Assembly: GCA_020851035.1 (NCBI GenBank)
Contig: JADZDM010000010.1
Coordinates: 1 to 64,000, forward strand
Reading direction: 5' to 3'
Length of the DNA stretch: 64,000 bases
Origin: Gemmatimonadaceae bacterium
GTDB lineage: Bacteria; Gemmatimonadota; Gemmatimonadetes; Gemmatimonadales; Gemmatimonadaceae
Shown one piece after another: positions 1-64,000 of this stretch. The notes beneath the pieces were generated by a model that saw only the letters and a list, made by a program, of their open reading frames with translations, was not told the DNA's origin and ran no database searches. Position numbers and translations under genes: made by a program. Each line of letters begins with the position of its first letter. The stretch's first letter is position 1.

Positions 1-161
1 GAACTCGAGATCTCCGTCCCCTTGAACTCGAGATCTCCGTCCCCTTGAACTCGAGATCTCCGTCCCCTTGAACTCGAGATCTCCGTCCCCTTGAACTCGA
101 GATCTCCGTCCCCTTGAACTCGAGATCCCCGTCCCCTTGAACTCGAGATCCCCGTCCCCTT
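1..161. repeat. Seven tandem copies of a 23-bp unit
   Basis: Seven head-to-tail 23-bp units start at 1, 24, 47, 70, 93, 116 and 139; the array may continue left of the window. The unit begins GAACTCGAGATCT and ends CCGTCCCCTT. Units 6 and 7 share one T-to-C change, so they probably arose by local duplication. There are no spacers. The array ends about 30 bp past the stop of the SRPBCC gene, and a palindrome (TCGAACCGGTTCGA, 172-185) lies between them. Function unknown. Confidence 0.95.
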
Positions 162-193
162 GAACGTGTGCTCGAACCGGTTCGAACCGACCC

Positions 194-1147
194 TCAGCCC
201 GCCAGCACGCCGTCCAGCTTGTCGAACGACCCGCTCCACCCCTGCGTCATCCCCGCCCGCTCGGTCACGAACGCCGCCACCTCCGCCGCCGTCGGCTCCC
301 CGTGCGGCTGCCACAGCACCGTCACGCGCGTCCGCGCCGCACCCTCCGCCACGAAGGTGACCGTCACGTGCATCACCTCGGGCCACACGGGTGCGCCGGG
401 ATGGCGCGAGGTGTTCCCGTCGGCGTCCGTGAAGCGCTGCTGGTACACCAGGCGCGACGGCGGCTCGACGGTCTCGTAGTCGATTCGCCCATACATCGTG
501 AAGGCGTCGTTCGACATCGAGAACACGTTCCGCCCCCCCGCACGGATGTCGGCCTCCTTCACGTGCATCGACATCCCCGTCGGCGGCATCCAGGCCGCCA
601 GCTGGTCCGGGGTGGTCCACGCCGCGAACACACGATCCACCGGCGCGCTGAAGCTCCGGTTGATCACGAACACCTCCCGCGACGACACGCGGTGCTCCAG
701 GTACTCTGCCAGGCGATCCCACGTGCCGTTGCCGCCCGCCGCCTTCACGAACGTGCGCGTCTGCGCCGCCGCCTCGGCCGTCGGCAGGATCATGCGCATG
801 TCGAGCTCAGTCTTCCCGCCCACGTCGCGGAACGTCGCCACCACCCGGAACATCGGCGCCGCATCGGCCGACGACGCCCCATGGTCGTACTCGAGGCGCG
901 CCCGCGGCTCGACCACGTGGTAGCGCGTGTAGTTCGGCCAGTCCTTGCCATCCGGACCGTGCATCGTGTACTCCCAGAATCCACCCGGGCGCAGCTCCTT
1001 CGCGTGCGTCGTGATCGTGAAGCCGCGCGGGCCCCACCAATGCCCCACCTGGGTCACGTCCGTCCACGCCTCCCACACCATCGCCACCGGGGCGTCGTAG
1101 ATGCGGGTGATGCGGATCTCGTTCGCCGCTTCAAATGCCGTCGTCAT
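194..1147 (-). CDS. Tandem SRPBCC (AHSA1-like) domain protein
   Basis: This 317-residue protein contains two START/SRPBCC domains of the AHSA1 type, roughly residues 5-150 and 155-310. Each has the typical opening (R-x-Y/F-x-A-P-V-x-x-V-x-x-A-W-T) and a W-W-G-P or W-M-P-P turn. The family forms hydrophobic ligand-binding cavities in the cytoplasm, and no catalytic role can be assigned. The ATG at 1147 is chosen because homology begins there; it overlaps the 3' end of the ArsR-type gene by 17 bp, implying one transcript and coupled translation. Most relatives have a single domain, so this is an internal duplication. Confidence 0.9.
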   Translation of the reverse strand: MTTAFEAANEIRITRIYDAPVAMVWEAWTDVTQVGHWWGPRGFTITTHAKELRPGGFWEYTMHGPDGKDWPNYTRYHVVEPRARLEYDHGASSADAAPMFRVVATFRDVGGKTELDMRMILPTAEAAAQTRTFVKAAGGNGTWDRLAEYLEHRVSSREVFVINRSFSAPVDRVFAAWTTPDQLAAWMPPTGMSMHVKEADIRAGGRNVFSMSNDAFTMYGRIDYETVEPPSRLVYQQRFTDADGNTSRHPGAPVWPEVMHVTVTFVAEGAARTRVTVLWQPHGEPTAAEVAAFVTERAGMTQGWSGSFDKLDGVLAG

Positions 1148-1490
1148 CAGTCTGGCCCGGTGCGGGGGTGGTGAGGCTCTGCAGGTACTCGCCAAGGCGG
1201 TCGAGGCTGGCTTCCATGAACACGCGATACTCCTCCATCCACGCCGCCGCGTCCTTCAACGGCTCGGCATTCAGGGTGCACGGACGCCACTGCGCCTCGC
1301 GGCCCTTCGTCACCAGCCCCGCGGTCTCCAGCACCTTCAGGTGCTTCGTCACCCCCGGCAGCGTCATCTGCCCAAGGAACGGCGCCGCGATCTGCGTCAC
1401 TGTCGCCTCCCCCTCCCGCAGCCGGGCGAGGATCGCCCGACGTGTGGGATCGGCCAGCGCCGAAAAGGTGCGACTGAGGGTATCCGGCAT
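1131..1490 (-). CDS. ArsR-family winged-helix transcriptional regulator
   Basis: The 119-residue protein is a metalloregulator-like winged helix: a DPTRRAILARL recognition segment near the N-terminus, a central V-T-K-H-L-K-V-L-E recognition helix and a wing around residues 62-70. No cysteine pair typical of metal sensors is present, so it belongs to the non-metal branch usually paired with SRPBCC genes. It is the first gene of a two-gene operon with the SRPBCC protein and probably represses its own promoter. An inverted repeat lies immediately upstream of the ATG. Confidence 0.92.
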   Translation of the reverse strand: MPDTLSRTFSALADPTRRAILARLREGEATVTQIAAPFLGQMTLPGVTKHLKVLETAGLVTKGREAQWRPCTLNAEPLKDAAAWMEEYRVFMEASLDRLGEYLQSLTTPAPGQTDDDGI

Positions 1491-1492
1491 GC

Positions 1493-1524
1493 TTTACCAG
1501 TGAGTTAATTAGCCCTTCGGTAAA
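1493..1524 (-). promoter_or_regulatory. Candidate ArsR operator (TTTACC inverted repeat)
   Basis: TTTACC (1493-1498) and GGTAAA (1519-1524) form a perfect inverted repeat with a 20-bp, comparatively AT-rich centre (TTAATTAG) just upstream of the regulator's start codon. Position and symmetry fit an autoregulatory operator overlapping the promoter. This is inferred from sequence only. Confidence 0.4.
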
Positions 1525-1697
1525 CTACGGGGGTCCATCGGGTCGTCAAGGGCGCCGCGCCGCCACCCTGCACCCCGCCCGCCTGATGGCAGGAACCCCC
1601 TCCCCGGCGCTTCTTTCCCCGACCCTACCCCCGGGGCAGGGCCGACCGTCACCAAGGCCCGGGCCAGGCCCTCACGCCCGACACTCGCCCACCCTCC

Positions 1698-2340
1698 ATG
1701 TCGCTCACGCTGCACGTGAGCCCGGCCCCGCCGCCGCACCTGCCGTCGCAGGCCGGGAAATACTTCGTGCCGTCGCTGGCGCCGGTGGGGCTGCAGGGAC
1801 GCAGTGCGCGTGGCGAGACGATCCTGACGATGGACGGCTGGGAGATGGCGCCGCACACCGTGAACGGCGAGCGCACCTGGCAGGTGGGGGCGACCTTCGC
1901 GGCCCCCGCCGGCGAGACGGTGTGCGTGTCGTTCATGATGTCGTCGAAAGGGTATGGCATCGTCTGGGACAACCCGTCGGCCACGCAATTCATCGCCGGC
2001 ATCAACGGCCGCACCGCGTTCCAGTCGAGGGTCGGCGAGCGGGTCAGCTTCTTCGTCATCACCGGCGACACGCCCGAGGCGATCTACACCGGCTACGCCG
2101 AACTCACCGGTTGCACGCGGACTCCGCCGACGGTACGCCGGGCGTGACGGCGACTTCACGCTGTACGAAGACGACGGCGTGTCGTACGGCGACGAACGCG
2201 GCACGGGCGTCTCCACGCGACTGCACTGGAACGACGCCACCGGCACGCTGACGGGCACCGGCGGCGACCGGGCGCCGGCACGACCGGCAACCGGGCTGGT
2301 GCAGGTGATCGGGCGATGCGCGCCCCCGTTGACGGACGCG
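1698..2340 (+). pseudogene. GH31 alpha-glucosidase/xylosidase remnant
   Basis: Reading frame 1698-2120 gives the N-terminal beta-sandwich of a GH31 glycosidase: a G-E-R-T-W strand, then S-S-K-G-Y-G-I-V-W-D-N-P, and the G-Y-x-E-L-T-G end of that domain. From about 2130 a different frame gives the C-terminal DUF5110 signature D-G-D-F-T-L-Y-E-D-D-G-V followed by L-H-W-N-D-A-T-G-T-L. The whole catalytic barrel between them (several hundred residues in the family) is missing. A second, shorter deletion appears to have removed the Y-G-L-G-Q-H region just before S-S-K-G-Y-G. I read this as an eroded gene, not a functional enzyme. Confidence 0.8.
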
Positions 2341-2387
2341 CGCGCCGCCGTTCAGTTCCGCCAGTTGTCCTCCACCATGAGTGTGAC

Positions 2388-3452
2388 ATGCGCTGTCGAG
2401 ACTGCCTGCTGTTGGTGCCTGTTCTCGCACTGGAACTCGTGCTCGCACCGCTGCTTGCCGCCCAGGTGCGCCAGGTTGGCGACCTGAACACGCGCCAGAT
2501 TCGCGCCCTCGACCGCACGAAGACCGTCGTCATCCTGCAGGGTGGAATGCTGGAGGAACACGGCCCGTACCTTCCCGCCTTCACCGACGGCATCCTCAGC
2601 GCGCGACTGACCAACGAGCTCGCCGCCGGCATTGCCGTGGCACGTCCGGGATGGACGGTGCTGGTGTTCCCTCCGGTGTCGGCCGGCGCCAGCGGCTCGA
2701 ACGAAATCGGCCGCCAGTACTCCTTCGCTGGCACCTACGCCGTGCGCCCGTCGACCCTGCGTGCGGCGTTCGCCGACCTGGCGAATGAACTCGGCACCCA
2801 GGGATTCCGGTGGGTGCTCGTCGTCCACGTGCACGGATCACCGCTGCACATCGGCGCGCTGGACGACGCGTCGGACTATTTCCACGACAGCTTCGGCGGC
2901 ACGATGGTGAACCTGTGGGGCCTGCTGCCGGTGCTCGGCGGCTGGGGCGGGGCGATGAGTGTGATGTCGCCGGCCGAGAAGGTCGCGGATGGCCTCTCCC
3001 TGCATGCCGGCATGGACGAGCACAGCCTGATGCTGTTCCTCCGCCCTGACTTGGTCGCGCGCGACTTCCGCACTGCACCGGTGGTCTCGGGCACCACGTA
3101 TGCCGAGGACTTCAGCGTGGCCGCGCGCGAGGGCTGGCCGGGCTACCTCGGCGCGCCACACCTTGCAACCGCAGCGTTCGGCCGGCGCATCTGGCGCGCC
3201 TTCAGTGCGGCGACGCTCAAGACATCACTCGAGATCCTCGACGGCAAGGATCCGGCGACGATTCCGCGCTACCTCACTTACCTGCGCAAGCTGCCCGAGT
3301 ATCGCGCGTGGATGGACAGCTCCATGGCGCGTGACTCGGCCGCCGCGCGGCATCTGGCCGACTGGATGGCGCGGCGGACGCGTCAGGCGACGCCAACGCC
3401 ACCGGATGGTCCAGGCGGCTCGCACGCGCCAGGCGCGTCGCCATCATGGTGA
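2388..3452 (+). CDS. Exported creatininase-family amidohydrolase
   Basis: The 354-residue protein starts with a signal peptide (hydrophobic stretch, then L-L-A-A-Q). The mature part has creatininase-fold signatures: L-E-E-H-G-P-Y-L-P with T-D-G (Glu, His and Asp metal ligands), a V-V-H-V-H-G strand and H-A-G-M-D-E-H-S-L-M-L. The family hydrolyses cyclic or linear amides with two metal ions; the substrate cannot be deduced. Export is unusual for the classical cytoplasmic enzymes but common for such proteins in environmental heterotrophs. The ATG at 2388 is chosen because it begins the signal peptide. It follows the GH31 remnant with no obvious operon partner. Confidence 0.85.
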   Translation: MRCRDCLLLVPVLALELVLAPLLAAQVRQVGDLNTRQIRALDRTKTVVILQGGMLEEHGPYLPAFTDGILSARLTNELAAGIAVARPGWTVLVFPPVSAGASGSNEIGRQYSFAGTYAVRPSTLRAAFADLANELGTQGFRWVLVVHVHGSPLHIGALDDASDYFHDSFGGTMVNLWGLLPVLGGWGGAMSVMSPAEKVADGLSLHAGMDEHSLMLFLRPDLVARDFRTAPVVSGTTYAEDFSVAAREGWPGYLGAPHLATAAFGRRIWRAFSAATLKTSLEILDGKDPATIPRYLTYLRKLPEYRAWMDSSMARDSAAARHLADWMARRTRQATPTPPDGPGGSHAPGASPSW

Positions 3453-3628
3453 AGGCCAACGACCAGTGCGCGCGCGCCATCGCCGCCTGAGGCACCGGCA
3501 CTGACCAGGCCGACCTCGCCGTCGCGCTCCGGGCACTCCGGCGCCAGACTGCTCCTCGGGCGAGATGCGCGGGCGGGCCGGCGGCCCACGGCCCGGTTTG
3601 CCTCCCATGCCAGCGAGGGCACAGACGC

Positions 3629-5020
3629 ATGAGCGATGTGGCAGTCGCGACCCTTCTCGCCGCACTGCAACGCGGTGATACGACCGCTGCGCTGGGCCAA
3701 CTCGCGGCCGAACCTGCGCTGGGCCGTCACTGCATCCACACCGCCGCGGCAGTGGCTGACGCGGAGGCCGTCCGCACATTCCTCGCCACCGATCGCGCCC
3801 TCGCGCGGGCGCGGCTGGACGGCACCGGTGTCGAGCCGCTGCTCTTCGCAGTGGCGGATGAACTGAAGTCGGCGCTGGCAGTGCCCGCGGCGGCGCACCT
3901 CGAGACGGTCCGCCTGCTCCTCGACGCCGGTGCCGACCCCAACGCCGCGGCCCCGCTGCCGGACGTGTCGGAGACCATCCCGGCGCTGTACTTCCCCTGT
4001 GTGCGCGGCAACGCCGCCGTCGCCCGGCTGCTGCTGGAACACGGCGCCAACCCGACCGACGGCGAGAGTCTCTACCACGCCGCGCAGCACGACCATCGCA
4101 CCTGCCTCGCGCTGCTGCGCGAGTTCGGGGCCGACCTGCACCGAGGTCCCGCGGAACACGGCAACACGCCGCTCCACTTCCTCGCGTCACACACGCCGGA
4201 CAACCCGGTCACGCCGGCGGCGACGCGTGGCATGTCGTGGCTGCTCGAAGCGGGCGCCGATCCCACTGTGCCGAGCTTCGCCGGCATGACGGCGCATCCG
4301 CAGGCGGGGGAGACGCCGCTGCATCGCGCAGCGGCGGTCGGGCATGGCACCGACGTGCTCACGCGCCTGGTCAGGCACGGAGCCCGGCCCGACCAGCGCC
4401 GCGACGACGGCGCCACCGCCTACCAGCTCGCCGTGCGCGGGGGGCATGTCGCCGCGGCAGCCGCGCTCGCGTCGGTCGGCGCCGACACCACTGTCACCGC
4501 CATCGACGCGCTGCTCGCGGCCTGTCACCGGGGCGACGAACAGGCGGCGCGCGCCGAGCTCGATGCACATCCCGGTCTGCTGCTGGGCCTGCCGACCGGC
4601 GACCGCGACGCCCTCGGTCGCGCCGTCGGCGAGGGACGGCTCGAGGCCGTGCGCGTGATGTGCGCCATCGGGTGGCCGATGGACCAGGAGGGTGAATGGG
4701 GCGGGACACCGCTGCACTGGGCCGCATGGCAGGGCCGGACCGACATCGTGCGCATGCTGCTGGCGCATGGTGCGCCGGTGAACCTCCGCGACACGCGCTA
4801 CGGGAGTTCACCCATCGCGTGGGTCGCGCACGGGTCGCGGTTCTGCGACCGCGCCAACGACGAGGACTATCCGCGGATTGCCGAATTGCTGCTCGACGCG
4901 GGCGCCACGCGGGCCGCGTCGTTCAACCACTGGAGCGAGCCGCCGGAGAGCCTGGCACGGCCGAGCGTGGCGGCGGTGCTGCGTGACCGCGGGTTCCTCA
5001 CCGGCGAATCGACGGGCTGA
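3629..5020 (+). CDS. Ankyrin-repeat protein (463 aa)
   Basis: This soluble protein is built of ankyrin repeats almost from end to end. Clear units include L-E-T-V-R-L-L-L-D-A-G-A-D-P-N, A-V-A-R-L-L-L-E-H-G-A-N-P, G-E-T-P-L-H-R-A-A-A-V-G-H and G-T-P-L-H-W-A-A-W-Q-G-R-T-D-I-V-R-M-L-L. No signal peptide or membrane segment is present. Ankyrin proteins bind other proteins; the partner is unknown. A GAGGG motif about 10 bp before the ATG supports the start. It is one of three ankyrin proteins in the window but lacks the N-terminal module shared by the other two. Confidence 0.93.
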   Translation: MSDVAVATLLAALQRGDTTAALGQLAAEPALGRHCIHTAAAVADAEAVRTFLATDRALARARLDGTGVEPLLFAVADELKSALAVPAAAHLETVRLLLDAGADPNAAAPLPDVSETIPALYFPCVRGNAAVARLLLEHGANPTDGESLYHAAQHDHRTCLALLREFGADLHRGPAEHGNTPLHFLASHTPDNPVTPAATRGMSWLLEAGADPTVPSFAGMTAHPQAGETPLHRAAAVGHGTDVLTRLVRHGARPDQRRDDGATAYQLAVRGGHVAAAAALASVGADTTVTAIDALLAACHRGDEQAARAELDAHPGLLLGLPTGDRDALGRAVGEGRLEAVRVMCAIGWPMDQEGEWGGTPLHWAAWQGRTDIVRMLLAHGAPVNLRDTRYGSSPIAWVAHGSRFCDRANDEDYPRIAELLLDAGATRAASFNHWSEPPESLARPSVAAVLRDRGFLTGESTG

Positions 5021-5026
5021 CACCGG

Positions 5027-5065
5027 ACGGCCGCAGGCGATGCACTGGGCAACGCCTGCGGCCGT
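5027..5065. terminator. Bidirectional hairpin between convergent genes
   Basis: A perfect 13-bp inverted repeat, ACGGCCGCAGGCG (5027-5039) and its complement (5053-5065), has a 13-nt loop. It lies in the 63-bp gap between two convergent stop codons. No strong T-run follows, so it may end transcription with a factor or protect 3' ends. Confidence 0.6.
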
Positions 5066-5083
5066 GATGACTCGTGCGCGGGC

Positions 5084-5584
5084 CTACTGCTTTGCGGCGC
5101 CGGCCCGCGGCGAGCAGGCTTCCTCGACCGTGTGGAACCGGTCATGGGTGAGCTTGAGGGCGGCCTTCACCTGCTCGTCGGGCACGCTGCGGGTGCCGGC
5201 CGCGCGCGCAGCCTCCTCCGAGGCGCGCAGCAGGGCCTCGAGATCGGCGGTGCGAGCCGTCCCGCCGCAGGTCGCCGGGGTCGGCTCCGTGGTCAACGCG
5301 CGGGCCGCAGCCACGAGTTCGGCAGCGCGGGCACGGAACGGGGCCAGGTCGTTTCGATCCTTGGCCGGGTGCCAGCTCGCGGCCATCACCGTGTGATACG
5401 TGTCGAGTGCCTTCCACGCGATGCCGTGTTCCTCTCCCTCATGCGCCTCGGCGGCGGCAGCGGGGCGCGGGGTGGCCGGCCGCGGCGACTGCGACTGGGC
5501 GGAGAGCGCGCCGGCGAACGTGGCCGAGGCCACGAGCAGGACCGCGGAGGCGGTGAGGGTGCGGGCGTGCTGGCGGACGGTCAT
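5084..5584 (-). CDS. Exported helical protein of unknown function
   Basis: A 166-residue protein with a signal peptide (T-A-S-A-V-L-L-V-A-S-A-T-F-A-G-A-L-S-A-Q). The mature part has a short Pro/Ala-rich linker, then predicted helices with conserved-looking W-H-P and T-H-D-R-F-H-T-V-E-E-A-C segments. The layout resembles four-helix periplasmic proteins of the cytochrome c' kind, but there is no CxxCH heme motif. A GGAG Shine-Dalgarno sits before the ATG at 5584. I do not recognise the family. Confidence 0.8.
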   Translation of the reverse strand: MTVRQHARTLTASAVLLVASATFAGALSAQSQSPRPATPRPAAAAEAHEGEEHGIAWKALDTYHTVMAASWHPAKDRNDLAPFRARAAELVAAARALTTEPTPATCGGTARTADLEALLRASEEAARAAGTRSVPDEQVKAALKLTHDRFHTVEEACSPRAGAAKQ

Positions 5585-5670
5585 GCAGGCTCCAGGAGAT
5601 CGAGGCGGGCAGCTGAGGTCGGAACTCCGCGAAATTTCGGCAGGGTGAGCAGGCATGGCAATCGGCGAAT

Positions 5671-5783
5671 TCACCGAATTCGGTGACAGTGCACCCATTC
5701 CCCGGAATCCGGTGACAGAAATCCGGTGACAACAGGAATCCGGTGACAGTGCACTCATTCCCAGGAATCCGGTGACAGTGCAC
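5671..5783. repeat. GTGCACTGTCACC repeat cluster 1
   Basis: Three full copies of GGTGACAGTGCAC (5682, 5742, 5771) and two shorter GGTGACA copies, all in the same orientation and each preceded by GAATCC or similar. The cluster opens with a 16-bp palindrome, TCACCGAATTCGGTGA (5671-5686). It lies between divergent genes, unlike clusters 2 and 3. The rest of the gap up to 5980 shows nothing else I can name. Confidence 0.9.
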
Positions 5784-5980
5784 TGATTTCGCCGCCGAGC
5801 CGGCGGTGGCGGCTCCGGGGTGCCGCCGGGGGCAGTGATTCCCCCTGATGTAGGGGATTTCCCTCTATGGCGCGCGGAATGCCCCGCACCCACCGTGGAT
5901 GAGGCACCTGCCACTCCCGCCATCCTGCCGGTTCCCGGTCGGCACGTGCCCAGGCGGATCTCCCCATCCCCGGAGGCCAG

Positions 5981-7246
5981 ATGCAGGCCCTGCCAAGTAC
6001 GGTCGCCCCGGACGTCTTCACGGGCCTCGTCGCCGGTGAGCGCGACGCCCTGCGCCGGTTGTTCGACAGCTTCGCGCCATCCCTCGCCGCCGCAGTCGAC
6101 GAGAACGTCGGCGCCGACTCGGCCACGTCGCACATCATCGACGCGCTCTTCCTCGAGGCGTGGCACGAGCGCGCCACGTTCACGTCACCGGATGCGCTGC
6201 ACGACTGGCTGGTCCGCGAGTCGCAGGCGCTGTCGGCGCGCGAACTCGCCCGCCGCGCGCGGCTCCGCCGTTTCGAGGAGCGCGAGCATATCCACCGCGA
6301 GCCGACGGCGGCCCCGCATGCGCCGTTCGACGTGGCGGCCGGCTGGACGCGTGTGACGGCCCAGCTCGACCACACCGGTGACGATGCCACGCGGGCTGCC
6401 GAGGCGCGACTCGAGGCGTCGAAGCACGGTGCGGCGGAGCACATCGCGCATGTCGGCGAGGGGATCCCACGCAAGGTCCTCGTCGGCGGTGCAATCGGCT
6501 TCGTGGCACTCGCGTCGGCGATCTTCTGGGGCATGGACCGCGCCGGGATGGACGTGCGGCTGAAGCAGGCCATTGCCAGCAAGGATGCGCATGCCATCAC
6601 CACCGGCTCCGGGCAGCGAGCAACCGTGAAGCTCGATGACGGGACGCAGGTGACCATGGCGGCAGACGACAGCATCACGGTGGCAGCGGGATTCAATCGC
6701 GAGTTGCGGGCCGTCTCGGTCACGGGCGCGGCCCGGTTCACCGTCGCCCCCAACCCCAAGCTGCCGTTCCACGCCTTCGCCGGTCGCATGCACGTGGTCG
6801 CGACGGGCACCACCTTCACCGTGAGCGCGTGGAAGGACGAGCCGGTGTCGGTGGCGGTGCAGGAGGGGAGCGTGACGGTGACGGTCGGCGACCAGACGCG
6901 CGAGGTGGCCGCCGGCGCCGGTCTCCAGCTGTCGGCCGACAGCGTGCTGACCGACGCCACACCGGAGCAGGTGGCGGAGACGGCGCAGTGGGCGGATGGT
7001 CGCCTGGTGATCGCGAACCGCACGCTCAAGGCCTCGTTGCCGGTGTTCCGGCGCTGGTACCTCATGGACCTGCGTCCGGAGGTGAAGCTGCTCGACCGAC
7101 CGGTCTCGATCTCGGTGCCGGTGGACAAGGGCGACAGCGCGATCGTGGCGCTGCAGCAGTCGGCGAACGTGGAGCGGATCTGGGTGAACGGGCAGACGGT
7201 GATCGTGGACGCCCCGCCGAAGGGGGCGTCGGCGACGAAGCGCTGA
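5981..7246 (+). CDS. Sigma-like domain fused to membrane-anchored FecR domain
   Basis: Residues about 10-100 resemble region 2 of an ECF sigma factor (L-R-R-L-F-D-S-F, then D-A-L-F-L-E-A-W-H-E-R). There is no region 4 helix-turn-helix. A single membrane segment follows at about 165-185, then a FecR domain at about 207-302 (G-Q-R-A-T-V-K-L-D-D-G-T-x-V and V-x-A-T-G-T-T-F-T-V), then a C-terminal extension of some 110 residues. FecR proteins are normally separate anti-sigma factors that relay outer-membrane signals. Here the cytoplasmic end looks like a decayed or repurposed sigma module. No TonB receptor is nearby. The start is the ATG that begins the sigma-like homology. Confidence 0.8.
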   Translation: MQALPSTVAPDVFTGLVAGERDALRRLFDSFAPSLAAAVDENVGADSATSHIIDALFLEAWHERATFTSPDALHDWLVRESQALSARELARRARLRRFEEREHIHREPTAAPHAPFDVAAGWTRVTAQLDHTGDDATRAAEARLEASKHGAAEHIAHVGEGIPRKVLVGGAIGFVALASAIFWGMDRAGMDVRLKQAIASKDAHAITTGSGQRATVKLDDGTQVTMAADDSITVAAGFNRELRAVSVTGAARFTVAPNPKLPFHAFAGRMHVVATGTTFTVSAWKDEPVSVAVQEGSVTVTVGDQTREVAAGAGLQLSADSVLTDATPEQVAETAQWADGRLVIANRTLKASLPVFRRWYLMDLRPEVKLLDRPVSISVPVDKGDSAIVALQQSANVERIWVNGQTVIVDAPPKGASATKR

Positions 7247-7287
7247 ACCGTCCGGATCGGTAACGGGACGGCAGTGTCGGGAAAACC

Positions 7288-7444
7288 GGTGACAGTGCAT
7301 GAATTGGACAGAAATCGGCTAAACCGGGGAAAAACCGGTGGGAAAAACCGGTGACAGTGCACGAATTCCCATCTGGCAATTCGTGCACTGTCACCGATTT
7401 CTGTCTGTCACCGATTTCTGTCTGGCAAGTCGAGCACTGTCACC
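7288..7444. repeat. GTGCACTGTCACC repeat cluster 2 with perfect hairpin
   Basis: Two GGTGACAGTGCA copies (7288, 7350) face two copies in the opposite orientation (7383, 7432; the last has one mismatch), with partial copies between. The inner pair makes a perfect 18-bp stem (7350-7367 with 7378-7395) and a 10-nt loop, flanked by A-run and T-run sequence (AAAAACC and GATTT). It sits between convergent genes (stop codons at 7246 and 7481), so it is well placed to act as a two-way terminator. Confidence 0.9.
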
Positions 7445-7480
7445 GATTTCGCGCCGCCGACTTCGCGCTCACCGATCGCG

Positions 7481-9568
7481 CTACGGCTGCACCGTCGCGC
7501 GGGTGGTGCCGAGGGTGTGCTGCGCAATCCAGTCGTACTCGCGCTTCATGCGGTCGACCTGGTGGTAGTACTCCGACAGCCCGTGCCCCTCACGCGGGTA
7601 GAACACCAGCTCCACCGCCTTGCCGCGGTCCTTGAGGGCGCGGTAGAACTCCATCGGCTGGCCGATCGGCACGCGCTCATCGTTTCCGCCGTGCAGGATC
7701 AGCAGCGGCGTGGTGATGCGGTCGCTGTAGCTGATGGCCGAGCGCTCGAGGTACTTGCGAACGCTCGCGTTGACGATCGAGCCATCGTACTGCGGGTCGC
7801 CGAAGAAGGTGTTGATGTAGCCGGGGATGTCGGTGGTGCCGGCCATCGAGAGCAGTGACGGCAGCCCCGCACCCATCATCGCCGCCTTGAAGCGGCCGGT
7901 CTGCGACACGACCCACGACGTCATGTAGCCGCCGTAGCTCCAGCCCTCGAACGCCAGCTTCTCGGGATCGGCGATCCCGAGCCGCACCACGGCATCGGTG
8001 CCGGCCATGATGTCGCGATAGTCTCCCCCGCCCCAGTCGCCGGTGTTGGCGCGCATCCACCATTCGCCATAGCCGGTGGAGCCGCGCGGGTTGGGGTACA
8101 GCACCGCCCAGCCACGTGCGGCCCAGGTCTGGCCGGGTGCGCCGGTGCTGCCCTTGAAGCCGTTGGTCCACGCCGCCGTGGGTCCACCGTGCGCCGAGAC
8201 CACCATTGGCACGCGCGCACCCTCGCGGTACCCGACCGGCAGCAGCAGGATGCCCTCGACCGCGCGACCGTCACTCGACTTCCAGCCGATCACGCGCGTC
8301 TCCCCCAGCGCGCGATCCGACAGCCAGGCGTTCGTCGTCGTGATCCGCTTCGGCTCCGGCAGCGACGCGTCCTGCACGAAGACTTCGGCCGGCCACATCG
8401 GCGAGTCCAGCACGAACGCCATCTTCGCGCCATCGCGGCTGGCGACGGCACCCTGTACCATGAGGTCCTTCGTCATGGTGGTGTAGCGCCGGCTGGCGAG
8501 CGTGTAGCTGTAGAGCGTGTTGTAGACGCGATCGCTGGCCGTGAACCAGAGCGACGCGCCGTCGGCCGACCAGCGCGGCTGGCCCGGGCTCACGTCGAAC
8601 GTCGGCACCGCGAGGTCGGTGATCGCCTTCGTGGCGACATCGTATGTGACGAGGTGGTCGTTGCGCAGCGTTCGGGCGGCGATGCCGTCCTTGTGGGCCG
8701 CGAACTCCTTTCGCAGCATCGTGAACGCCAGCGTGCGGCCATCGGGCGAGAACTGCGGCGTGCTCTGCACCTCGCTGGTGGTGGTGAGGCGGTCGATCCG
8801 CTGCGACGCGATCTCCACCATGTAAGCATCGCGACGCTCGTCGCGGATCATCGGGGTGGGCGAGGCGTCGAACGCGAGGCGGGTGCCGTCAGGCGACCAC
8901 GACGGCGCACCACGCACCGTGAAGGCCCCGCTGGTGACCTTCGCCGCCGCCCCTGACGCCACCGTCACGACCCAGAGGTGGTTGAGGCGGAAGTCGGCCT
9001 CGAACACCTTCGCATCGTCGCGGCGACGGGTGCGCGCCTCCTGCTCGCGCGTCAGCGTGTCGGGGGTGACGACGGCGATCCGGCTGGCATCGGGAGACCA
9101 GGCGAACGCCACCACCCCGTCACGCAGTGTGGTGAGCTGCCGCGCCTCGCCGCCGTCGGCGGGCAGCAGCCAGACCTGCGGCTTCGGCGCGTCGTCGCCG
9201 GTGCCGGTCCCGCGCGCCGACACGAAGGCGATCGTGCGGCCGTCCGGTGACCACGCCGGCTGCGATTCGCCGCGCTCGCTGAAGGTCAGCTGCCGGGCGT
9301 CACCGCCGGCGAACGGCACGATCCAGACGTGCGAGCGGCGGTCGTGCTTGTCGCCGAGCGCGGTGTCGGCCTTGGCGTTCGGATGCTCCCAGCCGGTCAC
9401 CGTATAGAGGATGCGGTCACCGGTTGGCGCGATGGCCACGCCGCCGACGGCCTTCATCCGGAGCAGGTCGGCGTCGCTCAGGCCGCGAGGCTGCTGCGCG
9501 AGCAGGGGATGGGCCGCGAGCGTGACGGCCACGAGGAGGATGGCGCGGGAGCGGCGGAACGTCGTCAT
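7481..9568 (-). CDS. Exported S9-family prolyl oligopeptidase-like peptidase
   Basis: A 695-residue protein with a signal peptide, an N-terminal seven-bladed propeller (repeated W-S-P-D-G/A motifs as in TolB-like blades) and a C-terminal alpha/beta hydrolase domain. The catalytic triad is visible: Ser in G-W-S-Y-G-G-Y, Asp in H-G-G-N-D-E-R-V-P and His in R-E-G-H-G-L. This is the acylaminoacyl-peptidase/dipeptidyl-peptidase branch, which cleaves short peptides, here outside the cytoplasm. The ATG at 9568 is chosen because it opens the signal peptide; upstream in-frame codons show no homology. Monocistronic. Confidence 0.93.
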   Translation of the reverse strand: MTTFRRSRAILLVAVTLAAHPLLAQQPRGLSDADLLRMKAVGGVAIAPTGDRILYTVTGWEHPNAKADTALGDKHDRRSHVWIVPFAGGDARQLTFSERGESQPAWSPDGRTIAFVSARGTGTGDDAPKPQVWLLPADGGEARQLTTLRDGVVAFAWSPDASRIAVVTPDTLTREQEARTRRRDDAKVFEADFRLNHLWVVTVASGAAAKVTSGAFTVRGAPSWSPDGTRLAFDASPTPMIRDERRDAYMVEIASQRIDRLTTTSEVQSTPQFSPDGRTLAFTMLRKEFAAHKDGIAARTLRNDHLVTYDVATKAITDLAVPTFDVSPGQPRWSADGASLWFTASDRVYNTLYSYTLASRRYTTMTKDLMVQGAVASRDGAKMAFVLDSPMWPAEVFVQDASLPEPKRITTTNAWLSDRALGETRVIGWKSSDGRAVEGILLLPVGYREGARVPMVVSAHGGPTAAWTNGFKGSTGAPGQTWAARGWAVLYPNPRGSTGYGEWWMRANTGDWGGGDYRDIMAGTDAVVRLGIADPEKLAFEGWSYGGYMTSWVVSQTGRFKAAMMGAGLPSLLSMAGTTDIPGYINTFFGDPQYDGSIVNASVRKYLERSAISYSDRITTPLLILHGGNDERVPIGQPMEFYRALKDRGKAVELVFYPREGHGLSEYYHQVDRMKREYDWIAQHTLGTTRATVQP

Positions 9569-9783
9569 GGGTGTGACGGTCGGGGGTGGGCGTGGCTGGC
9601 GGGTCCCGGGTATCCCGAATGGTACGCGCGGTGCTGCCGGGAGTGTTGGCAGCTGGTGCGTCGGCCGATATTCCACGCCGCCCGGGGCCGCCGCAAGGCC
9701 CGCGGACGGCCTCACCGAGTCGTACCGGAACGGGTGCTCCCGGGGCCGGTCGACGCAGTCACGTGCAGCAGACAGGGGGAGCC

Positions 9784-10281
9784 ATGGCAGCGCGCAAGGC
9801 ACCAGTGAAGCGGGCGGCGACGAAGGGGGCCACCGCAAGGAAGGTCAGCACGAGCAAGGTCGCCGCACCAGCGACCCCGAGCCTGCTCAAGGGCGGCAAC
9901 CCGCAGGTGGCGAAGGCACACGGTGATGCGCCGGTGCAGGCGTACATCGCCGCCATGCCGGGCTGGAAGCGCGACATCGGTGCGCAGCTCGACGCGCTGG
10001 TGACGCGCACGGTGCCGACGGTGGTGAAGGCCGTGAAGTGGAACTCGCCATTCTACGGTGTCGCAGGCAAGGGGTGGTTCCTCAGCTTTCACGTGTTCAC
10101 GCGCTACGTGAAGGTGACCTTCTTCAAGGGCACGTCGCTCACGCCGCCACCGGGTGGGGGCGCGGCGAAGGAGGCGCGCTGGATCGACATCCACGAGGAT
10201 GATTTCGACGAGAAGCAACTCACCCGCTGGATCCGGCAGGCGTCGAAGGTCCCCGGATGGGGTGGCAGTCCGGCGGATTGA
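9784..10281 (+). CDS. DUF1801 protein with Lys/Ala-rich N-terminal tail
   Basis: A 165-residue protein. The first ~35 residues are rich in Lys, Arg, Ala and Thr, like a histone H1-type or HU-like tail. The rest is a DUF1801 (YdhG-like) domain with V-V-K-A-V-K-W-N-S-P-F-Y-G and F-H-V-F-T-R-Y-V-K-V-T-F-F-K-G-T. The family's function is not established. A strong AGGGGGA Shine-Dalgarno sits 3 bp before the ATG. The next gene starts at the base after this stop codon, so the two are co-transcribed. Confidence 0.88.
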   Translation: MAARKAPVKRAATKGATARKVSTSKVAAPATPSLLKGGNPQVAKAHGDAPVQAYIAAMPGWKRDIGAQLDALVTRTVPTVVKAVKWNSPFYGVAGKGWFLSFHVFTRYVKVTFFKGTSLTPPPGGGAAKEARWIDIHEDDFDEKQLTRWIRQASKVPGWGGSPAD

Positions 10282-11088
10282 GTGAGCCCCACTGCGCGGG
10301 GACTGCGCCTCGTCACCTGGAACTGCTGCCGCGGGCCGCTCGCCGCCAAGCTGGCGGCGCTCGACGCGCTGCACGCCGACATCGCGGTGTTGCAGGAATG
10401 TCCGAAGCCGGCAAGACAATCGGACCAGTTCCGCTGGCTTGGTGACACGCCGCGCCAGGGCGTCGCAGTCATTGCGCGCGGCGAGTATCGTCTCCGGCGG
10501 CTGCCTGCACCTGACGGCGCCCCGCGGTACGCATTGCCGGTGTCGATCCGGGGGCCGGAGCAGTTCTCGCTGCTCGCGATCTGGGCGATGAACGACCGCC
10601 CGCTCCGTTATGTCCGCGCCGTCGTCCGCACGGTGGAGCTGCACCGCGCGCGCCTGGCGCGTGGCGCGATGTTCGTGCTCGGTGACTTCAACTCGAACAC
10701 CGTCTGGGACCGCGAGCATCCCACCACCACCAACCACAGTGCGCTGGTGGGCCAGCTGGCCGCGCTCGGCCTGCACAGTTGCTACCACCGGGCCACTGGC
10801 GAGTCCCACGGTGCCGAGTCCACACCGACCTTTCACCTGTACCGGCACGCCTCGCGCCCCTACCACCTCGACTACTGCTTCGCGCCATCGTCATGGCTGT
10901 CGCGACTCTCCGCCGTCACGATCGGCGCGCATGAGCGGTGGATGCGCCACAGCGATCACCGGCCGCTGATCATGGACTTCACACCGCCGGCTGTCGACGT
11001 CACCGCGTCGCGGCAACCCCGGCGAGGTCCCGACGATCCGCCGCCAGCTCGGCCAGCAGCGCCACATGCACGTCGAGCGCGTCGATGA
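10282..11088 (+). CDS. Endonuclease/exonuclease/phosphatase (EEP) family protein
   Basis: The 268-residue protein shows EEP-fold motifs: T-W-N-C near the N-terminus, L-Q-E-C (metal-binding Glu), G-D-F-N-S-N, and the closing S-D-H-R-P-L catalytic motif. Such enzymes cut phosphodiesters or phosphomonoesters with Mg2+; the substrate is unknown. The GTG start directly follows the TGA of the DUF1801 gene. The core fold ends around residue 240. The remaining Arg/Pro-rich tail is simply the antisense of the racemase gene, which overlaps this one by 89 bp tail to tail. Confidence 0.88.
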   Translation: MSPTARGLRLVTWNCCRGPLAAKLAALDALHADIAVLQECPKPARQSDQFRWLGDTPRQGVAVIARGEYRLRRLPAPDGAPRYALPVSIRGPEQFSLLAIWAMNDRPLRYVRAVVRTVELHRARLARGAMFVLGDFNSNTVWDREHPTTTNHSALVGQLAALGLHSCYHRATGESHGAESTPTFHLYRHASRPYHLDYCFAPSSWLSRLSAVTIGAHERWMRHSDHRPLIMDFTPPAVDVTASRQPRRGPDDPPPARPAAPHARRARR

Positions 11089-11701
11089 CGGGATAGCCTG
11101 GCGCGTACCCGTCGAATGCCAGCCCGAGGTCCGTCCCCGCCAGCACGATCGCCTCGGCGCCCTGCTCACGCACCATGCGGGTGCCGGCATCGAACATCAT
11201 CTGGCGCTGCGCCTCGGTGCACACACCGCTCACCGCCACGTCCAGGTAGGCCTGGCCGAGAATCTCGATGTCGTCGTCGCTGGCCACGGCCTCGGTCTGG
11301 TGCAGCTGGCCGTAGAGTCGGGTGCGCATGACGACGCGCGTGCCGAGGAGACCGACGCGACGGATGCCGGCGGCGGCGAAGTGGGCGTCGAGAGGTGCCA
11401 CGGCAGAGACGAGCGGCAACGGGGACATGCGCACCGTCTCGTCGAAGCAGAAGTGCCCGCCGAGTGAGGTGATGGCGGCGCAGTCGGCACCGGCCGCCTG
11501 CAGTCGCCCGATGAGCCCCGCGTAGACTGCGGCCTGTTCCTCGCGCTTGTCGGCGAGGTTGTTGCGGATCAGGACGTTCACGTCGGCCTGCACGATGGTG
11601 AGTTCCAGCGGCGCCTGCAGTTCGCGCATGCGGGCGCAGAGGCGCTGATAGTACACGATGGTGGCGGCGGGGCCGATGCCGCCGATCAGGCCGATGTGCA
11701 T
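11000..11701 (-). CDS. Aspartate/glutamate racemase-like protein, atypical active site
   Basis: A 233-residue Asp/Glu/hydantoin racemase-fold protein opening with I-G-L-I-G-G-I-G-P-A-A-T. The family normally uses two cysteines (C-N-T and G-C-T-E). Here the first position reads A-I-T-S-L-G-G-H, a Thr/Ser-type variant. The second reads L-A-G-T-D-L, with Gly where the catalytic Cys should be. A two-base racemase needs that residue, so the protein may be a lyase/isomerase variant or inactive. Its 3' end overlaps the EEP gene. No partner gene is evident. Confidence 0.8.
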   Translation of the reverse strand: MHIGLIGGIGPAATIVYYQRLCARMRELQAPLELTIVQADVNVLIRNNLADKREEQAAVYAGLIGRLQAAGADCAAITSLGGHFCFDETVRMSPLPLVSAVAPLDAHFAAAGIRRVGLLGTRVVMRTRLYGQLHQTEAVASDDDIEILGQAYLDVAVSGVCTEAQRQMMFDAGTRMVREQGAEAIVLAGTDLGLAFDGYAPGYPVIDALDVHVALLAELAADRRDLAGVAATR

Positions 11702-11973
11702 TGCGTGTCTCGAAGCGCCGGTGTCGGGCCGGCATCGTCAACAGCGTTCGCGCGGAAGGCGCGGGCGAGCGGAGCGATCAGGAAGATATCCGCGGCATGA
11801 GGAAGCGCTTGACAGCGCCACGCACCGCGGTGATGGTATGGGGGTGGCGCCGTCGGAGCGCCCCCGGTCCGCGGGCAGGGAGTGTCCCATCCGACGCACG
11901 ACGACGCGCACGAGACAACACACCTCTTTTCGGGCTCACGACGCGGACACGAGCCACCACGAAAGGAGGCAGT

Positions 11974-13905
11974 GTGTCCGAGAACCGCACCAGTCGTCCC
12001 GTCGCCGCGAACGCCGGCGACATCCGTTCGCTCCCGCCGCAGCCGAGCCTCGAGTTCGAGAAGAAGCAGGCGAGGCGCCTGCTCCGCCAGTTGCAGGCAG
12101 GCGATCCCCAGGCGCTCGCCCGGGCACAGGCACGCCATCCGTCGTTTCCGGCTGGCACGCCGGATCGCGCGACGCTGTCCGAAGCGCAGCTCATCATCGC
12201 GCGGGAGTACGGCTTCAGCAGCTGGCCGCGATTCAGCCGCTACCTGTCGACACTGGAGCGCGGGATCAGCGCCAACCGGTCGCTCAACCTCGGTGATGCG
12301 CAATCGTACGAGCGCGAGGCGCAGCGACTCCTGATGATGCACAAGCATGGATGGGCGTGGACCGCGCGCCAGCTGGCGGCGTACGTGCCTCGATTCGTGG
12401 GACAGTCGATCGCGGAGGTGCGGGCGGCGGAGGTCACGCTCGATGATGCGAAGGTGGTCGTCGTGCGAATGCGGCATTGCACGAACTGGGAGCAGTTGTT
12501 GGCACACGCCGCGGCGATGCGGCCACGCGTGGAACAGGACCCGTGGGAGCGACAGGAGACGCCCCGAATGCGGGCCTGCCGCGCCATCAGGGCTCACGAC
12601 CTGCCTGGCCTGCAGGCACTGGTGCGCGCGCACCCGGAGCTGCTGCAGCCCGAAGCCGAGCTGCAACGCGTGGGCTGGTCGCTGATGGCGGAAGCGATCG
12701 AGCTCGAGCCGACCGATGGCCGGGTGGACGCGCGCGGCATTGCGGACTGGCTTGCAGCGCAAGGGCTCGACGTGCAGGCGAGCCTGAACCGCGCCCTCGT
12801 GCGTGAGCGTCGCCCGTGGACCGTCGCCGCCGTGCGCCGGCTGCTCGACCGGGGCGCCGACCCGTCCTGGATCGCGCCGACCGGGCTCACGGTGCTGGAG
12901 CATGCGATCGTGCAGTACTGGAACGGGCAGGCGGTGGACCTCATCGCGCAGCGGGTGCGTTCGCGCCGCGCGTTCTGGATTGCGGCCGGGCTGGGGGACG
13001 TGCCCGGTGTCCGCCGGTTCTTCGGCACGGATGGCACGCTCACGGCTGATGCGTACCGCGACCGGCCGCCTCTGGAGCTGATGAGCGTCGCACTGGCGGT
13101 GCCCACGCTGCCGGAACCCGACGACGTGGAGGTGATGGCGGAGGCAGCACTCGTCGCCGCGATGAATGGTCGCGTGGCGGTGCTCGAACTGCTGCTCGAC
13201 ATGGGCTATCCGGTCGATCACCGCTTCTGGCTGGACCAGACGCTCGTGTACTTCGCGATCCATCACGGCATGGACACGATCGTGGAGGTGCTCGTGCGGC
13301 GCGGTGCGGATCTCGACGTGTCCGTCGGCGGCCAGATGCCGACCGCGCGACAACTGGCCGCGCAGATGCTGGACTCCGTGCCACACGGGCGCTCGCCACG
13401 CTTCCGGCGGATCGCGCGACTGTGTGGTGTCGTCGGGCAGCGACCGCCTGAAGCGCCTCTCGTCGATGAGTACCCGGTGACGCGCGCGCTCGAGGCGGCG
13501 GGTCTCGACGCGCAGCGCATGGGCAGTGCAACAGTCGGCAGCGAGCATCTCATGGTGGGCCTCATCTGCTGGGGCCAGGAGTTCATGCCGATGGTGCTCG
13601 CGAACGGTGGCGTGGATGTGTTGCGCCTTCGGGCCCACCTGGGGGATCGCATCCGGCCCGACGAGGACGCAACCGCAGCTGCGACCCCGCCGCGGAGCGA
13701 CGAGGTCACGCGCACAGTGGAGCGCGCCCACGCCATCGCGCGCGAACGGGACCACAACGCCGTCAGCATGAGTCACCTGGCTACCGCGCTCCTCGAGGAC
13801 GACGGCGGCGCCGCGGCGCAGTTGCTGCTCGCCTTCGGCGGCTCACTCGAGCGGCTGCGCGCCGAGTTCGCGCCGGTGCCCGAGTACGGGGCGCAGCCGG
13901 ACTGA
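11974..13905 (+). CDS. Ankyrin-type protein with C-terminal Clp-N repeats
   Basis: The 643-residue protein has three parts. Residues ~15-90 form a module also seen in the ankyrin protein at 16661 (R-R-L-L-R-x-L-Q-A-G-D-P-x-A ... L-S-E-A-Q-L-I-I-A-R-E-Y-G-F-S-S-W-P-R). A long middle holds divergent ankyrin repeats (V-R-R-L-L-D-R-G-A-D-P; L-E-L-L-L-D-M-G-Y-P-V). Residues ~500-635 hold two Clp-N (ClpA/B/C amino-terminal) repeats (V-G-S-E-H-L-M-V-G-L; V-S-M-S-H-L-A-T-A-L-L-E). No AAA+ domain is present. The GTG start at 11974 is supported by a full GGAGG. Clp-N domains recognise adaptors or substrates, so this looks like an adaptor or decoy. Confidence 0.88.
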   Translation: MSENRTSRPVAANAGDIRSLPPQPSLEFEKKQARRLLRQLQAGDPQALARAQARHPSFPAGTPDRATLSEAQLIIAREYGFSSWPRFSRYLSTLERGISANRSLNLGDAQSYEREAQRLLMMHKHGWAWTARQLAAYVPRFVGQSIAEVRAAEVTLDDAKVVVVRMRHCTNWEQLLAHAAAMRPRVEQDPWERQETPRMRACRAIRAHDLPGLQALVRAHPELLQPEAELQRVGWSLMAEAIELEPTDGRVDARGIADWLAAQGLDVQASLNRALVRERRPWTVAAVRRLLDRGADPSWIAPTGLTVLEHAIVQYWNGQAVDLIAQRVRSRRAFWIAAGLGDVPGVRRFFGTDGTLTADAYRDRPPLELMSVALAVPTLPEPDDVEVMAEAALVAAMNGRVAVLELLLDMGYPVDHRFWLDQTLVYFAIHHGMDTIVEVLVRRGADLDVSVGGQMPTARQLAAQMLDSVPHGRSPRFRRIARLCGVVGQRPPEAPLVDEYPVTRALEAAGLDAQRMGSATVGSEHLMVGLICWGQEFMPMVLANGGVDVLRLRAHLGDRIRPDEDATAAATPPRSDEVTRTVERAHAIARERDHNAVSMSHLATALLEDDGGAAAQLLLAFGGSLERLRAEFAPVPEYGAQPD

Positions 13906-13927
13906 GCCGCAGGAATCCGGCGGACGG

Positions 13928-14147
13928 AATCCGGTGACAGTGCACACCATTGACGGCAATTCGTGCACTGTCACCGGATTTCGCGGAATCGTGCACTGTC
14001 ACCGGATTTCTGACGGCAATTCGTGCACTGTCACCGGATTTCGCGGATTTCTGACAGCAATTCGTGCACTGTCACCGGACTTCGCGCGTGCACTGTCACC
14101 GATTTCCCGAATTGTGCACTGTCACCGAATTCGGGTGTCACCGAATT
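13928..14147. repeat. GTGCACTGTCACC repeat cluster 3 with perfect hairpin
   Basis: One left-facing copy (in 13928-13945) and six right-facing copies of GTGCACTGTCACC start at 13963, 13991, 14023, 14064, 14088 and 14114. Most right-facing copies are followed by a G-A-T-T-T or similar tail and preceded by GGCAATTC. The left copy pairs with the first right copy in a perfect 18-bp stem (13928-13945 with 13963-13980, loop 17 nt). The distances between copies (24-41 bp) are too short and irregular for CRISPR. Convergent genes flank it, and its end supplies the last codons and TGA stop of the D-aminoacylase-like gene. Confidence 0.92.
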
Positions 14148-15781
14148 CGGGGCGGGCGGCGTGTGCCCGCCCGCCGCACGATCACCTTCCCCGGCCGCGC
14201 CGCCGTGAACACCCCGTTGTCCACCACCGGCACCCCGGCCACCAGCACATACGGGATGCCCTCGGGATAGTGGTGCGGATCCTCGAACGTCCCCACATCG
14301 CGCACCGTGGCGGCCTCGAACAGCACCACGTCGGCCACGCAGCCGACGCCCAGGCAGCCGCGATCACGGAGGCCAAGCCGCGCGGCAGGCATCGCGGTCA
14401 TCTTGCGAACCGCCTGCTCCAGCGTGAGCACGCGCTCGTCCCGCACGTACCGCCCCAGCACCCGCGGGAAGGTGCCGAAGTTGCGCGGGTGCGGCACTTC
14501 GGCGCCAAGCTGCGTGATCCGTCCGTCACTCGCGATCATGGTCTGTGGGTGCGCCATGATCCGCCGCACGTCGGACTCGTCCATCACGTGGTACACCATG
14601 CCGGCATCGCCCCGCAGCACCCCGTCGAGGATGAACGGCGGCGCGTTCTCGAGCGTCGGCGCCACACCTCGCATCACCAGCAGGTCGTGCAGCGTCTTCC
14701 CGTTCAGCGCGGGGTCCCACTCCACCCGCGAGAACTGCACCCGCCGCAGGTCGCCGCCGCCACGGTCGTTGCGGAGCAGCTCCACGATACCGGTCACGAT
14801 GCTGTCCTTCAGCTCCGGATCGGCGAGTCGCTCACGCAGCGCCGCAGTTCCACCCGACAGCGCCCACGTCGGCACCAGCACCGACAGTGACGTGTAGCTG
14901 GCGGTGTATGGGTACTGGTCGAGCATCACGTCGGTGCCGGCGCGGCGCGCCGAGTCCACCATCGCCAGCGTCTGCACGCTCCGGCCCCACATCAGCCGCC
15001 CCACCGCCTTGTGGTGCGTGAGCACGACCGGAATCCGCGCCTGCCGCCCGATCTCCAGCGCCTCGGACACGCCCTCGATCAGGCCCACCCCTTCCTCGCG
15101 CAGGTGCGACGTGTAGATCCCGCCGCTGTCCGCCGCCACGCGCGACAGGGCGATGACCTCGTCGGTCTTCGAGTAGGTACCGGGCAGGTACCGCAACCCG
15201 GTGCTCAGGCCGAACGCGCCATCGCGCATCGAATGGGCGACCATGTCCTGCATGCGCACGAGCTCCACCGGGCTCGGCTCGCGATTCTCGGTGCCCATCA
15301 CGGCGCGCCGGATGGAATTGTGCCCCGCCAGGAACGCGACGTTCATCCCGAGCCGGCGCGCGCGCACCGAATCGAGATAGGGACCGAACGGCCACGGACC
15401 GCCCCCGTCGGGCCCGCCAAGCGCCAGCGTCACCCCCTGTCGCACGTGGCTCTGCGCGTCGGGCATCGCCAGGATCGGCTCGAGGTGCGCATGCAGGTCG
15501 ATGAAACCCGGGGCGACGATCAGCCCGCGCGCGTCGATCACCCTCCTCGCGCGTGAGGCCGGCAGCGCCGCAGCAGACACGCGCACCACACGCCCGCCCC
15601 GCAACGCGATGTCCGCCGCGCGCCGCGGACCACCGCTTCCATCCACCAGTGTCCCGCCGGTGATCAGCACGTCGTAGGAGGCAGGACCGCGCTGCGCCTC
15701 CACCCGCGCCACGGGTGCAACGGCGAGCAGGCTGGCGAGCAGGCTCGTGATTAGCGCGGCGGCAGGAAGGCGCAGTCTCAT
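14138..15781 (-). CDS. Exported N-acyl-D-amino-acid deacylase-like amidohydrolase
   Basis: A 547-residue protein with a signal peptide and a metal-dependent amidohydrolase barrel of the D-aminoacylase type. Motifs in order: G-F-I-D-L-H-A-H (metal His pair), Y-T-S-H-L-R-E-E-G, L-T-H-H-K, A-S-D-G (catalytic Asp), H-P-R-N-F-G-T-F-P-R and the closing L-T-L-E-Q-A-V-R-K-M-T. The family frees D-amino acids from N-acylated forms and is linked to peptidoglycan or D-peptide scavenging; the exact substrate is not deducible. The C-terminal R-R-P-P-R-I-R and the stop lie inside repeat cluster 3, so the original end may have been altered. Confidence 0.9.
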   Translation of the reverse strand: MRLRLPAAALITSLLASLLAVAPVARVEAQRGPASYDVLITGGTLVDGSGGPRRAADIALRGGRVVRVSAAALPASRARRVIDARGLIVAPGFIDLHAHLEPILAMPDAQSHVRQGVTLALGGPDGGGPWPFGPYLDSVRARRLGMNVAFLAGHNSIRRAVMGTENREPSPVELVRMQDMVAHSMRDGAFGLSTGLRYLPGTYSKTDEVIALSRVAADSGGIYTSHLREEGVGLIEGVSEALEIGRQARIPVVLTHHKAVGRLMWGRSVQTLAMVDSARRAGTDVMLDQYPYTASYTSLSVLVPTWALSGGTAALRERLADPELKDSIVTGIVELLRNDRGGGDLRRVQFSRVEWDPALNGKTLHDLLVMRGVAPTLENAPPFILDGVLRGDAGMVYHVMDESDVRRIMAHPQTMIASDGRITQLGAEVPHPRNFGTFPRVLGRYVRDERVLTLEQAVRKMTAMPAARLGLRDRGCLGVGCVADVVLFEAATVRDVGTFEDPHHYPEGIPYVLVAGVPVVDNGVFTAARPGKVIVRRAGTRRPPRIR

Positions 15782-16053
15782 ATGTGGCCGGGCGTGAGCC
15801 GGAAGGGATGACGTGCCGTGACCGGAATGTCACGGACCGAACAAAAGCCACCATAATCTCACGCATCGGTACGCGCGGCGCAGACGCATGCGAGGTTCGT
15901 CAACGGTCCGGCGAACCCGGACAGCGCAGTGCGGCCGCCGCCGACTCGCCACGCGCGGCCGGCCCGTACCATGTGGCACATCCGCCACCGGGAGCCTGCG
16001 ATGCGAAATGTGGTCATGGGCAGTTCGCGCCGACGGGCAGGAACGCATGGCAT

Positions 16054-16533
16054 TTGCCGGAGGACCTCCTGAACCGCTCGACACGGGACCTGTTGCTGGA
16101 GGCCGCGGCTGCGGTGGAGGAGATCATCCATGCCGTGGAGTCGCTGCCGGCGCCCGGCGCGCTCCGCGTTGGTGACTGGTCCGCCACCGACGTGCTGGCC
16201 CACGTCACCTTCTGGCACGAGAGCTTCGCCCGCACGGTGCGGGCACTGTCGGCAGGCGCAGTGCCGGATGTGCTGCGTGGCAGCTACGCGGAGCTCAACC
16301 GGCGCGGCGTCGAGCAGTCGAGCGGCGCGGCGGTGGCGGCGATCGCGGCGCGGCTGCGGCAGGCGCAGGGCGTGATCGCGGCACACATCGGCGTCCTGCC
16401 CCCGGGCACCATGATCCCGTACCGGAAGGGCTCGCGCGACTACGCGCCTGACGAGCACCTGCAGGTGGTGCGCGATCACCTCCGGCACCACCGGCGCCGG
16501 ATCGAGGCGGCGCGGCGCAGTTCCGCGCCGTGA
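16054..16533 (+). CDS. DinB-like four-helix protein
   Basis: About 159 residues with DinB/mycothiol-maleylpyruvate-isomerase-like features: an N-terminal helix, W-S-A-T-D-V-L-A-H-V-T-F-W-H and a C-terminal D-H-L-R-H-H helix, whose histidines could bind a metal. Members are thiol-dependent transferases or of unknown role. The start is uncertain. I use the TTG at 16054, near the start of homology, because no in-frame ATG or GTG lies close by and the frame stays open upstream. No partner gene is obvious; the next gene starts 127 bp downstream. Confidence 0.7.
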   Translation: MPEDLLNRSTRDLLLEAAAAVEEIIHAVESLPAPGALRVGDWSATDVLAHVTFWHESFARTVRALSAGAVPDVLRGSYAELNRRGVEQSSGAAVAAIAARLRQAQGVIAAHIGVLPPGTMIPYRKGSRDYAPDEHLQVVRDHLRHHRRRIEAARRSSAP

Positions 16534-16660
16534 GGTCGGGGGCTAGCGTACGTCGTTGATCGCGTGTGGCACGACCCATCACACGCGGTGCGCGTCGGCG
16601 TGCGACCTGCCCTGCCCGCTCTGACGACCCTTATCCACCCCGCACGCCACCGGGAGCACC

Positions 16661-17932
16661 GTGCCGACACGCAGCCTGCCCGTCCGCCCCGACCGGCGCG
16701 CGATCGAGGCGGAGGCCGAGTCACTCCTGGCGGCCATGCGCGCGGGGGATGTGGCGGCGTGCGCGGAGCTGCAGGAGTTCCTGCCAGGGCGGCGCGATGC
16801 CGGACCGCCCACCCTGCACGACGCGCGCGAAGTCCTCGGCCGCAGCTACCAGGGCAGCGGCTGGACGCGGCTGGTGCAGGCCGTCACCCTCGTCGATGCG
16901 ATCTGGAACGACGACATCGACACCGTGCGGGCGCTGGTGTCGGCGCACCCCGCGCTGCTCCACGAACCTGCGCTGATCCGGCGCGACAGCAACTGGGGTC
17001 CGCCCCTCAGCTACGCCGCCAACCTCGGGCGCGACGGGATCATCCGGCTGCTCCACTCCCTCGGGGCGACGGACCTGGAGAAGGCGCTGCAGCGTGCCGC
17101 GTTGCAGGGCCAGGTGGCCACCGGTGTGATGCTCCACGGAATGCTCGGCAGTCCCGTGCCGACGGCGGACTCACTTGGTGGACCGGCGTACACCCTCAGC
17201 GTGCCGGGCACGCAGTTCCTGCTGGGACTCGGCGTGCCGGTGGTGGATGCGTCGGGGGAGCGCACCGCACCGGTGGCCGTGGTGCTGGAAACCGACAGCC
17301 GCAACCCGGCCGCGAAGCATGCGATCCTCGCCGCCTACGAAGCCGCGGGGCTGGCCTATCCCGACACGCCCGTGATGGCGCTGCACCGCGGTCGCATCGA
17401 CCTGCTCGAGGCACACCTGGCACGCGATCCGGCACTGCTCACCCGCACCTTCCGCCACCGCGACATCTACCCGGCCGACATGGGGTGTCGCGATCCACTG
17501 GACGCCACCACCGGCACGCCACTGGACGGCTGCACGCTGCTGCACATGTGTGTGGAGTACGACGAGCTGGAGATCGCGCGCTGGCTGCTGGATCGCGGCA
17601 TGAGCCCCGACGTGCGCGCGCATACCGGTGCCAGCGGCTTCGGGGGATGGACCCCGCTGTTCCACACGGCCGTCTCGCAGCCGAACTTCTGGCTGAACCA
17701 CCAGCACGATGGACGGGGCAGCACCCCCTTCGCGGCGCTGCTGCTGGAGCGTGGGGCCGATCCGCTGGTGCGGGCGTCGCTCTGGAAGCGTCTCCACCCG
17801 GGGCACGGTGACGCCTCACGTCGCGACTACCGCGACGTGACGGCGCTGTCGTGGGGTCGGCGCTTTCACGACCGCCGCTTCGTGAGCGATGGCGCGCTGG
17901 CGCTCATCGCGGCGGCCGGCGGGGTGGAGTGA
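16661..17932 (+). CDS. Ankyrin-repeat protein (423 aa) coupled to a membrane protein
   Basis: The first ~70 residues are a worn version of the module found in the Clp-N fusion (R-A-I-E-A-E-A-E-S-L-L-A-A-M-R-A-G-D). Ankyrin repeats follow, including V-R-A-L-V-S-A-H-P-A-L-L, G-C-T-L-L-H-M-C-V-E-Y-D-E-L-E-I-A and F-A-A-L-L-L-E-R-G-A-D-P. Cytoplasmic, no signal peptide. The start is a GTG at 16661 with GGGAG upstream. The stop overlaps the next gene's start in a GTGA arrangement (17929-17932), so the ankyrin protein and the membrane protein are translationally coupled and may act together. Confidence 0.9.
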   Translation: MPTRSLPVRPDRRAIEAEAESLLAAMRAGDVAACAELQEFLPGRRDAGPPTLHDAREVLGRSYQGSGWTRLVQAVTLVDAIWNDDIDTVRALVSAHPALLHEPALIRRDSNWGPPLSYAANLGRDGIIRLLHSLGATDLEKALQRAALQGQVATGVMLHGMLGSPVPTADSLGGPAYTLSVPGTQFLLGLGVPVVDASGERTAPVAVVLETDSRNPAAKHAILAAYEAAGLAYPDTPVMALHRGRIDLLEAHLARDPALLTRTFRHRDIYPADMGCRDPLDATTGTPLDGCTLLHMCVEYDELEIARWLLDRGMSPDVRAHTGASGFGGWTPLFHTAVSQPNFWLNHQHDGRGSTPFAALLLERGADPLVRASLWKRLHPGHGDASRRDYRDVTALSWGRRFHDRRFVSDGALALIAAAGGVE

Positions 17933-18567
17933 TCCGACGGCTCGGGCGCGCGGTGCGCACGCGCGGCGCAGCGTTCTTCGCGCTGGGATGCCTCGTTTCC
18001 GCCGGCTGCGGGTGGCTGGAGGCCAACTGGCTTTCGATCGCGAACGAGACGTTCCGGCTCGGCGTGATCTTCGACACCCGTCCGCCGTGGCTGGTGGCGC
18101 TCATGACGGCCCTGCGATGGGCACCGTGGGTGGTGCTCGGCGGGCTGGTGGTCGTGCGGCTGGTCCGCGGACCGGTCGTGCGACCGGTGGCGTTCGCGGC
18201 CGGTGTCCTGACGCCGTACGTCGTCGCGCTGGTGCTGGTGTTCGCCGGTCCGGTGTTCGCAGACCGGATGCACCGCACGAGGTTCGAATCGGCGGCGTGG
18301 AAGGCCAACGCCGGAGAGCGGACGGACTGGCCGGCGCGGCTCACCATGGTGGACGACCTGCTCGCGCGACGCCTGCTGGACGGCGTCGGCGCGGACAGCG
18401 TCGTCGCCCTGCTCGGGCCGCGGCGTGAGACGATCTTCAGCCGGGAGTGGGACTACGTCTACTGGCTTGGCCCCGAGCGCGGGCTGATCCGCATCGACTC
18501 CGAGTGGCTGGGGGTGCGGCTGGGGCCGAACGGCCGGGTCTCGGGCGTGCAGATCCTGCGGGACTAG
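17929..18567 (+). CDS. Membrane protein, BamE/SmpA-like tail, unknown function
   Basis: A 212-residue protein with three likely membrane segments (about residues 12-30, 47-72 and 78-105). A soluble tail follows whose V-V-A-L-L-G-P-R ... W-D-Y-V-Y-W-L-G-P pattern recalls the short SmpA/BamE-like fold. The family is not otherwise recognised. Its GTG start overlaps the ankyrin gene's stop by four bases. The ankyrin protein is the only clue to its role. Confidence 0.8.
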   Translation: MIRRLGRAVRTRGAAFFALGCLVSAGCGWLEANWLSIANETFRLGVIFDTRPPWLVALMTALRWAPWVVLGGLVVVRLVRGPVVRPVAFAAGVLTPYVVALVLVFAGPVFADRMHRTRFESAAWKANAGERTDWPARLTMVDDLLARRLLDGVGADSVVALLGPRRETIFSREWDYVYWLGPERGLIRIDSEWLGVRLGPNGRVSGVQILRD

Positions 18568-18691
18568 CCGGACTCGACGGACCGGCGGCCCCACGCGTCA
18601 GGGTTTCCCGCAGGACCCCGCACCGATTCCCCCGACGCTCGTCAGGTGTTCGCGCGGCCAGACTGCGGTGAAGAACTTTCACCCACCGCAG

Positions 18692-19939
18692 ATGAAGACC
18701 CTGATCATCCTTGGCGCGGGCACGGCTGGCACGATGATGGCCAACCACCTGCAACGCGAGCTCGTGCAGAAGGGCGACCCCGGCGCCTGGCGCATCATCA
18801 TCGTGGACGAGCGGGTGGAGCACTACTACCAGCCCGGCTTCATCTTCGTGCCGTTCGACATCTACCAGCCGGAGGAGACGGTCAAGCCGATCGCGGAGTT
18901 CATCCCCGACGGTGTCACCCTGCTCCGCCAGCGGGTCGAGCGCATCGACGCCGCGGCGTCGCGCCTCCTGTTCGACGACGACGTGCCCCTGCCCTACGAC
19001 CTGCTCATCATCGCCACCGGGTGCAAGATCGCGCCGGAGGAGACGGAGGGGATGCTGGGACCGGAGTGGCAGCAGAGCGTCCTCGACTTCTACACGTACG
19101 AGGGTGCGATCGCCCTGCGCGACCGGCTGCGCACCTGGCAGGGCGGCCGGCTGCTGGTGCACATCACCGAGATGCCGATCAAGTGCCCGGTGGCGCCGCT
19201 GGAGTTCGCCTTCCTCGCCGACTGGTACTTCCGGTTGCGCGGCATGCGCGACCGGGTCGAGCTCACCTTCGTCACGCCGCTCAGCGGAGCCTTCACCCGG
19301 CCGCGCGCCGCCGCCACGCTCGACCACCTGCTCGAGGAGAAGCACGTGCGGCTCGAGGGGGACTTCGCCATCGAGCGGGTGGACAACGAGCGCAAGGTGA
19401 TCGTGGACTACGGCGGACGCGAGCTGCCATTCGACCTGCTGGTCACGGTCCCGGTGAACCGGGGCGATGCGGTGATCGGCCGCTCCGGGCTCGGCGACGA
19501 CCTCGACTTCGTGCCCACCCACCGTGCCACGCTCCAGTCGGTGCAGCACGCGAACATCTTCGTGATCGGCGACGCCACCAACGTCCCGGCCTCGAAGGCC
19601 GGCTCGGTGGCCCACTTCGAGGCCGAGGTGCTGACGGAGAACATCCTCCGGTTCGTGCGCGGCGAGCCGCTCCAGGAGACGTTCGACGGCCACGCCAACT
19701 GCTTCGTCGAGACCGGCGACGGCAAGGCGCTGCTGATCGACTTCAACTACACCCACGAGCCGGTGCCGGGCACCTTCCCGTTCCCCGGCGTCGGCCCGAT
19801 GCGCCTGCTCTCCGAGACGCGCATGAACCACATGGGCAAGATGGCCTTCCGCTGGATCTACTGGAACATGCTGCTGAAGGGGCACCACATCCCCTTCGTC
19901 ACCACCACGATGCAGGAAGCGGGCAAGGACTTCTCCTGA
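18692..19939 (+). CDS. sqr: Sulfide:quinone oxidoreductase
   Basis: A 415-residue FAD enzyme of the SQR family. It opens with the dinucleotide motif L-G-A-G-T-A-G-T and has a second FAD motif around V-I-G-D-A-T-N-V-P. Three cysteines match the redox/persulfide positions of SQRs: residue 111 (A-T-G-C), 165 (P-I-K-C-P) and 337 (H-A-N-C). The enzyme oxidises sulfide at the membrane, passes electrons to quinone and makes persulfide or polysulfur. I prefer the ATG at 18692, where homology begins; a GTG at 18668 is possible. It leads a cluster with the DsrC-like and DsrE2-like genes. Confidence 0.9.
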   Translation: MKTLIILGAGTAGTMMANHLQRELVQKGDPGAWRIIIVDERVEHYYQPGFIFVPFDIYQPEETVKPIAEFIPDGVTLLRQRVERIDAAASRLLFDDDVPLPYDLLIIATGCKIAPEETEGMLGPEWQQSVLDFYTYEGAIALRDRLRTWQGGRLLVHITEMPIKCPVAPLEFAFLADWYFRLRGMRDRVELTFVTPLSGAFTRPRAAATLDHLLEEKHVRLEGDFAIERVDNERKVIVDYGGRELPFDLLVTVPVNRGDAVIGRSGLGDDLDFVPTHRATLQSVQHANIFVIGDATNVPASKAGSVAHFEAEVLTENILRFVRGEPLQETFDGHANCFVETGDGKALLIDFNYTHEPVPGTFPFPGVGPMRLLSETRMNHMGKMAFRWIYWNMLLKGHHIPFVTTTMQEAGKDFS

Positions 19940-19977
19940 GCCCGCTGCCGCTCCTGCGCCACGCCCCGGACAAGACC

Positions 19978-20286
19978 ATGGACCGAAGCATCGCCGGCAC
20001 CACCGTCACCGTGAACGAGGAAGGCTACCTCACCGACCTGGCGCAGTGGACGCCGTCGGTCGGCGAGGCGCTGGCCGGTGAGGCCGGCATCACCCTCACG
20101 CCCCGCCACTGGGCCGTGCTCGAGTACCTGCAGCGCGAGTTCCGCAGCAATGCCCCCCTCAGCATCCGGCGGATCGGCAAGAGCGGCGTGACCGACATCA
20201 AGGAGTTCTACCAGCTCTTCCCGGTGGCGCCGCTCAAGACGGCGTCGAAGATCGCCGGCATCCCCAAGCCCGCCAGTTGCATCTGA
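19978..20286 (+). CDS. DsrC/TusE-like sulfur carrier, single C-terminal Cys
   Basis: A 102-residue protein matching DsrC/TusE: G-Y-L-T-D-L-A-Q-W near the start, L-T-P-R-H-W-A-V-L-E-Y-L, and the swinging C-terminal arm K-I-A-G-I-P-K-P-A-S-C-I. The penultimate Cys is present and is the only Cys in the protein. The second arm Cys of true DsrC is replaced by Ser (A-S-K-I-A-G). That is the TusE-like pattern: it carries a persulfide but cannot form the DsrC trisulfide. Placed between sqr and the DsrE2-like gene, it is probably a relay for sulfane sulfur. Confidence 0.9.
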   Translation: MDRSIAGTTVTVNEEGYLTDLAQWTPSVGEALAGEAGITLTPRHWAVLEYLQREFRSNAPLSIRRIGKSGVTDIKEFYQLFPVAPLKTASKIAGIPKPASCI

Positions 20287-20318
20287 CGCGCGCCGGACCA
20301 CCCGCACCAGGGACAGTC

Positions 20319-20801
20319 ATGACGGAGTATGACGGCAAGATCCGCAAGATGATGATCATCCTGTCGAAGGCGACGCTGGAAAACGTCTATGCCGCCTTCG
20401 TGCTCGCCAACGGGGCCCGCATGGAGGGGATCGAGGCGGAGATCTTCTTCACCTTCTTCGGGCTGGAGGCGATCCACAAGCAGAAGCTGGAGCACCTGCA
20501 CACCGCCACCGTCGGCAACCCGGCCATGCACATGCCGACGATGCTCGGCGGGTTGCCGGGGATGGAGGCGCTCGCGACGATGATGATGAAGCGCGAGATG
20601 GAGAAGATCGACATGCCCGACGTGCATGAGTTCCTCGACATCCTGAAGGCCTCCGGCGTGAAGCTCTGGGCCTGCAAGCTGGCGATGGACATGTTCCACC
20701 TCACGAAGGACGACCTGTACGACGATGTCGACGGCGTGCTGACGGTGGGTGACTTCTACCAGCAGGGGTCGGGACTCGGGACGCACATGCTGTTCGTGTG
20801 A
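20319..20801 (+). CDS. DsrE2-like sulfurtransferase
   Basis: A 160-residue DsrE/DsrF/DrsH-fold protein, with a helical Met-rich middle (M-H-M-P-T-M-L-G) and the family cysteine in G-V-K-L-W-A-C-K-L-A-M-D. DsrE2-type proteins move persulfide sulfur between carriers, often at the membrane. It is third in the sqr, DsrC-like, DsrE2-like cluster, with short gaps (38 and 32 bp), so one transcript is likely. A strong hairpin follows the stop. No sulfite reductase, Hdr-like or Sox genes appear in the window. Confidence 0.88.
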   Translation: MTEYDGKIRKMMIILSKATLENVYAAFVLANGARMEGIEAEIFFTFFGLEAIHKQKLEHLHTATVGNPAMHMPTMLGGLPGMEALATMMMKREMEKIDMPDVHEFLDILKASGVKLWACKLAMDMFHLTKDDLYDDVDGVLTVGDFYQQGSGLGTHMLFV

Positions 20802-20813
20802 CCCACGGTCCCG

Positions 20814-20862
20814 ACGCGACGCGGCGGCAGCCCGGATCCCCGGACTGCCGCCGTCGTCGCGT
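20814..20862. terminator. Strong hairpin ending the sulfide operon
   Basis: ACGCGACGCGGCGGCAG (20814-20830) pairs with 20845-20862 with a single bulged base, around a 14-nt loop. It fills the 73-bp gap between the convergent stops at 20801 and 20875, so it can serve both directions. No T-run follows. Confidence 0.6.
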
Positions 20863-20874
20863 ACTGGCGGCGCG

Positions 20875-23800
20875 CTACTTCTGCTTCGCCTCCAGCATGC
20901 GCTCCAGCAGGGCGATGATCTTCTTGCAGCAGGCATCACTCACCCCGCCCCGCCCGCCCGGGTCACCGGTGACGGGGGGCTGCTTGATCGTGCCCTCGAC
21001 GTACTTGGACCGCATCACCTCGCGGTGCACCGGTTCGCCGTCCCGCGTGAAGCCGCTCGCGCGGAAGGTGAACGAATAGGTGCCGGCCACCGCCGTGTGC
21101 GTGAAGAGGCGCGCGTACTCGCCGTCATCGGCATCGCCGTCGTCGTGTGCACCGTCATCGGCGAGCACGATGTTGGTCCACGCCTGGCCGTCGGGCGCCA
21201 CGGCGTCCACGGTGACCGTGCACCCGGTCACCGGCAGCCCCGCCTCGGTGGGCATCCCGGTGAGACGGATCGGCTGCCCGACGCTCACCGGCGCGCCCGT
21301 CACGTAGGCCTGGAGCCGGAAGTTCGACCCGACACCGATGGCATAGCCGAACTCCACCGGTGCCTTGTACTCACCGCAGTCCGCACCCGCGAACCCGATC
21401 GACTTCGGCTTCCGCGGCGGGTTGCCACGGCAGACCTTGCCGTCGTGCATGACGATAAGCTTCCACCGCCCCGCATAGCGCTGGGGCTCCTTGGCCGGCA
21501 TCACGAAGTCGAGGAAGCGGGACGTCTCGGTGAAGCCGCTCCGCATCTGGAAGCCCGGCGGGACGAACCCGCCGTCGACGATCTCACCCGCAGGGCTCTC
21601 GAGCCAGAACGGCAGCCGCAGCCCGCCCAGGTCGTAGATCACGATCATCGCGTTGACGTCACCGTTCAGGATGTCGAACTCGTAGACGTTCTTGTTGCCG
21701 GGATACACCAGGTCCTTCGGATCCGAGATCGTCGAGGCATCGAAGAGATCCATGTAGATCTGCGTGTAGTACTTCATGAGCTGGTACGCCGTGGCCGGCT
21801 GCGTCGGGTCCACCGCGAACCAGTTGCCGCCGGACCCGCTCGAGAGCTGCGCCAGCTGCGACGCGTCGATGTCCTGGCCGGTCCCGAGGCCGACGGCGTA
21901 GATCTTCACGTCCGCCGGTGGCACGAACGGCAGGGTCGCGATCATCACCGCCGGGTTGCCCGGGTCGCGCGCCATGCCACCCAGCACGGAGTAGAACTTG
22001 TTGTCCGCCGGGTTCTTGAACGCCGTGTTGTCCATGCCGTCGGTGAGCACCACCACGGACTTGGTGAGCAGCGCCGGCACGGGCCCGGTGCGCGGGACCG
22101 CGAACTCGGGGATGCCGGTCATCACGCCCGCCGCGATCGCCGTCCAGCCGTTCGGCGTGAGCGGCGGATCCTTGATCGCATCCACCTTCGACTGCTGATT
22201 GCCGGCCGTCACCTCACCGATGCCGAGGAAGGTCGACGCATCGGTGGAGAACCGTGTGCCCGCGATCCGGTTCCCCAGGTCGGGCGGGATGAGGCTGGCG
22301 AACAGCCGGCCGGCCTGCATGGCAGCCCCCATCTTGTTGCCGCCGCCCTGCACCGCCTGCGCCATGCTTCCCGAGGTGTCGATCACCGCCACCGCATCCA
22401 CCACGTTGCCCGCGATCACGCTCGCCGTCAGCGGCAGCGTGAAGCTCGCCGGCCCGTTCGAGGCGTTGTGGGAGTCGATCGTGAGGGTGGCCGTCGCCGT
22501 CTTCGGCGGCGTGTCGTTGGCGTGGAACACCACCACCACTTCCTCCTTCCCGTCACCCGTCTGGCCCCCGCCGCAGTGTTCCTCGGGGTGCACGATGTAC
22601 GACCGGCTGGCCTGCACGTCGGTGATCGACTGCGACGCCTTCATGAGCCCGAACAGCGCGGCGTCGGGGCCCGAGATGCTCGCGGTGAAGGTCAGCGTGT
22701 CGTCACCGGTGTTGGTGACCGTGATGAAGCGCGGCATGCGGTAGCCCTGCCGCACCTCGCCGAAGGCCGGGAACGGCGCCGGCGGCACGGAGATCACGGC
22801 GTTGGGAATGCACCCGTCGCCGAGCAGCGTGATGGTCTTGGTGCCGCCGGGCGTGCCGACCACCGTCACCACGGACGACACGGGGCCTTCCACCGCGGGC
22901 GTGAACGTCACCGGCACCACCTGCGACTGTCCGCACGTCAACGTCCCCGCAAACGCCGGCCAGTCGAACACGCCGCTGCCGGCGGAGACGCTGAAGGCGA
23001 TCGGCACGTCGCCGGTGTTCTTGACGGTGAAGGTCCCGTTCACCGGCGTCCCGACCAGCTTGTGCCCGTAGTCGAGCGGATTCGCCGTGACCGTGAACGC
23101 AGGCTGCGCCGTCTGGGCCTGCCCGCTGCAGACGATGCTGGACGCGCCGTTGGCCGGCGTGCGGGTGATGGGCAGGCTCACGTTGTTGAACGACCCCGCC
23201 GCTGCCGGCGCGAACGTGACCGTCACCGTCATGGACTCGTTCTTCGCGAGCTTGGCCGGGAACGACTGGCTCTGCGCAGTGACGGAATACGGCGCCACCG
23301 AGCCGACCCCGTCGATCGACAGGCAGTCGTCACCGTCGTTCTTGAGCGTGAACTGCTTGGTGGACGTGGGGGCAGCGCAGCCACCGAGCTTCACGGTGGA
23401 GAATGTCGTCGGGTTCGACGGCGTCAGCTTGACCTCGCCTGCCGGCAGCTCCACCGGTCCCGCCTTGATCGCACCGCCGTCCTTGATCTGCACCTTCAGC
23501 GGTGAACCGGCCACGACCTCGCCGATCACCTGGTTCACCGGCGTGAACGGAGGTGGACCACCGAGGATCACGGCGCCGGTGTCGCTCCGCAGGATCGCAA
23601 GCCCGCCGGTGCCCGACGGCGTTGGCGCACCGATCAGGCACACCACACCGTTGCCCAGGCTGGGCTGGAGGAACGGCAGCCCGATCGCCGAGATGAACAT
23701 CACGTTGGTGGAGGTGAGCGACGGCCCGGTGAAGTCCACGATGCTCATCGCCTGGTTGCCGGGGTTCGTGGTCTCCGACGTCAGGATGGCGAGGAAGTTG

Positions 23801-24003
23801 TCGGTGCCGAAGAACTTGTGGCGCACCACCTGCCCGCCCGGCTCGGGAAAGTTCAGCGTGCCGTTCGGGGCGGAGATGGTGACGCCCGACGACGTGTGCG
23901 TGACGGTCCTGCCGCCCTTCGTCTCGGTCGCGTTCAGCCAGGTGCCTTGCGAACTGTTGTCGAACAAGCTGACGGTGGGTGTGCCGAGCGGTGTGCAAGC
24001 CAT
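20875..24003 (-). CDS. Giant VWA protein with Ig-like (ASH/choice-of-anchor) domains
   Basis: A 1042-residue protein. The N-terminal ~180 residues are beta-rich and unrecognised. Several ASH/DUF1573-like Ig domains follow (F-T-L-K-N-D-G-D-D-C; F-T-V-K-N-T-G-D-V-P; V-T-N-T-G-D-D-T-L). A von Willebrand A domain at about 535-735 has a complete MIDAS start (V-I-D-T-S-G-S-M) and V-V-L-T-D-G-M-D-N. Then come a beta-sandwich region and a short C-terminal amphipathic helix with a Cys-Cys pair. There is no signal peptide, although such domains are usually extracellular. AGAGGAA before the ATG supports the start. A metal-dependent adhesion or assembly role is likely. Confidence 0.85.
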   Translation of the reverse strand: MACTPLGTPTVSLFDNSSQGTWLNATETKGGRTVTHTSSGVTISAPNGTLNFPEPGGQVVRHKFFGTDNFLAILTSETTNPGNQAMSIVDFTGPSLTSTNVMFISAIGLPFLQPSLGNGVVCLIGAPTPSGTGGLAILRSDTGAVILGGPPPFTPVNQVIGEVVAGSPLKVQIKDGGAIKAGPVELPAGEVKLTPSNPTTFSTVKLGGCAAPTSTKQFTLKNDGDDCLSIDGVGSVAPYSVTAQSQSFPAKLAKNESMTVTVTFAPAAAGSFNNVSLPITRTPANGASSIVCSGQAQTAQPAFTVTANPLDYGHKLVGTPVNGTFTVKNTGDVPIAFSVSAGSGVFDWPAFAGTLTCGQSQVVPVTFTPAVEGPVSSVVTVVGTPGGTKTITLLGDGCIPNAVISVPPAPFPAFGEVRQGYRMPRFITVTNTGDDTLTFTASISGPDAALFGLMKASQSITDVQASRSYIVHPEEHCGGGQTGDGKEEVVVVFHANDTPPKTATATLTIDSHNASNGPASFTLPLTASVIAGNVVDAVAVIDTSGSMAQAVQGGGNKMGAAMQAGRLFASLIPPDLGNRIAGTRFSTDASTFLGIGEVTAGNQQSKVDAIKDPPLTPNGWTAIAAGVMTGIPEFAVPRTGPVPALLTKSVVVLTDGMDNTAFKNPADNKFYSVLGGMARDPGNPAVMIATLPFVPPADVKIYAVGLGTGQDIDASQLAQLSSGSGGNWFAVDPTQPATAYQLMKYYTQIYMDLFDASTISDPKDLVYPGNKNVYEFDILNGDVNAMIVIYDLGGLRLPFWLESPAGEIVDGGFVPPGFQMRSGFTETSRFLDFVMPAKEPQRYAGRWKLIVMHDGKVCRGNPPRKPKSIGFAGADCGEYKAPVEFGYAIGVGSNFRLQAYVTGAPVSVGQPIRLTGMPTEAGLPVTGCTVTVDAVAPDGQAWTNIVLADDGAHDDGDADDGEYARLFTHTAVAGTYSFTFRASGFTRDGEPVHREVMRSKYVEGTIKQPPVTGDPGGRGGVSDACCKKIIALLERMLEAKQK

Positions 24004-24273
24004 GGCTGTTCCTCTGACGTGTGGGTCGTGGGACTGCGTGCGCTGCGCTGGGTGGGAACGGTCGACGCCGCCTGCGCGTCACTGCGGACATCGCCGTCCG
24101 CAGCTTCAACGCACCGATTGCAGTGGCTGCATCACGACTCATCCGTGGCGCACGGCTCACCCTGCTGCGCGGGCAGCGTGCAGGCACGGCCGTGGCCAGC
24201 GTCATGCCCGGATCCGTCACAGGCGACAAGCACATCCATTGTTCGGCTCGCGGCGGGCGCGGGCGCGGCAGCC

Positions 24274-25602
24274 TCAGGCGGCTGTGTCCCGCAGCCGCGC
24301 AGCAGGCCGGGCCGGCGCGGCCCGGGTCGCGATCATCACCAGCCCCGCGCCGATCAGCAGGAACACGGCGATCACGTACAGCCCCGCCGTCGCCGAGCCG
24401 GTGGCATCCTTCGCCACGCCGATGATGTACGGGCTGAGGAAGCCCGCCAGGTTGCCGATGGAGTTCACCGCAGCGATGCCCGCCGCCGCCGAGGCCCCGC
24501 GCAAGGCGGCCGTCGGCAGCGTCCAGAACAGCGCGATGTTCGACAGCGAGCCCGCCATCGCCGCACTCATCGCCACCAGCCCGATGGTCAGGCTGGTGCT
24601 GAAGTTCCCGGCCGCGACCAGCCCTGCCGCGCCGAGCACCGCACCCGCCACCAGGTGCCAGCGCCGCTCGCGGTGCCGATCCGAGCTCCACCCCACCAGC
24701 ACCATGAACACCGCCGCCACGGCCGACGGAATGCCGCTCAGCAGCCCGATGCGGCCGGCATCCTCCACCCCCATCGTCCGGATCAGCTGCGGCAGCCAGA
24801 ACGAGATGCCGTACAACCCCATCACGAAGCTGAAGCTGATGCCGGCGAAGAGGATCACGCGCGGGTCGCGCAGCGTCGCGAACACGTTCGCATGCTCCAC
24901 GCCTCCGGCCTCCTGCTCGAGGTTGCGGAGCAGCAGCCGCCGTTCGTCCTCGGGCAGCCAGCGCGCCGTGGTGATCGACTCGGGCAGCAGGAAGAACACC
25001 GCGACGCCCATCACCAGCGAGGGAATCCCCTCGAGCAGGAACAGCCACTGCCAGCCGGCCAGCCCGCCCCGGCCCGCCATCACCTCGAGGATCATGCCGG
25101 ACAGCGGCCCGCCGATCACGCCCGAGATCGCGACACCGGTCATGAAGAGCGAGATGATCTGCGCCCGGCGTGACGAGGGATACCACTGCGTGAGGTACAG
25201 CACGATGCCGGGAAAGAATCCCGCCTCGGCGAGGCCGAGCAGGAAGCGCACCAGGTACAGCGACCACGGCCCGGTGACGAACATCGTGAGCATCGAGAGC
25301 ACGCCCCAGGTCACCATGATCCGCGCGATCCACCGCCGTGCACCCACGCGGTGCAGGATCAGGTTGCTCGGCACCTCGAACAGGAAGTAGCCGATGAAGA
25401 AGATGCCGGCGCCGATGCCGTACGCCGTGTCGCTCATGCGCAGGTCCGACAGCATCTGGAGCTTGGCGAACCCGATGTTCACGCGGTCCAGGTACGCGAC
25501 CACGTAGCAGAGGAACAGGAACGGGATCAGGCGCAGCGTGACGCGCCGGTACGCCCGCGCGGCGAGTGGGGAATCGGCGGCCGGCGCCGGCGTGGGGGGC
25601 AT
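24274..25602 (-). CDS. MFS transporter, anion:cation symporter type
   Basis: A 442-residue inner-membrane transporter with about 12 helices and the ACS-family (phthalate/tartrate/glucarate permease) signature: Y-L-D-R-V-N-I-G-F-A-K in helix 1, E-V-P-S-N-L-I-L-H-R-V-G-A-R and G-L-A-E-A-G-F-F-P-G. The family imports organic anions with protons; the substrate is not predictable. The ATG at 25602 gives a normal short cytoplasmic N-terminus. The permease gene upstream on the same strand starts its own unit 170 bp away. Confidence 0.9.
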   Translation of the reverse strand: MPPTPAPAADSPLAARAYRRVTLRLIPFLFLCYVVAYLDRVNIGFAKLQMLSDLRMSDTAYGIGAGIFFIGYFLFEVPSNLILHRVGARRWIARIMVTWGVLSMLTMFVTGPWSLYLVRFLLGLAEAGFFPGIVLYLTQWYPSSRRAQIISLFMTGVAISGVIGGPLSGMILEVMAGRGGLAGWQWLFLLEGIPSLVMGVAVFFLLPESITTARWLPEDERRLLLRNLEQEAGGVEHANVFATLRDPRVILFAGISFSFVMGLYGISFWLPQLIRTMGVEDAGRIGLLSGIPSAVAAVFMVLVGWSSDRHRERRWHLVAGAVLGAAGLVAAGNFSTSLTIGLVAMSAAMAGSLSNIALFWTLPTAALRGASAAAGIAAVNSIGNLAGFLSPYIIGVAKDATGSATAGLYVIAVFLLIGAGLVMIATRAAPARPAARLRDTAA

Positions 25603-25774
25603 GCGCCCAATATGGCGCGCGGTCCCGGCAGCCGGCATGCCGCGATGAGGGCTCACTGTGCCCGACAGCTCGGTGAGGTCCACCGCGGCACGCACGAGTG
25701 TGACCTGTCGACGCCGGAGCCGGGTGCGGTGGTCACGACAGCCGGTGATCGCCGCGCGGTGGCGAAGGGGGTGG

Positions 25775-27148
25775 TCACCCCCTGCTGTCACGCCGTGTCA
25801 GCACCATCGCCACCACGCCGAGCACCAGCCACGCGGCGCCCACCACCAGCGCCAGCCGGCTCGCCTCCACCAGCACCCAGATCGTGATGCCGGCGCCGGC
25901 AATGGGAACCACCCAGTGCCACACGCGGGCCACTGCCCGCTGCCGCGCCACGTAGTAGCCCACCACCGAGGCGTGGAGCAGCGTGAACGCCACCAGCGCG
26001 CCCACGTCCACGATCGACACGAGCACCGACAACCCGTCGTCGCGCCGCGCCGCCCAGACGGCCACCACCAGCGTGAGCGTGGCCGCGGCACCCAGCGCCA
26101 CGGTCGGCACCCCGCGCTCCGCATCCACGCCGGCCAGCACCGTCGGCAACCGGCCATCGCGCGCCATGCCGAAGAGCAGCCGCGCCGCCGCAGCCTGGCC
26201 GGTCATGGCCGAGAACGCGGGACCGATCGCCTTGGTGATCGCGAGGACCGTCGCCAGCCAGGCGCCGATCGCGCCGCGCGTTGCATCGTAGAACGCGGTA
26301 CCCTGCGCCCCGGGACGCGCCGCGAGCTGGGACGGTGTCACGGTGCTCAGCAACGCCGCGAGGTACGACTGCACGATGAACGCCGCCCCGGCCACCACCA
26401 GGCAGAACACGATCGCCGTCCCCACCTGCCGCGCATCGCCGGCATTCTCCTCCGCGAACGACGCGATCGCATCGAAGCCCAGGTAGGAGAGCACCGCCAC
26501 CGAGATCGCGCCGGCCACCGGCCCGATGGGCGTCACGGCGCCGGCCGCGGCCGAGCCCATTCCCGTGAGCGGCGAGAGCCACGGGCGCGCTGGCCCGTCC
26601 TGCAGCAGCACCGTCAGCGCACTGACCACGAAGATGCCCAGCACCACGATCTCGCCCACCAGCACCACACGCCCCGCCCGCGCCGCCACGCCGACACCAC
26701 GCAGGTTCAGCAGCGTGGTGATGGCGAACGCCACCACCGTGAAGATCCACGCCGGCACACCGGGCACGAGGGCATGCAGCGCGATCCCGGAGAACAGGTA
26801 TGCCACTGCCGGGATCAGCAGGTAGTCCAGCATGATCATCCAGCCGGCGATGAACCCGGCGCCGGCGCCCAGTCCCTGCGTGGCGTAGGCGAACACCGAG
26901 CCGGCGTGCGGCACCACGCGCGACATCTGCGCATACGACCACGCCGTGCACGCCATCGCGAGCGTCGCCAGCACGTACACCAGCGCCACCGCCCCATCGG
27001 CCTGCGCATCGAGCACACCGAACACCCCCACCGGAGCCAGCGGGCCGATGAAGAGCAGGCCGAAGACCACCAGGTCGCGCAGCGTGAGGCTGCGCCGGAG
27101 CGTCGGCTGCGATGCGGCCTGCGGTGCGGCCTGCGGTGGCGTGGGCAT
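25775..27148 (-). CDS. APC-superfamily amino acid permease
   Basis: A 457-residue membrane protein with about 12 helices and the APC pattern: F-G-L-L-F-I-G-P-L-A-P-V-G in helix 1 (unwound G-P region), Y-A-Q-M-S-R-V-V-P-H-A-G-S-V-F-A-Y and S-Y-L-G-F-D-A-I-A-S-F-A-E-E. It imports amino acids or related amines; the substrate is unknown. The start at 27148 gives the usual 25-residue cytoplasmic lead. No regulator or catabolic partner is adjacent. Confidence 0.9.
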   Translation of the reverse strand: MPTPPQAAPQAASQPTLRRSLTLRDLVVFGLLFIGPLAPVGVFGVLDAQADGAVALVYVLATLAMACTAWSYAQMSRVVPHAGSVFAYATQGLGAGAGFIAGWMIMLDYLLIPAVAYLFSGIALHALVPGVPAWIFTVVAFAITTLLNLRGVGVAARAGRVVLVGEIVVLGIFVVSALTVLLQDGPARPWLSPLTGMGSAAAGAVTPIGPVAGAISVAVLSYLGFDAIASFAEENAGDARQVGTAIVFCLVVAGAAFIVQSYLAALLSTVTPSQLAARPGAQGTAFYDATRGAIGAWLATVLAITKAIGPAFSAMTGQAAAARLLFGMARDGRLPTVLAGVDAERGVPTVALGAAATLTLVVAVWAARRDDGLSVLVSIVDVGALVAFTLLHASVVGYYVARQRAVARVWHWVVPIAGAGITIWVLVEASRLALVVGAAWLVLGVVAMVLTRRDSRG

Positions 27149-27265
27149 TCGCACACGGTAATCGGGCCGCACCCACGCCGCAGCCGGCACTGGCGGAAAC
27201 ACGACCGGCCGCCACGCGTGTTGCGCAGCGGCCGGTGCGGCGTGGTGCCGGGCGGGGTGGCGAAG

Positions 27266-27883
27266 CTACGGGAGCGGCACGTCCGCTGGTGTGCGACGGC
27301 GGCGCACGCGGCAGAGTGCCACCAGCCCGACCAGCAGCAGCGCGTTCGTCGCCGGTTCCGGCACGACAGCCGACGACACCGTGTTGGTGAACGAGAAGCT
27401 CAGGTCATTGTACCCGCTGTCACCCTCCGGCGTGTTCTCGAGGTCCTCGAACGACACCAGCGTCGTGCCCGGCGCATACTCGTTCTGCACCCGCGCATGG
27501 CACTTGCCGTCGGCGTTCCGCGACGAGGGACCGCTGAAGTAGTTGTTCCCCGTGTTGGTGACCTCGAGCCGGAAGATCAGCTCCGTGCCGCTGGCGAACG
27601 AGCCGAGCGTCACCTGGCTGTTCACGGCCGACGTCTGGTTGTTGAAGATGAACAGGTCGTTCGTCTTGTCCCCGTCGTCACCGGGCGTGCCACCAGCCGT
27701 GAGCATCAGGAACAGGTTGTTGCTGAACGTGGCCGAGTTGCCGAGGTACGTTGCCACGACGGGAGCCGAGCCGCCGGCGATCACCAGGCGGCACTCGGTG
27801 CCGACGGGTGCGATCGGAAAGGCGAGAACAGGCTGCACGCCAAGCACGAGGCTGCTGGCGAGCAGGAGTGCAGTACGACGCAT
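27266..27883 (-). CDS. PEP-CTERM exported protein with DUF4114 domain
   Basis: A 205-residue protein with a signal peptide, a DUF4114-like beta domain (F-R-L-E-V-T-N-T-G-N-N-Y-F-S-G; F-E-D-L ... G-D-S-G-Y-N-D-L-S-F-S-F) and a C-terminal sorting tail: V-P-E-P-A-T, a hydrophobic helix, then R-R-R-R. PEP-CTERM tails are processed by exosortase, and the protein is released or displayed at the surface, often with exopolysaccharide. No exosortase is in the window. A clear GGAGGT lies before the ATG at 27883. Confidence 0.9.
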   Translation of the reverse strand: MRRTALLLASSLVLGVQPVLAFPIAPVGTECRLVIAGGSAPVVATYLGNSATFSNNLFLMLTAGGTPGDDGDKTNDLFIFNNQTSAVNSQVTLGSFASGTELIFRLEVTNTGNNYFSGPSSRNADGKCHARVQNEYAPGTTLVSFEDLENTPEGDSGYNDLSFSFTNTVSSAVVPEPATNALLLVGLVALCRVRRRRTPADVPLP

Positions 27884-28064
27884 GCGGGACCTCCAGGGGT
27901 GGGAGAGGGTCGACACGACTACACATAGGCGCACAGTGCCCACTTCTGCAATCGCCAGCCTCGGCGCACCATGTCGGCGTCGCGCACCTGCACGCGCCGC
28001 TGTCCTCCGGCCTCAGCCGTTGAGCGCGTCGTCGGCAGCGAGCACATCGGGGGTGCAGCCGGTG

Positions 28065-28073
28065 TGGTACAAT
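28065..28073 (+). promoter_or_regulatory. Candidate extended -10 promoter
   Basis: TGTGGTACAAT lies 55 bp before the next gene in GC-rich surroundings: a TACAAT -10 box (28068-28073) with an upstream TG. No good -35 box is visible, which fits an extended -10 promoter. Confidence 0.4.
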
Positions 28074-28127
28074 GGCCTCGTGTCGCGGCGTACGCGGCCA
28101 GCGCATCCGCCCAGCTCCCCCGGATCA

Positions 28128-29114
28128 ATGCCCGCCTTCCTCCGCCCGCCCTACCTGCTGCTCTCCGCCGTCGGGACCGCCCTCGTCGCGTGGCTGGTGC
28201 CGATCAACGACGGGCCGGTGGGGAGCGCGCTGGTCCTGCTCGTCGTCTGGCTCGTGCTCGCCTACGGACTCTGGGCGCTGCGCGACCTCGCCTCACTGCG
28301 CCGCGACATGACGGCCGGCCGCACCGCGACGCCAGTGCGTGCTCCGCTGCCGGTGCCGACGCCACCGGCCGAGACGGTGCACGACGCGCCGCCGAACGAG
28401 CCGGTGGAACGCGTGACCGGCGCCGAGCATCTGTTCGGCGAGCCGGAGCGGCGCGATGTCCGCGACATCGTGGCGCTGTTCGCGGCCACCGGGGTGTTCG
28501 CCCCCGCTGCGCCACGGCCGGAGCATCTCCACGAGGCAGCGGCAGACATGGGGGCTCCGGTCACGCAGGGCCTCGTGCTCACCGCGTTGCACGAGGCGGC
28601 GTACTATCATGCGGGCTTCGACGCCGCGTCGTGCATGCAGAACCTCGCGTTCCACCAAAGTCACGCCGAGCAGGTCGCCGACGCGCTGCGATCCCAGATC
28701 GCCGACATCGCGCGGCTCTCACGCGGTGCGCTCGATGTGCGGGAGATCTCGATCGACCTGCGGCTCGCCGATGGCCCGGGCCCGCACCCCGATTGCACGG
28801 TGACGATGCGCGTGAACGGCACGCCGCTCACCGTGATCTGGGAGCCCGACGCGAAGTACCTCTCCACGCACCTGCACGTGGCGCTGGCCATCGTCATGCG
28901 CCGCACCGGGAGCCCGCTGCGCCTGGCGTGGCTGTGGACCGACCAGGGCGCGTGGCTCTCGGCGCTGTCCGAACCTGCCCTCGCGGCACTGAACGACACG
29001 CCCGTCGGCTTGCGCAGTGGACACGAGTTCTGGGACTGGATCGACGACGCCGAGCCGATCTCGGCCGGGGAGTGGCGCGCGACGGACCCGGAGGGTCGCC
29101 CGGCGCGCGATTGA
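28128..29114 (+). CDS. Membrane-anchored protein of unknown function
   Basis: A 328-residue protein with two closely spaced N-terminal membrane helices (about residues 7-24 and 28-50). A Pro-rich linker and a ~250-residue soluble cytoplasmic part follow. The soluble part has motifs such as H-E-A-A-Y-Y-H-A-G-F-D and V-N-G-T-P-L-T-V-I-W-E-P-D-A-K-Y that I cannot place in a family. The ATG at 28128 begins the first helix. It is followed 100 bp later by the peptidase gene. Confidence 0.75.
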   Translation: MPAFLRPPYLLLSAVGTALVAWLVPINDGPVGSALVLLVVWLVLAYGLWALRDLASLRRDMTAGRTATPVRAPLPVPTPPAETVHDAPPNEPVERVTGAEHLFGEPERRDVRDIVALFAATGVFAPAAPRPEHLHEAAADMGAPVTQGLVLTALHEAAYYHAGFDAASCMQNLAFHQSHAEQVADALRSQIADIARLSRGALDVREISIDLRLADGPGPHPDCTVTMRVNGTPLTVIWEPDAKYLSTHLHVALAIVMRRTGSPLRLAWLWTDQGAWLSALSEPALAALNDTPVGLRSGHEFWDWIDDAEPISAGEWRATDPEGRPARD

Positions 29115-29214
29115 CAGACGGAGGCGGCCGCGTCGATTTCACCCGCGGCCGGTCGGCGCCGGCCACGGCCCGACCCGCCGATCCCTGACGCCACCGCACC
29201 TGGAGGCCGCCCGC

Positions 29215-30936
29215 ATGCGCACGCTCGAGAAGCGGATCGACCGGCTGAACATCGACGAGGAACGCGACCGGCTCGAGGCCAGCGAGCGGTTCCGGGTCAC
29301 GGGCATCCGCTCAATCCGCGGCGTTCCCGACGAGTGCCTCATGCGCTACGTCGCGCGACGCGCACCAAGGCCGCGACCGGTGCTCGCGCTACGCGGTGTG
29401 CGGGGGGTGAAGGGCCTGGTCGAGATGAGCCGCAGCCGCGCCGTCGCACGTCGCGTGTTCGACCTCACCACGCCGCCGTCATCCGGCACGCCGCGCGCGA
29501 TCGCCACCGCGTTCATCACGCGGCTCGCACACGTCCTTGGCATCCACCCGCAGCTGGCGGGCCTGAAGTACGAACGCACCAAGACCACCATCCTCGGCTC
29601 GCACGTGCTGTTCCAGCAATACGTGGGGCTGACGCAGATCTCCGGTGCCTGGCTGCGCGTGGACATCGCGCCCGACGGCCGCGTGTTCAACGTGCAGAAC
29701 GACACCACGCCGCACCAGGTGATGCAGGCGCGGGTCACGGCGATGCCGCTGACGGCGGCCCGCGCCACGCGTTCACGGCTGCCGGGCGACGAAGGTGCGG
29801 TGCTGTCGCACGCGCGCGTGACGGCGCTCGCCCGCGCGGCCGTGCGCCGCGAGCCCGGCGCGCGCACCACCGTGACGGAACCGGAACTCACCTACCGCAT
29901 CGTCACCGGCACGCCGCAACTGGCGTGGAAGGTCGTGGTGGACGTGAGCAGGCCGCGGCAGCAGTGGAAGCTCTATCTCGACGCCTTCACCGGCGCGGTG
30001 CTCTGGAAGCGCAGTGTGCTCAAGCATCGTGCGCGCGCCGGGCGCGTGTTCGACCCGAACCCCGTCGCCGCGCTCGACGACATCACGCTGCGCGCCGCGC
30101 GCCGCGTGCTCCCCGACGCCGCCTATCGCACGGTCACCCTGCCCGACGTGTCGCGCAGCGGCCTGCTCGACGGCCCGTTCGTGACCACCCGCCCCACGCC
30201 ACGGCGTGTCCGGCGCCGGCGCGGGAGCTTCGACTTCCGTCGCGGCGAGCGCGGCTTCGGCGAGGTGATGGTCTACTACCACATCGACCGCCTCCAGCGG
30301 CACCTGCAGTCGCTGGGGTTCACGGGGCTCCTCGATTTCCCCTTCCCGGTGAACGTCACCGCCAGCCGCGAGGACAACTCGTACTACGACCCGGATGCCA
30401 GGTCGGTGGCGCTCGGCACGGGCGGCGTGGACGACGCCGAGGATGCCGAGACCGTGATCCACGAGTACGGGCACGCGCTGCAGGATGCGCAGATCCCGGG
30501 GTTCGGCGAGTCGGTGGAAGCCGGCGCGATGGGCGAGGGGTTCGGCGACTTCCTCGCCGCGAGCACATATGCCGACCGGAAGTCGGCGCGCCTCCGTGCC
30601 ACCCTCAGCGGGTGGGACTGCATCGAGTGTGAGCCCCAGGGAGGCGTGCCCTGCCTGCGCCGCCTCGACAGCCGGAAGCGCTTCCCGCGCGACTTCGTGG
30701 GCGAGGTGCACGACGACGGCGAGATCTGGAGCGCCTGCCTCTGGCAGCTGCGCATCGCCCTCGGGCGGGAGGCGGCCGAGCGGCTGGTGGTCGCGCACCA
30801 CTACCTCCTCAATCGCTGGGCATCGTTCGAGGATGCGGCGCACGCGCTGCTCACCACCGACCGGCAGCTCTGTGCCGGCCGGAACGCGGTCCTGATCCGC
30901 GGGATCTTCGGCGTCCGGGGCGTCCTGCGGCGGTGA
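29215..30936 (+). CDS. Thermolysin/fungalysin-fold zinc metallopeptidase, no signal peptide
   Basis: A 573-residue gluzincin. The N-terminal half resembles FTP/PepSY-like propeptide domains (Y-V-G-L-T-Q-I-S-G-A-W-L-R-V; L-A-W-K-V-V-V-D-V). The catalytic domain carries H-E-Y-G-H at residues 416-420 and the third zinc ligand in G-E-G-F-G-D (Glu441). This fits the M4/M36 clan. Such enzymes are almost always secreted with an auto-inhibitory propeptide. Here no Sec signal precedes the propeptide, so export is by another route, the start is wrong, or the enzyme is intracellular. GGAGG supports the ATG at 29215. Confidence 0.87.
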   Translation: MRTLEKRIDRLNIDEERDRLEASERFRVTGIRSIRGVPDECLMRYVARRAPRPRPVLALRGVRGVKGLVEMSRSRAVARRVFDLTTPPSSGTPRAIATAFITRLAHVLGIHPQLAGLKYERTKTTILGSHVLFQQYVGLTQISGAWLRVDIAPDGRVFNVQNDTTPHQVMQARVTAMPLTAARATRSRLPGDEGAVLSHARVTALARAAVRREPGARTTVTEPELTYRIVTGTPQLAWKVVVDVSRPRQQWKLYLDAFTGAVLWKRSVLKHRARAGRVFDPNPVAALDDITLRAARRVLPDAAYRTVTLPDVSRSGLLDGPFVTTRPTPRRVRRRRGSFDFRRGERGFGEVMVYYHIDRLQRHLQSLGFTGLLDFPFPVNVTASREDNSYYDPDARSVALGTGGVDDAEDAETVIHEYGHALQDAQIPGFGESVEAGAMGEGFGDFLAASTYADRKSARLRATLSGWDCIECEPQGGVPCLRRLDSRKRFPRDFVGEVHDDGEIWSACLWQLRIALGREAAERLVVAHHYLLNRWASFEDAAHALLTTDRQLCAGRNAVLIRGIFGVRGVLRR

Positions 30937-30992
30937 CCTGCGGCGCGGGCGCGTCGTCACAGGCGGATACCACCTTCCCCGGTCCCCAGGCG

Positions 30993-31739
30993 ATGAAGCC
31001 CAGCAAGCCGTTCGTCCGCGTACTCGCCCTCACGGCCGTCGGCGCCGCGGTGGTGCTCCTCACCCCGCAGGCCCCGCGCGCGGCCGCTGCACATGCGGCC
31101 GCCACGCAGGACGGCATGCCGCTCTCCACGAAGCTCACGCCGGAGATGATCGACTACTTCGGGCTGGGCGTGGCATTCGAGCGGCCGTCGGTTGCCGCGC
31201 TGGTGGCCTGCCACGACACGCCGGCCTGCGGCGCCAGCGACAGCTCGACGGTGCGGTTCACCGATGCCTCGGGGGCCGAGGTCCGCGTCTACGACGGCAT
31301 GCCGGCGTCGACCATCGAGCAGGTGCGGCGCGTGCAGGCCTCACCCGCCGACGGCGTGACCGAGACGCGCATCCTCGTGCGCCATTTCTCGAAGGATGCG
31401 CAGGGACGGCTCGTGATGAGCGGCACCGACTCGATCGTGAAGGTGGCGGCGGCCGGCGCCGGCCGCGCCGCGGCATCGACGGTGACGCGCGTCAACCGCT
31501 ACACCGACGTGCGCTACCTCGTGAACGATCCCCGCTTCCCGTGGCCGATCACGGGGCTGGTGGTGCTCGAGCTCTCGGACGTGGCGGGCATGACCCAGCG
31601 CCCGGCAGTGCACACGGCCAGCCACGCCGCGGTGAGCTTCGACGGCACGGCGGTGGCGCAGGTGCTCACCACCGGCGCGCTCTCGCACCGCGCGAACCTG
31701 CAGGACAAGCGGCTCGAGACGGTGGTCCCGGACCGCTAG
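30993..31739 (+). CDS. Exported protein of unknown function
   Basis: A 248-residue protein with a signal peptide (hydrophobic residues ~8-24, then A-A-A-A-H-A-A-A). The mature part is mostly beta with two Cys (H-D-T-P-A-C-G) and no motif I recognise. It follows the peptidase gene by 56 bp, so co-transcription is plausible. The TAG stop directly abuts the CTAG of the MITE-like element. Confidence 0.75.
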   Translation: MKPSKPFVRVLALTAVGAAVVLLTPQAPRAAAAHAAATQDGMPLSTKLTPEMIDYFGLGVAFERPSVAALVACHDTPACGASDSSTVRFTDASGAEVRVYDGMPASTIEQVRRVQASPADGVTETRILVRHFSKDAQGRLVMSGTDSIVKVAAAGAGRAAASTVTRVNRYTDVRYLVNDPRFPWPITGLVVLELSDVAGMTQRPAVHTASHAAVSFDGTAVAQVLTTGALSHRANLQDKRLETVVPDR

Positions 31740-31905
31740 CTAGTGGCGTGCAATCGAAGTTCGGATAGCACGAAGCCGGATGGAGCGCCTGGATGGCCAG
31801 GCGAAAACCGCAGCAATACCAGCGGTATTGCGAGGATTTTCAACGCCGCCAGCCGGGATGCCCCGACCGGCGACTGCTTCCGGAACTTCGATTACACGCC
31901 ACTAG
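31740..31905. mobile_element. MITE-like element, complete copy, CTAG-flanked
   Basis: About 166 bp bounded by ~24-bp terminal inverted repeats (left CTAGTGGCGTGCAATCGAAG, 31740-31759; right end at 31905) that differ by a single substitution over most of their length. CTAG at both ends fits a 4-bp target duplication. Inside are two hairpins: CGCCTGG/CCAGGCG (31786-31803) and GCAATACC/GGTATTGC (31813-31831). The second is followed by TTTT within a few bases on both strands, like a two-way rho-independent terminator. There is no coding capacity. The right CTAG supplies the ilvE stop codon. Confidence 0.8.
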
Positions 31906-32828
31906 TACACCGGCACCAGCCAGGCGCGGTACCGCTCCACCTTGCCGGCCACGATGTCGAAGAACAGTGCACGCAGGCGCTGCGTGACGTCGCCCATCAC
32001 ACCCCCCGCCACGGCGCGGTGCTCGATGCGCGTGATGGCGGCGATCTGCACCCCGGTGCCGCACATGAAGCACTCGTCGGCGATGTAGACCTCGCTGCGG
32101 TCGATGCTGCGCTCCACCACCTCCACGCCGAGTTCCTCGCGCAGGAGCTGGATCACCGACCGGCGCACGATCCCCTCGAGCACGTTCGACGTCACGGGCG
32201 GCGTGATCGCGACCCCGTCGCGCACGATGAAGAAGTTGGCCGAGCTCATCTCCGAGACGTGGCCATCGTCGTTGAGCACCAGCGCCTCGTCGTAGCCGGC
32301 CAGGCGCACGTCGGTGCTGCTGAGTGCCGAGTTGACGTAGGCGCCGGCGATCTTGCCGCGCGCCGGGATGGCATTGTCGTCCACGCGGCGCCACGCCGAG
32401 AAGGCCACGTGGGCGCCGGCCTCATTGGCGATGTAGCGGCCGAACGGCAGGCTGAAGATCGTCACCGCCGAGGCCATGTCGTTCAGCCTCAGGTGGATCG
32501 ACAGCTCCGAGAGGTAGGCCAGCGGCCGGATGTAGCAGTTCTCGCGGAACCCCTCCGCCCGCAGGAGCTCGGCCGTGATCCCCGTGAGCTCCTCGGCCGA
32601 CTGCGGCAGCGCCATGCGCAGCATGCCCGCCGACTGCAGGAAGCGCCGGTAGTGGTCCAGCGGCCGGAAGATGTAGAGCTGTCCCTCGTCCTCGTTCCAG
32701 TAGCCGCGCAGGCCGCCGAACACCGCCGTCCCGTAGTGGAGGCCGTGGGTCATCACGCTGACCGTGGCCTCGCCGATGGGGACGATGCGGTTGTCGAAGT
32801 AGGCGAAGCGGGTGGCGGGCGGGGTCAT
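31902..32828 (-). CDS. ilvE: Branched-chain amino acid aminotransferase
   Basis: A 308-residue fold-type IV PLP aminotransferase: F-D-N-R-I-V-P near the start, T-H-G-L-H-Y-G-T-A-V-F-G-G-L-R-G-Y, the PLP lysine in A-R-G-K-I-A-G-A-Y-V-N-S, then E-M-S-S-A-N-F-F and L-E-G-I-V-R-R. It interconverts Val, Leu and Ile with their 2-oxo acids in the cytoplasm. Length is normal for bacterial IlvE. Its TAG stop is the CTAG at the edge of the MITE-like element. The next gene upstream is divergent. Confidence 0.93.
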   Translation of the reverse strand: MTPPATRFAYFDNRIVPIGEATVSVMTHGLHYGTAVFGGLRGYWNEDEGQLYIFRPLDHYRRFLQSAGMLRMALPQSAEELTGITAELLRAEGFRENCYIRPLAYLSELSIHLRLNDMASAVTIFSLPFGRYIANEAGAHVAFSAWRRVDDNAIPARGKIAGAYVNSALSSTDVRLAGYDEALVLNDDGHVSEMSSANFFIVRDGVAITPPVTSNVLEGIVRRSVIQLLREELGVEVVERSIDRSEVYIADECFMCGTGVQIAAITRIEHRAVAGGVMGDVTQRLRALFFDIVAGKVERYRAWLVPVY

Positions 32829-33009
32829 GGCGTGGTCGGGGATCGGCTGGTGCGGTGCGGCGCGGGGATGGGGGAAAGGTAGGGCCTTGCCGGCGCCGCC
32901 GGCCCGGCCGCGGCGGCCGATGAGAGGAAACCGGCGCCCGCTGCGCGTGAGGGGAGAGCGGCCCACCCGCCGGCCCTTCTCACCCGTCTCCCTCAGCCGC
33001 GGAGCTGCG

Positions 33010-34140
33010 ATGTCCACCCGACTCCTGGTCCTCGTCACCGCCGCCCTGCTCACCCTCGCGGGCTGTGGCGATGGCGCGCCGACCGATCCCGCCACGCCGC
33101 GCGTGACGATGAAGATCGCCCCCGACTCGACGACCCTGAGCCGCAGCCAGCGCAAGGTGTTCAGGGCGAGCGCGGTGAGCGGCAGCGTGCCGGCTGGCGG
33201 CCGGCTCGTCTGGGCGGTGCTCGGCAGCGGCACGCTCTCGGGGGCCGCCGGCGACAGCGTGACCTACGTCGCGCCGGCGGCGGATGGCGTGGATACCCTC
33301 ACCGTGCAGGTGCTCGATGCCAGCAGCACCCCCGTGGGCGGCGGGGCGACGCCCGTGCGGACGGCAAGCGGCACCGCGCTGGCCGTCGCGATCAGTCCCG
33401 TCTCTCCGCATGTGGAGTCCCAGACGGGGGCGGGCACCCAGTTGCTCGTCGTGACCCCCACCACCGGCACGATCCCGGTCGGGGGCAGCTATCGGTGGAC
33501 GATCACCGGTGCCGGTGCCACGACGGGCCTCTTCAGCGGCAGCAGCGCCACCACCGCGACCACGACCGTCAACAACGCCACGTACGTCTCGCCGGCCGGT
33601 GCGACCACCGACACCGTGCGGGTCGAGGTGCGGAACGCGTCGGGTGCCGTCGTGGCGATGGCCTCCACACCAGTGCTCGTGTTCCCCGGCCTGGTGTGGG
33701 CCAACACCGGCGCCAACACGCTCTGGGCCCAGAACAACTACGGCAACGGGGCCTACACGTCGCCTGGGGGAGGGCTCGGTCGCGTGGACCTGAATGCCGG
33801 CACCGGCGCCGAGCAGGTGAGCTGCGTGTACCAGAACCTGTTCCCCGTCCGGCTCTCGACCTTCCTGCAGTTCAACGTCACCCTCTACGCCCCGCGCAAC
33901 GTCCGCGTGAAGGCGGGTGACGTGTTCGTGCAGGGCGCGACGCCGGCCACCACGCCGGGCGCGCTGTCCATGCCTCAGGTCTCCGGTGTCAACTCGATCA
34001 CGCTCACCGTGAGCTCCGTGCTGACGCAGAGCGACGGCGCCGACTTCCTCACGTTCAGCTTCACCACCGCCGGCAACGCCGCGGGCTACACCGGGACGAT
34101 GAGCGGCACGGGGCAGTGTGTGGTGCGGTATCCGTTCTAG
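33010..34140 (+). CDS. Lipoprotein with Ig-like repeats
   Basis: A 376-residue lipoprotein with signal sequence and lipobox L-T-L-A-G-C (Cys ~19). The mature part contains at least two Thr/Ser/Gly-rich Ig-like segments (G-D-S-V-T-Y-V-A-P-A-A-D-G-V-D-T-L-T-V; N-N-A-T-Y-V-S-P-A-G-A-T-T-D-T-V-R-V) and a C-terminal beta domain. It is membrane-anchored and probably in the outer membrane. Function unknown. GGAG precedes the ATG. The final T-A-G belongs to the second MITE-like copy. Confidence 0.82.
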   Translation: MSTRLLVLVTAALLTLAGCGDGAPTDPATPRVTMKIAPDSTTLSRSQRKVFRASAVSGSVPAGGRLVWAVLGSGTLSGAAGDSVTYVAPAADGVDTLTVQVLDASSTPVGGGATPVRTASGTALAVAISPVSPHVESQTGAGTQLLVVTPTTGTIPVGGSYRWTITGAGATTGLFSGSSATTATTTVNNATYVSPAGATTDTVRVEVRNASGAVVAMASTPVLVFPGLVWANTGANTLWAQNNYGNGAYTSPGGGLGRVDLNAGTGAEQVSCVYQNLFPVRLSTFLQFNVTLYAPRNVRVKAGDVFVQGATPATTPGALSMPQVSGVNSITLTVSSVLTQSDGADFLTFSFTTAGNAAGYTGTMSGTGQCVVRYPF

Positions 34141-34249
34141 TGGCGTGTCATCGAAGTTCGGATGGCACACAGCTGGATGGGGCGCCTGGTTGGCCAGGCG
34201 AAAACCGCAGCAATACCGGCGGTATTGCGAGGATTTTCAACGCCGCCAG
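34137..34249. mobile_element. MITE-like element, right-truncated copy
   Basis: About 113 bp matching the left two thirds of the element at 31740, with roughly nine substitutions. It starts with the same CTAGTGGCGTG. Both internal hairpins are kept: CGCCTGG/CCAGGCG, and GCAATACC/GGTATTGC (34210-34228) with TTTT on either side. The right inverted repeat is missing. The copy gives the upstream lipoprotein gene its TAG and the convergent ATPase gene its TGA (34237-34239) plus its last few codons. Confidence 0.8.
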
Positions 34250-36954
34250 GGCACCGCGCTGCGACGGCGCCCCACCGCCTTCACCAGCTCGATCACGATC
34301 ACCGGCGCGGCGGAGCAGGCCGCGACCAGGCCCCAGTCCGCCCACGTCAGCGAGACGGTGTCCAGCACCCCGCGCAGGAAGGGCACCTCCACCGCCGCCA
34401 GTTGCAGCGCCGCGCTGCCCAGCACCGCACCCCAGAGCCAGCGGTTGCCCAGGAAGCCGGCGCCGATGATCGACGCGGTGCGCGACCGCGCACTGAAGGT
34501 GTGCACGATCTGCACCATCGAGAGCGTCATGAACGCGACCGTCACGGCATGGGCCAGCTCCGTGCCGCTGCGCCCGTGCCAGCGCATCCCGACCGCGAAC
34601 GCGACCAGCGTGCTCGCGGCCAGGAGCATCCCCTGCCACGCGATCAGCCACGCGAAGCCGCGCGTGAGCAGCGCCTCGCCCGGGTCGCGCGGTGGCTGCT
34701 GCATCACGCCCGGCGCCGCCGGCTCCATCGCCAGCGACAGCGCCGGGAACAGGTCCGTCACCATGTTCAGCCAGAGGATCTGCAGCACCCCGATCGGCAG
34801 CGGCCAGCCGAGCATGATCGCGGCGAACACCGTGAGGATCTCGGCGAAATTGCAGGCGAACAGGTAGTGGATGAAGCGCAGGATGTTGGAGACGATCACG
34901 CGCCCCTGTTCCACCGCCGCGACGATGGTGGCGAAGTGGTCGTCGGTGATGACGATGTCCGCCGCATCCTTCGCCACGTCGGTGCCGCGGATGCCCATCG
35001 CGATGCCCACGTCGGCCGCCTTGAGTGCGGGCGCGTCGTTCACGCCGTCACCGGTCATCGCCACCACCGCCCCCTCGCGCTGCAGCGCCGCGACGATCTG
35101 CAGCTTGTGCTCCGGCGTCACCCGCGCGAACACCGCCGCGTCGGCCACCACCCGCTCCCAGCCGGACGCATCCAGGCCGGCCAGCTCGCGCGCGTGCACC
35201 ACCCGCAGCGTCCGCCCGTCGGCCGCGTGGTCGATGCCGAGCTGCCGCGCGATCTCGGCAGCGGTCACGAGCTGGTCGCCGGTGATCATCACCACCCGGA
35301 TGCCGGCGCGACGGCAGACGGCCACCGTCTCGGTCACCCCGTCGCTGAGCGGGTCCATCATCCCCACCAGGCCCACGAACGTCAGGTCGTGCGCCAACGT
35401 CTCCACCGGCGCGTCGTCGCCGGCGTCCAGTTCGCGGCATGCCAGCGCCAGCACGCGCAGCGCCTGGCCGGCGAGCACGTTGTTGCGATCGACCCAGGCT
35501 GCCCGCGCGTCATCGGTGAGCGGGGACCGGCCCTCCGCAGTCAACTCCCACCCGCTCGCGGCGAGGATCGACGACGGGGCCCCCTTCGCGAACACCACCC
35601 GCGATCCGTCGGCCCGCTGGTGCACCGTGTGCATCCGCTTCGTGGCGCTGTCGAACGGACTCTCCGCCGTGCGCACCCACGCCGCCTGCAGCGCCGCCCG
35701 CGAGAGCCCCGCCTTCTCGGCCAGCACCACCAGCGCGACCTCCGTGGGGTCACCGAGCACCGTGACGGCGTCACCGGTGCGCTGCACGGTGGCGTCGCCG
35801 CAGAGTGCGCCGATGCGGAGGGCGATCGCGAGCGGATCACCGGCAGTGGCGCCGGCGAGGACGGTCGCCTCGTGGCCGGCGTCGTGCAGCACCCCGTCGC
35901 GCGCGTAACCCTGGCCCGTGACCTCGATGCGGCGCGGGCCGGCCAGCAGCACGCGCACCGTCATCTCGTTCTGCGTGAGTGTTCCCGTCTTGTCGGTGCA
36001 GATGACCGTGGTGGCGCCGAGGGCCTCGACCGCCGGCAGCCGCCGCACCAGCGCCTTCATCCGCGCCATGCGCTGCATGCCGACGGCCAGCGTCATGGTC
36101 GTCACCGCCAGCAGCCCTTCCGGCACCGCCGCGATGGCCAGCGACACCCCCACCTCCAGCATGCGCAGCAGGTCGTTGCCACGCAGCCAGCCGGCCACCA
36201 CGATCACCGCGCAGAGCACCAGGACCAGCACCAGCATCGCGCGGCTGAGCTCCGCCAGCTTCGCTTCGAGCGGTGTGGCGCGATCCGCGACATCGGCGAT
36301 CAGCCTGCCCACGTGTCCCAGCTCCGTGTCGGCGCCGGTGGCCGTGACCTCGGCCGACCCGCGTCCCGCCATCACCGTCGTCCCCATGTGCACCATCCCC
36401 GTGCGGTCGCCGAGGGCGGCACCCGCGTCGGGTTCCGGCGCATGCACCTTGAGCACCGCCACCGACTCACCGGTGAGCGACGACTCGTCCACGTGCAGGC
36501 CCGTGGCGTGCAGCACGCGCGCATCGGCCGGCACGCGATCGCCGGCATGCAGCAGCACCACGTCACCCGGCACCAGCTCGCTGGCCGGCACCTGGCGTTC
36601 GTGGCCATCGCGGCGCACCCGCGCCACCGGCACCTCGTGGCTGCGCAGCGAATCGAGCGCACGCCCCGCCTTCCACTCGGTGCCGAAGCCGATCAGTGCG
36701 TTGAGCAGGATCACGACCAGGATCGCGATCCCCTCGCTCAGGTCGCCCATGGCGAAGGCGATCCCGCTGGCCACCAGGAGCAGCAGCACGATCAGGCTGC
36801 GGAACTGGTGGGCGAGGATCGCGAGCGATGAGCGCTGGCGGGCCGGCGGCAGGGTGTTCGGGCCGTGCGACTGCAGCAGCTCGGCCGCCTTCGCGGCGGT
36901 GAGTCCCTTGCCTGCGCTGTCCGGCGCCGCTGGCATGCGGGTTCGTGCGGTCAT
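34237..36954 (-). CDS. P2-type cation ATPase, probably Ca2+
   Basis: A 905-residue P-type ATPase with about ten membrane helices. Actuator motif T-G-E-S, phosphorylation motif C-T-D-K-T-G-T-L-T and hinge T-G-D-G-V-N-D-A-P are all intact. Metal-site residues fit Ca2+ pumps: A-A-V-P-E-G-L in helix 4, N-F-A-E in helix 5 and N-M-V-T-D in helix 6. It would pump Ca2+ (or Mn2+) out of the cell. GGGAG upstream supports the ATG at 36954. The C-terminal W-R-R and stop lie inside the truncated MITE-like copy. Monocistronic. Confidence 0.92.
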   Translation of the reverse strand: MTARTRMPAAPDSAGKGLTAAKAAELLQSHGPNTLPPARQRSSLAILAHQFRSLIVLLLLVASGIAFAMGDLSEGIAILVVILLNALIGFGTEWKAGRALDSLRSHEVPVARVRRDGHERQVPASELVPGDVVLLHAGDRVPADARVLHATGLHVDESSLTGESVAVLKVHAPEPDAGAALGDRTGMVHMGTTVMAGRGSAEVTATGADTELGHVGRLIADVADRATPLEAKLAELSRAMLVLVLVLCAVIVVAGWLRGNDLLRMLEVGVSLAIAAVPEGLLAVTTMTLAVGMQRMARMKALVRRLPAVEALGATTVICTDKTGTLTQNEMTVRVLLAGPRRIEVTGQGYARDGVLHDAGHEATVLAGATAGDPLAIALRIGALCGDATVQRTGDAVTVLGDPTEVALVVLAEKAGLSRAALQAAWVRTAESPFDSATKRMHTVHQRADGSRVVFAKGAPSSILAASGWELTAEGRSPLTDDARAAWVDRNNVLAGQALRVLALACRELDAGDDAPVETLAHDLTFVGLVGMMDPLSDGVTETVAVCRRAGIRVVMITGDQLVTAAEIARQLGIDHAADGRTLRVVHARELAGLDASGWERVVADAAVFARVTPEHKLQIVAALQREGAVVAMTGDGVNDAPALKAADVGIAMGIRGTDVAKDAADIVITDDHFATIVAAVEQGRVIVSNILRFIHYLFACNFAEILTVFAAIMLGWPLPIGVLQILWLNMVTDLFPALSLAMEPAAPGVMQQPPRDPGEALLTRGFAWLIAWQGMLLAASTLVAFAVGMRWHGRSGTELAHAVTVAFMTLSMVQIVHTFSARSRTASIIGAGFLGNRWLWGAVLGSAALQLAAVEVPFLRGVLDTVSLTWADWGLVAACSAAPVIVIELVKAVGRRRSAVPWRR

Positions 36955-37374
36955 CGTCTCCCGTGTTGCGTGCAGTGTACCCCTGCATCACCACGGGACG
37001 AACTCGAGCGCGTGCGATTGCGGCAAGCGCATCCGCGGGGGCGACGCACGCCGTGCGCCACCCCCGCGTTCGATGCTGCACTGCCGCGTCGCAGCACAGC
37101 ATCGGACCTGCCGCCGGTGTCCCAGCCACACACCCACGACCGGCGGCCATTCACTTCGGTCCAGCGATACCGGCCGGGACGTCCGGCCGGGTCCAGCGGG
37201 AGGGTCCGGCAACCCCGCGCGGGGTCGTCCGGGCGGGACGGCAGCCCGGTATGCTGCCTCCCCACACACTAAAGCGAGAAACGCGGCGGAAACGGCTCAT
37301 GACCCGTCAGAGCGCCGGTCCCCCGCCCGACGGGGTGCCCGGGCGGGCGGCCTCCGGCCTACTGTTGAGGGACC
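36955..37374. other. Intergenic region, divergent, 420 bp
   Basis: The gap lies between the divergent ATPase and GNAT genes and must hold both promoters. I see no convincing -35/-10 pair, no coding frame with family resemblance and no long inverted repeat. The only clear signal is the GAGGGA ribosome-binding site directly before the GNAT start. Confidence 0.6.
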
Positions 37375-37866
37375 ATGAGCGTCCGAATCGAGACCGTCCC
37401 CGAACACGGCGGCGCGCCCCTGCTGGCGGTCGCCCGTGCGCTCGTCGCCGAGTACGCGGCGCTGCCGCACACCGTCGGGCGCTGGTCGAACGCCGCGGCC
37501 GACATCGCGGCGCTCCCCCAGCCGTTCGTGGCACCGCGTGGCGCATTGCTGGTGGCGCTGGACGACGGTGGTGCCCTGGGGTGCGGTGCCCTGCGTCACT
37601 TCGAGCCCGGCATCGTGGAGATCAAGCGGATGTACGTGCGCCCCGCCGCCCGCGGCCGCGGCGTGGGCGAGGCGCTGCTCCGGGCGCTGCTGCACCGGGC
37701 GGCGCACCTGGGCTACGATCGTGTGCGGCTGGACACCGCCCCCGAGCTGCTGGCCGCGCGCGCGTTGTACGGGCGGCTTGGCTTCGAGCCCATTCCGCAC
37801 TACCAGCCGGGCCTCCTGCCCGACACGTTGTGTTTCGAGCGGGTGCTCGGCGCCCGCGAGACGTGA
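37375..37866 (+). CDS. GNAT-family N-acetyltransferase
   Basis: A 163-residue GNAT protein. It has the acetyl-CoA loop R-G-R-G-V-G-E-A-L-L preceded by I-K-R-M-Y-V-R-P (strand 4), then L-D-T-A and A-R-A-L-Y-G-R-L-G-F. It transfers acetyl from acetyl-CoA to an amine; the acceptor is unknown. GAGGGA before the ATG supports the start. The DUF1801 gene begins 62 bp downstream, so the two may share a transcript. Confidence 0.92.
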   Translation: MSVRIETVPEHGGAPLLAVARALVAEYAALPHTVGRWSNAAADIAALPQPFVAPRGALLVALDDGGALGCGALRHFEPGIVEIKRMYVRPAARGRGVGEALLRALLHRAAHLGYDRVRLDTAPELLAARALYGRLGFEPIPHYQPGLLPDTLCFERVLGARET

Positions 37867-37927
37867 GGCCGGCCCGCAACCGGATGTGGGTCGCCAGGCT
37901 TTCCACCGGACAACGGAGACAGGCACC

Positions 37928-38461
37928 GTGACACCGTCCACGCCCCCCGGCACCCCGTCCGCCTCGGACCTCATCACGAAGCGCATCGCCGACCTCGGCG
38001 ACTGGCGCGGTGAGACCCTGCGCCGCATGCGCACACTGATCCACGACGCCGACCCCGGGGTCGTGGAGGAGTGGAAGTGGATGGGCACCCCCGTCTTCTC
38101 GCATCACGGCATCCTCTGCACCGGCGAGACCTACAAGTCCGTGGTGAAGCTCACCTTCCACAAGGGTGCGTCGCTCGCCGATCCGGCGCGGCTCTTCAAC
38201 GCCAGCCTGGAAGGCAACGCGCGCCGCGCGATCGACATCCGGGAGGGCGAGGTCGTCGACGCGGTGGCGTTCACGGCGCTGGTGCGGGCGGCGATCGCGC
38301 TGAATGCCGGCGGGAAGACGACGACGGTGAAGAAGGTGGCGATGAAGAAGGCGGCAGTGAAGAAAGCGGCGGTGAAGCAGGCGGCGGTGAAGCAGGCGGC
38401 GGTGAAGAAAGCGGCGGTGAAGAGGGGCTCTGCCGCACGCAGGCCGCCCGCGGCGTCGTAG
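37928..38461 (+). CDS. DUF1801 protein with C-terminal Lys/Ala repeat tail
   Basis: A 177-residue protein. Residues ~15-125 form a DUF1801 domain (V-E-E-W-K-W-M-G-T-P-V-F; Y-K-S-V-V-K-L-T-F-H-K-G-A-S-L). The last ~45 residues are a histone H1-like tail of repeated V-K-K/Q-A-A pentads. This is the second DUF1801 gene in the window; the first carries its basic tail at the other end. The start is GTG at 37928. DNA or RNA binding by the tail is likely; the domain's activity is not established. Confidence 0.88.
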   Translation: MTPSTPPGTPSASDLITKRIADLGDWRGETLRRMRTLIHDADPGVVEEWKWMGTPVFSHHGILCTGETYKSVVKLTFHKGASLADPARLFNASLEGNARRAIDIREGEVVDAVAFTALVRAAIALNAGGKTTTVKKVAMKKAAVKKAAVKQAAVKQAAVKKAAVKRGSAARRPPAAS

Positions 38462-38497
38462 CCCCAGTTCCTGCCCAGGCCCAGGCGCACGCATCAC

Positions 38498-39964
38498 GTG
38501 GACTTCCTCTCGAACGACCCGGCCAGTCACGACGCCTGGGCGCGCGCCATCGACGCGGCCACCGCCCTGTTCCGGCGTGCACGTCCCCGTGCGCCCTACA
38601 GTGGTGCGAGCCCCGCGACCATCGCAGCGCAGCTGCCCGCCGATCCCTGCCCCGAGCAGGGGATGCCGCTCGACCAGGCCGTGGCCGGCATGGACGCCAT
38701 CGTGCGGCATTCGATCATCGTCGGCCTGCCCGGCACCGCGGCTCACCTGCACTGCCCGCCACTGATTCCGGCGCTGGCGGCCGAGGTGGTGCTGTCGGTG
38801 CTGAACCAGTCGATGGACTCGTTCGACCAGGCGCCGGCAGCGACGATGGTCGAGGAGCAGCTGTGCGCCTGGCTCTGTGCCCGTGCGGGGCTGCCGGCGG
38901 GCGCCGGCGGCACCTTCACGTCCGGGGGTACGCAGTCCAACGCCATGGGCCTCTGGCTGGCGCGTGATGCGCACCTCGCCGCGCGCGGCTGGCCGGTGCG
39001 AGCGCGCGGATTGCCGCCGGATGCGGGGCGGCTGGTGATGCTCTGCTCGGAGGTCGCGCACTTCACGGTGGACAAGTCGGCCATGCAGCTTGGACTCGGC
39101 ACCGACAGTGTCGTGAAGGTGCCCGTGGATGATGGCTTCGCGATGCATCCCGCGGCGCTGCGCGAGGTGCTGGCGGCGCTGCGGCGCGACGGGCGCATCC
39201 CATTCGTGCTCTGCGCCACGGCGGGCACCACCGACCATGGTGCGATCGATCCGCTGCCGGCGCTGGCCGATGCCGCGCAGGCGTGTGGCGCGTGGCTGCA
39301 CGTGGACGCCGCGTACGGGGGAGCCCTGCTCTTCTCCGACACGCGCCGGCATGCGCTGGCCGGCATCGAGCGGGCCGATTCCATCGGCCTCGACTTCCAC
39401 AAGCTGCTCTGGCAGCCCGTGAGCTGCGGGGTGTTCCTGCTGCGTGATGCCGCACAGTACGCGCACATCACAACGCATGCCGACTACCTGAACCCCGTGT
39501 CGCACCTCGAGCAGGGGGTGCCAGACCTCGTGAACCGCTCGCTCGCCACCACGCGCCGGTTCGACGCGCTGAAGGTATGGTTGACGTTCCAGGCACTCGG
39601 TCGCCGGCGGCTGGGCGGCATGATCGATGCCACCTGTGACCTGGCGGGCGCGGTCGCGCGGGCGGTGGCGGCGCGTCCGGCGCTTGAGCTGGTGCATGCC
39701 CCCGTGCACCTCACCAGCGTGTTGTTCCGGTATCGTGCGGACGACCGTGTGGCAGACGCGCTGAACCAGGCCATCCGTGACACCCTGCTGGCCGACGGCA
39801 CGGCGGTGATCGGCACGACACGCGTGTCGGGTCGTGCCACGCTCAAGCTCACCCTCCTGCACCCCGAGGCCTCCGTGTCCGACCTGCATGCCGTGCTGGA
39901 CCTGGTGGTTGCGCGCGGTGATGCGCTGGTGGCGGCGGCGCACGGGGCGTCGTCGCGTGGATAG
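38498..39964 (+). CDS. Group II PLP-dependent amino acid decarboxylase
   Basis: A 488-residue decarboxylase of the glutamate/DOPA/2,4-diaminobutyrate group. Motifs: F-T-S-G-G-T-Q-S-N (phosphate binding), A-T-A-G-T-T-D-H-G-A-I-D, H-V-D-A-A-Y-G-G and the Schiff-base lysine in D-F-H-K-L. Sequence style is closest to 2,4-diaminobutyrate decarboxylases, which would make 1,3-diaminopropane, but an aromatic substrate cannot be excluded. The start is GTG at 38498. The stop overlaps the SMR-like gene by 8 bp, suggesting that the amine product and the small transporter are linked. Confidence 0.88.
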   Translation: MDFLSNDPASHDAWARAIDAATALFRRARPRAPYSGASPATIAAQLPADPCPEQGMPLDQAVAGMDAIVRHSIIVGLPGTAAHLHCPPLIPALAAEVVLSVLNQSMDSFDQAPAATMVEEQLCAWLCARAGLPAGAGGTFTSGGTQSNAMGLWLARDAHLAARGWPVRARGLPPDAGRLVMLCSEVAHFTVDKSAMQLGLGTDSVVKVPVDDGFAMHPAALREVLAALRRDGRIPFVLCATAGTTDHGAIDPLPALADAAQACGAWLHVDAAYGGALLFSDTRRHALAGIERADSIGLDFHKLLWQPVSCGVFLLRDAAQYAHITTHADYLNPVSHLEQGVPDLVNRSLATTRRFDALKVWLTFQALGRRRLGGMIDATCDLAGAVARAVAARPALELVHAPVHLTSVLFRYRADDRVADALNQAIRDTLLADGTAVIGTTRVSGRATLKLTLLHPEASVSDLHAVLDLVVARGDALVAAAHGASSRG

Positions 39965-40289
39965 CGCTGCCCTGCGTCCGCTGCTGCTGCTGGGTGCCGC
40001 AGCGGTGTGTTACGCCTTGGGCGGGGTGGCGATGCAGCAGTCCGCCGGGCTCACGCTGTGGCGACCGGGTGCGCTGGTGTTCGTGGCCTTCATTGCCGGC
40101 GCCGGCCTGCAGGCGCTCGGCATGGCAGGCGGTAAGATGAGCGTGGCGTACGTGATCGTGCTCGGGCTGGAAGCCGTGCTGGCGGTCGCGCTGGGGGTGG
40201 TGCTGCTGGGCGAGCGGGTGAACGCGCCACAGTTGTTTGGGACGGTGTTGGTGGTGGCGGGGATCGTGGTGCTCAAGGCCGGTGAGTGA
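39957..40289 (+). CDS. Small multidrug resistance (SMR)-like membrane protein
   Basis: A 110-residue, four-helix protein of the SMR/EmrE fold (helix 3 V-A-Y-V-I-V-L-G-L-E-A-V, helix 4 L-F-G-T-V-L-V-V-A-G-I-V-V-L-K). The Glu14 that drives proton/substrate exchange in EmrE is missing: helix 1 reads A-V-C-Y-A-L-G-G-V. A membrane Glu instead appears in helix 3 (G-L-E-A). The start is GTG, 8 bp inside the decarboxylase gene, so the two are translationally coupled. Probable role: moving the decarboxylation product; direction and substrate are inference. Confidence 0.82.
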   Translation: MDSAALRPLLLLGAAAVCYALGGVAMQQSAGLTLWRPGALVFVAFIAGAGLQALGMAGGKMSVAYVIVLGLEAVLAVALGVVLLGERVNAPQLFGTVLVVAGIVVLKAGE

Positions 40290-40322
40290 CGCCCTTGCGG
40301 AGGCCCCGCACACGACGGGCCG

Positions 40323-41426
40323 CTAGCGAGACGGCATGGTGCGCGCGAAGAAGGCCCAGACGCGGTTCCACGAGTCCACCTGTTCCGGCGAATCCTCTCG
40401 CAGCAGCGTCACGCGGTTCACGCGGCGGCTGAAGGTGTGGCCGACGCTGGCCGGCCCCGGCGTGGGATTCACGTAGACCTTCGTCTCGGCCAGGTGCGGC
40501 TTCCGGGCGACGAGCGCGTCGACGAGTGGACGGGCCTCCTCGAAGTTCACGTCCTCGTCGTTCGTGGCCACGTGCACGAGCAGCGGGCGGCGGAGGCTGT
40601 CCACCCAGTAGTACGGTGAGCGCCGCACGTACTCGGCGCGGTTCTCGAAGGGCAGGCCGCGCAGTCCCGCCTGGGTGGCGAAGGAGCGCTGGTAGGACGG
40701 GCCCTTGAAGGAGAGCCGGAACAGCAGGTTCGTGACGGGCACGATCGCGGCGCCCGACCGGAACGGCACCTCGCGGGCGTGCCGCATCATGAGCAGTGCG
40801 GTGATGTAGCCACCATGGCTCCACCCCATCACGCCGATGCGTGTGGTGTCCACGTTCGCGTTCGCGCGCAGCACCTGCACGCTGGCAAGGACGTCGTCCA
40901 CTTCCGTGCCGCCGTAGTCGATGCGTTCGTGGAACGCCTTCCCATACCCCGTGCTGCCGCGGTAATCCGGGGCGATGATCACGTAGCCGCGCCGGACCGC
41001 CTCGATGATGAACGGCAGGTAGTTCTGGTCCCAGTTCCCGTGCACGCCGCCGTGCACCCAGACCAGGGCCGGCCGGGTGCGCGGGCCGCGCGCGGTGAGC
41101 GGCTCGAACAGCGAGGCCGGGATCTCGAGGCCATCCACGGGGCTGGTGTACGTCACCTTGGAGAACTTCATCACCCCCGCACTCCGGGCGGCGAAGATGC
41201 TGTCGGTGGCCGCCTTGGCGGCGATCGCGCGCGCGTAGTTGGCTACGGGGTGATCGGCGGGGTCGTTGCTCACGTAGAGTGCGGCGGCGCGTGCCGAATC
41301 CACCGCAGCGCGCGGGCGCGGGCGGGCGCGCTCGTCCTGCCCCGGCAGCAGGCCCGCCATCGTGCACTGCAGGAGCGCTGCCCGGAGGAGCACGATCTGG
41401 ACACGGGGGGCGAGGGGGACGCGCAT
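40323..41426 (-). CDS. Exported S9-type alpha/beta hydrolase
   Basis: A 367-residue protein, signal-like at the N-terminus (V-Q-I-V-L-L-R-A-A-L-L-Q-C), then a hydrolase domain. Motifs: W-V-H-G-G (oxyanion region), P-D-Y-R-G-S-T-G-Y-G, catalytic Ser in G-W-S-H-G-G-Y, Asp in A-T-N-D-E-D-V and His in V-G-H-T-F. It resembles the catalytic half of S9 peptidases without the propeller, so it may be an esterase or peptidase. The ATG at 41426 is preferred over in-frame codons further upstream because it opens the hydrophobic N-terminal stretch. Confidence 0.85.
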   Translation of the reverse strand: MRVPLAPRVQIVLLRAALLQCTMAGLLPGQDERARPRPRAAVDSARAAALYVSNDPADHPVANYARAIAAKAATDSIFAARSAGVMKFSKVTYTSPVDGLEIPASLFEPLTARGPRTRPALVWVHGGVHGNWDQNYLPFIIEAVRRGYVIIAPDYRGSTGYGKAFHERIDYGGTEVDDVLASVQVLRANANVDTTRIGVMGWSHGGYITALLMMRHAREVPFRSGAAIVPVTNLLFRLSFKGPSYQRSFATQAGLRGLPFENRAEYVRRSPYYWVDSLRRPLLVHVATNDEDVNFEEARPLVDALVARKPHLAETKVYVNPTPGPASVGHTFSRRVNRVTLLREDSPEQVDSWNRVWAFFARTMPSR

Positions 41427-41752
41427 GAAGGGACCGGTGGGATGGTGCTGGAGGAACCGCGCGCGGGCGTCGGGCGGACGGTGGATACCGACGCCAGGCC
41501 TCACCTGCTGCTCTATGCGCGGCGCATCGTCTCCGTTGAGAGCTGGCGGGGGTGGATCGATCGCGCATCCGATCACGCAGCGCCGGCGCGCTCGCGTGCC
41601 TCTCCTGCCTGGCACGACGTCCGGGAGCTGCCTGGCGGCTCAAGCCCGATCCGCTTCCGTCCGACATTCAATCGAATATCCGTCTGGAGCGCGGTCCGGA
41701 AACCCGGACGCGCGCTCCGCACGGCCCATCCGAACACCCTGGAGAGCAAAGC
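41427..41752. other. Divergent intergenic region, 326 bp
   Basis: This region lies between the S9 hydrolase and the CZB gene. It contains a locally AT-richer patch (around 41668-41680, ATTCAATCGAATAT) that could hold a promoter for the CZB gene. No supported coding frame is seen. Confidence 0.5.
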
Positions 41753-42118
41753 ATGGATTTGGAACAGGCCATTCAGGCGCACGCACAGTGGCGCATGAAG
41801 CTTCGCACCGCCATTGCGCGGCGCGAGCCGATGGACGTCGCGACGATCGGCAAGGACAACGCCTGCGAGCTGGGCAAGTGGCTGCACACCGGCGCACGGG
41901 CCGCCTGCGGCAACTGCGACGGCTTTGCACACCTCGTCGCGACGCATGCGCGGTTCCACACGGAAGCCGCGAAGGTCGCGACGCTGATCAACGCCCAGCG
42001 CTTCGACGAGGCAGAGCGTCAGATCGGCGCGGACTCCGCCTTCGTGCGGGCGTCGAAGGAGGTCGGCGTCGCGATCGTGCGGGTGAAGCAGTCTGCGGGC
42101 AGGACGGCGGGGGTCTGA
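41753..42118 (+). CDS. Solo CZB (chemoreceptor zinc-binding) domain protein
   Basis: A 121-residue protein made only of a CZB domain: H-A-Q-W-R near the start, C-E-L-G-K-W-L-H, and H-L-V-A-T-H-A-R-F-H. These give the His/Cys zinc site typical of the family. CZB domains usually sit in chemoreceptors or diguanylate cyclases and sense zinc or hypochlorite through the zinc-bound Cys. Here it stands alone, with an extra C-x-x-C. GGAGAG precedes the ATG. No chemotaxis gene is nearby, so its partner must be elsewhere. Confidence 0.9.
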   Translation: MDLEQAIQAHAQWRMKLRTAIARREPMDVATIGKDNACELGKWLHTGARAACGNCDGFAHLVATHARFHTEAAKVATLINAQRFDEAERQIGADSAFVRASKEVGVAIVRVKQSAGRTAGV

Positions 42119-42363
42119 CCCTCGCGCGGGTCCGGCCGTGGCGGGCGACCAGGCTCGGGTTTGACACCCGCCGGGCCGTCCGCTGGCGGCCGCAGGGTGC
42201 CGAGCCCGATTCCGCAACGACCGATGACTCGCGTCGCATTGCCGCTCGTGGCACTTGCCGGGCTGACCGGCCTCCCCGCAGCCCGACGGTCGCGTGGGAC
42301 GCCGTGACGCATCTTCCAGTACTCACGCTGAGACCAACCCACGCACCACGCCCGCGAGGTCAC

Positions 42364-42813
42364 ATGCGCAACACCGTCCGTGCCCTGGCCCTCGCGCTGT
42401 GCGCCGCGTCCTGCGGCGAGGCAACCACAGGCCCGTTCTACGCGACGAAGGCCGCCCCGCCGGCAGGCCTGCCCGTTGCCCTGCAGATCTTGCCGCCGCC
42501 GAGTGACGCTGCAGACACCCTGGCCATTGCCGCGTCGGGTGATTCGGTGAGCGCCTCCGCCCTGCTCGGCACGAGTGGCTGCATGGACTACAGCGTGGTG
42601 GCGGGCCAGGTCAAGGGAACGCTCGTCATCACGGTGATCGAGATTCCCTCCAATCGCCTCTGCCTGCTGGTCGAGACTCCGGCGACGGTGCGCGCCGTGG
42701 TGCGCCTGCTCCCCAGGGGCGAGTACCGTGTCGAGTATCGCCGGAGGATCGCTCCGCCGCAGCAGGCGACGGTCGAAAGGGTCCTCGGTCGCCGGTCCGT
42801 GCGACTGCCCTAG
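42364..42813 (+). CDS. Small lipoprotein of unknown function
   Basis: 149 residues with a short signal and lipobox (L-C-A-A-S-C). The mature region is beta-rich with two further Cys (S-G-C-M-D and L-C-L-L). GAGGT precedes the ATG. Its TAG stop is followed by TGGCGTGC, the same 12 bases that begin the MITE-like element. Confidence 0.75.
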   Translation: MRNTVRALALALCAASCGEATTGPFYATKAAPPAGLPVALQILPPPSDAADTLAIAASGDSVSASALLGTSGCMDYSVVAGQVKGTLVITVIEIPSNRLCLLVETPATVRAVVRLLPRGEYRVEYRRRIAPPQQATVERVLGRRSVRLP

Positions 42814-42821
42814 TGGCGTGC
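42810..42821. repeat. Possible remnant of the CTAG element end
   Basis: CTAGTGGCGTGC is identical to the first 12 bases of the element at 31740 and again coincides with a gene's TAG stop. No further element sequence follows, so it may be a scar or chance. Confidence 0.35.
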
Positions 42822-43010
42822 GGGCTGGCGGAGGGCCGGCGTGTGCTGCAGTCTCACGGTGCCGCAGCCGGCATCCTCGCCTGCGTCACCCGGCGCCGGT
42901 TGCTGCGCACAGCAGGGCCGGAGCGTGGTGAGCAGTATATCGTGCCGGTGGCCGCGGTGCAGCATGCACCTCGATTCTCTGAAGTCCCTTCATTCGTTCG
43001 GAGGAGAGGG

Positions 43011-43361
43011 ATGAGCAAGCGCGCAGATGTCATTGGCGTAGTCTGTGCACTCGTCGCGCTCGCAGGCACGCTGCTCGCGACCGGTCCGCTGCGTGGCTGG
43101 TTGGTACTCGCGCCGTGTGTCATGATGGGCGTCATCCTGCTCGCGTCCCGCGCGACACCTGATCGCCGCGTGACCACGCTCATGGGATTGTACGTGATGC
43201 TGACGGGTGTCAGCGTCGGAGTGCCGAAAGTCTGGCTGCCCGCACCGCAGTGGGTCCAGGTCGTCGTCGAGGCTTCGTTCTGGGGATCGCTTGTTTCGAT
43301 GCTGGGTGCCGCATGGTTCGCACGCGCGCCATTCGGCGCCCAGCGCCCGGGCACTGGCTGA
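43011..43361 (+). CDS. Small membrane protein of unknown function
   Basis: 116 residues with about four hydrophobic segments (V-V-C-A-L-V-A-L-A-G-T-L-L near the start, W-L-V-L-A-P-C-V-M-M-G-V, L-M-G-L-Y-V-M-L-T-G-V and a last one near residue 95). A strong GGAGGAG precedes the ATG. The family is not recognised. It starts about 200 bp after the small lipoprotein gene. Confidence 0.75.
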   Translation: MSKRADVIGVVCALVALAGTLLATGPLRGWLVLAPCVMMGVILLASRATPDRRVTTLMGLYVMLTGVSVGVPKVWLPAPQWVQVVVEASFWGSLVSMLGAAWFARAPFGAQRPGTG

Positions 43362-43599
43362 CAGTTCTGGTCAGGCGGGCCCGACCAGACCGGGTCATCG
43401 GTGACACTCGGTGCACGAACATCCGAAGACCATCGAACTGCCGACTCCCGGCATCCGGAACGCCGCATCGCCCCACGACCGCCCTCGCGGTCGTGTGCAC
43501 ACGCATGCACCTTCCCACGGCCCGTCACGCCCCCCGCCGCCCTCCCTGTGCACGGCTCCCCGATCCGCGTCGGCGGTCACCTGCCCACCCCCGGTCCGC

Positions 43600-44052
43600 A
43601 TGCCACACGCGCCAGACCCGCCAGCGGCCTTCGCCTTCCGTGTCTCCATCGGAACCGCACCCGACGGCGCGTCTGCGCTGTTCCACGAGGTCCGCGGCCT
43701 TGACGCCGAGATCACGACGGAAACGCTACCCCTCGGCGGTGAGACCACGTATTCGTACGCACGGCCCTCGGCGGTGAGTTCCACCCTCGTGCTCCAGCGC
43801 GGCGTGCTTGCCCTGACATCGCCGCTGCTGCGCTGGTGCACGACGACGCTCAACGCTCCACTCGGCGCACCGATCACCGCGCAGACCGTGCGCGTCTCCC
43901 TGGTCAGTGACACGGGAGCCCCGGTCTTCACGTGGGTGTTCGAGAAGGCCGTTCCGGTGGCGCTCGACGTGGGCCAGACGCAGTCGATGACGAAGGATGT
44001 GCTGGTCGAGCGAATCGAGATCACCTTCTCGCGGCGCACCCGGGAGCGCTGA
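43600..44052 (+). CDS. Orphan gp19-type tail-tube (contractile injection) protein
   Basis: A 150-residue protein of the T4 gp19/tail-tube family used by phage tails and extracellular contractile injection systems. It shows F-x-F-x-V-x-I-G, F-H-E-V-R-G-L-D-A-E, G-G-E-T, S-T-L-V-L-Q-R-G-V, a W-C helix and the closing W-V-F-E-K-A-V-P ... E-R-I-E-I-T-F. No sheath, baseplate, spike or ATPase gene is near. The ATG at 43600 is the one just before homology. It may be a leftover of an injection-system locus or a tube protein acting with a distant locus. Confidence 0.82.
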   Translation: MPHAPDPPAAFAFRVSIGTAPDGASALFHEVRGLDAEITTETLPLGGETTYSYARPSAVSSTLVLQRGVLALTSPLLRWCTTTLNAPLGAPITAQTVRVSLVSDTGAPVFTWVFEKAVPVALDVGQTQSMTKDVLVERIEITFSRRTRER

Positions 44053-44124
44053 GTCCACTGTCTCCACCGACCGTGCCGGGACGTTCCGCACACGGACCTG
44101 CCAACCCATCGCCCCGTTGTCGCC

Positions 44125-44511
44125 ATGAGCCATCGCCCCATCCACGCCCCGAACCTCCCCAAGCCCGTCGGCCCGTACTCACCCGGCATGGGCTTCGAAC
44201 GCCTCGTCTTCGTCTCCGGCCAGGGCGCGACGGATCCCGCCACCGGCGCGCTGGCCGGCAGCGATGCCGCCACCCAGACCGCGCAATGCCTCAGGAACGT
44301 CGAGACGATCCTCACGGCGGCCGGCACCGACCTGCAGCACGTGTTGCGCTGCGGCGTGTTCCTGCTCGACATGGCGGAGTTCCCGGCCATGAACGCGGTC
44401 TATGAACGGATGTTCGGCGACCATCGCCCGGCACGCACGACGATCCAGGCGGCAGGCCTGCCTGGGGTGGGGCTGCGGGTGGAAATCGACTGCATCGCCT
44501 ACGTCCCCTGA
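44125..44511 (+). CDS. RidA-family enamine/imine deaminase
   Basis: A 128-residue Rid protein: G-P-Y-S-P-G, V-F-V-S-G-Q-G-A, Q-T-A-Q-C-L-R-N-V-E-T-I-L and P-A-R-T-T-I with the catalytic Arg, then V-E-I-D-C-I-A. RidA hydrolyses reactive 2-aminoacrylate-like intermediates released by PLP enzymes. Length is normal. It stands alone, 72 bp after the tube-protein gene. A second Rid gene sits beside an aminotransferase at 57603. Confidence 0.92.
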   Translation: MSHRPIHAPNLPKPVGPYSPGMGFERLVFVSGQGATDPATGALAGSDAATQTAQCLRNVETILTAAGTDLQHVLRCGVFLLDMAEFPAMNAVYERMFGDHRPARTTIQAAGLPGVGLRVEIDCIAYVP

Positions 44512-44638
44512 CGTCACCCGGCGGGCGACAGCGTCGGAGCGGTCCGCGCCGACGGTGGCCCGGCTCGTGTGATTCCGCCTGGCGCGGGCAAATGAAGCGG
44601 CGGCGCTGCTGTCGCCGGAGCCGACCGCGTGCACCCGA

Positions 44639-45148
44639 TCACCGGTCAGGCGCCGCCGGCCCCGTCACCCGCGCGATCGCCTCCAGGCTCGCCTGCAACG
44701 CCCTGATCGACGCCTGCGTCCGCTCGTCCGACGGCGCCGTCAGGTGACGCACCAGCCGCACCCGATGCCGGCGCCGCAGCCACCCGGACGGCGCGTCGAT
44801 CACGATCGTACAGCAGAACCGCTCCTGGAAGTGGAGCCGCACCGAGTTGGCGTCCACGGGCCAGTGCGCATGGAGCAGGTACGTTGCGTATGGCGCGCCG
44901 AGTGACGTGCGCGCGACCACGCGGTGTGCGGTGTCGAGCAGCAGGAAGTCGTAGGACTCCTCGAACGGGCAGTCCCACGAGTTGATCAGCAACACGTGGT
45001 CGCCCCAGCGGTACTGCCCCTCGATCACGAAGCCCGGCACCCTGCACCCCGTCGGCACGCCGTCGCACAGCAGCGGCGTCTCCAGCGGCCAGTCGGCATA
45101 GGGGCCGTCGTGCGTGGCCAGGGTGTACCGGGTGATCGGAGTCAGCAT
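44639..45148 (-). CDS. Conserved-looking protein of unknown function
   Basis: A 169-residue soluble protein, rich in Trp, Tyr and His at the N-terminal side (Y-A-D-W-P-L-E-T-P-L-L-C-D-G; W-G-D-H-V-L-L-I-N-S-W-D-C-P-F-E-E-S-Y). The second half is a beta strand region plus a C-terminal helix. Codon use and the coherent fold pattern support a real gene, but I do not recognise the family. The ATG at 45148 begins the ordered sequence. Confidence 0.65.
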   Translation of the reverse strand: MLTPITRYTLATHDGPYADWPLETPLLCDGVPTGCRVPGFVIEGQYRWGDHVLLINSWDCPFEESYDFLLLDTAHRVVARTSLGAPYATYLLHAHWPVDANSVRLHFQERFCCTIVIDAPSGWLRRRHRVRLVRHLTAPSDERTQASIRALQASLEAIARVTGPAAPDR

Positions 45149-45555
45149 GGCGTGACGCTGGAGGGCGGGACGGCCGCGCCGGATCATACACCGCCCGCGA
45201 CCGACGGTCGCCATACCGGCACGCTGATCCCCGCGCGCTCGCGAGCGCGCGGGGGGTCCGCCGCCGCACGAGGCCGCAGTCATTCGAAGGGCACCAGGGT
45301 TCATGGGTGGCGCCATCATGGGCTGCCGGCGGCGGCGGCTCGGAGCGGTGCTCACGAACGAGCCGTCAGGAATCGTACCTCGGTGGAGCGCACCGGCTAC
45401 CGTTCGTGGACGCGTGGACGGTGGCGTTCACGCGACGCATCTGTCACGTGACTCCGGTGACGCAGCAGGCGCGACCGCAGACTGTTCCGTGAGCGCGCCC
45501 CGGGGGAGACCGCGGGCCAGCGCCACTGTACGTCGAACCATCCGAGGGAGCACCC
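45149..45555. other. Divergent gap with 26-bp perfect palindrome
   Basis: The gap lies between the divergent genes ending/starting at 45148 and 45556. It holds a perfect palindrome at 45229-45254, arms CCCCGCGCGCTCG without a loop, unusual for its length. No supported gene. The rest shows only a GGAG-type site before 45556. Confidence 0.7.
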
Positions 45556-46518
45556 ATGAGGAGGATTCTCGTTCTTGGCGCTGGAGTCCTCGGCAGTCTC
45601 TACGCGGCGCGACTGAGGCAATCCGGACGGGACGTGACGCTGCTCGCCCGGAACACGCGACTGGCGGACATCAAGAAGTACGGCATCGTGCTCGAGCACG
45701 CGCTCAGCGGCATGCGGGAGGTCGTGACGGTGCCAGTCATCGAACGGTTGCACGAGACCGATGGCTACGACCTGATCGTGGTCCTGGTACGGAAGAACCA
45801 GGTGGCGTCGGTGTTGCCCATGCTCGCATCACACACCGCCACGCCGAGCATTCTCTTCATGGTCAACAACCCGTCCGGCTATGCCGACTGGGAGAAGGCC
45901 GTCGGATCCGATCGGCTTGTGCTGGGTTTCGCGGGGGCTGGTGGAACGCGGGTCGGCCATGTCGTGCGCTATGTGGTGGTCTCCCGCCTCCTCCAGCCGA
46001 CGACCTTTGGTGAACTCGATGGCTCGACCTCTCCCCGACTGAGGGAACTCATGCAGGTGTTTCGCGAGGCGGGATTCCCGACGTCGTCGACCTCCAGCAT
46101 GGATGCCTGGCAGAAGACGCATGTCGGGTGGGTCAGTCCACTCGCGAACGCACTCTACATGGTCAACTGCGACAACCATGTGCTGGCACGCAGCCCGCAC
46201 GTCGTGCGGCTGGCGGTACGGGCTGTACGTGAAGGTTTCAGTGTGCTGCGCACGCTGGGGCTCTCGGTCACTCCGGCCAGGCTGCGACTGTGGGAATGGA
46301 TACCAATGGGCGTGCTCGTTCGGACCCTGATGCTCTGGGCTGACACGAACCACTTCAGGGTCGTTGCGGTGGAACACACGGCGGCCGCAATCGACGAGAT
46401 GCGCCAGCTCGCAGACGAGTTCCGCGCCCTCACCGTGGCGGCATCGATCGCGACTCCCGCGATCGATGAACTGCGGTCATTCATCCCTCGAGCGGGACAG
46501 ATCGACGCCAGCGCCTGA
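45556..46518 (+). CDS. Ketopantoate reductase-family protein (ApbA/PanE-like)
   Basis: A 320-residue NAD(P)-binding protein opening with L-V-L-G-A-G-V-L-G-S-L-Y-A-A-R-L and L-L-A-R-N-T-R (phosphate side). The C-terminal helical domain has W-Q-K-T-H-V-G-W-V-S-P-L-A-N-A-L, carrying the family's catalytic-type Lys. It reduces 2-oxo compounds such as ketopantoate with NADPH. The lack of pantothenate genes nearby and sequence divergence make a different substrate possible. A GGAG-type site precedes the ATG. Monocistronic. Confidence 0.85.
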   Translation: MRRILVLGAGVLGSLYAARLRQSGRDVTLLARNTRLADIKKYGIVLEHALSGMREVVTVPVIERLHETDGYDLIVVLVRKNQVASVLPMLASHTATPSILFMVNNPSGYADWEKAVGSDRLVLGFAGAGGTRVGHVVRYVVVSRLLQPTTFGELDGSTSPRLRELMQVFREAGFPTSSTSSMDAWQKTHVGWVSPLANALYMVNCDNHVLARSPHVVRLAVRAVREGFSVLRTLGLSVTPARLRLWEWIPMGVLVRTLMLWADTNHFRVVAVEHTAAAIDEMRQLADEFRALTVAASIATPAIDELRSFIPRAGQIDASA

Positions 46519-47039
46519 CGACGTTGCAGTGGATCGCAGTGCGCCGCCGCGGCGCCGCGGCCGGTCCGCGGCGTATTCCGTTCACCCGGCGGCCCTCGAC
46601 TCGTGATCCCGTCCCTCAGTCTTGCCCGTGCCCGTGGTGGTCGTCATCAACGCGGAGGAGCCAGGTCACCGGACCTCACCACGTGGCCCGCTTCGCCCGT
46701 TCGTCACGGGTCGTGGATATGGGTGAGTCACCATCACATTTCGTGTGAAGCGCCCGCCGCGTGATTCAGGCGCTCGCTCCCGTTCGCGATTGCCGGCCAG
46801 CTCGGAGGTACGCCTGTGCTGCGCTGGGGTGGGGTTGACGAGGCGAAGCAGCGCGCCGGTCGGTACTATAGTATCGAGAGGATTCCGCGCGACGCCGCGC
46901 TTCGTGAACGGGGATGGCCGCGCGTGTCTCGACATGATCCGGCCGCTGATCGCAGAGCCAGCGGCACCGCACTCGTGAGCCGCCTCCGCATTTCCAGAGT
47001 CCAGCGCGCGTCACGGTTCCCCTCGCCGGAGGTGTTGTC
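46519..47039. other. Intergenic region, 521 bp
   Basis: No coding frame looks real. The only notable feature is an AT-rich 10-bp palindrome, TACTATAGTA (46864-46873), standing out in GC-rich sequence and possibly part of a promoter for the methyltransferase gene. A TTGACG at 46835 is too far from it (23 bp) for a normal promoter. Confidence 0.5.
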
Positions 47040-47888
47040 ATGTCATACGACCGCGCGTCGATCGCCAGCTACTTCGACGAGTTCGGCGACCGGGAATGGA
47101 CGCGACTGCAGGAAAGCCCGGCAGCGGAAGTCAAGCTGCATGTCCAGTCGCACTACCTGCGGCAATACGTCGCGACCGGCGCGCGGGTGCTGGACATCGG
47201 CGCGGGAGCCGGCCGCTTCACGCAGGTGCTCGCGTCACTCGGTGCCTCGATCGCGGTCGCGGACGTCTCGCCCGTGCAGCTCGCGCTGAACCGGACGTAC
47301 GCATCCGCGTACGGGTTCGCCGCCGCCGTCACCGAGTGGACCGAGGCGGACGTGTGCGACCTGTCGCGGTATGCCGACTCCGCGTTCGACGCCGTGGTCT
47401 GCTACGGGGGGCCGCTGAGTTACGTGTTCGAGCGCCGCGACGATGCCCTCGGCGAGTTGTGCCGCGTGACGAAGCCAGGGGGATGCGTCCTCATGAGCGT
47501 GATGTCGCTGTGGGGCTCGATCCACGAGAAGTTGCCCGGCGTCTTCACGACGGACGCCACCGACAACGCGCGGATCGTGGCCACCGGCGAACTGCGCTTC
47601 GCCACGACGGAAGGCAACCGCCACCAGTGTCACCTGTTCCGGGCGGACGAGTTCCGCGCGCTGCTCGGTGCCACCGGCTGGGAGCTGCTCGCGATCTCCG
47701 CATCCAATTGCCTGTCCACGGTGTGGGGTGCGCCGCTCGAAACAATTCGCGCCGACGCACGCCGGTGGGACGAGCTGCTTGCGATGGAGGTCGAGGCGAC
47801 CCGGCAGGCTGGCTGCCTCGATGCGGGTTCGCATATACTTGCCGTCATCCGACGTCCGCTCGCGACAGGTGAGCCGCCGCGAACGTAG
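47040..47888 (+). CDS. Class I SAM-dependent methyltransferase
   Basis: A 282-residue Rossmann methyltransferase: SAM motif I V-L-D-I-G-A-G-A-G-R-F-T, acidic end of strand 2 V-A-D-V-S-P, motif D-A-V-V-C-Y-G-G-P-L-S-Y and a post-core L-C-R-V-T-K-P-G-G. The target is unknown; the sequence style is that of the small-molecule branch. A GGAGGT Shine-Dalgarno supports the ATG. The SnoaL-like gene follows after 119 bp. Confidence 0.92.
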   Translation: MSYDRASIASYFDEFGDREWTRLQESPAAEVKLHVQSHYLRQYVATGARVLDIGAGAGRFTQVLASLGASIAVADVSPVQLALNRTYASAYGFAAAVTEWTEADVCDLSRYADSAFDAVVCYGGPLSYVFERRDDALGELCRVTKPGGCVLMSVMSLWGSIHEKLPGVFTTDATDNARIVATGELRFATTEGNRHQCHLFRADEFRALLGATGWELLAISASNCLSTVWGAPLETIRADARRWDELLAMEVEATRQAGCLDAGSHILAVIRRPLATGEPPRT

Positions 47889-48007
47889 GCACCTGGCCAC
47901 GCCGGATGCCGCCGCGACCGCGGCCCGTGCGGTGTGGACCGACGCGCGCGCAGCCGAAGGGGCTGCCGTGGAACCATGGTCCGTTCGTTCGAATCCGGGA
48001 GGGCGCA

Positions 48008-48394
48008 ATGATGGGTGAAGCCGAGCAGCGGGACCTGATCGCCCGGTTCGTCGCGGCGTACAACCGCTTCGACGTGAACGGCATGCTCGCCCTCGTTGCC
48101 GACGACGTGCGCTTCGAGAACCTGTCCGCAGGCGTGGTGACGGCGTCCGCGTCCGGGGCGGCCGAGTTCCGGGCGCTGGCCGAGCAGGCCACGGCGCTGT
48201 TCCGGGAGCGTGAGCAGCGGGTGACGGGAGTGGTGTTCCGTGACGGTGTGGCGGTGGCTGCCATCGCGTACCGCGGGGTGCTGGCCGTGGACGTGCCTGG
48301 TGGGCCGCCGGCCGGCACGGTGCTGGAACTGACCGGCGAGTCGGAGTTCGGGTTCACTGGTGCGCGGATCGGCCGGCTCACCGACCGCAGCTGA
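48008..48394 (+). CDS. SnoaL-like/NTF2-fold protein
   Basis: 128 residues with the SnoaL-like pattern: an N-terminal helix with F-V-A-A-Y-N-R-F-D-V-N-G-M-L-A-L-V-A-D-D-V-R-F-E-N, then a curved beta sheet. Such proteins are ligand-binding cups or isomerases. The role is unknown. Two adjacent ATG codons (48008, 48011) follow a GGGAGG site; I use the first. Confidence 0.85.
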   Translation: MMGEAEQRDLIARFVAAYNRFDVNGMLALVADDVRFENLSAGVVTASASGAAEFRALAEQATALFREREQRVTGVVFRDGVAVAAIAYRGVLAVDVPGGPPAGTVLELTGESEFGFTGARIGRLTDRS

Positions 48395-48588
48395 ATGTCA
48401 CGCGCCGCGACGCCGCAATCAGCCGCCGGGCGCGGAGTGGTGCTGACGGACGTGCCGGCAGCCATCGCGTCTCCATGCAGCGCTCCTCGGGTTGCCGTCC
48501 ATGGGCGAGTGGACCGGTGGGGGGCTCGCGGCTCACCTGCCGGTGCCCCTGCGGCCACTCATTCCACACGACCGGCGACGAGGAGCAC

Positions 48589-49245
48589 ATGAGCGAGACG
48601 GGATGGCGCGAGTTTCTGGCTGCGGACGGTGTGGACGATTGGGCCGTGTTGCATGGCGGGGCGACAGCGACCTTTCGGGTCCCGTCGCTTCGCGACGCGG
48701 TGCGGGTGGCCGATGCGATCTCGAACGCAGCCGGCGTTGCGGGCGCCGGCATCCTCCTCACGCTCGCGGACGAACGCGTCACCATCCGGTTGACGCGTGA
48801 CCTGTGGGCGCTGGAGTCCAGCCACATCGCGCTGGCTCGCGCGGTGTCGTCAGCCGCGCGGGCACAGGGCGCCGTGCCCGATCGTGCCGCCATCCAGGAG
48901 GTGCAGCTCGCCATCGCCGCCAAGCCATCCACCATCGACGTCGGCTTCTGGCGCGCGGTGCTCGGCTATGCCCCGATGTCGGAGGACAACGCGGTCGACC
49001 CGCTCGGGCACGGGTCAACGGTCTGGATGCAGGCGCTGGACGAGAGCCGGCCGTTGCGACACGCGATGCATGTGGACGTGTCGGTGGCGCGTGAGCACAT
49101 CGGCACGCGACTGGCCGCAGCCGTCGCCGCCGGCGGTCGCATCGTCGACGAGTCGCACGCACCGCAGCACTGGACTCTCTCCGACACGGCGGGGAACCGC
49201 GTCTGCCTCTGCGCATGGCCGGACGGGGCGACCAAGGCACCATGA
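48589..49245 (+). CDS. Pterin carbinolamine dehydratase-like / VOC fusion
   Basis: A 218-residue two-domain protein. Residues ~1-95 resemble a pterin-4a-carbinolamine dehydratase fold (V-T-I-R-L-T-R-D-L-W-A-L ... S-H-I-A-L-A-R-A). Residues ~108-215 are a VOC/glyoxalase-like domain (F-W-R-A-V-L-G-Y-A-P; H-V-D-V-S-V; D-T-A-G-N-R-V-C-L). The same fusion is known in other bacteria, where its substrate is undefined. AGGAG precedes the ATG at 48589. A hairpin follows the stop. Confidence 0.85.
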   Translation: MSETGWREFLAADGVDDWAVLHGGATATFRVPSLRDAVRVADAISNAAGVAGAGILLTLADERVTIRLTRDLWALESSHIALARAVSSAARAQGAVPDRAAIQEVQLAIAAKPSTIDVGFWRAVLGYAPMSEDNAVDPLGHGSTVWMQALDESRPLRHAMHVDVSVAREHIGTRLAAAVAAGGRIVDESHAPQHWTLSDTAGNRVCLCAWPDGATKAP

Positions 49246-49250
49246 TCGAC

Positions 49251-49286
49251 GCGCCGGGGCGGTGACCCACTCCCCCGCCCCGACGC
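49251..49286. terminator. Hairpin between convergent genes
   Basis: GCGCCGGGGCGG (49251-49262) pairs with 49275-49286 at 11 of 12 positions around a 12-nt loop, in the 59-bp gap between two convergent stop codons. Confidence 0.55.
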
Positions 49287-49304
49287 GGACGCCCACGATC
49301 ATAC

Positions 49305-50708
49305 TCAGAAGAAGCTGAGCGCCTTCGTCCAGGCGGCCTCGCCAACCTTCCGGCCCAGCTCCAGGCCGGCCACGTTGCCCTGGTAGAAGTGGATGCCACC
49401 GAACAGGCGGGATTCACCGGCGCTGAAGGCCGCCTCAGAGAAGCTGTTCCAGGTGATGGTGACCGGCAGCCCCGCGATGTCGGGTTGTGCGGCCAGCGGC
49501 ACCTCCTGCGTGTGACGCAGCGTGAACATGTCGCTCCCCGTCGCACGCTTCAGGACCACCGCAGCCGCCATGCTGAAGGCGCTGTGGCCTGACGAGTACT
49601 CCGGGAACGGCGGCGTCGGGAACGTGTCCTTCTGGAAGGGGCGCCAGCGTTCGCCCTCCACAGCGCCGAAGCCGTTGCCGCTGAAGCCGGCGAAGCCGAA
49701 CTGGTCGTAGAGCCACCGGATGGCGGTGATCGGCCGGACGTAGTCGTAGTGCCGTTTCGCGTCCCAGGTCGCGATGCTCGCATCGAGGATCGCATTCGAC
49801 AGCGCGAAGAAGAGCTTCACGTCCTGGTCCACCGTGTGGAACCGCTCGCGCGACACGAGGCCGGCCACTTCACACCAGTGCCCGGGCGGCAGCCACGACT
49901 TCGGGCCGTCGGCCCAGAACTCCGCGATGATCTTCTGCTCCGTCGTCAGCCGCTGCTGGATGTCGATGACGAAGCGGGCCTGGTCCAGGAACGCCTGCGA
50001 CGTGAACGGTTCGGGGGGTGACGGCCGGAACTGGTCACCGCTGGTGAGCGCAAACGGCGTCACCTGTCCCCAGTGCGGTGCGATGAACCCCGGCGTGGCC
50101 ACCGTGCCGTCGTTCGGGTTGATGTACGACAACGGCTGCCAGCGCCCCGGATCGACCACGTGCCGCCGGTGCGTGTCGCCGAACGCCAGCGCCGGCGGGT
50201 TGACGGGGACATAGCCGGTGAAGTCACCGTACGGCTTGCCGGGTGTGGTGGATCCCGGCATCGTGCCGGCCTGGTTGGAGTTGTCCGCTGTGCGCGAGGC
50301 CAGCACCATCTGCGCGGCGGAGTTGCCGATCGCGACGGGGGAGTTGCCGGCCGTGGTGTTGTCCGTCACGCTGAGCCCCAGCTCGGCCATCTGGGCATCC
50401 AGCAGCGCCCGGATCCGCACGTCGGCAAAGAGCGCCGTCGTCACGCGATAGATCGCGTAGCTGATCGCGATGTTCTTGTTCGCGAGCGTGCGCTGTCCCG
50501 CCGGCCGGCGCGGCGGGCCGCCCGGCAGCAGCGCCGTCGCGGTGTCGCTGTACGGGGCCCACGCCTGGAACGCCGCCGAATACGTCATCGCCACGAGGCG
50601 CGCCACCATCGGCGGCCCGAGTTGCAGCGCGGCGGTGTTGGTGCCGATCTCCAGCGAGAGGAGTATCGTGTCGTTCCACTTGTTCACGATCGTGTCGGGC
50701 GGCTTCAT
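49305..50708 (-). CDS. Vanadium-dependent haloperoxidase-type PAP2 protein
   Basis: A 467-residue protein of the vanadium haloperoxidase/PAP2 superfamily. The vanadate/phosphate pocket is seen in P-F-P-E-Y-S-S-G-H-S-A-F-S and E-S-R-L-F-G-G-I-H-F. A third motif with basic residues lies in D-A-K-R-H-Y-D-Y-V-R-P-I-T-A-I-R-W. These enzymes oxidise halides with H2O2, or remain phosphatases. No signal peptide is seen, although many relatives are exported. GGAG precedes the ATG at 50708. Confidence 0.88.
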   Translation of the reverse strand: MKPPDTIVNKWNDTILLSLEIGTNTAALQLGPPMVARLVAMTYSAAFQAWAPYSDTATALLPGGPPRRPAGQRTLANKNIAISYAIYRVTTALFADVRIRALLDAQMAELGLSVTDNTTAGNSPVAIGNSAAQMVLASRTADNSNQAGTMPGSTTPGKPYGDFTGYVPVNPPALAFGDTHRRHVVDPGRWQPLSYINPNDGTVATPGFIAPHWGQVTPFALTSGDQFRPSPPEPFTSQAFLDQARFVIDIQQRLTTEQKIIAEFWADGPKSWLPPGHWCEVAGLVSRERFHTVDQDVKLFFALSNAILDASIATWDAKRHYDYVRPITAIRWLYDQFGFAGFSGNGFGAVEGERWRPFQKDTFPTPPFPEYSSGHSAFSMAAAVVLKRATGSDMFTLRHTQEVPLAAQPDIAGLPVTITWNSFSEAAFSAGESRLFGGIHFYQGNVAGLELGRKVGEAAWTKALSFF

Positions 50709-51434
50709 CGCGTGCTCCTGCGTGGGGTGGGGAGTGCCGTCGGGTGGTGTCGTGCAGGGCCATATATGCGCCGCATGCGCGCCGTGCGCGAATGCCGCTG
50801 CCGAGGTCATGTGCAGATCTTCAACCGTGCGTGACGAGGTGCCGGACGCGAGTGCGGCGCGGGCGCCCACAACAGTGGAGGTCGTTATCCCGTGAAACGA
50901 TACGGGCAGGGCGGAACGCGATGCGGAGGAGTTACCCCAGCAGTTCCGGCAGCGTGCACAGTCCGCGCGTCGGGGTGGCGGGTTCTCCTTTCATCGCGGT
51001 GCGCACCCGCAGGAAGCCCCAGTCGTCCGATCGTGGAACCCGTCACGGCACATGCGCGAGCATCCTTCAGCCGGGGGAGGCGGCAACACCGTGGAAGCGA
51101 TCGCGCAGTGGCACGAAGATCACGTTCGCCTCGTTGCCGAGGTACCCCGCGCATCGCGCTGTCGTCGTATCTCGGATGCTGGCCGAACTGTCCCATCCCT
51201 CCCTGCCAGTTCTGGAGCTGCGAACGCAGTGTTGACGGGATCGGGACGTTCCTGATATAGATCAGCCGTATTCCTGCCGGCACGGAGGACTGCAGACACA
51301 CCTGTCAGGAGCGGCACGGGCATGGTCCGCAACGACCCTCCCATCCGCGAGACGATGCGTGTTGCGTGCACATTGCCATGCGTGTCACCGGCGGTCGGTG
51401 ACGCTCCGGTTCCCATCTTCCCGCCACGACGTCC
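50709..51434. other. Intergenic region, 726 bp
   Basis: A long gap without a gene I can support. Open frames exist on both strands but show no domain pattern and no good ribosome-binding site. The right part holds the promoter described at 51232. The gap may contain a decayed gene; I cannot name it. Confidence 0.5.
51232..51261 (+). promoter_or_regulatory. Sigma-70-type promoter
   Basis: TTGACG (51232-51237) and TATAGA (51256-51261) are 18 bp apart, in clearly AT-richer sequence than the neighbourhood. This is the best canonical promoter in the window. It points at the DUF4287 gene 173 bp downstream, leaving a long 5' leader. Confidence 0.55.
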
Positions 51435-51644
51435 ATGCCAGACGCTCCCAAGGTCAAGGGCCCCGCGTCCTACTTTCCCTCCATCGAGAAGCGCTATGGC
51501 CAGCCGATCTCGCACTGGATGGACATCCTCCGGCAGGCCGGTCCGCGGAAACACGGCGAACTGGTCACGATGCTGAAGGCCGATCACGGCCTGGGGCACG
51601 GGCACGCCAACGCGCTGGTGGCCGCCTTCCTCGCGAAGGCCTGA
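51435..51644 (+). CDS. DUF4287 small protein
   Basis: 69 residues matching DUF4287: S-Y-F-P-S-I-E-K-R-Y-G-Q-P-I-S-H-W, then L-V-T-M-L-K-A-D-H-G-L-G-H-G-H-A-N-A-L-V-A. It is a helical cytoplasmic protein of unknown role. Length equals a whole DUF4287 domain. The DUF808 gene follows 58 bp later. Confidence 0.9.
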   Translation: MPDAPKVKGPASYFPSIEKRYGQPISHWMDILRQAGPRKHGELVTMLKADHGLGHGHANALVAAFLAKA

Positions 51645-51702
51645 GTCGACCGGCGCCAGTGCATATTTCCGCACGGCCCACCGACCCCGCCACCACGCAC
51701 CA

Positions 51703-52608
51703 ATGCCCTCCGGCCTCGCCGCCCTCCTCGACGACATCGCCCTGATCGCCAAGCTGGCCGCGTCGTCGGTGGACGACGTGGCCGCGGCCGCCGGCAAGGC
51801 CGGTGCCAAGGCCGCCGGTGTCGTGATCGACGACACCGCCGTCACGCCGCAGTACGTCACGGGCTTCACCCCCGATCGCGAGCTGCCGATCATCTGGCGC
51901 ATCGCCAAGGGGTCGGTCCGGAACAAGGTGCTGTTCATCATGCCGGTGGCGCTGCTGCTCGGCGCCTTCCTGCCGGGGGCCATCACCCCGCTGCTGATGC
52001 TCGGCGGGGCCTACCTCTGCTTCGAGGGGGCCGAGAAGGTGCTCGAGCGCCTGGCGGAGGCCCGCGGTGCGCCGGCGGAGAGCGTGACGCAGGAAGTCGC
52101 CACGCTGACGAGCGCCGAGCACGAGGCGACGATGGTCAGTGGCGCCGTGCGGACCGACTTCATCCTGTCGGCCGAGATCATGGCGATCGCGCTCAACGAG
52201 GTGTCGGACAAGAGTATCGCGCTGCAGGCCGGCAGCCTCTTCGCGGTGGCGATCGGCATCACGGCGGCCGTGTACGGCGTGGTCGGCCTGCTGGTGAAGA
52301 TGGACGATGTCGGACTGCGCCTGGCACGGCGCAGGAGTGGTGCTGCACGGGGCGTCGGTCGCGCGCTGGTGACCGGGATGCCGATGTTGTTCAACCTGCT
52401 CTCGACCATCGGCACGGCAGCGATGCTCTGGGTGGGCGGGCAGATCATCCTGCATGGGCTGCACGTGTACCCGGCCAAGCTGCTCGGCCTGACCGGTGGT
52501 GCAATCGCCTGGATCACGGACGCCGCGCTCTGCGGCGTGTTCGGACTGGCGCTGGGTGCGGTGATCGTGTGGGGGCACCACCTGGTGGCGGGCAGGAAGG
52601 GCCACTGA
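51703..52608 (+). CDS. DUF808-family membrane protein (YedI-like)
   Basis: A 301-residue inner-membrane protein with several helices, matching DUF808. It shows L-L-D-D-I-A near the start, A-A-A-G-K-A-G-A-K-A-A-G-V-V-I-D-D-T-A-V-T-P-Q-Y-V in the N-terminal region and I-L-S-A-E-I-M-A-I-A-L-N-E-V-S-D-K in the centre. Function is not established. Length is normal for the family. It may be co-transcribed with the DUF4287 gene. Confidence 0.9.
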   Translation: MPSGLAALLDDIALIAKLAASSVDDVAAAAGKAGAKAAGVVIDDTAVTPQYVTGFTPDRELPIIWRIAKGSVRNKVLFIMPVALLLGAFLPGAITPLLMLGGAYLCFEGAEKVLERLAEARGAPAESVTQEVATLTSAEHEATMVSGAVRTDFILSAEIMAIALNEVSDKSIALQAGSLFAVAIGITAAVYGVVGLLVKMDDVGLRLARRRSGAARGVGRALVTGMPMLFNLLSTIGTAAMLWVGGQIILHGLHVYPAKLLGLTGGAIAWITDAALCGVFGLALGAVIVWGHHLVAGRKGH

Positions 52609-52769
52609 CGCCGCGCGGTGTGTGATCGCCCACTGCGGCGCCCCGGGCGGATCACGCAGCCCCACTCCGGCGATCACCGCGGCATGCTTCACGATTCCCC
52701 GGCACCGCAAACACCGCCGCCATGACATGATCCATCGTCCGGGCAGGTCCTCCGCTTCCCACGAGACCG

Positions 52770-53186
52770 ATGGCGGCCGTGTCACCGCACCAGCAGGCCA
52801 CGCGCACCCTGATCCCCCGAGTCGTTGCCGTCGTTGCCGTCGTCGCCGTCGTCTTCGGTGTCGCCACGCTCGCGGCCGGCGGTGCGGTGCTCGCCGGACG
52901 TGATCCCGGCTACCTGGTGTATCGCCCGCTGGTGGTCTTCAACACGCTGATGGGTGCCTTGTACATCGGCGCCGGTGTCGTGGCCTGGCGACGCGCCCGC
53001 ATGGACCGCGCGGCCGCCGCCGGCATCGCGGGAGCGAACCTGCTCGTGCTGCTCTTCGTCGCGTACCTCCACTCGTCCGACGGCGGCACCGTCGCCATCG
53101 ACAGCGTCCGGGCCATGGCTTTCCGGACGGGCGTGTGGGTGCTGCTCCTCGTCGCGCTGCTCCGGGCGCGTCGCCCAACCCGCTGA
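52770..53186 (+). CDS. Small membrane protein of unknown function
   Basis: 138 residues with four likely helices: a Val/Ala-rich first helix encoded by an imperfect GTTGCCGTC trinucleotide-type repeat, then segments around residues 50-70, 82-97 and 115-132. It lacks recognisable motifs. It ends 18 bp from the convergent stop of the next gene. Confidence 0.72.
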   Translation: MAAVSPHQQATRTLIPRVVAVVAVVAVVFGVATLAAGGAVLAGRDPGYLVYRPLVVFNTLMGALYIGAGVVAWRRARMDRAAAAGIAGANLLVLLFVAYLHSSDGGTVAIDSVRAMAFRTGVWVLLLVALLRARRPTR

Positions 53187-53204
53187 CCACGCGCGGCGAC
53201 GGCG

Positions 53205-53585
53205 TCAATCCCACCAGTTGAACAACGCGTCACCCAGCCGCTGCGGCTTCCAGATGCGCAGGTCGGCGTCGGCGATGACAGCCTGCCCCGCGAACGGCTC
53301 CTCCAGCCGCACCACACCGAGCGGCTGCAGGCCACCCACGCGCTCGAGCGCGTCCGCCAGCGCGGGACAGTCCACGAACCGCAACGGCGCCAGCGCCGGC
53401 TCGATCGCCGCGGCGAAGGCCACGTCGCCGGCGTGCGACCGGAGCACCCAGCAGTGTCCCACCGGCAGCTCCAGGCGCACCGCCACGAAGTTCGGCGTCA
53501 CGCCCGGTTCGACGATGTCGGTCACGCGCCCGCCTACCTCCCGCGCGGCGCTGAACAGGATCGACCTGAGTCTCGTGAGATCCAT
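53205..53585 (-). CDS. Hypothetical soluble protein
   Basis: 126 residues with coherent alternating helix and strand pattern (V-G-H-C-W-V-L-R-S-H-A-G-D-V-A-F). No domain is recognised. It has no overlap with its neighbours and shows normal high-GC third positions, so it is probably real. Confidence 0.65.
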   Translation of the reverse strand: MDLTRLRSILFSAAREVGGRVTDIVEPGVTPNFVAVRLELPVGHCWVLRSHAGDVAFAAAIEPALAPLRFVDCPALADALERVGGLQPLGVVRLEEPFAGQAVIADADLRIWKPQRLGDALFNWWD

Positions 53586-53636
53586 CTGGGTCCGGTTGTT
53601 GTGCGCATCCCGCGTGCCACGAGCCCGCGACGCCGG

Positions 53637-56222
53637 CTACTCGCCCCTGATCATGAACGTCACATCGCCCACACGCACCGACACGCGTCCCCCGCCTTCC
53701 GCCGTCCGCGTGCCGCCACCCGTACGCATCGTCCGCACGCCATCCAGCACCGCCAGCAACCGCGTCGGCTCGGCTGTGACGGTGTTGTGCGCCGGCAGCA
53801 ACCGGCGCAGCCCCGGCACCAGTGCCGCGAGCCGCGCCATCGAGCGCTCGTACGCGGCCAGGTCGGTGCCTGGCGAGAAGAGCCAGAGTGTGGAGTCGTA
53901 GTACGAGTCGCCAGTGAACAGCAGGCCACGCGCGGGCTCGTGCAGCGCGATGGCATCCGGCGTGTGCCCGGGTGCGGCGAGCACCACCACCGTACGCCCG
54001 CCAAGGTCGATGCTGTCGCCATCCGCCACACGACCCGTCACCGTGAAGGGCCGCGCGCGGAACGCCGCCGTGTCGGCGCCGGACGGCGGGGCGCCGCAGA
54101 AGCTCCCTGCCGCCACCTCGTCAGCCAGGTCGGTGTGTGGACGCCCGCGTGCGCTCTCCCGCGTGAACGGCGTGTCCATCCCCAGTATGTCGCGGAACTC
54201 GGCGTTCGCCCCGACATGGTCGAAGTGCGTGTGCGAGTTCAGCACCGTCACCGGCAGCGACGTGAGCGTCGCGATCACCGGCGCCATCGGCACCAGCCCG
54301 ATCCCGGTGTCGAAGAGCAGCGCGCGCCGCGTGCCCACGAGCAGGTACGAGATCGCCTCCTGGAACTGGCGTGACTCCACCAGCGCGAACAGGCCGGGCT
54401 CCACGCGGTACACCGTGAACCAGTCGCTGCCCGTGTCCACCACCTCGAACGCGGCGTTGGCCGCGCGCGGCAGCGCGGCACACCACGTGGCCGCCGCGGT
54501 GGAGGCGGAGGTCGCGGTCGTCGTGGCGGCGGCGGTGGTGGCGCCAGGATCCGGTGCCGCGCGGTACGTGTCACGCCCACCCATCACGGTCAGCACCGGC
54601 TTCGCACGCAGCAGCGCGCGCGGGTCGGCACCGACGATTTCCTCCGACAGCACCACGAAGTCCGCCAGCATGCCCTCCGTCAGCACCCCCAGTTCGCGCT
54701 CCCGGAACGCGGCGTACGCGGACCCCCAGGTGTAGTGCCGCAGCGCCGCCTCCAGCGTCAGGCGGTGCTGCGGGAACCAGCCGCCCTCGGGTGTGCCATC
54801 CGGCATCTGTCGCGTGACGGCGATGAACATGCCGAGCAGCGGATCCATCGGGAAGACCGGATAGTCGCTCCCGAAGGCCTGGATCGCGCCGGCATCGTCG
54901 AACGCCTTGAACGGCATCGCCCGTGCGCTGCGCTCCGCGCCCAGCATCGGCACGTAGTTCTGCAGCGCGGTCTTGTCGGGGCCAGCGAAGATGGCCTGCG
55001 TGGACGCGATCACGCCCAGCGGGGCGAAGCGTGCGATGTCCGCAGGATCCGGCACCTCGATATGCTCGACACGATGCCGGGCGGTGCGTGATCCGCGCTG
55101 CTCGAAGGCATCGAGGGCCATGCGGATCGCGCGATCACCGATGGCGTGCAGCTCCACCTGGAGCCCCGCACTGTCGTAGCGTGCCACGGCACTCGCGAGC
55201 TCGGCGGGTGTCCATCGCGGCAGCCCCTGCCCGCCGCCGCGGGCGTACGGTGCGAGCATCGCCGCCGTGCCGGCATCCACCGTCCCGTCCAGCATCCCCT
55301 TCGCGATGCCCGCGCGCAGCAGTGGCCCCGACCAGGTCGTCGAGAGCGCACGGTATTCGCGCAGCACGGAGTCACTGACACCCGGCTCGAACGGCACCGC
55401 CACCCGGAACCGCACGAGCAGCGAATCGTCGGCCAGTGCCCGGACGAACGCGGCGTGTTCCGCCGGATCGAGTCCGTTCGCGAGTTGCAGCGAGGTCAGG
55501 CCGAGTGCCGCCGCGCGGTGCATCTCGTAGCGCAGCGCGGCGTAGACCTCGTCGGTCGTCGGCTCCGGGAGATGCGTGCGCACGAGGGCACTCGCCGTCT
55601 CCTGCAGCAATCCCGATGGCGCGCCGCCGGGATCGCGACCGACCGCACCACCGGCAGGATCCTGCGTGGACGCGCTGACACCGGCGCGCGACAGCGCCAC
55701 CTGGTTGGCGAGTGTCTGGTGCCCGTCGCGATCGGTCAACAGCACGGCGCGATCGGGGAAGGCCGCGTCGAGGTAGCGCCGGTGTGCGGCATTCCGTGGG
55801 AACATGTCCGGCGTCCAGCCGCGACCCAGGACCCAGGTGCCCGCAGGCAACGTGGCCGCGAAGGCCTGGAGCCGCGCCACCAGTTCGGCGGGATCCTTCG
55901 CGCCGGTGAGGTCGGCGCTGCGGCGCGTGGGGAGGTGCCAGTGCGCGTCATGGAACCCGGGGACGACGCGGCGACCGCGCAGGTCCTCCTGTCGCGTGGC
56001 GGGTGTGGCGAGGGCGCGGATGGCGGAATCCGATCCCACGGCCAGGATGCGGTCACCGCGCAGGGCCAGTGCGCTGGCCTCGGCACGCGTCGAGTCACCG
56101 GTCCAGATGCGCCCGTTGTAGACGATCCGGTCCGGCGCGGCCTCGGGTGCGGTGCGGCATGCCGCCACCAGGGCGAGCACCACCAGGCGGACGGCAGCGT
56201 GTGGCAGACGAGAGGCGGGCAT
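53637..56222 (-). CDS. Lipoprotein fusing amidohydrolase and metallo-beta-lactamase domains
   Basis: An 861-residue lipoprotein (lipobox L-V-A-A-C). Residues ~30-575 are an amidohydrolase-3 (YtcJ-like) barrel: G-F-H-D-A-H-W-H (metal pair), H-A-I-G-D-R-A, H-R-V-E-H and G-S-D-Y-P-V (Asp). An Ala/Thr-rich linker follows. Residues ~600-860 are a metallo-beta-lactamase fold: S-H-T-H-F-D-H (HxHxDH), G-H-T-P-D, G-D-S-Y-Y and P-A-H-N. Both active sites look complete. Both halves are hydrolases of small molecules, so sequential action on one substrate is possible. The start at 56222 opens the signal. Confidence 0.9.
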   Translation of the reverse strand: MPASRLPHAAVRLVVLALVAACRTAPEAAPDRIVYNGRIWTGDSTRAEASALALRGDRILAVGSDSAIRALATPATRQEDLRGRRVVPGFHDAHWHLPTRRSADLTGAKDPAELVARLQAFAATLPAGTWVLGRGWTPDMFPRNAAHRRYLDAAFPDRAVLLTDRDGHQTLANQVALSRAGVSASTQDPAGGAVGRDPGGAPSGLLQETASALVRTHLPEPTTDEVYAALRYEMHRAAALGLTSLQLANGLDPAEHAAFVRALADDSLLVRFRVAVPFEPGVSDSVLREYRALSTTWSGPLLRAGIAKGMLDGTVDAGTAAMLAPYARGGGQGLPRWTPAELASAVARYDSAGLQVELHAIGDRAIRMALDAFEQRGSRTARHRVEHIEVPDPADIARFAPLGVIASTQAIFAGPDKTALQNYVPMLGAERSARAMPFKAFDDAGAIQAFGSDYPVFPMDPLLGMFIAVTRQMPDGTPEGGWFPQHRLTLEAALRHYTWGSAYAAFRERELGVLTEGMLADFVVLSEEIVGADPRALLRAKPVLTVMGGRDTYRAAPDPGATTAAATTTATSASTAAATWCAALPRAANAAFEVVDTGSDWFTVYRVEPGLFALVESRQFQEAISYLLVGTRRALLFDTGIGLVPMAPVIATLTSLPVTVLNSHTHFDHVGANAEFRDILGMDTPFTRESARGRPHTDLADEVAAGSFCGAPPSGADTAAFRARPFTVTGRVADGDSIDLGGRTVVVLAAPGHTPDAIALHEPARGLLFTGDSYYDSTLWLFSPGTDLAAYERSMARLAALVPGLRRLLPAHNTVTAEPTRLLAVLDGVRTMRTGGGTRTAEGGGRVSVRVGDVTFMIRGE

Positions 56223-56391
56223 GGGGGAGGTGCGATGACGGTGAAGCGGCCGTCGGGCACGGCCATCGGGGCCGATGCGGCCTGCTGGGAATGACGCTGC
56301 CCGGTGGGCCGCCTCCGCACAACCCGGAGGTATGTTTCGTACGGAATCTGCGCGCCCTGGCGTGCGACGGAGACACCAGTCGGGGAGAACC

Positions 56392-57606
56392 ATGCAGACG
56401 ATCGACGCGAAGTTCCGGGCCCTTGCCACCGACAACGCCCCCGGTCAGGAAGTCCGGCAGCGGGTCGGCGACCTCGACACCATCATGCGCGGCGAGACGC
56501 TGGGCGGCGTGCCGGTGGACTTCTCGCACGGCGACGTGGATGCCTTCCCGCCCACGCCCGGCTCGGCCGAGTGCTGGAACGACGGATTCTCGCGCGGGGC
56601 GCAGCAGGCGTACACCGAGTATCGCGGCGCCGCACGGATCCGTGAGCGGCTGGCCGATCGGCTCGGTGCCTTCACCGGACGCCCGGTGTCGGCGGGCAGT
56701 GAGCTGATCATCACGCCCGGCACGCAGGGTGCGCTCTTCCTCGCACTTGGTGCAACCGTCACGCACGGCACGAAGGTGGCGGTGGTGGAGCCCGACTACT
56801 TCGCCAACCGCAAGCTGGTGGCGTTCTTCGGTGGTGAGCTGGTGCCGATTCCGTTGCGGTACACCGGCGCGACCTCGGAGAACGGCCCCGATCTCGATCG
56901 CATCGAGGCGGCGTTCCGGGGCGGGACGTCGGTATTCGTCTTCTCGACGCCCAACAACCCCACCGGGGTCGTGTTCTCCGCCGATGCGATCCGTGCGATC
57001 GCCGCACTCGCCGCGACGCACGGTGTGACGCTGATCGTGGACCAGCTCTACTCCCGCCTGCTCTACACCGGCGAAAGCTACACGCACCTCCGCGCCTGCG
57101 ACCCGCAGCCGGAGGCGCTGATCACGATCATGGGTCCATCCAAGACCGAGTCGCTGAGCGGGTTCCGGCTCGGTGCCGCGTTCGGCACGCCGGCGCTGAT
57201 CGATCGCATGGAGCGGCTGCAGGCGATCGTGTCGCTGCGGGCGGCGGGCTACAGCCAGGCGGCACTCGAGACCTGGTTTGCCGAGCCACCGGGCTGGATG
57301 GCGCAGCGGATCGTGGAGCATGAGGCGATCCGTGACGCCCTGCTGCGCACCTTCCGGTCGGGTGGACTGGTGGTCGCGACACCGCAGGCCGGCAGCTACC
57401 TGTTCCCGGAGCTTCCGCCGCTGGCCGTGGATGCCTCGACCTTCGTCCGGCTGCTGCGGCACCAGGCCGGTGTGACCGTCACGCCCGGGACCGAGTTCGG
57501 GCCCGGCCTTGAGCGGAGCATCCGCCTCAACTTCTCGCAGGACCATGCCGCGGCGGTGGCGGCGGCGGAACGCATCGTGCGCATGGTGGAGGTGTATCGC
57601 GCGTGA
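56392..57606 (+). CDS. Class I/II PLP aminotransferase
   Basis: A 404-residue fold-type I aminotransferase: P-G-T-Q-G-A-L (phosphate loop), S-T-P-N-N-P-T-G, V-D-Q-L-Y-S-R-L and the PLP lysine in G-P-S-K-T-E-S-L-S-G-F-R-L-G. Substrate unknown. GGGAG precedes the ATG. Its stop overlaps the GTG start of the Rid gene by four bases (GTGA), so the two are translationally coupled; Rid proteins protect against leaked enamines. Confidence 0.9.
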   Translation: MQTIDAKFRALATDNAPGQEVRQRVGDLDTIMRGETLGGVPVDFSHGDVDAFPPTPGSAECWNDGFSRGAQQAYTEYRGAARIRERLADRLGAFTGRPVSAGSELIITPGTQGALFLALGATVTHGTKVAVVEPDYFANRKLVAFFGGELVPIPLRYTGATSENGPDLDRIEAAFRGGTSVFVFSTPNNPTGVVFSADAIRAIAALAATHGVTLIVDQLYSRLLYTGESYTHLRACDPQPEALITIMGPSKTESLSGFRLGAAFGTPALIDRMERLQAIVSLRAAGYSQAALETWFAEPPGWMAQRIVEHEAIRDALLRTFRSGGLVVATPQAGSYLFPELPPLAVDASTFVRLLRHQAGVTVTPGTEFGPGLERSIRLNFSQDHAAAVAAAERIVRMVEVYRA

Positions 57607-58037
57607 GCCAGCCCCTGGAGCAGCCCGTGCCGCAGGGCAGGTACGTGCCGGCGGTGCGGCATGTGGACGTGGTTTACACCTCCGGCATGACGCCGCGGCG
57701 TGGCGGCGTGCTGATGTTCACCGGCCCGATCGCGGCGGGTGACGCACTGGAGCAGCACCGCGACGCCGTGCGCCTCGCGACGCAGAACGCACTGGTGGCG
57801 GCGCAGGGGTGTGTGGGCGACGGTGAGCGGATCGCGGTGGTGCTGCAACTGACGGTCTTCCTGGCCGCGGAGTCCGGGTTCACGTCGCACTCGAAGGTGG
57901 CCGACTTCGCGTCGGAGGTGTTGGTGGAGGAGCTGGGTCCTGCGTGCATCGGGAGCCGTGCGGCGATCGGCGTGTCATCGCTGCCGGCGGGTGCGCCGGT
58001 GGAGGTCACGCTGGTGTGCGCGGTGCGGCGGGGCTGA
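57603..58037 (+). CDS. RidA-like protein coupled to an aminotransferase
   Basis: A 144-residue Rid-fold protein: Y-T-S-G-M-T-P, F-T-G-P-I, Q-N-A-L-V-A-A-Q-G and, in place of the canonical P-x-R-T, I-G-S-R-A-A-I-G-V-S-S-L-P, then V-E-V-T-L-V-C-A. The Arg (in S-R-A-A) is at the catalytic position. It starts with GTG, overlapping the aminotransferase stop. It probably removes reactive imines made by that enzyme or shares its pathway. Confidence 0.87.
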   Translation: MSQPLEQPVPQGRYVPAVRHVDVVYTSGMTPRRGGVLMFTGPIAAGDALEQHRDAVRLATQNALVAAQGCVGDGERIAVVLQLTVFLAAESGFTSHSKVADFASEVLVEELGPACIGSRAAIGVSSLPAGAPVEVTLVCAVRRG

Positions 58038-58169
58038 GTCGCAGGATCTCGGACACCCGTTCAAGGGGACGGGGATCTTGAACGCCCAGGGAGACGGCTG
58101 CATGACGTCGCCGATGCCAGCACCGACACGCCGACGCGCCGGCATCGCACCGCCGCGCCCGCCCGGGCC

Positions 58170-59447
58170 ATGACCCTGTCCGCGCCCACGGCCGGCACCC
58201 CCGACCTCATCGTCGCCGGCAACCTCGCGGTCGCCGCCCTGGTCGGACTCGCCGTCGGGTTCGAGCGCGAGCGCAGCGGCAAGACCGAAGGCCCCGACGC
58301 CCGCTTCGCCGGCGTGCGCACCTTCTTCCTGCTCGGGCTCCTCGGCGGGATCGCCGGCCACCTGCTCACGGAAGGGAATGCACTGGCCGCATTCGCCCTC
58401 TTCACCGCCGGGGGCGTGCTGAGCGTGATCGCATACGCGCTCGCGGTGCGGCGGCCCGGCGCCACCTCCGACGGCACCACCGAGACCGCTGCCCTGCTGG
58501 TGCTCGCGCTGGCCGCGATGGCCGGCATGGGGCACCGCGCCATCGCCGCCGGTGCGGGCACACTCGTCGTCGGGGCGCTGGTCAGCAAGCAGCAGATCCA
58601 CGGCATTCTCGAGCGGCTCGGGGAACGCGAGCTGGTTGGTGCACTGCAGTTCGCGGTGCTGGCGCTGGTGGTGCTGCCGCTCTTGCCTGACCGCGCGTCG
58701 GGGCCGTGGGGCGGCGTGAACCCGCGCGCACTCTGGATCGTGGTGCTCGTGTTCTGTGCCGTGAACTACGGCGGCTTCCTGCTGCAACGCTGGGTGGGCG
58801 CCAGGCGCGGCTATGCCGCCATGGGCCTGCTCGGCGGGCTGGTGTCGAGCACCGCCGTCACGTTGCAGTTCTCACGACGCAGCCGCAGCGAACCCGCACT
58901 CGCCGCCTCACTCGGCCTTGGCATCGTGGCCGCATGCACCGTCCTGGTGCTGCGCGTGATCGTCGTCGCCACCGTGCTCAATCCGGCGGTGACGCGCGCG
59001 CTGGTGCCGTTCCTTGCGCCACCGCTCGCCGTGGGCGTGGTCGTGATCGCCGTCGTGCTCTGGCGACAGCCCGTGGCGCCGGAAGGCGAGGCGACGGCGG
59101 CGCTGCATTCCCCGCTGCGCATCGGTGCCGCGCTGCAGCTCGCCCTCGCGTTCCAGGTGGCGATCTTCGCGGTCCGCATCTCGCGCGACACCTTCGGCGC
59201 GACCGGCGTGCTCACGTCGGCCTTCCTGCTCGGGCTGACCGACATGGACGCACTGACGTTCTCCATGGCGCGGATCGGCGACGTACACCTCGCCGCCCGG
59301 GCGATGGCGGTGGGACTGGTGGCCAACACCGCACTCAAGGCCGCGATGGCGCTGCTGCTCGGGCACCGCGACCTGCGCCGGGTGGCCGGTGGCGGCCTGG
59401 CGGCACTCGGCGCGGCGAGCCTGCTCGGCCTGTGGCTGGGCCGGTGA
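58170..59447 (+). CDS. MgtC/DUF4010 membrane protein
   Basis: A 425-residue membrane protein with about eleven helices. The N-terminal part has the MgtC signature (V-G-F-E-R-E-R; F-A-G-V-R-T-F), and the C-terminal half is DUF4010. The usual length is about 400-430. Function is unproven; MgtC relatives affect membrane energetics and Mg2+ stress. It is divided from the Rid gene by 132 bp and is convergent with the large lipoprotein gene. Confidence 0.9.
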   Translation: MTLSAPTAGTPDLIVAGNLAVAALVGLAVGFERERSGKTEGPDARFAGVRTFFLLGLLGGIAGHLLTEGNALAAFALFTAGGVLSVIAYALAVRRPGATSDGTTETAALLVLALAAMAGMGHRAIAAGAGTLVVGALVSKQQIHGILERLGERELVGALQFAVLALVVLPLLPDRASGPWGGVNPRALWIVVLVFCAVNYGGFLLQRWVGARRGYAAMGLLGGLVSSTAVTLQFSRRSRSEPALAASLGLGIVAACTVLVLRVIVVATVLNPAVTRALVPFLAPPLAVGVVVIAVVLWRQPVAPEGEATAALHSPLRIGAALQLALAFQVAIFAVRISRDTFGATGVLTSAFLLGLTDMDALTFSMARIGDVHLAARAMAVGLVANTALKAAMALLLGHRDLRRVAGGGLAALGAASLLGLWLGR

Positions 59448-59495
59448 ACCGCCTCCACCGGGTCGGCGGCGGAATGCAGTGCAGCGTTCCCGCCT

Positions 59496-62156
59496 TCACT
59501 TCGGTCGCACCTGCACCGCCGTGAACGCCACCGTGTACGTCCCGAGCCCGGTGCTGTAGCGCACGTTCCACACGAACGTGCCAGCCAGTGCCTTCCCCGT
59601 CATCGTCGCCGCGATCGAGCCGCCCGGCACCACGATCAGGTCGGGGTTGAACACCGCCGCCGCACTGCCCACCACCGTGCCGGCGCCCAGCGGTCCCATC
59701 ACCAGCGTGCCCGTGAAGTCCGGATCGCCGCAGGTACCCAGCAGGCCCACGAAGTGGGCGCTGACCAGTGAGTCGGCCGGTGTGACGCCCGGTGGCGCCT
59801 GCTGCAGGATCGCGCCGGCGTTGCAGGACGGTCCGGTGACCGCCACACCGCCGACGAAGAGTGCCGTGTTGGCTGGCGCGCCGGTCATGCGACTCATCAC
59901 GGCCGTGGCGAAGTTGTAGGCCAGTGTGTCACTGCGCTCGGTGCCGATGCCACCGGCGGGCAGCGTGGCCGCCTGCACCGTGACGGTGCGCAGCGCCCAT
60001 CCCACCAGCGGCAGCGTCCCGACCGACACGACCGTCGTGTCGCGCCCGAGGATCGTGCCGCGGGCGTCATGGAGCACGACCCGGGCCACGTAGTCTCCCG
60101 CCGCCGTGTACTTGTGCGACACGGAGGGCGTGGTCGTGTTCACGGCGGGCGTGCCGTCGCTGAACGACCAGGCGTATCGCGTCACGAGCGGCGCGAGGTC
60201 GGTGGCGGTGACCGTGAAGCGCAGCGTGGAGTCCACGCGGATCAGCGGCCGGACCGGCTCCAGCAGCACGGGCTGGTAGTTGACCGAGATCCAGCGGAAC
60301 CGGCTCCAGGTGGTGGCCGTGTCGAGCGGGGAGATCGCGGACTCGATGATGCCGAGGCGCTGCACCCCGCGCATGAGGGTCACCGACGCATCACCCTCGT
60401 CGCCATCATGCAGGAGCACGCCGGCGGTCGAGATGATCCTGGTGTTGATGAGGGTGTCGGGCATGTACGCCAGGTCACAGCCGGTGCGGCACTTCGTGCG
60501 CACGCGGAATTCCTGCTCAGCCGTCACCAGCACGGCCTGCGAGGTGTCGATGTCCGCATACGTGTCGGCGAAGGAGTCCCAGCGCTGCAGCCGGGTCTGC
60601 GGGAACCGGCTGCGCCCGATCGACGCGTCGGGCACCTGGGCCCAGCCGGCGGCCAGCGCGGCGTCGTCGATCATCGCCGAGGCGCCGAGCGGTTCCACCC
60701 GCCGGATCGTCTTCGAGGGCCGGCTGCCGGAGGACTTGAACGGGAAGGGCACGAAGGCATCGCTGGCGAAGGTCATCGTGCGCGCGGTGCCGGGTTCGTT
60801 CGGATCCGCGAACGAGACGACGCCGTTCTCGCTGCCGTACGCCACCACCGCGTGCCCGACGCTGTCACCGAAGATGGCCACCAGTTGCGGCATCCGCGTC
60901 ACCTGCATCGCCATCACCAGAGACTGGTAGTACAACCGCGCACGCGGCACCATCGTCAGCGCCGCGAAGCCGTTCACGACGCGTTCCCAGGTCAGGATGA
61001 CCGACTGGTCCGCGTCCTTCTGCACCACCGAGGCGAGGCGCATGCCACCGGTGTTGGTGTCGTGGCGGTGTGGTTCCGTGGTCACGGTGTTGTAGCGGCC
61101 GTTCAGCGGCCCGCCGTCCCGCAGTGCGTAGTAGTAGTACATCGCACTGATCGACATGCCCGCGCAGGCGCCGGCCGGTGCGAGGATCGTGCCGTAGTTC
61201 GCGAACTCCCAGTCGTCGCGCCCCGGCAGGAACCCCGTGGCCGTGAGGGCATTCAGCCGCGCCACCGGCACCGACACCACGATCAGGATGACCGGTGAGA
61301 ACCCGGCGGTGGCCAGCGGCGGCACGTTGCCGGCCACCTTCGGGGTGACGCGTGGGGCGCCCTGGCGCTTCAGCAAGCGGTCCTGCGTGAAGTGGCGGCT
61401 GAACACGCTCAGCGTCGTCGCCGTGCGTGCGGCCACCGGCACCGGCTCGAGGGCACCGGTGGCCTGGTCCACGAAGAACGCGGCCAGCGCAGTGTCTGGC
61501 GACGCGACCGACACCGGAATCGTGAGCACCATCGGCAGCGTGGCGAAGGCCTGCGCGGTGGTGATCACGAGGGCCTGGCCAACCTGCGCGTACCCGGCGG
61601 GAAGTGTGGGCGGTGCGCTGGTGCGCGCGGCAATCGAGAACACGGCGGGACTGTCGTATGCGGCGGCGGGAACGGCGAGCGTGAGCCCATCGAACGGGTT
61701 GCCGGGCACGGTGACCTTGAGGGTGCCGCCGGTCACGGGCACTGCGACGTCGGTGAGCAGCGGCGTCGAGGCCAGAACGGCGACGGCGCGGAAACGCAGT
61801 GTGTTGGCGCCGGCCGCCGACACGCGCAGCACATTGACGCCCTCCGCGGCACCGAGCGTCCAGCGTCCCGGACTGGCCGTGCCATCGGCGGCCGTGGTGG
61901 CCTGTGCGGTCGCCACGGTGCCCGCACCTGAGTCGATCGCGAACGTGACCACGACACCCGGCTGCGGCTGGCCGGCGGCATTGGTGGCGACGACGACCGG
62001 CGCGGCCGCCACCGCCGTTCCTGGCGCGGCCTGCTGGCCGTCACCCGCGCGCACGGCGAGCGTCACGGCACCACCGCCCGAGCCGGGGGGCTGGCTGGTG
62101 GAATCGCCGCCGCAGGCGGCGAGCAGCACGCAGAACGCGGTGGCGAGGCGTCGCAC
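59496..62156 (-). CDS. Large lipoprotein: Ig domain, papain-like Cys/His, PKD
   Basis: About 886 residues. A GTG start at 62156 gives a compact lipoprotein signal (lipobox L-L-A-A-C); an earlier GTG at 62237 is possible. A Big-1-like Ig domain follows (G-Q-P-Q-P-G-V-V-V-T-F), then beta regions. A segment with G-A-C-A-G-M-S (Cys331) and G-H-A-V-V-A-Y-G ... F-A-D-P-N (His435) has the order and spacing of a papain-like/C39-like peptidase. A PKD domain lies near the C-terminus (W-S-F-S-D-G-T-P). Probably surface-anchored; peptidase activity is inference. Confidence 0.75.
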   Translation of the reverse strand: MRRLATAFCVLLAACGGDSTSQPPGSGGGAVTLAVRAGDGQQAAPGTAVAAAPVVVATNAAGQPQPGVVVTFAIDSGAGTVATAQATTAADGTASPGRWTLGAAEGVNVLRVSAAGANTLRFRAVAVLASTPLLTDVAVPVTGGTLKVTVPGNPFDGLTLAVPAAAYDSPAVFSIAARTSAPPTLPAGYAQVGQALVITTAQAFATLPMVLTIPVSVASPDTALAAFFVDQATGALEPVPVAARTATTLSVFSRHFTQDRLLKRQGAPRVTPKVAGNVPPLATAGFSPVILIVVSVPVARLNALTATGFLPGRDDWEFANYGTILAPAGACAGMSISAMYYYYALRDGGPLNGRYNTVTTEPHRHDTNTGGMRLASVVQKDADQSVILTWERVVNGFAALTMVPRARLYYQSLVMAMQVTRMPQLVAIFGDSVGHAVVAYGSENGVVSFADPNEPGTARTMTFASDAFVPFPFKSSGSRPSKTIRRVEPLGASAMIDDAALAAGWAQVPDASIGRSRFPQTRLQRWDSFADTYADIDTSQAVLVTAEQEFRVRTKCRTGCDLAYMPDTLINTRIISTAGVLLHDGDEGDASVTLMRGVQRLGIIESAISPLDTATTWSRFRWISVNYQPVLLEPVRPLIRVDSTLRFTVTATDLAPLVTRYAWSFSDGTPAVNTTTPSVSHKYTAAGDYVARVVLHDARGTILGRDTTVVSVGTLPLVGWALRTVTVQAATLPAGGIGTERSDTLAYNFATAVMSRMTGAPANTALFVGGVAVTGPSCNAGAILQQAPPGVTPADSLVSAHFVGLLGTCGDPDFTGTLVMGPLGAGTVVGSAAAVFNPDLIVVPGGSIAATMTGKALAGTFVWNVRYSTGLGTYTVAFTAVQVRPK

Positions 62157-62344
62157 GATCTGGCCGGTGCGGTGTCCGGCGGGAACCAGCACGGCGACGG
62201 TGGTGACGCGACGGACTGAGACAGAGGCAATTGGCACGACAGGTCCGGGACGAAGGAGGCAACGCAGGTCAGCGCTGCCCCGACACGCGGCGCCTTCGGT
62301 CCCTTCGGCTCATCGCCGGCGCATCCCAGGCGCCCGGCCCGCGT

Positions 62345-63301
62345 TCAGGCCGACGCGCCGGCGTGCTGGAGCGGGTCCGGCGAAGCGCGCTCACGCGCAC
62401 TCTCGATCGCGGGAGCCAGGAGGTGCCGCACGAGGAAGTGCACGACCACATCGGCGTACTCCACCACACCGCTGGCGAACGACCCGAGGTGACGGTCGCT
62501 CTCCGTCACCCACAACGTCGTGCCACCGGCGATGGCCAGCTCGCGGGCATGACGCACCGGCACGAACGGGTCGCCGGCCGCGTGGATCACCAGCGTGGGT
62601 CGGCCGCGCATCCCCACCATCAGGTGCACCGGCGCATCGTGCACGAGATCCACGCCGGTGAGCATCCGCGCCGCCAGCAGGGCGCTGCCCAGCAGCGCCG
62701 TTGGCAGCCGCGTCAGGCGCGTGAACTGGCAGCGGAGCAGGTCGCCGAGATCGGCATAGGCACTGTCGGTGACGAGCGCGCCGATCGCCGGCTCCGCCAC
62801 CGCGGCGGCAATCGCACTCGCGCCACCCATCGACGCCCCCAGCACGCCGACCGCGCCCCGCCGGTACCCGCGGCGCAAGACGTAGTCCACGGCGCCGAGC
62901 ACGTCCCGCTGCTCGAGCCGGCCGAAGGTGAGCCGCGAGGGAGCACTGTCCCCGTGGCCGCGCAGGTCGAGCAGCAGCACGCTCAGGCCCGCAGCCGTGA
63001 GCCGCTCCACGATGGTGTCGCTGCTGTTGCGAAGCTCCACGCCCCGGCAGGCATCGCGACCGTGCACCAGGATCACGACACCGTTCGCCTGCGGCGCAGG
63101 ACAGTACCAGGCCGCCAGCCGCAGCCGATCGTGTCGCGCCGGGAACTCCACCCGTTCCGCGGACACATGGCTCAGCGACGGGACGCTCACACGCTTCGGC
63201 GTGGTGAACCGATGCGCGACATACACGACCAGTGCAACGCCGCAGGCGGCGACGAGCGTGGCGGCACCGAACGTGACCGCGAGCAGCAATGAGCCTGACA
63301 T
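62345..63301 (-). CDS. Membrane-anchored alpha/beta hydrolase
   Basis: A 318-residue protein with one N-terminal membrane helix and an alpha/beta-hydrolase domain. Motifs: V-H-G-R-D (oxyanion), D-L-R-G-H-G-D-S, nucleophile Ser in G-A-S-M-G-G-A, Asp in A-A-G-D-P-F-V-P and His in D-R-H-L-G-S-F. It is a serine hydrolase of unknown substrate, resembling YfhR/BEM46-type enzymes. AGAGGG supports the ATG at 63301. Confidence 0.9.
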   Translation of the reverse strand: MSGSLLLAVTFGAATLVAACGVALVVYVAHRFTTPKRVSVPSLSHVSAERVEFPARHDRLRLAAWYCPAPQANGVVILVHGRDACRGVELRNSSDTIVERLTAAGLSVLLLDLRGHGDSAPSRLTFGRLEQRDVLGAVDYVLRRGYRRGAVGVLGASMGGASAIAAAVAEPAIGALVTDSAYADLGDLLRCQFTRLTRLPTALLGSALLAARMLTGVDLVHDAPVHLMVGMRGRPTLVIHAAGDPFVPVRHARELAIAGGTTLWVTESDRHLGSFASGVVEYADVVVHFLVRHLLAPAIESARERASPDPLQHAGASA

Positions 63302-63448
63302 GACGACCCTCTGGCAGGTGGTGAGATGACCCTCTCGCCACCAGATCGGAATCGCCGGCGGAAAGGCGACAACGCCCTCGTGCGGCGCACCCTTCCGCGC
63401 GTCGTCCCCCGCGTTATGGTACAGCCTGACCCGCTTCAGGGAACGAGG

Positions 63449-64000
63449 ATGAGCTCGCCGATTGCGACACTGATGTCTGGAGCGCAAGCCGGCGACCCGG
63501 CCGCCGTCGAGGCGCTGTTCACGGCACTCTACGCGGAACTGCACCAGCTGGCGGCGTCGCACCTGCGGCGCCAGTCGCCGGAATTCACGCTCGGCACCAC
63601 CACGCTGCTGCATGAGGCCTACCTGCAGATCGCATCGCGCGAAGGCGTCACCTTCCCGGACCGGCCCAGGTTCTTCGCCTATGCCTCGCGCGTGATGCGT
63701 GGCATGGTCATCGACCGGGTGCGCAGCCGCCAGGCACTCAAGCGCGGCGGCACGTTCGAGTTCACGACGCTCAGCGGTGTGGCGGAGGTCGCGGGCGGCG
63801 TGAGTGCGACCCAGCTCGACGCGCTCTCGACCGCCATGGACGAACTGTCGCGCGTGGACGCGGCGCTGGCCGAACTGGTGGACCTGCACTTCTTCTGTGG
63901 CTTCAGCTTCGCGGAAATCGCCGCCCTGCGCACCATGTCGGAGCGCACGGTGCAGCGCGACTGGCGCAAGGCGCGGTTGCTGCTGGCAGCGGCCGCGGCC
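63449..64000 (+). CDS. ECF sigma factor (Gmx1-like subfamily), cut by window end
   Basis: The frame starts at ATG 63449 (AGGGA upstream) and runs 184 codons to the window edge without a stop, so the gene is incomplete here. Region 2 is visible (H-E-A-Y-L-Q-I-A; F-F-A-Y-A-S-R-V-M-R-G-M-V-I-D), and region 4 ends with F-S-F-A-E-I-A ... S-E-R-T-V-Q-R-D-W. This is the TIGR02999-type ECF group, which often stands next to Ser/Thr protein kinase genes. Which gene follows lies outside the window. Confidence 0.9.
   Translation, partial: MSSPIATLMSGAQAGDPAAVEALFTALYAELHQLAASHLRRQSPEFTLGTTTLLHEAYLQIASREGVTFPDRPRFFAYASRVMRGMVIDRVRSRQALKRGGTFEFTTLSGVAEVAGGVSATQLDALSTAMDELSRVDAALAELVDLHFFCGFSFAEIAALRTMSERTVQRDWRKARLLLAAAAA

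Follow-up and report, generated by a model that had tools for sequence, protein, structure and literature searches.

Dispersed 25-bp repeats in a Gemmatimonadaceae genome as probable copies of the terminal inverted repeat of a Y1 HuH transposase

The clustered short repeats described here are best read as copies, dispersed through the genome, of the terminal inverted repeat (TIR) that borders a Y1 HuH transposase gene (RAYT/TIRYT class) on contig C2, a reading to which we give a probability of about 0.85. The best explanation of their pattern involves no separate host function. They thus form an unusually rich and informative set of a known class of bacterial mobile repeats. The earlier note on this DNA had listed a repeat mobilised by an unseen transposase among several possible roles, and this role is the one favoured, since a transposase gene bordered by copies of this repeat was found.

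In the window (the whole stretch of 64,000 nucleotides analysed), GTGCACTGTCACC occurs 12 times exactly and twice with one mismatch. These copies are split over three clusters, three in 5682-5783, four in 7288-7444 and seven in 13933-14126, in agreement with the at least 14 full or near-full copies initially reported. With up to two mismatches, the window holds 19 matches against 3.6 expected, a number reached in 0 of 100 shuffles. The features on which the analysis relies are the following.

5671-5783, minus strand: cluster 1, partial units and three full ones that share a single orientation (GGTGACAGTGCAC on the plus strand)
5584(-)/5981(+): divergent gene gap of cluster 1
7288-7444: cluster 2, four units in the order - - + +
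7246(+)/7481(-): convergent gene gap of cluster 2
7349-7396: perfect inverted dimer within cluster 2, with 19-bp arms at 7349-7367 and 7378-7396
13928-14147: cluster 3, seven full units, one - followed by six +, with partial units
13905(+)/14138(-): convergent gene gap of cluster 3
13928-13980: perfect inverted dimer within cluster 3, with 18-bp arms at 13928-13945 and 13963-13980
9-115, plus strand: array of five tandem copies of a sister repeat, GATCTCCGTCCCCTT, with a 23-bp period
C2:173084-173743, minus strand: gene for a Y1 HuH tyrosine transposase, flanked by GTGCACTGTCACC-family repeats in inverted arrangement

Two of the clusters thus lie between convergent genes, as first noted, and the perfect 18-bp stem claimed for each of them is found as such in cluster 3, that of cluster 2 being one base pair longer. 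Folded as single-stranded DNA, both dimers reach about -25 kcal/mol, with z-scores of -10.5 (cluster 2) and -9.3 (cluster 3). The repeats are not a CRISPR array because their spacing is irregular, as already recognized from the sequence, and their mixed orientation also rules this out.

Genome-wide, 146 exact copies of GTGCACTGTCACC occur in about 40 groups, many of them therefore outside the window, whereas about 0.2 would be expected by chance from base composition and the reversed control pattern gives 0. Most copies were mapped via the following base, and 28 stretches around copies were examined. The aligned copies replace the 13-bp core first proposed as the conserved unit by a 25-bp unit, AATKMGTGCACTGTCACCGRATTTC, beyond which the flanks are barely conserved. 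The copies show a strong polarity. Neighbours within 160 bp are arranged as '--' in 54 cases, '++' in 51, '-+' in 17 and '+-' in only 2, and the '-+' pairs are spaced by 27-36 bp start to start in 14 of 17 cases. Both orientations are present in 16 of the 43 clusters, and all '-' copies precede all '+' copies in 14 of these 16. The GGTGAC end therefore nearly always points outward; the same outward polarity is seen around the C2 transposase gene and among the copies of the larger sister family, GATCTCCGTCCCCTT. Steps within arrays are mostly of 22-33 bp.

Inverted dimers fold very stably; the hairpin of a lone 25-bp unit is not convincing, in which the family departs from known REP substrates. 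One variant of the unit folds at -3 kcal/mol and another does not, the terminal AATTCG/CGAATT being able to pair in one variant. A hairpin within one unit is poorly supported, no covariation between the sides of the unit being seen in 145 copies. A known RNA family was discarded, no Rfam family matching the repeats at the gathering threshold. Neither the GTGCACTGTCACC core nor the sister motifs were found as repeats in the papers searched, the only text match being in a paper that, by its title, deals with tumour biology.

The placement of the copies relative to genes was studied in the stretches around copies and in the window, the baseline being taken from the same sequence and the genes being called by a simple home-made gene finder trained on the stretches around copies. 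Among gaps of at least 30 bp, convergent ones account for 13 of the 26 with copies versus 14 of the 75 without (Fisher p = 0.004), so that the enrichment at convergent gaps, for which the earlier note had suggested a test, is found. Only 25 of 167 copies (0-1 mismatch) lie wholly within a predicted gene, though 83% of the bases are coding. The initial statement that copies are found only in gene gaps hence holds for the window clusters and fails genome-wide, even if copies are far rarer inside genes than expected. The enrichment at convergent gaps and the very stable stems of the dimers are what could be expected of host transcription elements, i.e., bidirectional terminators or protectors of mRNA 3' ends at convergent gene ends, for which the link with a transposase would be incidental. 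We consider this improbable, as the clusters lack T-tract terminators and Rfam matches, copies also occur in 6 divergent gaps and in ten genes, both orientations are present in a minority of clusters, and sister repeats border the transposase gene in distant phyla (see below). Rho-independent termination in particular was rejected, T-tracts being missing at the clusters, and termination, one of the roles first suggested, is not supported as the primary one. The one terminator-like site found, at 10221-10242, lies outside the clusters.

The TIR reading rests first on the surroundings of the C2 gene. Two copies of the repeat lie just beyond its 3' end; upstream, the 320 bp or so that precede its start hold three full copies, in inverted arrangement relative to the former. 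The encoded protein matches Pfam Y1_Tnp above cut-off; against NCBIfam REP_Tyr_transpos it reaches an E-value of 2e-19, yet its 70 bits are under the cut-off of 80. A search of PDB sequences with the single C2 protein found no transposase, 4er8 (the E. coli TnpA-REP) being matched only by a profile search. The structural model of the C2 protein (pLDDT 90.6) aligns with 4er8 at Z 15.0, with an rmsd of 2.7 over 152 residues; behind 4er8 come IS200-type transposases at Z 7 to 9.5, the next best match being at Z 9.5. The catalytic residues H60, H62 and Y119 are kept in the C2 protein and are invariant in 83 of 83 sequences. As to the helix-turn-helix-like C-terminal domain of TIRYT subclass 2.1, the model shows C-terminal helices, and a Pfam HTH match is absent.

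The genome carries three Y1_Tnp genes, on C2, C21 and C25. No GTGCACTGTCACC repeat was found near the C21 and C25 genes, apart from one two-mismatch chance match. The C21 gene lies among GACTCTGTCCCC repeats, whose longer form GACTCTGTCCCCTTT has 13 copies in the genome, and the C25 gene among GATCTCCGTCCCC repeats, whose longer form GATCTCCGTCCCCTT has 55; the sister repeats of both genes are of GGGGAC type. The array at positions 9-115 of the window thus belongs to the repeat family of the C25 transposase. Some GATCTCCGTCCCCTT copies adjoin copies of the GTGCACTGTCACC family (C2:55629 and 55861).

The same layout is widespread among relatives of the C2 gene. Among the 78 relatives with enough flanking sequence, which span many phyla, 58 carry exact inverted repeats of 12 nt or more on the two sides of the gene, versus 5 of 78 in a control with swapped flanks. 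A GG[G/T]GAC[A/G]-type motif is present in 51 of the 58 flanking repeats, most of them with the body CGG[G/T]GACA, and 56 anchored repeats (55 from relatives and that of C2) share roughly AATT-n-CGG[G/T]GACA[C/G]nnTAC-TAATT. Repeat distance is correlated with protein distance (r 0.34, n 56, 0 of 5000 permutations), a correlation that shared ancestry alone may produce. In three relatives from other groups (L087, L095 and L119), the gene adjoins long arrays of sister units, some full and some partial, which have grown like those described here. Recombination or slippage alone, with a transposase gene that picked up copies like any other locus, could be suggested by the array steps of 22-33 bp, which look like tandem duplication. 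This process is hardly credible as the whole explanation: it accounts neither for the dispersal to roughly 40 places nor for the inverted arrangement around the C2 gene, and it does not explain why the other two genes have sister repeats or why 58 of 78 relatives share this layout.

The closest matches of the C2 protein in the genome collection (40-56% identity) belong to Alphaproteobacteria and many other groups, and a similar protein is found, weakly, in only 3 of 40 kin genomes. From these comparisons, acquisition of the C2 transposase from outside is plausible. Within the same genus, genome G001 has 8 copies of the repeat, some of them dimeric, and no transposase gene was detected in this 90% complete genome; either copies can therefore persist after loss of the gene, or the gene escaped detection. 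One locus of G001 (L180, contig C110, 1575-1594) holds a variant, GAATTACGGTGACAGTGTAC, within an overlapping perfect palindrome, which constitutes a genus-level variant of the repeat. G002, from the same genus, has one copy, together with a broken remnant of the transposase gene that shows 59% identity over 73 residues. This remnant (L147, contig C182, 37963-38181) has lost the HuH motif and lies beside a decayed unit, AATTCGGTGACTGTGCGC.

No direct sign of mobility, in the form of an empty site with clean ends, was found. The repeat cluster is absent after the G002 copy of the S9 peptidase gene of the window. The genes orthologous to those of the window are present in G002, and no clean empty site of the window clusters is seen there because gene order differs. 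Among 20 further G002 contigs sampled, one is syntenic and repeat-free, and no orthologue of the repeat-bearing genes was found.

In the other genera of the family, the repeat is absent or found as single copies near chance level, so that it is not a conserved host system. This is one argument against sites bound by a host protein, chromosome-organising or other, to which a strongly conserved and clustered sequence of 13-25 bp might otherwise point; given also the copies within genes and the link to a mobile-type gene, we hold such sites to be very improbable.

If the repeats are TIR copies, as we favour, their history could be as follows. We infer that the repeat is mobile and that the 25-bp unit, in single-stranded form, is what the C2 enzyme recognises, cleaves and rejoins. 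Inverted pairs would spread in trans to new sites, a dimer being pictured as the two ends of the element minus the gene, like a REPIN or a MITE. Arrays would then lengthen outward as units are duplicated in tandem on the spot, the usual step being 22-33 bp. That most surviving copies lie in gaps, and especially in convergent ones, would be due to these being the sites where a copy is least harmful. To our knowledge, no enzyme of the TIRYT group has been shown to act on its own repeat. With three transposases and three separate repeat families in one genome, as well as 56 anchored protein-repeat pairs, the recognition code is directly testable.

TIRYTs and TIRtrons were named by Di Nocera et al. 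2013 (PMC3733652), who described multi-copy TIR families in dimers and clusters and found the motif GGGGWSAS in some, not all, TIRs without requiring it. According to Quentin et al. 2018 (PMC6006769), most TIRYTs fall in subclass 2.1, where no REP-like sequences were found; these authors equate this subclass with RAYT group 1 of Bertels et al. 2017 and left TIRYT-type repeats open (“further analyses are necessary”). The GTGCACTGTCACC family matches the TIRYT/TIRtron class, subclass 2.1: a Y1 HuH gene with a catalytic tyrosine, RAYT-like, between inverted repeats without a GTAG tag, a multi-copy repeat family in dimers and clusters, and several genes per genome, each with its own repeat. The body of the repeat is close to GGGGWSAS, GGTGACAG fitting 7 of 8 positions (the third base is T), and a full fit is seen in GGGGACAG, one of the two sister families. 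What differs from the TIRYT/TIRtron reports are the 146 exact copies, the defined 25-bp unit, the fixed polarity and the in-frame copies in genes.

Like REPINs, defined by Bertels and Rainey 2011 (PMC3116915), the repeats occur as inverted doublets able to form hairpins, which are scattered for the most part in intergenic DNA; the genome encodes a RAYT with a cluster next to it, and the fixed polarity of the copies is also that of REPIN dimers. However, their units are not GTAG REPs and are closer to each other (27-36 bp start to start), and the doublets sit inside longer one-way arrays. The fold and catalytic residues of the enzyme are those of the canonical REP/BIME system with TnpA-REP (4er8; PMC8266576), whereas the 25-bp consensus lacks the GTAG tag and the single unit lacks a supported hairpin. 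The preference for convergent gaps is usual for REP-type repeats (PMC3733652). The in-frame copies resemble intragenic REP/RPE insertions (PMC3733652, citing Rickettsia RPEs), i.e., short in-frame repeats in protein genes, but in at least two of the present genes no length has been gained compared with homologues.

After inspection, 21 of the 25 copies within genes were retained; they lie in frame in ten predicted genes, three reading frames being used, which was unexpected. The units mostly encode Gly-Asp-Ser-Ala, otherwise Ala-Leu-Ser-Pro or Val-Thr-Val-His.

Genes with in-frame units: L038, L041, L043, L046, L051, L052, L053, L054, L055, L061

Pfam domains are found in 8 of the 10 proteins and in neither L051 nor L055, whose status as genes is less certain. 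Inside the units, third-position G+C ranges over 0.33-0.62, versus 0.85-0.95 in the rest of the same genes, and this low value is the mark of pasted sequence.

Comparison with homologues gives a mixed picture of how these copies arose. In L061, a beta-propeller protein, the protein alignment shows the unit ungapped relative to two same-genus orthologues (82-83% identical), and a one-residue gap at the unit relative to a third orthologue from the family. In L046, an ABC ATPase, the unit reads ALSP where two distant homologues read ALPP or DLPP, ungapped. The unit of L054, a pyruvate:ferredoxin oxidoreductase, lies in an ungapped block relative to one distant homologue, which gives weak support. 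By contrast, L041 (FdhD) is 10 residues longer than three relatives around its two units, and the E. coli-type FdhD 4pde is also gapped there. These alignments hint that the unit could have spread, at least partly, by overwriting without adding length rather than by insertion, as L061, L046 and, weakly, L054 would favour and the length gain of L041 would not; we regard this as a rather unlikely, tentative proposal. A single-stranded unit would anneal to an imperfect match, e.g., GCGCTGCCGCCG (Ala-Leu-Pro-Pro), and be copied in, in a way resembling oligonucleotide recombineering. The mix of length-neutral and length-gaining copies, in this small sample, is not simply covered by known accounts. 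Overwriting, if it holds, would mean that a repeat can spread by an unusual route, and it is the only possibly new mechanism here.

The predicted gene L055 (2031-2978), without Pfam match, contains seven in-frame GDSAP-type units and may be a repeat array turned coding sequence.
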